A DNA stretch of 15,347 nucleotides from the NCBI GenBank assembly GCA_016788945.1, contig JAEUSA010000020.1:1-15347 (forward strand). Direction: 5' to 3'. The notes under the pieces were generated by a model. It was not told the origin of the DNA, ran no database searches, and saw nothing but the letters and a program-made list of their open reading frames with translations. A program made the position numbers and the translations under genes. The stretch is from Leptospiraceae bacterium. GTDB taxonomy: Bacteria; Spirochaetota; Leptospiria; Turneriellales; Turneriellaceae. Position 1 is the stretch's first letter. Each line of letters opens with the position of its first letter. Of this stretch, positions 1 to 15,347 are shown piece after piece.

Positions 1-449
1 GTGTTATCGACCCGCTTTGCGGTGACGACCACCTCAGAAGACACCTTATAGTTCATCGTGATGTTCGCGCGCGCGGGTTTGCCGGAGTTAACCTGCACAT
101 TGGTGCTTGCGGACTGATAGCCCGTGATCTGGTAGGTCACGGTATGCTGCCCGGGCGGCACATTGGCGATGACGTAGTTGCCATCGATGTCGGTGACGCC
201 GAAGAGGCCGAGGTCTTTAATAACTGCGGTGACGCCGATCATCGGCTCGCCGTTGGCAGAGTCGAGAATTTTGCCGCGCACAGAGCCCGCAGGGCCGGCC
301 ACCGCTGCGGTTGCCGCCGGGGGCTTTTTGCCTTTGGCCTGTGCGTCGACCGCATTCGCTGCGATGATCAGCGTAAATATGCCGGCGGCCTGAATAAGCC
401 AAGACAGCTTTTTATTGAGTTTTCCCTTAGTGGTGGGGCTCGGTTTCAT
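1..449 (-). CDS. TonB-dependent outer-membrane receptor, N-terminal part (3' end off the window)
   Basis: The reading frame opens at an ATG (complement of 447-449) and is still open at the left edge, giving 149 residues. A good ribosome binding site, GGGAGA (complement of 456-461), precedes it by a few bases. Residues 1-38 look like a signal peptide with a long basic n-region, a hydrophobic core at about 18-33 and a likely cut after VDAQA. Residues about 55-133 resemble a carboxypeptidase-regulatory-like (CNA-B/Ig-like) domain, with SVRGKILDSANGEPMIGV and TDIDGNYVIANVPPG. This extension is common on TonB-dependent receptors of the SusC/FecA type. It ends in SEVVVTAKR, which fits a TonB box; plug and barrel would follow beyond the edge. 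The gene lies 116 bp downstream of tonB on the same strand, so TonB/ExbBD probably energise it. The substrate cannot be told. A surface protein with the same pre-domain but no barrel is the alternative. Confidence 0.78.
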   Translation of the reverse strand, partial: MKPSPTTKGKLNKKLSWLIQAAGIFTLIIAANAVDAQAKGKKPPAATAAVAGPAGSVRGKILDSANGEPMIGVTAVIKDLGLFGVTDIDGNYVIANVPPGQHTVTYQITGYQSASTNVQVNSGKPARANITMNYKVSSEVVVTAKRVDN

Positions 450-464
450 TTTGTATCTCCCTTT

Positions 465-475
465 GTGCAATGCAC
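465..475. repeat. Short palindrome in the receptor 5' leader
   Basis: GTGCAATGCAC is a perfect inverted repeat of 5 bp arms around one central base, just upstream of the receptor's ribosome binding site in the 116-bp gap after tonB. It could be a small operator half-site pair or chance. No clear promoter or terminator was seen in the rest of this gap. Confidence 0.3.
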
Positions 476-565
476 GTATGCTGTAAATCATATAATTAGG
501 TATTTAGCGAAATAAAGAATCTATAATGGTGCATCCGGTTGCTGTTGCGGATTTCCATAGCTATG

Positions 566-1276
566 TTAGTTGAGCACGAACCGGACTCGCTCGTAATATT
601 TGACCACGATCGGCTTTCCCGGTGGTCCAATCGATGGCTTAAAGCGTTGGGCTTTGTACGTGCGGGCCGCGGCTTCATCGAGACCCATACCGAGCTTCTT
701 GCCGACGGGTTTGGCGCGCAACACCTTGCCGTCTTCTGCAATGACAATTTCGAGCGTTACTGCACCTTCAATGCCGGCGCTGCGTGCTTCGGCGGTATAT
801 TGCGGGCGCACTTCAGGTGAAAGGTCAACGGGCATGGTGGCTCCACCGACGGCCGCGTTGACGGCGGTGGCGATGCGCGGGTCGTCTTTATTCGGGTCGG
901 GTGGAGTTTTATCTTTAATGAACTCATTGCCGAAGACTTCGTCGACTTCTTCGCGTGGCTTCGCGGGTTTCTTTTTGAAAGGCTGCACGACGTCGCCGAA
1001 GTCGACGGTGACCGCGAGTTTATCGAGCTCAGAATCGTCGGGACTCCAGTCGAATTTGACCACGGTGACGACGAGGCCGAAAACCAGCAGCAAGGCGCCG
1101 AGCCATACGCTCTTATGCCGGCTGATCCACGGAATCAGCTCGTAGTTCTCAAACGTGTTTGAGAGACCCGGGTAAACGAGACGGCCATCGGCAAGGCGGA
1201 TGCCGTCAGTGCTGACGACGCCTCGCCGCGATGAGCGCTTGGTAGAAACCGGCGGCAGTTGTGCGGCGGCTGTCAT
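566..1276 (-). CDS. tonB: Energy transducer TonB
   Basis: This 236-residue protein would carry the proton-motive energy harvested by ExbB/ExbD to outer-membrane receptors. It has a cytoplasmic N-terminus of about 55 residues, one membrane span at about 56-74 (SVWLGALLLVFGLVVTVVKF), a short basic/proline linker (KKKPAKPREE, about 101-110) and a TonB C-terminal domain at about 150-236. Recognisable C-terminal motifs are RPQYTAEARSAGIEGAVTLE, the EDGKV turn, LDEAAARTYKAQRFKP and GKPIVVKYYERVRFVL. The periplasmic linker is short and lacks the long Pro-Glu/Pro-Lys repeats of E. coli TonB. The start ATG (complement of 1274-1276) lies 9 bp past the exbD stop, and the sequence AGGA overlapping that stop is a plausible ribosome binding site, so exbD and tonB look translationally coupled. 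A TolA-type protein is less likely because of the C-terminal motifs. Confidence 0.92.
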   Translation of the reverse strand: MTAAAQLPPVSTKRSSRRGVVSTDGIRLADGRLVYPGLSNTFENYELIPWISRHKSVWLGALLLVFGLVVTVVKFDWSPDDSELDKLAVTVDFGDVVQPFKKKPAKPREEVDEVFGNEFIKDKTPPDPNKDDPRIATAVNAAVGGATMPVDLSPEVRPQYTAEARSAGIEGAVTLEIVIAEDGKVLRAKPVGKKLGMGLDEAAARTYKAQRFKPSIGPPGKPIVVKYYERVRFVLN

Positions 1277-1285
1277 GGGGTAATC

Positions 1286-1714
1286 CTACTTACCTTTCTT
1301 CGCCGAATCAACGGCGAGGCCGACTTTGCTGATGCCGGCGAGTTTGACATCGTCTAAGACCTTAAGCATGTCGCTGTACCGGGTGTCTTTTTCCATGCGC
1401 AAAATAACGGCAACGTCGGGTTGCGCTTTTTTAGCCGCCGTCAGGCGCGGTTGCAGCGTCGTGAGGTCTTTGACCTCTTTATCGCCGAGATAAACTCTGC
1501 CGTCGGGTTTGATCGAGATCGCGACCTTGTGCGGTTCGCGCTTCATTGCCACGGCGTTCACCTTTGGCAGCTGAATCGGAATCGTGCGGTACTTGGTGAA
1601 CTCGGCGGTGACCATGAGAATAATCACCAGCACGAGCATAATGTCGACGAGCGGAACGACGTTGATGTCGCCGATGACTTCGTCGCCGCTGTCGTTGCCT
1701 ACTTTTGCAGCCAT
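1286..1714 (-). CDS. exbD: Biopolymer transport protein ExbD
   Basis: At 142 residues this is the normal ExbD/TolR length. The N-terminus contains INVVPLVDIMLVLVIILMVT at about 17-36, the single membrane span with the conserved aspartate (D24) that carries protons in this family. The rest is the periplasmic domain, with KVAISIKPDGRVYLG and VILRMEKDTRYSDMLKVLDD, both typical. It works in the inner membrane with ExbB and TonB. The ATG begins one base after the exbB TAA stop with only a weak purine-rich stretch before it, so translation is probably coupled to exbB. TolR is the alternative, but the neighbouring tonB and receptor favour ExbD. Confidence 0.93.
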   Translation of the reverse strand: MAAKVGNDSGDEVIGDINVVPLVDIMLVLVIILMVTAEFTKYRTIPIQLPKVNAVAMKREPHKVAISIKPDGRVYLGDKEVKDLTTLQPRLTAAKKAQPDVAVILRMEKDTRYSDMLKVLDDVKLAGISKVGLAVDSAKKGK

Positions 1715-1715
1715 A

Positions 1716-2564
1716 TTAAACTACTTTATTTCCGCTGCGCGTTGCGCGACGCAGCGCGACAATGATGTTCGTTACTTCTTCAGAGTTTGACATTTTGCGT
1801 TTGATAACTGACGAGAAGTAGTTGAACAGCATCACGCACGGTATCGCAACGCCCAGACCCATGGCAGTGGCGACGAGCGCTTCAGAGATGCCTTTCATCA
1901 CCACCTGCGGACCTGCATCGGCAGCACCCGCAAGATCGCGGAAGGCTTTCATGATGCCGAGAACTGTGCCCAAAAGGCCGATGAACGGAGCATTGTTGCC
2001 GAGAGTCGAGAGAATCGGCAGGCGTGCGCTGAGGTAACGGCGCTCAGCGACCGTTGCGGCGTTGGCGTAAGATTGAATGGTGTCTTCGTCGTGCTGCCAG
2101 CCTTTGAGTGTCACTGCAGTGATGCGGCCTTCGACGCCGAATTTGTCGGTAGAGACTTCTTTCGCGAGATCTTCGCCGGTAGCCGGGTTTTGGCTGAGTT
2201 TTTCGGTGACGAGGCGTACGAGTTCGGCATTGGCCGATTTACTGTGCATCAGCACCCACAACCGTTCTGCGCCGATTGCCATAGCGACGAGAAACAAGAC
2301 GATCAGAATCCACAGCGCGGGGTCTTTGCTCTTAAAAATATTTGCCTCGCCGGCCTCGGCAAAGGCTGCAGCTTCTTTGTTACCTTCAGCGCCCAGCGGT
2401 GCGGCTTCAGTGGTTGGTGCGGCGCCCGGTGTCGGAGTTGCCGCAGGGGCGGCTACAGGCGCGGGTTTCGCAGCCTGGGCAGTCAGTGACATGGTCGTAA
2501 AAACCGCGCCTATGGCGAGTATCATCAGCAGTAGGGTGTTGCGGTTAGTGAGGTTTTTGAACAT
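1716..2564 (-). CDS. exbB: MotA/TolQ/ExbB proton channel protein ExbB with cleavable-looking N-terminus
   Basis: The 282-residue product is the proton-channel partner of ExbD and TonB in the inner membrane. Residues 1-31 look like a signal peptide (hydrophobic about 11-23, possible cut after AQA), followed by an Ala/Pro/Thr-rich stretch at about 32-58. Membrane spans are seen at about 83-103, 182-208 and 230-250. The family signature LPILSTLGNNAPFIGLLGTV lies at about 182-201, with GIMKAF after it and GISEALVATAMGLGVAIP at about 225-242. The long N-terminal extension resembles ExbB forms with an extra periplasmic region rather than the short E. coli ExbB. Translation starts at the complement of 2562-2564 with AGGAGA (complement of 2569-2574) five A residues upstream. 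That site sits directly 3' of a 17-bp inverted-repeat stem in the leader. It is the first gene of exbB-exbD-tonB. Confidence 0.93.
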   Translation of the reverse strand: MFKNLTNRNTLLLMILAIGAVFTTMSLTAQAAKPAPVAAPAATPTPGAAPTTEAAPLGAEGNKEAAAFAEAGEANIFKSKDPALWILIVLFLVAMAIGAERLWVLMHSKSANAELVRLVTEKLSQNPATGEDLAKEVSTDKFGVEGRITAVTLKGWQHDEDTIQSYANAATVAERRYLSARLPILSTLGNNAPFIGLLGTVLGIMKAFRDLAGAADAGPQVVMKGISEALVATAMGLGVAIPCVMLFNYFSSVIKRKMSNSEEVTNIIVALRRATRSGNKVV

Positions 2565-2578
2565 TTTTTCTCCTATTA

Positions 2579-2737
2579 GGACTACCCAAAGGCCTACAAC
2601 GCCGTCTCAGCAACGGCGCAGCGGAAGAGGGAGACCGGCCTTGGCCGCCCGTGAGCGATTCGCATACGAATCGCGAGGTCTCCTGCTTCTGTGCAGGCCT
2701 TTGGGTAGTCCCGCATATAGAGGTGCATCAGCACCCC
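2579..2737 (-). promoter_or_regulatory. Highly structured exbB leader (17-bp inverted repeat enclosing several hairpins)
   Basis: GGACTACCCAAAGGCCT at 2579-2595 is perfectly complementary to 2695-2711, enclosing 99 bases. Inside are a 6-bp stem (2600-2605 with 2613-2618), a 7-bp stem GGAGACC/GGTCTCC (2630-2636 with 2677-2683, extendable by four pairs across a 2x2 internal loop), a GGCC-TT-GGCC repeat (2637-2646), and an 8-bp hairpin with a 4-base loop (2655-2662 with 2667-2674). A further 5-bp hairpin (2722-2726 with 2731-2735) lies upstream in the exbB direction. As exbB mRNA the large stem would end four bases before the AGGAG ribosome binding site. A structured regulatory or stabilising leader is the favoured reading; a MITE-like element with terminal inverted repeats is possible, though I saw no target-site duplication. 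No known riboswitch class was recognised. Confidence 0.6.
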
Positions 2738-2770
2738 AGCCCCACAACCATCCCAGAAAACGCAACATAT

Positions 2771-2805
2771 TGTAAATTGTAAATTTAGCTAATTAACTAA
2801 TTAAC
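2771..2805. repeat. AT-rich tandem repeats between divergent genes
   Basis: TGTAAAT occurs twice back to back (2771-2784), and TAATTAAC occurs twice back to back (2790-2805). The stretch is much richer in A and T than its surroundings and lies between the divergently transcribed exbB and the gene at 2938. It is the most likely place for promoters or an UP-like element, and the duplicated words could be operator sites. On the minus strand TACAAT within this stretch is a fair -10 candidate, but I could not find a convincing -35 partner. Confidence 0.4.
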
Positions 2806-2867
2806 AAACTCTTGGCTTCCGGGGTCGCGCCTGAGAACAATTCTGCCCTGTTGAGCCAAAACGCGCC

Positions 2868-2885
2868 GGTATCAGAGAAGATACC
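2868..2885. repeat. Inverted repeat upstream of the gene at 2938
   Basis: GGTATC and GATACC form a perfect 6-bp inverted repeat around the loop AGAGAA. It sits about 52 bp upstream of the ATG and just before a TTGACG that could be a -35 box, so it may be an operator. It lacks a T-tract directly after it, so it is not a normal terminator. Apart from this, 2806-2937 shows no gene. Confidence 0.3.
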
Positions 2886-2902
2886 TAACGGGGCTTTTCG
2901 CG

Positions 2903-2908
2903 TTGACG
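2903..2908 (+). promoter_or_regulatory. Possible -35 element (TTGACG)
   Basis: TTGACG matches the sigma-70 -35 consensus in five of six positions and lies 29 bases before the ATG at 2938. No good TATAAT-like -10 is found at the usual distance. The same word at nearly the same distance recurs before the genes at 10228 and 12210. Confidence 0.25.
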
Positions 2909-2937
2909 CTGTGCCATAGGCGTGCAGGACTATTCTA

Positions 2938-4008
2938 ATGCGCAAACTCGTGTTGGTACTTTTTCTCGGCTGCGCACTTTCGCCGGTTGCGGCGCTACAG
3001 AAGGTGCTCATTCTGCCGATCATCAACATCGACAAAGATGCGAACTTTGCCTACCTTGAGGGTTCGATTACAGATAGCCTGAAGGAGAGGCTACGCGAAA
3101 AACTCGCTTTCGACGAATTGCCCGAAGAAAAATGGGCGATGGTCGCCGAGCAGAATTTTATTCTGCGCGATGATTTTCATACCCGCACCGCGGCGATGAA
3201 CCTCGGTATTCTCGCAAATCAAGATATTGTCATCAGCGGCGGATATAAACCGGTGAACAAAAAACTCGCCGGCGGAAAGGTCAAGTCGAGTATACATGCG
3301 ACGGCTCACCTGCTCGACGTAAAAAAGAAAAAAACCATCGCGACGGTCGAACTCGATCTACCGGCTGACAGCGAACTTTTCACCGCGATCGGCCAGGTCG
3401 CTGACCGTATGGAAGCAGAGGCTCGTAAGGTGATCCCCAGTAAAGAAGACGCGGCGCGGCAGGGGCTCAAAAGCGATGGCGAACCGCTGTTCAGCGATTT
3501 TACTGTGGGCCTGCGTGCGGGTGGGGGGCTCTATGTGTCGGGTTATGCCAAATATTTCGCTCCACAACAGCCCGCACTCGGTGCGACGCTCAACATGCGC
3601 ATGCCGAAGCTGATGCACAACCTTACTTCAGAATGGGGATTCACTTTTCTCGGGCATAAGCTGAAAGAGGGTAACGATTCGGCGCTGCAATCGCTGGGTG
3701 TTTCGAGCACCACGGCAAACTATATGCTGACCTTGAGCTTCGGTTACCAAATCAATATCAAGACGAAGTTCTATCTCGAACCTCAGATTGGGGGTGGGTA
3801 TGTGTTACAAACGACGACAGTTACCGGTAACGGTATCAACTCGAACCTCAGCAACGGTTTCCCGATGGCGCGTGGTGCTTTAGTCAGCGGATATCGCATT
3901 AATACGCTGATCAATGCTTCCATTTCAGCAGAATTCCTCGCTTATGTCGAACAGGGCACAATGACTTATGCGCCGCTTCTGCTCGGAGGCGTGCATTATA
4001 AGTTTTGA
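2938..4008 (+). CDS. Predicted exported protein: TolB-N/CsgG-like periplasmic domain plus C-terminal outer-membrane barrel
   Basis: I do not recognise a named family for this 356-residue protein. Residues 1-19 form a signal peptide (MRK, then a hydrophobic run). A cut after SPVAA is likely; LFLGC at 8-12 is a poor lipobox because it is so close to the N-terminus. Residues about 21-165 look like the alpha/beta nucleating domain seen in CsgG/TolB-N-like proteins: a KVLILPIIN strand, a helix with TDSLKERLREKL, WAMVAEQ, then DIVISGGY, HATAHLLDV and TIATVELDLP. Residues about 185-356 alternate polar and hydrophobic residues with many glycines and aromatics (DFTVGLRAGGGLYVSGYAKYF, FYLEPQIGGGYVL), and the chain ends in YKF. 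This suits a small outer-membrane beta-barrel with the terminal aromatic used by the BAM machinery. AGGA at 2926-2929 is a good ribosome binding site. It precedes purF by 39 bp but has no obvious link to it. Confidence 0.72.
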   Translation: MRKLVLVLFLGCALSPVAALQKVLILPIINIDKDANFAYLEGSITDSLKERLREKLAFDELPEEKWAMVAEQNFILRDDFHTRTAAMNLGILANQDIVISGGYKPVNKKLAGGKVKSSIHATAHLLDVKKKKTIATVELDLPADSELFTAIGQVADRMEAEARKVIPSKEDAARQGLKSDGEPLFSDFTVGLRAGGGLYVSGYAKYFAPQQPALGATLNMRMPKLMHNLTSEWGFTFLGHKLKEGNDSALQSLGVSSTTANYMLTLSFGYQINIKTKFYLEPQIGGGYVLQTTTVTGNGINSNLSNGFPMARGALVSGYRINTLINASISAEFLAYVEQGTMTYAPLLLGGVHYKF

Positions 4009-4047
4009 TTTGCCGCCTGAGTCGATGACCATAAGTAACCGAAAGCG

Positions 4048-5583
4048 GTGAAAGTCGGTAACCCCCAACGCCCGGTTAAAAATCCGTATCCTAAAGAAGA
4101 ATGCGGCATCGTTGGCGTTTACAACGTCGAAGAGGCCGCGAACCATGCTTATCTCGGCGCATACGCGCTGCAACACCGCGGGCAAGAAAGCGCGGGCATT
4201 GTCAGCTCTGACGGTGAGCGGCTCTATCGTTTTGCCGGCATGGGCAAAGTTGCCGATGTATTCACGCCGCAAAAAATCCGCCAGCTAACCGGCCGGCACG
4301 CGATTGCGCATAACCGTTATTCAACCACCGGAGCAAGTTTTCTCCGCAATGCGCAGCCAATACGTTTTGAGTCACGCCTCGGCACGATGGCTCTCGCGCA
4401 CAACGGCAACCTGACGAACGCTGCGACGATACGCAAGAACCTTGAAGATCTCGGTTCGCTGTTTCAAACTACAATCGATACCGAAGTTATCAGCCATCTC
4501 GTGGCGAGATCGCGCGCCGAAAATTTTACCGATGCGCTCATCGAAGCAGTCAAGCAGATACGCGGCGCCTATTCACTCGTCGTGCTTTCCGGTGACACGC
4601 TCTATGCGCTGCGCGACCCCAACGGGTTTCGCCCGCTGGTGATGGGCAAAAAAGAAGACGGATTCATATTTGCGTCAGAGACTTGCGCTCTCGACATTAT
4701 CGACGCCGAATATGTGCGCGATGTTGAACCCGGAGAAATGGTGATCGTCAACCCCCGGGGCATCACCTCGCTTTTCCCGTTCGGCAAATCGTCGCAGAAC
4801 CTGTGTATTTTCGAATACGTCTATTTTTCCAGACCTGACTCATTTGTCTTCGGCAAATCGGTTTACGATACCCGACTCAGAATGGGTGAAATTCTCGCCG
4901 AAGAATCGCCCGCGGTCGCAGACCTCGTGATGCCGGTACCTGATTCTTCGTCGGTGGCTGCTTTGGGCTTTGCGCGCAAAAGCGGATTACCCTACCACAT
5001 GGGTCTGATACGTTCGCATTATGTCGGCCGCACATTCATCGAACCCGATCAGAAAATCCGTGACTTCGGTGCCAAGATCAAGTACAATGCAATAGCGTCG
5101 GTGGTGAAAGACAAGCGTGTGGTCGTCATCGACGATAGCATTATGCGCGGTACGACGACGCGCAAAATTGTTAAGATGCTGCGCAACGCGGGCGCGAAAG
5201 AGATCCATATTCGTATCGCCAGCGCGCCGACGCGGCATGCGTGCTATTATGGCATCGACATACCACACCCGGCTGAACTTATTGCTGCTACACACACGAT
5301 TGAAGAGATCGTCAAATACCTGCGCGTCGATTCGCTGTCATACTTGTCTCTCGACGGCATGAAGCGTGCCGCCATCGAAACTGTGGGCAGCAACCCCGAG
5401 GGCAATCGAACAGGAGGTTCATCGGTCGCCCGCGCCACGGATGGCGCAGAGGGCGACGATGGGGCGGGGTACTGTACAGCCTGTTTCGACGGTAAATATC
5501 CGGTGCGGCTCGACGAAAATGAAGCGATCTACAGTAACCAGAAAACGCTCTTCAGCGAATACGAAATCGAAGAAAGCGCGTAA
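4048..5583 (+). CDS. purF: Amidophosphoribosyltransferase (glutamine PRPP amidotransferase)
   Basis: This enzyme makes 5-phosphoribosylamine from PRPP and glutamine, the first committed step of purine synthesis. The start is GTG at 4048; an in-frame stop lies just upstream at 4036, so no longer form is possible. The catalytic cysteine is C19 in KEECGIVGVYN, so an 18-residue propeptide must be removed. Glutaminase motifs follow: LQHRGQESAG, AHNRYSTTG and LAHNGNL. The PRPP loop VVVIDDSIMRGTTT is at about 358-371. Four cysteines, C253, C399, C476 and C479 (YCTACFDGKYPV), correspond to the [4Fe-4S] ligands of the Bacillus subtilis enzyme. Between C399 and C476 there is an extra stretch of about 20 residues rich in Gly/Ala/Ser/Asp compared with that enzyme. 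No strong ribosome binding site is visible. The lpxB frame begins inside its 3' end. Confidence 0.96.
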   Translation: MKVGNPQRPVKNPYPKEECGIVGVYNVEEAANHAYLGAYALQHRGQESAGIVSSDGERLYRFAGMGKVADVFTPQKIRQLTGRHAIAHNRYSTTGASFLRNAQPIRFESRLGTMALAHNGNLTNAATIRKNLEDLGSLFQTTIDTEVISHLVARSRAENFTDALIEAVKQIRGAYSLVVLSGDTLYALRDPNGFRPLVMGKKEDGFIFASETCALDIIDAEYVRDVEPGEMVIVNPRGITSLFPFGKSSQNLCIFEYVYFSRPDSFVFGKSVYDTRLRMGEILAEESPAVADLVMPVPDSSSVAALGFARKSGLPYHMGLIRSHYVGRTFIEPDQKIRDFGAKIKYNAIASVVKDKRVVVIDDSIMRGTTTRKIVKMLRNAGAKEIHIRIASAPTRHACYYGIDIPHPAELIAATHTIEEIVKYLRVDSLSYLSLDGMKRAAIETVGSNPEGNRTGGSSVARATDGAEGDDGAGYCTACFDGKYPVRLDENEAIYSNQKTLFSEYEIEESA

Positions 5584-6769
5584 GTCAGAGCGTCGTAATA
5601 TTCACAGCTCTGCTGCGAATATTACATCGCCCGTTTTAATCGTCGCAGGGGAAGAATCCGGTGATATTTTAGGTGGTGCAATTGCACGCGAAGTTGCGCG
5701 GCTGGCGAAACATCGTCTCTGGGGTTGTGGTGGCCGGCGTATGCGTGATGCGGGTGTTGAAATTGCCGTGCCTTCTGAAGAACTTGCTACGGTAGGCTTC
5801 TGGGAGGCGGCGAAGAATTACCGCAGGCTTTCTAAAATCATTGATCGGCTGGTCGCACAGGCCGTAGAGACAAGGACTACAGAGGCGTGGCTGATCGATT
5901 TTCCCGGTTTTAACCTGTTGCTCGCGAAGAAACTCAAGGCAAAAGGTATCCGCTGCTCGATGATTGTCTCGCCGACGGTATGGGCGTGGAAATACAACCG
6001 GGTCTTCAAGATACGTGACCGTTTCGAGCGTGTGCTTTGCCTTTACGATTTTGAACCGGAAATCTATAACGAGATCGGGGTCGAAGCGCATTATATCGGG
6101 CATCCGCTAACAGTAGAAACTGCGGAGCTAAAAAAGCGTTTTGCGCGCGAGGGAAATCCGCTGAAAAAAATACCGTACCTGAAATCGGTTTTTGCGCAGA
6201 AAAAAAGTCTGATTGCGATCATGCCCGGGTCACGGCCTGCAGAGATACAGCAGCATACGCAGCGTATTCTCGAGGGCGTCCGGTTGTTTCAGAAAACAAA
6301 TCCGCATTGTGCCTTTATTCTGCCCGCTGCGAACGCAAAAATACACGACATGCTGTCGCGGTATACGCTGCCCGAAAACACGTACCTTGTCGAACTCAGC
6401 GCCCCATATGTACTGAATGTTGCCAGTGCCGCGATTGCCTGTTCGGGTACCGTCACCCTTGAATGTGCGCTGTGGGGTGTGCCGCATCTGATCTTGTACC
6501 GCGGCTCATGGATGTCATACGCTATCTTCAAGCGTGTGATCCGCATACCGTATATCGGTATGGTCAACGTGCTCGCCGGCCGCTTCATCGTGCAGGAGTT
6601 TCTGCAGCACCGCCTGACCGCTCTGAATATCGCCGGCGAGTTGCACCGTATTCTGCACGATGCTGCATACCGCGATACACAACGCGCCGAATTAGGGAAA
6701 ATTGCCCGGCGCCTGACCGCGTATGAGCCGGCGAGGCAGGCGGCAAAGATTCTGCTCGGTAAAAACTGA
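5519..6769 (+). CDS. lpxB: Lipid-A-disaccharide synthase
   Basis: LpxB joins UDP-2,3-diacylglucosamine and lipid X to form the lipid A disaccharide at the inner face of the inner membrane. Motifs in order: LIVAGEESGD, WLIDFPGFNLLLAKKLKAKG, SPTVWAWKYNRVFKI, YIGHPL, IMPGSRPAEIQQH and CSGTVTLECALWGVPHLILY. The conserved core is about 380 residues, matching the usual 382. The start is uncertain. After the purF stop (5583) there is no in-frame ATG, GTG or TTG before the core, so I chose the ATG at 5519. This overlaps purF by 65 bases and adds a very basic tail of about 36 residues (many Lys/Arg). A rare ATT start near 5602 would give a product nearer standard length. There is no strong ribosome binding site before 5519, so coupling to purF translation is likely. 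Confidence 0.9.
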   Translation: MKRSTVTRKRSSANTKSKKARKSERRNIHSSAANITSPVLIVAGEESGDILGGAIAREVARLAKHRLWGCGGRRMRDAGVEIAVPSEELATVGFWEAAKNYRRLSKIIDRLVAQAVETRTTEAWLIDFPGFNLLLAKKLKAKGIRCSMIVSPTVWAWKYNRVFKIRDRFERVLCLYDFEPEIYNEIGVEAHYIGHPLTVETAELKKRFAREGNPLKKIPYLKSVFAQKKSLIAIMPGSRPAEIQQHTQRILEGVRLFQKTNPHCAFILPAANAKIHDMLSRYTLPENTYLVELSAPYVLNVASAAIACSGTVTLECALWGVPHLILYRGSWMSYAIFKRVIRIPYIGMVNVLAGRFIVQEFLQHRLTALNIAGELHRILHDAAYRDTQRAELGKIARRLTAYEPARQAAKILLGKN

Positions 6770-6776
6770 CCTACGG

Positions 6777-6804
6777 CTGACAGTCCCATAAAAAAGTCTA
6801 ATAT
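6777..6804 (+). promoter_or_regulatory. Candidate promoter for the RlpA-like lipoprotein gene
   Basis: CTGACA at 6777-6782 (five of six matches to TTGACA) is separated by 16 bases from TAATAT at 6799-6804 (four of six to TATAAT). It lies just after the lpxB stop and would start transcription about 15-20 bases before the ATG at 6828. No Shine-Dalgarno sequence is visible in that short leader. Confidence 0.4.
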
Positions 6805-6827
6805 TGTCTGCGCGTTCATACGAACAT

Positions 6828-7700
6828 ATGAGTATGAAAGCCATAGTTCTGTTCGCATTCGCGCTTCTTTTTATTGCCTGTAAGGCACCGCAGGCCCGCA
6901 CCGGGGCAGGTGGCAGCGGTACGGCAGACGGCACTATGGCCAAGTCAGATGACCCTGTGCTACAAGATGGCGCCGCGCTTGAAGATAAGGCCGTACCCAT
7001 TGTGAGTGAGGGGTATGCATCGTGGTATGGCAAAGAATTGCAGGGACGCCCGACTGCCAGTGGCGAGCTTTTTGATATGCAGAAGATGACTGCTGCACAC
7101 CGCGATTTTCCGATGAATTCGCTTGTGCTCGTCAAAAATACCGAAAACGGCAAAAAGGCGATGGTAAAGATCAACGACCGCGGGCCTTACGTCGACGGAC
7201 GCATCATTGACGTGAGTTATGTTGCAGCGCGCGAACTGGGTTTTGCCGAAAAAGGTACCGCGAAAGTACAACTTGAACTTGTCCAAGCGGGCGAAGACAA
7301 TTTTCTCGCAAAGGCCGGTGTAAAGAAAAGCAAGCGCGGTAAGGCCGAAAACGAAGAAGAAATCATAGAGCCGGTTGAAGGCGATCTCGCCGCAGCAGAA
7401 GATGAAGACGATAGCAAGATCAAGTCGGCAGGCTCAAAGAAAGAGAAACTTGTGTTTCTCGATGGCAAAAAACCCAAAGGATATACCGTACAGGTCGGCG
7501 CTTTCAAGAAAAAAGTCAATGCCGAGCGCCACCGCGATGAGATTCTCGAGGCGTATCCGGAAAAAAGCTTCATCGCCACGAACGGCAAGTGGCACTTTGT
7601 CTGCCTCGGCGATTTCAAATCGCGTAAAAAGGCCAAGGAGTTTCTCAAAAAACTCGGCGAAGATGGCGTCGAGGTGATGTACCGCGGTAAAGTCAGCTGA
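6828..7700 (+). CDS. rlpA: RlpA-family lipoprotein (DPBB plus SPOR domains), probable septal lytic transglycosylase
   Basis: The 290-residue product has a lipoprotein signal with lipobox FIAC (Cys18), so it should be acylated, the final step by Lnt encoded at 13279. The double-psi beta-barrel domain spans about 60-152: EGYASWYGKELQGRPTASGE, MTAAHRDFP, VKINDRGPYVDGRIIDVSY. E80, H91 and D117 fall where the acidic and histidine catalytic residues of Pseudomonas aeruginosa RlpA are expected. A charged linker (about 160-210) leads to a SPOR domain at about 217-288 (GYTVQVGAFKKKVNAERH), which binds denuded glycan strands at the septum. P. aeruginosa RlpA cuts such strands; the E. coli one appears inactive, so activity here is inferred. 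ATG 6834 (two residues later) is an alternative start; neither has a clear ribosome binding site. A strong terminator follows at 7726-7755. Confidence 0.9.
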   Translation: MSMKAIVLFAFALLFIACKAPQARTGAGGSGTADGTMAKSDDPVLQDGAALEDKAVPIVSEGYASWYGKELQGRPTASGELFDMQKMTAAHRDFPMNSLVLVKNTENGKKAMVKINDRGPYVDGRIIDVSYVAARELGFAEKGTAKVQLELVQAGEDNFLAKAGVKKSKRGKAENEEEIIEPVEGDLAAAEDEDDSKIKSAGSKKEKLVFLDGKKPKGYTVQVGAFKKKVNAERHRDEILEAYPEKSFIATNGKWHFVCLGDFKSRKKAKEFLKKLGEDGVEVMYRGKVS

Positions 7701-7725
7701 GCTGATTTTATCAGGTCTATCGTAG

Positions 7726-7755
7726 AAAAAGCGGCCTATGGCCGCTTTTTTTTTT
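7726..7755 (+). terminator. Strong intrinsic terminator after rlpA
   Basis: GCGGCC (7731-7736), loop TAT and GGCCGC (7740-7745) form a perfect GC-rich 6-bp stem. Five A bases precede it, pairing with the first Us to lengthen the stem, and an uninterrupted run of ten T bases follows. It isolates the rlpA unit from ftsK, so ftsK should have its own promoter in the 80 bases that remain. Confidence 0.93.
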
Positions 7756-7836
7756 GCGGGTAATGCTATTTTGCTTCGGGACATAAAAAAGCTGTGAAAC
7801 ACTGCCTGCCCGCATGCCGATAATTACCTGTAGCGT

Positions 7837-10167
7837 ATGTTTTCCTGGCGAAAAAGTTCCGAAAAACAGCAGAAACAGGCCTCGACGGGTGTTACCCGGC
7901 CGACGGCCGGCCTCGTTCGCCCTCCTTGGATTCAGAAAATCACCGCGGAGGTTCCCGCCACGCAAAGCGCCGCGGTAAACGCAGGGACGACACAGACAAC
8001 GGAAACTGAATGGAAAAGCAGACTCGCAGAAAAGCTGAGCAGCCTCAAAGAAACGGTGCAGGTACCGAGCGCACACGTTGCCGGCAACACGACGGGAAAA
8101 GATTTTGCCTTTCACCTCGCTCCGCTCGACGCAGGTCGCAGCATTCCGACAGACCCGGAATACTCTGTTCCCCAACAGCGTGAAGCACCGCGCAGTGAGT
8201 GGCGGAGCATGCCTGCAATGGATGTCGCCGATGAGGCGCGGAACTTTCAGTACATCGTCAGCGAAGAGAAAAAGCCCACGGTCACGGCGGGCAGTTATGA
8301 ATTGTCGCATTCGACGGTCGCCTATGAACGCGGTGAAGATTTTAATCTCGAAGAATTATTCGACGAAGCGGGTTCTGTGGCGACGCGGCCTTGGCACCCC
8401 CCCGATGAAGCAATCGATGAACTGCTCGGCGATACACCATCGGCTGACGAAGAAAATCCACCATTTGCCTCTGCGGCGACCATAAACAAACCAAGCGATG
8501 ACGAGCAGGTAGAGGAGGGCGACGATGCCGGCGAACAAAGTCAGGCCGTATCTGCTCAGTCGGCAACTGTAGCCAAAGCCGTGGCGCGTTCGCGCGAAAA
8601 AACCGTTAATCTGCCGCGCGCTACTCAGATCGGTGAACGCAGTTTCGCTGCAGCCGACCGCGCTTCGGTTACGCCCGTGGTCAGCGTCAACAAACAGCGT
8701 GAAATCCTTTTCCCGTTACTCAAGACGCAAAAACGCGCGCTCGAATTTGCTAACCCGGCTGAGGCGCAGCACGTAATTGAAAAACTTGAAGAAACCCTCG
8801 AGCAATTTTCTATCGAAGGCCACGTTGTCGGCATTCAGCGCGGGCCGATCATCACGCGCTATGAGCTGAAAATGGCGGCCGGTATCAAGGTTAACCGCAT
8901 TCTGGCACTGACCGATGAGCTGGCGATGGCTCTCGAAGCGATGCGCGTGCGTATCGAAGCGCCGATTCCGGGGCGTTCGACGGTTGGCATTGAAATACCC
9001 AACAAGCAGCGTATAAAGGTGTTGTTGGGTGATATTCTTGGCGACATCGGTTTTCGCGAATTTGGCGGAGAATTGCCGTTACCGTTGGGCCGCGACATTG
9101 CGGGCAATCTGTTGCTCGAAGACCTTACCCGCATGCCGCACCTGCTGATTGCGGGGGCGACGGGTTCGGGAAAATCTGTTGCGGTAAATTCTTTTATTTC
9201 GAGCCTTATCCTGAATAAAACGCCAGAAGAAGTCCGGTTTCTGCTGGTTGACCCGAAACTTGTCGAGCTGTCGGCGTATAACGATATTCCGCATCTGCTG
9301 CATCCGGTGATTACCGAAGCGAATAAGGCGATACTCGCGCTCAACTGGGCAGTCGAAGAAATGGAGCGCCGCTATGAAGATCTGGCTGATATGCGCGCTC
9401 GCGATATCCGTTCATACAATGAGAAAGTCCGCTCGCAGAAAGCTAATCCAAGCGCAGGACGCGCGAGGGCCGGAGCAGCCGTGGATGGCGGCGATGGCCA
9501 AGATACCCCTATCATGCCCTACATCGTCGTGCTCATCGACGAACTCGGCGATCTTATGATGGTCGCGGGAAAAGAGGTTGAATCGTCTATCATCCGCCTC
9601 GCCCAGAAAGCCCGTGCCGTAGGCATTCATCTCATTCTTGCGACGCAACGTCCTTCGGTAGACGTGATTACCGCGCTCATCAAGGCAAACTGCCCGGCGC
9701 GTATCGCATTGCAGGTCGCGCAGAAAACCGATTCGCGTACCATTCTCGACGGCAACGGTGCCGAACAGCTTTTGGGCCAAGGCGACATGCTTTTCCGCCA
9801 TCCTTCGAAAGCGCAGCTGATTCGCGCTCAGGTACCGCTGATTATGGATGAAGAGGTCGAAGACGTCGTCACATACGCGAAAAAACTGGCTAAACCGATC
9901 TACATCACGCTCGAAGATCCGAAGGGAAAAATGGGCGAACTTGAAGCCGGTGATGAAGAGTTGTTTGAAGAAGCGTGGCAGATCATCGTCGAGAGCCAGA
10001 AGGCTTCGGCCAGTTATCTGCAGCGCAGGTTGCGCATTGGTTATAATAAGGCGGCGCGGCTCATCGAAGCGTTTGAAGCACGCGGCATGATTGGCCCGCA
10101 AATCGGCTCAAAGCCGCGTGAAATTATTTCGGGCACGGGCCAGGGCATTGACCGACCGCACCTATAA
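7837..10167 (+). CDS. ftsK: FtsK/SpoIIIE-type DNA translocase lacking a membrane domain
   Basis: This 776-residue ATPase would pump DNA away from the closing septum. Residues about 1-285 are hydrophilic, Glu/Ala/Ser/Thr-rich and low in complexity, with no hydrophobic run long enough to span a membrane; typical FtsK has four spans here. The motor follows: alpha domain about 288-410 (KTQKRALEFANPAEAQHVIE, GPIITRYELKMAAGIKVNRI), Walker A GATGSGKS at 440-447, VDPKLVELSAYNDIPHLLHP, Walker B IVVLIDELGDLMM with D568/E569, and ATQRPSVDVITALIKANCPARIA. A C-terminal gamma-like winged helix (about 705-765, ASYLQRRLRIGYNKAARLIE) suggests reading of oriented DNA motifs. The ATG at 7837 has no clear ribosome binding site; GATAAT at 7819-7824 is a possible -10 giving a very short leader. 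A terminator lies just upstream, so no missing N-terminal exon-like piece is present. Compare Bacillus SftA, a soluble relative. Confidence 0.95.
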   Translation: MFSWRKSSEKQQKQASTGVTRPTAGLVRPPWIQKITAEVPATQSAAVNAGTTQTTETEWKSRLAEKLSSLKETVQVPSAHVAGNTTGKDFAFHLAPLDAGRSIPTDPEYSVPQQREAPRSEWRSMPAMDVADEARNFQYIVSEEKKPTVTAGSYELSHSTVAYERGEDFNLEELFDEAGSVATRPWHPPDEAIDELLGDTPSADEENPPFASAATINKPSDDEQVEEGDDAGEQSQAVSAQSATVAKAVARSREKTVNLPRATQIGERSFAAADRASVTPVVSVNKQREILFPLLKTQKRALEFANPAEAQHVIEKLEETLEQFSIEGHVVGIQRGPIITRYELKMAAGIKVNRILALTDELAMALEAMRVRIEAPIPGRSTVGIEIPNKQRIKVLLGDILGDIGFREFGGELPLPLGRDIAGNLLLEDLTRMPHLLIAGATGSGKSVAVNSFISSLILNKTPEEVRFLLVDPKLVELSAYNDIPHLLHPVITEANKAILALNWAVEEMERRYEDLADMRARDIRSYNEKVRSQKANPSAGRARAGAAVDGGDGQDTPIMPYIVVLIDELGDLMMVAGKEVESSIIRLAQKARAVGIHLILATQRPSVDVITALIKANCPARIALQVAQKTDSRTILDGNGAEQLLGQGDMLFRHPSKAQLIRAQVPLIMDEEVEDVVTYAKKLAKPIYITLEDPKGKMGELEAGDEELFEEAWQIIVESQKASASYLQRRLRIGYNKAARLIEAFEARGMIGPQIGSKPREIISGTGQGIDRPHL

Positions 10168-10170
10168 TAT

Positions 10171-10184
10171 TGTGTGCGCACACA
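10171..10184. repeat. 14-bp perfect palindrome of alternating pyrimidine-purine
   Basis: TGTGTGCGCACACA reads the same on both strands and alternates pyrimidine and purine throughout. It lies in the 60-bp gap after ftsK and ahead of the phosphatase gene, three bases after the ftsK stop, next to a TATAAT word (10164-10169) and 9 bases before TTGACT. It may be a repressor operator for the downstream gene. Confidence 0.45.
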
Positions 10185-10193
10185 GGGTTAGCG

Positions 10194-10199
10194 TTGACT
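10194..10199 (+). promoter_or_regulatory. Possible -35 element (TTGACT)
   Basis: TTGACT lies 28 bases before the chosen ATG at 10228. No good -10 is seen at 16-18 bases. It matches the position of similar words before the genes at 2938 and 12210. Confidence 0.25.
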
Positions 10200-10227
10200 T
10201 TCGTGATACGATTTGCAGGGTAGGCTG

Positions 10228-12156
10228 ATGCTCGAAAAAATCAAGGCTTTCTTCAGACGCAGCGAAGACCGCAAAAAATATGCGGGCGAATTTGTCGCAG
10301 GTATGGATCTGCAGTTGCAGGGCTTTCTGCGCATTGGTGCGCTCATCTCTGCGGTCGCATGGCTTGAATTCGGCCTGAAAACCGACGGGTTGCTGCATCC
10401 AGAATTTCCCGAATTGCGTTATTTCCGTTTTGGCCTCACCGCGCTCGGCGTACTGATCTTTCTCGCATCGTTTGTTAAGCCATTCATGCCGTTTGCGGCC
10501 AACTCGCTCAAATTTCTCGTGTTCTATATTACCTTGTCGTGTTCTTTTTTTACGGGGCGGATTGCCGACGACCCTAATTATGTTTCCGGTCTGCAGATTG
10601 TGATCATGATACCGATTGCGGCGCCGATCAGATATAGGCTATTCATGGTGCTGATGGCAATTTCGGCCGCAACCTTTCTGACCTCTGTTCTGATCTATAA
10701 TCCGCCGCTGACAACGCCGTCGACGCGCTATTCGATGAACAACCTCGTGATCTCTTATGTGATCGCGATCGCCTTTTCTTATATCATGGACCGCGTGCGC
10801 TTCGATTCATTCATGAAAACCAAAAAGATTGAGATCAAGAATACCGAAATCGAAGCGCAGATCAAACGCATTAATGAGCTCAAAACACAGCAAGACGGCG
10901 ATTACTTTCTCACTTCGCAACTTCTGCATCCGCTGGCGCTCAATGAGGCAGTGCCGTCGCGCGTACGCGTCGAGTTTCTGACGGAACAAAAAAAGAAATT
11001 CCAGTTTAAGCACTGGCATTCTGAGATCGGTGGCGATATCAGCTCGTCGAACACAGTTTATCTGCGCAATAAAAAGTACGTGGCATTTATGAACGGCGAC
11101 GCGATGGGCAAGTCGATTCAGGGGGCGGGCGGCGCACTCGTTTTGGGCACGGTATTCAAATCGTTTCTGCACCGCACGCAGAACGATGAAATGAGCCGGT
11201 TTATGTTTCCCGAGCAGTGGTTGAGAGACTGCTACGACGAATTACACCACGTGATGATCTCATTCGACGGCCGCATGCTGGTCTCGGCCGTAATCGGGCT
11301 CATCGATGAAGACAGCGGTTTTCTCTACTACATCAACGCCGAGCATCCCTGGATCGTGATTCTGCGCAACGGCGAAGCGCGCTTCATCGAAGAAGAACTG
11401 ACACTACGCAAGCTTGGTATGCCGGAAAACGATGAACTTTTCCGCGTTAAAACCTATCGCCTGCTCAAGGGTGACCAGATCTTCGCCGGCTCGGACGGTC
11501 GCGACGATATTTCACTCGGCCGCGATGATCTCGGTAACTCGATGATCAATACCGACGAGACCCTGTTTCTGCGCGTCATCGAACAGACCGGTGGCGACCT
11601 CACGCGCATTCGTGAAGAGTTACTGCAGAAAGGCGATATTACTGACGACCTGTCGCTCGTCCGTATACTCTACGACGGTACGGGCCATGAACCTGTGGGC
11701 CGTGCAGATATGTCTGTTATCAAGAAATATGCACAGAGCAAAGATTATGAAGGCGCCATACAAGAGCTTGAACGCATGTATGCAGATAATCCGCACGACC
11801 CGAAGGTAGTCTATGAGCTTGCGCTGCTAAATTCACGACTCAAGAATTTCACGCGCGCTGCGGCGCTCGGCGAAGAGTATTGCACTTACGATCCGTCAGA
11901 TCTCGGCATGATTTATCTTACTTCGCGCGCCCTCAAATACTGCGCAGGAGGCGATAAGAGCCTCATGAAGCGGGCTGCCGACTACGGCGAGCGCTTGATT
12001 TTGCGCGAACCGATGAGCTTTCACGGCATTGTGAATCTGTCAGATATATACCGCCGGCTTGAAAAAAGAGACAAGGCGGAGCGTCTGTTGCGCAAAGCCG
12101 AGGCATTTGATCCTGAAAATCGGGCCGTTCGCAAGCTGCAACAGCTCATGAGCTGA
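10228..12156 (+). CDS. Membrane-bound SpoIIE/PP2C-type serine phosphatase with C-terminal TPR region
   Basis: The 642-residue product has an N-terminal membrane module of about five to six spans (about 33-50, 66-84, 93-110, 121-157, 172-188). A short charged helix follows (about 196-225, likely coiled coil), then a SpoIIE/RsbU-like PP2C domain at about 240-480. Metal-binding aspartates are kept: EIGGD (D270), NGDAMGKS (D291), GSDGRDD (D423) and ITDDLSLV (D473/474). Residues about 495-640 form TPR-like helical pairs (DYEGAIQELERMYADNPHDP, AERLLRKAEAFDPENRAV). Enzymes of this class dephosphorylate anti-sigma-factor antagonists in partner-switching pathways. No antagonist or kinase gene is in the window, so the target is unknown. 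The ATG at 10228 follows AGGG/TAGG at 10217-10224; a TTG 15 bases earlier is less likely. Such membrane-PP2C-TPR proteins are frequent in Leptospira. Confidence 0.85.
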   Translation: MLEKIKAFFRRSEDRKKYAGEFVAGMDLQLQGFLRIGALISAVAWLEFGLKTDGLLHPEFPELRYFRFGLTALGVLIFLASFVKPFMPFAANSLKFLVFYITLSCSFFTGRIADDPNYVSGLQIVIMIPIAAPIRYRLFMVLMAISAATFLTSVLIYNPPLTTPSTRYSMNNLVISYVIAIAFSYIMDRVRFDSFMKTKKIEIKNTEIEAQIKRINELKTQQDGDYFLTSQLLHPLALNEAVPSRVRVEFLTEQKKKFQFKHWHSEIGGDISSSNTVYLRNKKYVAFMNGDAMGKSIQGAGGALVLGTVFKSFLHRTQNDEMSRFMFPEQWLRDCYDELHHVMISFDGRMLVSAVIGLIDEDSGFLYYINAEHPWIVILRNGEARFIEEELTLRKLGMPENDELFRVKTYRLLKGDQIFAGSDGRDDISLGRDDLGNSMINTDETLFLRVIEQTGGDLTRIREELLQKGDITDDLSLVRILYDGTGHEPVGRADMSVIKKYAQSKDYEGAIQELERMYADNPHDPKVVYELALLNSRLKNFTRAAALGEEYCTYDPSDLGMIYLTSRALKYCAGGDKSLMKRAADYGERLILREPMSFHGIVNLSDIYRRLEKRDKAERLLRKAEAFDPENRAVRKLQQLMS

Positions 12157-12164
12157 CAGCTTTT
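12133..12164 (+). terminator. Possible weak terminator or attenuator at the end of the phosphatase gene
   Basis: CAGCTCATGAGCTG (12142-12155) is a perfect 14-bp palindrome overlapping the stop codon. It is nested inside AAGCTG (12133-12138) and CAGCTT (12157-12162), followed by a run of only four Ts. The folded form would be a bulged hairpin with a short U-tract, so read-through into the next gene is likely. Confidence 0.35.
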
Positions 12165-12175
12165 AGGCATTTGAT

Positions 12176-12181
12176 TTGACG
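12176..12181 (+). promoter_or_regulatory. Possible -35 element (TTGACG)
   Basis: TTGACG lies 28 bases before the ATG at 12210. No TATAAT-like -10 is visible, and there is no Shine-Dalgarno sequence before that ATG. Confidence 0.25.
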
Positions 12182-12209
12182 GTGGTCGCATCGCACCCGG
12201 TCTTTCCGC

Positions 12210-13277
12210 ATGGACAGGCGAAAACTTCTCTATATACTGCCGGCGGTCATTCTTGTGCTGCTGTGGTTATTCTGGCCTGAGAGCGAAGACGACAAAAAAC
12301 TGCGCAATCTGAAAGACCAGGCGCGTCGGGCGGCTATGGCGGCCAACCCGCAGTCGGGCGAATACCGGGAGTTTGTCGAAACCAATCGCAAATTATTCAG
12401 CGAAGAGAATATGTATTCATTCAGCCAGCTGATGGAAATGGCTCGCACCGGTCGTCTGTCGCTCGTCGCCGAATTATGGAAGTTGCGGACCAAGTGTAAC
12501 GGTGGTGTCGATGCCGCCGTGGTTGCCGAAGGTGCGCAGAAGCCGCCGGCAATGAGTTTTGACGAGTGTAACATACGCATTGAAAACTTTCTGCGCCAGC
12601 AATACCCTGCACCCGACAATGAAAAGCTGATCGCTCTGTTTCGCAACTACATGCGCTACGAAGACGCTATGCGGCGCTTTCATCTGCCCGACAACACGCC
12701 GATGGCCGAGCGCCTCGAATTTATCAAAAAGAAGCGACGCGAATTCTTTAACGATGCCGATGCGCAGCTGGTGTTTGGCTATGAAGAGGCACGCCAGGCC
12801 GCGCAGGATGCCCTGGCCGAATTTGTGAAAAATTCTGCCTCGATGCCTGCAGATGCGCGTGTGAAAAAGTTCTACGATATCCGAAAAAATATGCTGGGCG
12901 ACTACAATGCGGCGGTGAACGAGAGCGAACCGGCGTATACTCGCTACGAAACCGAAGTTATGCTGCGCTCAGACGAAATGCAGCGCCAAGGTAACGGGGT
13001 AGCGCAGACACAGGCGATGCGCGAAAAATATTTCGGTACCGAAGCCGCTAAGCGAATGGCGCAGGTTGACCGTGAAATACAGCAAGAGCGGCAGAAAATC
13101 GACGCTTACGAGGCGGCGGCGCAGAAACTGGCGCGCGAGACAGCGAACCTCAGCGAGGCCGAGCGAAAAACAAAACTCACCGAATTGCGCACGACCATGC
13201 TTGGCAAAGAAGAGGCAGAGGCATACGAGCGGCGTATGCAATACGAAGAATACCTGCGCGCCAATAACTTAAAATAA
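12210..13277 (+). CDS. Lipase chaperone (LifO)-like membrane-anchored periplasmic protein
   Basis: The 355-residue protein has an N-terminal membrane anchor (about 7-22, ILPAVILVLLWLFW) and a long helical, charged periplasmic body. This is the plan of LifO/Lif lipase-specific foldases, which wrap around a secreted lipase and activate it. Family-like features: RREFFNDADAQLVFGYEEAR (about 176-195), REKYFGTEAAKRMAQVD (about 271-287), then a coiled helical end with LSEAERKTKLTELRTTMLGKEEAEAYERR. Two cysteines (C96, C120) could form a disulphide. The classical Lif motif near the N-terminal domain is not clear. No lipase gene is in the window, whereas lipase and chaperone genes are usually adjacent. 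It starts 53 bp after the phosphatase gene, and its stop is one base before the lnt start, so coupling with lnt is likely. A generic coiled-coil periplasmic protein is the alternative. Confidence 0.62.
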   Translation: MDRRKLLYILPAVILVLLWLFWPESEDDKKLRNLKDQARRAAMAANPQSGEYREFVETNRKLFSEENMYSFSQLMEMARTGRLSLVAELWKLRTKCNGGVDAAVVAEGAQKPPAMSFDECNIRIENFLRQQYPAPDNEKLIALFRNYMRYEDAMRRFHLPDNTPMAERLEFIKKKRREFFNDADAQLVFGYEEARQAAQDALAEFVKNSASMPADARVKKFYDIRKNMLGDYNAAVNESEPAYTRYETEVMLRSDEMQRQGNGVAQTQAMREKYFGTEAAKRMAQVDREIQQERQKIDAYEAAAQKLARETANLSEAERKTKLTELRTTMLGKEEAEAYERRMQYEEYLRANNLK

Positions 13278-13278
13278 T

Positions 13279-14955
13279 TTGTCCCTGCTGAAGAATTTTT
13301 TTGTCGCACAGGCGTTGTGGGCAATACTGCACGCGGTCTGTGTACTGCTCTCATATGCCCCGTTCGGTTTCTGGCCGCTCGGGTTTGTCTCGGTTTTTGC
13401 CGTGTTGATGGCCGCGCGGCGGCTGCGAGCGCAGAACCTGCGCCGCCTGTTGGCGACCTGGCTCTTTTTTGCCATTGCAACGTCACTGATCACGTTCGGC
13501 TGGCTCGTTGCCACAGTACACACGTACACGGGCGAGCGCGTTGTCTTAACAGCTGCCCTGACACTACTTTATGCGCTGTTGTTTCAGACGAAATTCTTGT
13601 TGTTCTTTCTTTTTTATCGCTACCTCATCTCAGGTGAAATGCGGATCATCACCGCGCTGGCTTCGGCCGCTGTGCTCGCGGTTTCTGACGCGATCTCGCC
13701 CGAACTTTTTCCGTGGTGCTGGGGTAATACGCTCGGCGCAGAAACGCATCTGCGCCAGCTCGCTTCGGTGGGTTCGGTTTATCTGGTAAGTTTTACTGCG
13801 GCCCTTGGGGCCGCGATCGCGATCGTTGCGATCGAAAATCCAGCAGAAACGCCGTTGCGTTTGCGCATGAAGTCTGCCATGCCTGTGCTTGCCGTTTTTG
13901 CAGTATTGACCCTGACCGCTATCGCGATTCGTCACATAGGCGCGGCGCGTCAGGGGCAGAGCCTCGCTGTGCTCGCGGTACAGACCAATATTGGCGTCGC
14001 GGCCGAAACACGCCGCAGCGATACGCAGTTCGCCACCGATGCGATTAACCGCCTGTTTAATCAGTCGCTCGAGGGTTTACTGTTGTTCGGACGGGTAAAT
14101 CTGATTGTGTGGGGTGAGGGGGCGATGCCCTTCCACTCGGCGCAGCCCATCGGCAGCGATCGGCAGATCTATTCGCCGACATTCGACGCGGTGATAGAAT
14201 ATTTGCATCGCCAGAGCGGCGCCGCCGTCATTTATCAAGATCTTCATTACGAAGAAGATCGATTGCATTCGCGTCTGACGGCAAGGCCGGCTGCGGGCGA
14301 CAAAACGGAATATCTCAAACGCCGGCTTGTTCCGTGGGGAGAATACCTCCCTTTAGAATCCGCGATTCCCGCGATGCGCCGCTTATTTCCCGAAGCGGGC
14401 AAACTTTCTACGGGAAAGGCCGATGGTGAAATTACTGCGCGCTACGCTGACCAGCTGATCGAGCGTCCGAGTCGCGCGCAACTGCTTGCCGATACGGCGC
14501 TTTTATCTTCGCCGGAGAAAATCCGCTCTCTGCCGATGAGGCAGATCGCTGCGCAGACGTTGGTGGTGAAACCGGTATTGTGTTACGAAGCGCTGTTCCC
14601 TTCTGAAAGCCGCACTGAGTCAGCCGATCTGATTGTGAATCTGGCGAGCGATGCGTGGTTTGGCGACGGCATCGAGGGGCAGCACCATGCGCACGCGACG
14701 ACGATGCGCGCTGTTGAAAACGGAGTGCCCATGGTACGCGCTGCGGTCAGCGGCGTGAGCCTCATTACCGATCTCTATGGTGACGATATCAGGCCGCGCA
14801 CCGGTCAGGGACGTCCGGAGCTGCTTTACGCTGAAGTCGCGCTCAACCGCCGCAAGACGATCTTCGCCCGGTTCGGTATGCTCGCCTTTTATGCGCTGAT
14901 GTTTGTCGCGCTGTGGCCGTTTTTTCTTCAGCGCGTTGTATATTCGAGAAAATAG
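13279..14955 (+). CDS. lnt: Apolipoprotein N-acyltransferase
   Basis: Lnt adds the third acyl chain to the N-terminal cysteine of lipoproteins at the outer face of the inner membrane. The 558-residue protein has an N-terminal multi-span region (about 1-220, including YAPFGFWPLGFVSVF) and a periplasmic nitrilase-like domain. The catalytic triad is present: E280 in LIVWGEGAMPF, K347 in YLKRRLVPWGEYLPLE, and C435 in KPVLCYEALF. Supporting motifs are NLASDAWFGDGIEGQHHAHA and TTMRAVENGVPMVRAAVSGV. A last membrane span lies at about 531-551. A segment of roughly 35 residues at about 387-425 before the catalytic cysteine looks like an insertion. The start is TTG at 13279, one base after the preceding stop, with no ribosome binding site, so translation is probably coupled. 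The last 28 bases overlap the end of trmB on the other strand. Confidence 0.95.
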   Translation: MSLLKNFFVAQALWAILHAVCVLLSYAPFGFWPLGFVSVFAVLMAARRLRAQNLRRLLATWLFFAIATSLITFGWLVATVHTYTGERVVLTAALTLLYALLFQTKFLLFFLFYRYLISGEMRIITALASAAVLAVSDAISPELFPWCWGNTLGAETHLRQLASVGSVYLVSFTAALGAAIAIVAIENPAETPLRLRMKSAMPVLAVFAVLTLTAIAIRHIGAARQGQSLAVLAVQTNIGVAAETRRSDTQFATDAINRLFNQSLEGLLLFGRVNLIVWGEGAMPFHSAQPIGSDRQIYSPTFDAVIEYLHRQSGAAVIYQDLHYEEDRLHSRLTARPAAGDKTEYLKRRLVPWGEYLPLESAIPAMRRLFPEAGKLSTGKADGEITARYADQLIERPSRAQLLADTALLSSPEKIRSLPMRQIAAQTLVVKPVLCYEALFPSESRTESADLIVNLASDAWFGDGIEGQHHAHATTMRAVENGVPMVRAAVSGVSLITDLYGDDIRPRTGQGRPELLYAEVALNRRKTIFARFGMLAFYALMFVALWPFFLQRVVYSRK

Positions 14956-15347
14956 ATAGGGGCACCTTCGGCGCGGTGCACCTGTTCAAAATAACTGACG
15001 GCGCGACCGTCAATGTGGTCGAGCGCCGTAAAACTACCATTGCGGTTTTTCCAAGCAGCAGATGATTCGAAGACCTGCATCGCTTCGCGCGTGTAGACAT
15101 AGTCGTCGGTGGCAAAGGTCAGCGTAGCACCCGATGCGGCGATTCGGCGCAGTTCAGCGGCGAGGGCATCTGACACGAAGCGGTGTTTATGATGCCGCGC
15201 TTTGGGCCAAGGGTCGGGAAAATTGATCGTGATCGAGTCAAAACTTTGCGCGGCAAAAATGCCGTCGAAAAACCAGGTCACATCGAGTACCAGATAGCGT
15301 ATGTTGCCAATGCCGCTCGTCTGCTGTTCGCGGCCCGAAGCGATGAC
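14928..15347 (-). CDS. trmB: tRNA (guanine-N7-)-methyltransferase, C-terminal part (5' end off the window)
   Basis: TrmB uses S-adenosylmethionine to methylate G46 in the tRNA variable loop. The frame is open to the right edge, so the start lies outside; 139 residues are visible. Diagnostic motifs are SITINFPDPWPKARHHKHRF and LTFATDDYVYTREAM, the tRNA/SAM-binding signature of the family, preceded by TSGIGNIRYLVLD, which corresponds to the strand and acidic residue before the active site. The C-terminus ends FLEYTTR with stop TGA at the complement of 14928-14930. It is convergent with lnt and shares 28 bases with it, leaving no space for a separate terminator between them. Confidence 0.93.
   Translation of the reverse strand, partial: VIASGREQQTSGIGNIRYLVLDVTWFFDGIFAAQSFDSITINFPDPWPKARHHKHRFVSDALAAELRRIAASGATLTFATDDYVYTREAMQVFESSAAWKNRNGSFTALDHIDGRAVSYFEQVHRAEGAPIYFLEYTTR

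Follow-up and report, generated by a model that had tools for sequence, protein, structure and literature searches.

The window, that is, the whole 15,347-nt stretch of DNA analyzed here, carries the genes exbB, exbD and tonB. In the region that separates the start of exbB (2564) from a divergently oriented ORF (2938), the minus strand contains an elaborate hairpin at 2712-2578. The coordinates of the features are shown in Table 1. We designate the genome to which the window belongs as G000 and the compared genomes by other G numbers; L numbers are loci.

Table 1. Coordinates of the features at the exbB locus and of the candidate operator sites. Positions are those of the window unless a locus or contig is given.
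Feature	Position	Strand	Basis or remark
exbB, MotA/TolQ/ExbB family	1716..2564	minus	Pfam; SD AGGAG
exbD	1286..1714	minus	Pfam
tonB	566..1276	minus	Pfam
Whole element, 135 nt	2578..2712	minus	orientation of the covariance model, equal to exbB sense
P1 outer stem (21 bp), 5' arm	2692..2712	minus	inverted repeat, fold, alignment
P1 outer stem, 3' arm	2578..2598	minus	inverted repeat, fold, alignment
P2 inner stem (4 + 7 pairs), 5' arm	2677..2689	minus	fold, alignment
P2 inner stem, 3' arm	2624..2636	minus	fold, alignment
H1 hairpin, 8 bp, loop TATG	2655..2674	minus	within P2
Junction stretch TCACGGGC	2647..2654	minus	diverged from core CTGCTAAAGCG of many other copies
H2 hairpin GGC CAAG GCC (3 bp)	2637..2646	minus	within P2
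P5 hairpin, 8 bp	2599..2619	minus	third hairpin, before P1 closes
Separate small hairpin, 7 bp	2720..2737	minus	upstream in leader; outside family model
34-bp conserved block, palindromic operator candidate plus presumed promoter	2767..2800	minus	upstream of exbB, three genomes
Palindrome TTAGCTAATTAACTAA, operator candidate	2785..2800		sequence search
TTAGYTAATTARCTAA candidate operator sites, window	2785-2800, 496-511		
TTAGYTAATTARCTAA candidate operator site, L081	1501-1516		
TTAGYTAATTARCTAA candidate operator site, L082	1501-1516		
TTAGYTAATTARCTAA candidate operator site, G000:C402	6471-6486		L142 region
TTAGYTAATTARCTAA candidate operator site, G004:C1	195850-195865		

Folding of the exbB leader

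The outer stem includes 17 uninterrupted perfect pairs (2579-2595 with 2695-2711), as an earlier sequence-only reading of this DNA had described, and it belongs to a wider inverted repeat (2579-2598 with 2692-2711, 20 nt at 95%). No longer perfect inverted repeat with a span of up to 250 nt is present in the window. The same reading claimed further stems with arms of 6, 7 and 8 bp and one more hairpin upstream. The nested stems and the upstream hairpin, with its 7-bp stem, were recovered, but the lengths of the nested stems proved to be 4 + 7, 8, 3 and 8 bp.

As had been supposed, the nested folding exceeded chance. The minus strand of 2540-2780 folded with -110.3 kcal/mol, compared with -78.8 +/- 4.8 for its shuffles (z -6.6), and the plus strand of the hairpin region gave z -7.7; on either strand none of 200 shuffles was as stable. 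Since the plus strand folds strongly too, the exbB-sense strand is not singled out by this signal. For the element itself, the energy was -84.3 kcal/mol in exbB sense and -81.3 for the complement.

The outer stem ends 3-4 nt before the AGGAG of exbB, in good agreement with the four bases given before. When 79 leaders of the window and of sampled stretches were compared, the exbB leader had the most stable SD-adjacent fold (the -84.3 kcal/mol mentioned above), and one of the other 78 leaders had a longer helix (29 vs 21 bp). SD-adjacent helices of at least 12 bp were found in 13 of the 79 leaders and thus are not rare in these genomes. It had been proposed that UCCU of an opened stem could pair with AGGA of the ribosome binding site. 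We rejected this switch, because holding the long stem's 5' arm open costs about 28 kcal/mol (from -109.9 to -81.6).

No tRNA was found in the leader hairpin. The Rfam search of both strands of the window gave nothing above the gathering cut-off (best E 0.25, an unrelated family). By eye, we noted and considered a short upstream ORF that passes through the hairpin.

Upstream region of exbB in related genomes

A search of 60 relatives for ExbB gave clear orthologues in G004 (86%), G001 (86%) and G009 (68%). The 34-bp block upstream of exbB consists of the palindrome TTAGTTAATTAGCTAA plus TTTACAATTTACAATAT; it was identical at 33 of 34 positions both between G004 and G000 and between G004 and G001, and it was absent from the G009 leader. 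Downstream of the block the leaders aligned poorly. The G001 leader continues for about 40 nt after the block without the large stem, the G009 leader also lacks the stem, and in the G004 leader an unrelated hairpin of 13-14 bp stands in the same position. The covariance model R3, which is described below, gave no match in the three orthologous exbB loci available (L003, L004 and L005). As far as these sequences can be compared, the hairpin is not a conserved exbB leader, and the earlier suggestion that a folded leader regulates the TonB module did not stand up to this comparison. We rejected a riboswitch or attenuator, since the available exbB orthologues show no conserved stem upstream, nothing in Rfam matched and no terminator was found.

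The 34-bp block is presumably a promoter with an operator; a sigma-70 consensus scan of the exbB upstream region found no promoter. The whole hairpin lies downstream of this presumed promoter block and is therefore probably transcribed in the exbB mRNA; a start of exbB transcription downstream of 2695, by which the stem would never be transcribed whole, is not indicated.

Perfect matches to TTAGCTAATTAACTAA occurred only in G000, G001 and G004 among the 21 genomes searched, once in each and upstream of exbB. With 1-2 mismatches, the operator palindrome also precedes a Porin_O_P gene (or a relative of it) in the same three genomes; G004 has a further such site in the gap from tonB to a TonB-dependent receptor gene. 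The TTAGYTAATTARCTAA palindrome joins the exbB-exbD-tonB, Porin_O_P and TonB-dependent receptor genes into a candidate small regulon. Judging from the aligned upstream regions, it is the operator palindrome, not the hairpin, that is the conserved feature in front of exbB.

Behind tonB in the window, a copy of the palindrome with 3 mismatches was seen by eye (496-511). Another palindrome, GCTATGGAATTCCATAGC, lies upstream of the exbB block of G004 (L003, approximately 1221-1238) and occurs at many places in G000, G001 and G004. A search of a plasmid collection gave a best match of E 0.6, and exact 16-mer matches in five stretches of viral contigs were taken as chance.

Dispersed relatives of the hairpin

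The sequence-only reading named a small inverted-repeat mobile element with scattered copies as its main alternative. By blastn, no second copy of the window element was found in its own genome (94% complete) or in 60 relatives; the best match beyond the window copy in these 61 genomes had an E value of 0.027. The structure models, in contrast, detected dispersed relatives in the genomes of the genus, and the alternative gained support, the copies being visible only by such models. A covariance model made from the window copy alone (R1) gave full-length matches, among 41 genomes, in G001 (67 bits, E 1.4e-10) and G005 (65.4 bits, E 2.7e-10), both of the same genus, and one match in 54 sampled stretches (716 kb), which was in G004 (36 bits, E 9.7e-5). 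These matches sit away from exbB: one place is flanked by ORFs that we read as mnmE-like and yggS-like, another follows an ArsR/methyltransferase-like ORF. A single chance palindrome was rejected, since structural relatives were found.

The model R2 (E<=0.1) gave at least 11, 9, 15, 10, 52, 23 and 9 matches in the seven genus genomes; these counts are lower bounds, because at most 84 candidates per genome were scored. Beyond the genus, at least 2 matches were obtained in G009 and at least 1 weak match in G016, and none among the candidates scored in the other 30 of the 39 genomes. With R3 at E<=1e-4, at least 10 of 392 phylum genomes had matches. They were the seven genus genomes, G009, G016 (weak) and G040, that is, at least 3 of 385 genomes outside the genus. 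In this search only 9 candidates per genome were scored, with stricter filters than for R2, so that absence elsewhere in the phylum is not firm. Some of the G040 copies were identical or nearly so. The window copy scored 134 bits with R2 and 96 bits with R3, both of which were built including it. On the evidence of these models, the family is present in all seven genus genomes searched and sporadic beyond the genus.

In 400 kb of sampled G004 DNA, R3 matched 9 places, of which two (L123 and L125) came from a repeat that is about 160 bp long and more uniform. There was no R3 match in 20 pieces (184 kb) of the own genome, and therefore copies are not dense there. Rfam gave no match above the gathering cut-off for L202, L203 and L130. 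In the open-licence literature, among the matches listed, no title or abstract opening named such a family in Leptospira or Turneriella, and the matches listed on dispersed palindromes and ERIC-like elements did not name this family.

Some copies were located exactly at contig ends (C289 and C290 of G000, C8 and C15 of G040). Draft assemblies may therefore break at copies, and the counts in drafts may be low.

Structure and sequence of the copies

Family copies are about 85-160 bp long and consist of an outer stem as terminal inverted repeats, an inner stem, a hairpin next to which the junction core is in part conserved, and often one further hairpin; their termini are of the GAGTCTGTTGAAAAA type or the GGGGNTGTCTAAAAAG type. 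We analyzed 79 copies, which are part of 132 R2 matches and were picked mostly by score. They derive from 83 matches in a set of 83 loci, from which opposite-strand matches in L202, L203 and L246 and a second match in L251 were removed. Four of the 83 loci had no match at the cut-off used (L264 and L265 from a core-motif search, L271 and L275 from the R2 search), and R3 later matched all four.

In an alignment of the window copy with the three R1 matches, 95% of the cells paired and 30 of the 51 pairs were changed on both sides. The covariation was 0.768, compared with 0.281 +/- 0.043 for shuffled data and 0.183 for the best slid control. The alignment A7 comprised 62 of the 79 loci, chosen by score (2746 cells). 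Here 91.1% of the cells were paired, and 50 of the 244 unpaired cells were at one doubtful pair. Differences from the commonest pair were found on both sides in 825 cells and on one side in 33, and the covariation was 0.594 vs 0.148 +/- 0.006 after shuffling and at most 0.102 with slid partners. The alignments A4, A6 and A7 were fitted to the model structure and so favour pairing; the slid control and the copies found by the core motif alone make this less of a worry.

The model-free alignment of four orthologous pairs of copies counts against the family and gave a mixed picture, in which 11 stem pairs were changed on both sides and kept and 34 were broken (kept/broken 4/4 in L235/L270, 0/2 in L230/L251, 4/18 in L204/L214 and 3/10 in L266/L280); L204/L214 and L266/L280 are 57-59% identical, which is too diverged for safe alignment. 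Most likely, the copies preserve a branched shape while differing from one another at most of their stem bases.

The core CTGCTAAAGCG was found within 2 mismatches in 51 of the 79 copies on one strand, in 1 on the other strand and in 3 in shuffled sequences. Grouping of the 79 copies by blastn gave clusters of 20, 12, 8, 3, 2, 2, 2 and 2 copies and 28 singletons. For the window copy, blastn gave no neighbour in this set, and its core is degenerate; its membership therefore rests on the structure model.

For the comparison of strands, the tRNA-spacer loci L256, L282 and L207 were left out, which gave 76 copies. Under Watson-Crick-only folding of the model strand, single stem mismatches were A-C in 48 cases and G-U in 16 (p 7.7e-5). 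This excess reversed on folding of the other strand and pointed the same way in each of the four cluster groups; a control with 21 tRNAs (2 A-C and 0 G-U mismatches) was uninformative. The strand opposite to the model had a lower energy by 4.3 kcal/mol on average, and the model strand was lower in 13 of the 76 copies. These comparisons suggest that, in the family, constraint acts on the strand opposite to the exbB mRNA. Against this trend, it is the exbB-sense strand that folds better in the window copy.

Insertion sites and genomic place

The element was absent at the orthologous site of another species in five pairs of loci (L245/L096, L228/L128, L250/L110, L210/L121 and L221/L102), R3 at E<=0.1 giving no match in L096, L110, L121, L102 and L128. 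Some of these element-free sites hold other short hairpins. In four further pairs (L204/L214, L230/L251, L235/L270 and L266/L280), the site was occupied in both species.

Flanking repeats were analyzed at 92 copies (the 79 loci and 15 further loci, minus 2 with short flanks). Exact 4-bp repeats flanked 5 of the 92 copies, compared with 0.6 expected (0 of 2000 shuffles), and were absent at the other 87, the window copy included. The five copies are L268 and L269 of the own genome, L239 of G004, and L294 and L296 of G040. Among copies with complementary ends, 4 of 58 had such repeats vs 0.55 expected (p 0.002). Repeats of 2, 3, 5 and 6 nt showed no excess, so that 4 is the sole one of five lengths with an excess, and repeats at loosely offset ends gave a weak signal (4 of 79 vs 1.4 expected, p 0.04).

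Convergent gaps held 27 of 59 intergenic copies, compared with 27 of 162 background gaps of at least 60 nt (p 2.9e-5); the test used simple ORF calling, and 19 ORF-overlapping loci and 1 edge locus were left out to give the 59. Many copies lie within 30 nt of a stop codon. Between tandem genes the copies showed no preferred orientation (9 vs 12). No bias between replication arms was found (by hand count, the positive-skew arc had 14 copies on the plus and 15 on the minus strand, the other arc 9 and 14). A T-tract (at least 5 T in 8 nt) followed the element in 5 of 79 copies on one side and 3 of 79 on the other. An intrinsic terminator was rejected, since a T-tract is lacking and no terminator-like site was found in 2540-2960.

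Discussion

We consider it probable, with good confidence, that the hairpin upstream of exbB belongs, as one copy, to a dispersed family of palindromic, non-autonomous DNA elements resembling MITEs. The shared branched architecture, the scattered copies, the filled and empty sites, the 4-bp repeats at a few copies and the excess in convergent gaps support this reading. The interpretation given by the sequence-only reading is, as a whole, partly supported.

MITEs of insertion sequences are likewise small, have terminal inverted repeats and no evident coding capacity, and the 4-bp repeats at some copies may fit them as well. The copies described here are small and non-coding with terminal inverted repeats, dispersed, and present or absent at orthologous sites; they differ from MITEs in that the internal branched structure is kept while the stems vary on both sides. 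According to a review (PMC2229807), ERIC/IRU (127 bp) and Correia/NEMIS (about 107 and 155 bp) resemble the family in size, in being dispersed and palindromic, in their filled and empty sites, and in forming long stem-loops when transcribed. ERIC and NEMIS, however, were described by their sequence, in enterobacteria and Neisseria, whereas branched structure unites the copies here. REP/BIME/REPIN elements (PMC3733652) resemble the family in lying mostly downstream of genes and in gaps where the neighbouring genes are convergent or unidirectional, but they are 20-40-bp palindromes with a GTAG or CGTC tag, while the copies here are branched and, at 85-158 bp, longer.

REPs have RAYT tyrosine transposases as a partner. 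Integron attC sites are similar to the family in that structure is kept as sequence varies and one strand folds better; the element here differs in being dispersed, with a continuous outer stem and without end boxes. Taking the boxes as RYYYAAC and GTTRRRY, both were present in 0 of 158 strand-ends and either in 4, and an attC site was rejected because the boxes are lacking at the element ends.

In a MITE-like family, copies would be moved in trans by a transposase or recombinase, and the folded single strand most likely matters either for movement or for tolerance after insertion. The window copy would have entered the exbB leader after the split from the two nearest relatives. Given the position of the conserved promoter block upstream of it, the element would be part of the exbB mRNA as a stable, non-switching stem that ends just before the ribosome site. 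By analogy with ERIC and NEMIS, of which insertions are reported to have effects on mRNA stability, with a proposed RNase III cleavage (review PMC2229807), its effect in the exbB mRNA is likely to be passive, through mRNA decay, RNase III cleavage or the rate of initiation. The TonB module itself is probably controlled at the level of transcription, via the conserved palindromic operator.

A dedicated cis-regulatory leader RNA of exbB-exbD-tonB, namely a riboswitch, an attenuator or a switchable stem, seems very improbable to us. The very stable fold directly before the SD, the presumed promoter upstream by which the hairpin is probably transcribed, the unrelated hairpin at the same place in G004 and the slightly better folding of the exbB-sense strand against the family trend would all suit such a leader. 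It is contradicted by the missing stem in G001 and G009 and the lack of R3 matches in the three orthologous loci, by the location of the hairpin's relatives at other loci, by the lack of an Rfam match, by the cost of opening the long stem, and by the usually better folding of the opposite strand in the family. The excess in convergent gaps and the many copies close to stop codons could instead mean that the family is a functional RNA at the 3' ends of genes, a bidirectional terminator or stabiliser similar to REP/BIME and kept by selection, with the window copy as a 5'-leader outlier. The sites occupied in two species agree with this, as do the few one-sided pair-keeping changes, as if both strands mattered. 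We regard it as unlikely, though it retains some weight: no T-tract follows on either side, no orientation is preferred between tandem genes, one strand folds better in most copies, and the empty sites, like the exact 4-bp repeats, suggest that copies were gained by insertion.

The same strong excess of two-sided over one-sided pair-keeping differences is what one-step conversion of an arm would give. That is, the perfect arms might be kept by template-switch correction of quasi-palindromes rather than by selection, the elements being old, inert insertions. This gives no reason for keeping the junction core, or for the better folding of one strand, and we think it quite improbable. It is conceivable, as a tentative idea to which we give a rather low probability, that the family is recognized by the shape of the folded strand and not by its sequence, the stems being free to vary if both arms change together and the core being largely kept. 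Integron attC sites and IS200/IS605 ends are recognized by folded-strand shape. If such recognition were true here, one type of element would fit leaders, possibly tRNA-cluster spacers and even riboswitch-like sequence.

These findings have some general meaning. The sequence search missed a repeat family of which structure models found members in all genus genomes searched, and a striking single-copy leader hairpin may thus be a scattered element. The many two-sided base differences and the lack of an Rfam match make the family a testable case of structure-kept mobile DNA. For this spirochaete TonB module, the probable control, an operator common to a porin gene, can be set apart from a hairpin that is merely carried in the mRNA.

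Several minor observations were made. The more uniform repeat mentioned above, about 160 bp long with copies 74-91% identical, was seen at L231, L241, L251 (2787-2947), L123 (15934-16094), L125 (1845-1989) and L115; it was weakly matched by R2 or R3 in L251, L123, L125 and L115, and is perhaps a younger branch of the family. Weaker family matches were present in tRNA-cluster spacers of three genomes (L256 1501-1627, L282 1501-1628 and L207 1501-1621), and these may be old copies or merely structured spacers. In the own genome, an element copy at L212 (1139-1359) overlaps a cobalamin-riboswitch-like sequence (RF00174, 31.2 bits; cut-off 31.5), and the counterpart of this site in G004 (L118, 8774-8935) has an unrelated perfect palindrome instead. 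In L135 of G004 (222-371), two inverted palindromes of the GTAGAGACGCCC type lie 98 nt apart and have many partial relatives in G004; this pair looks like a REPIN.
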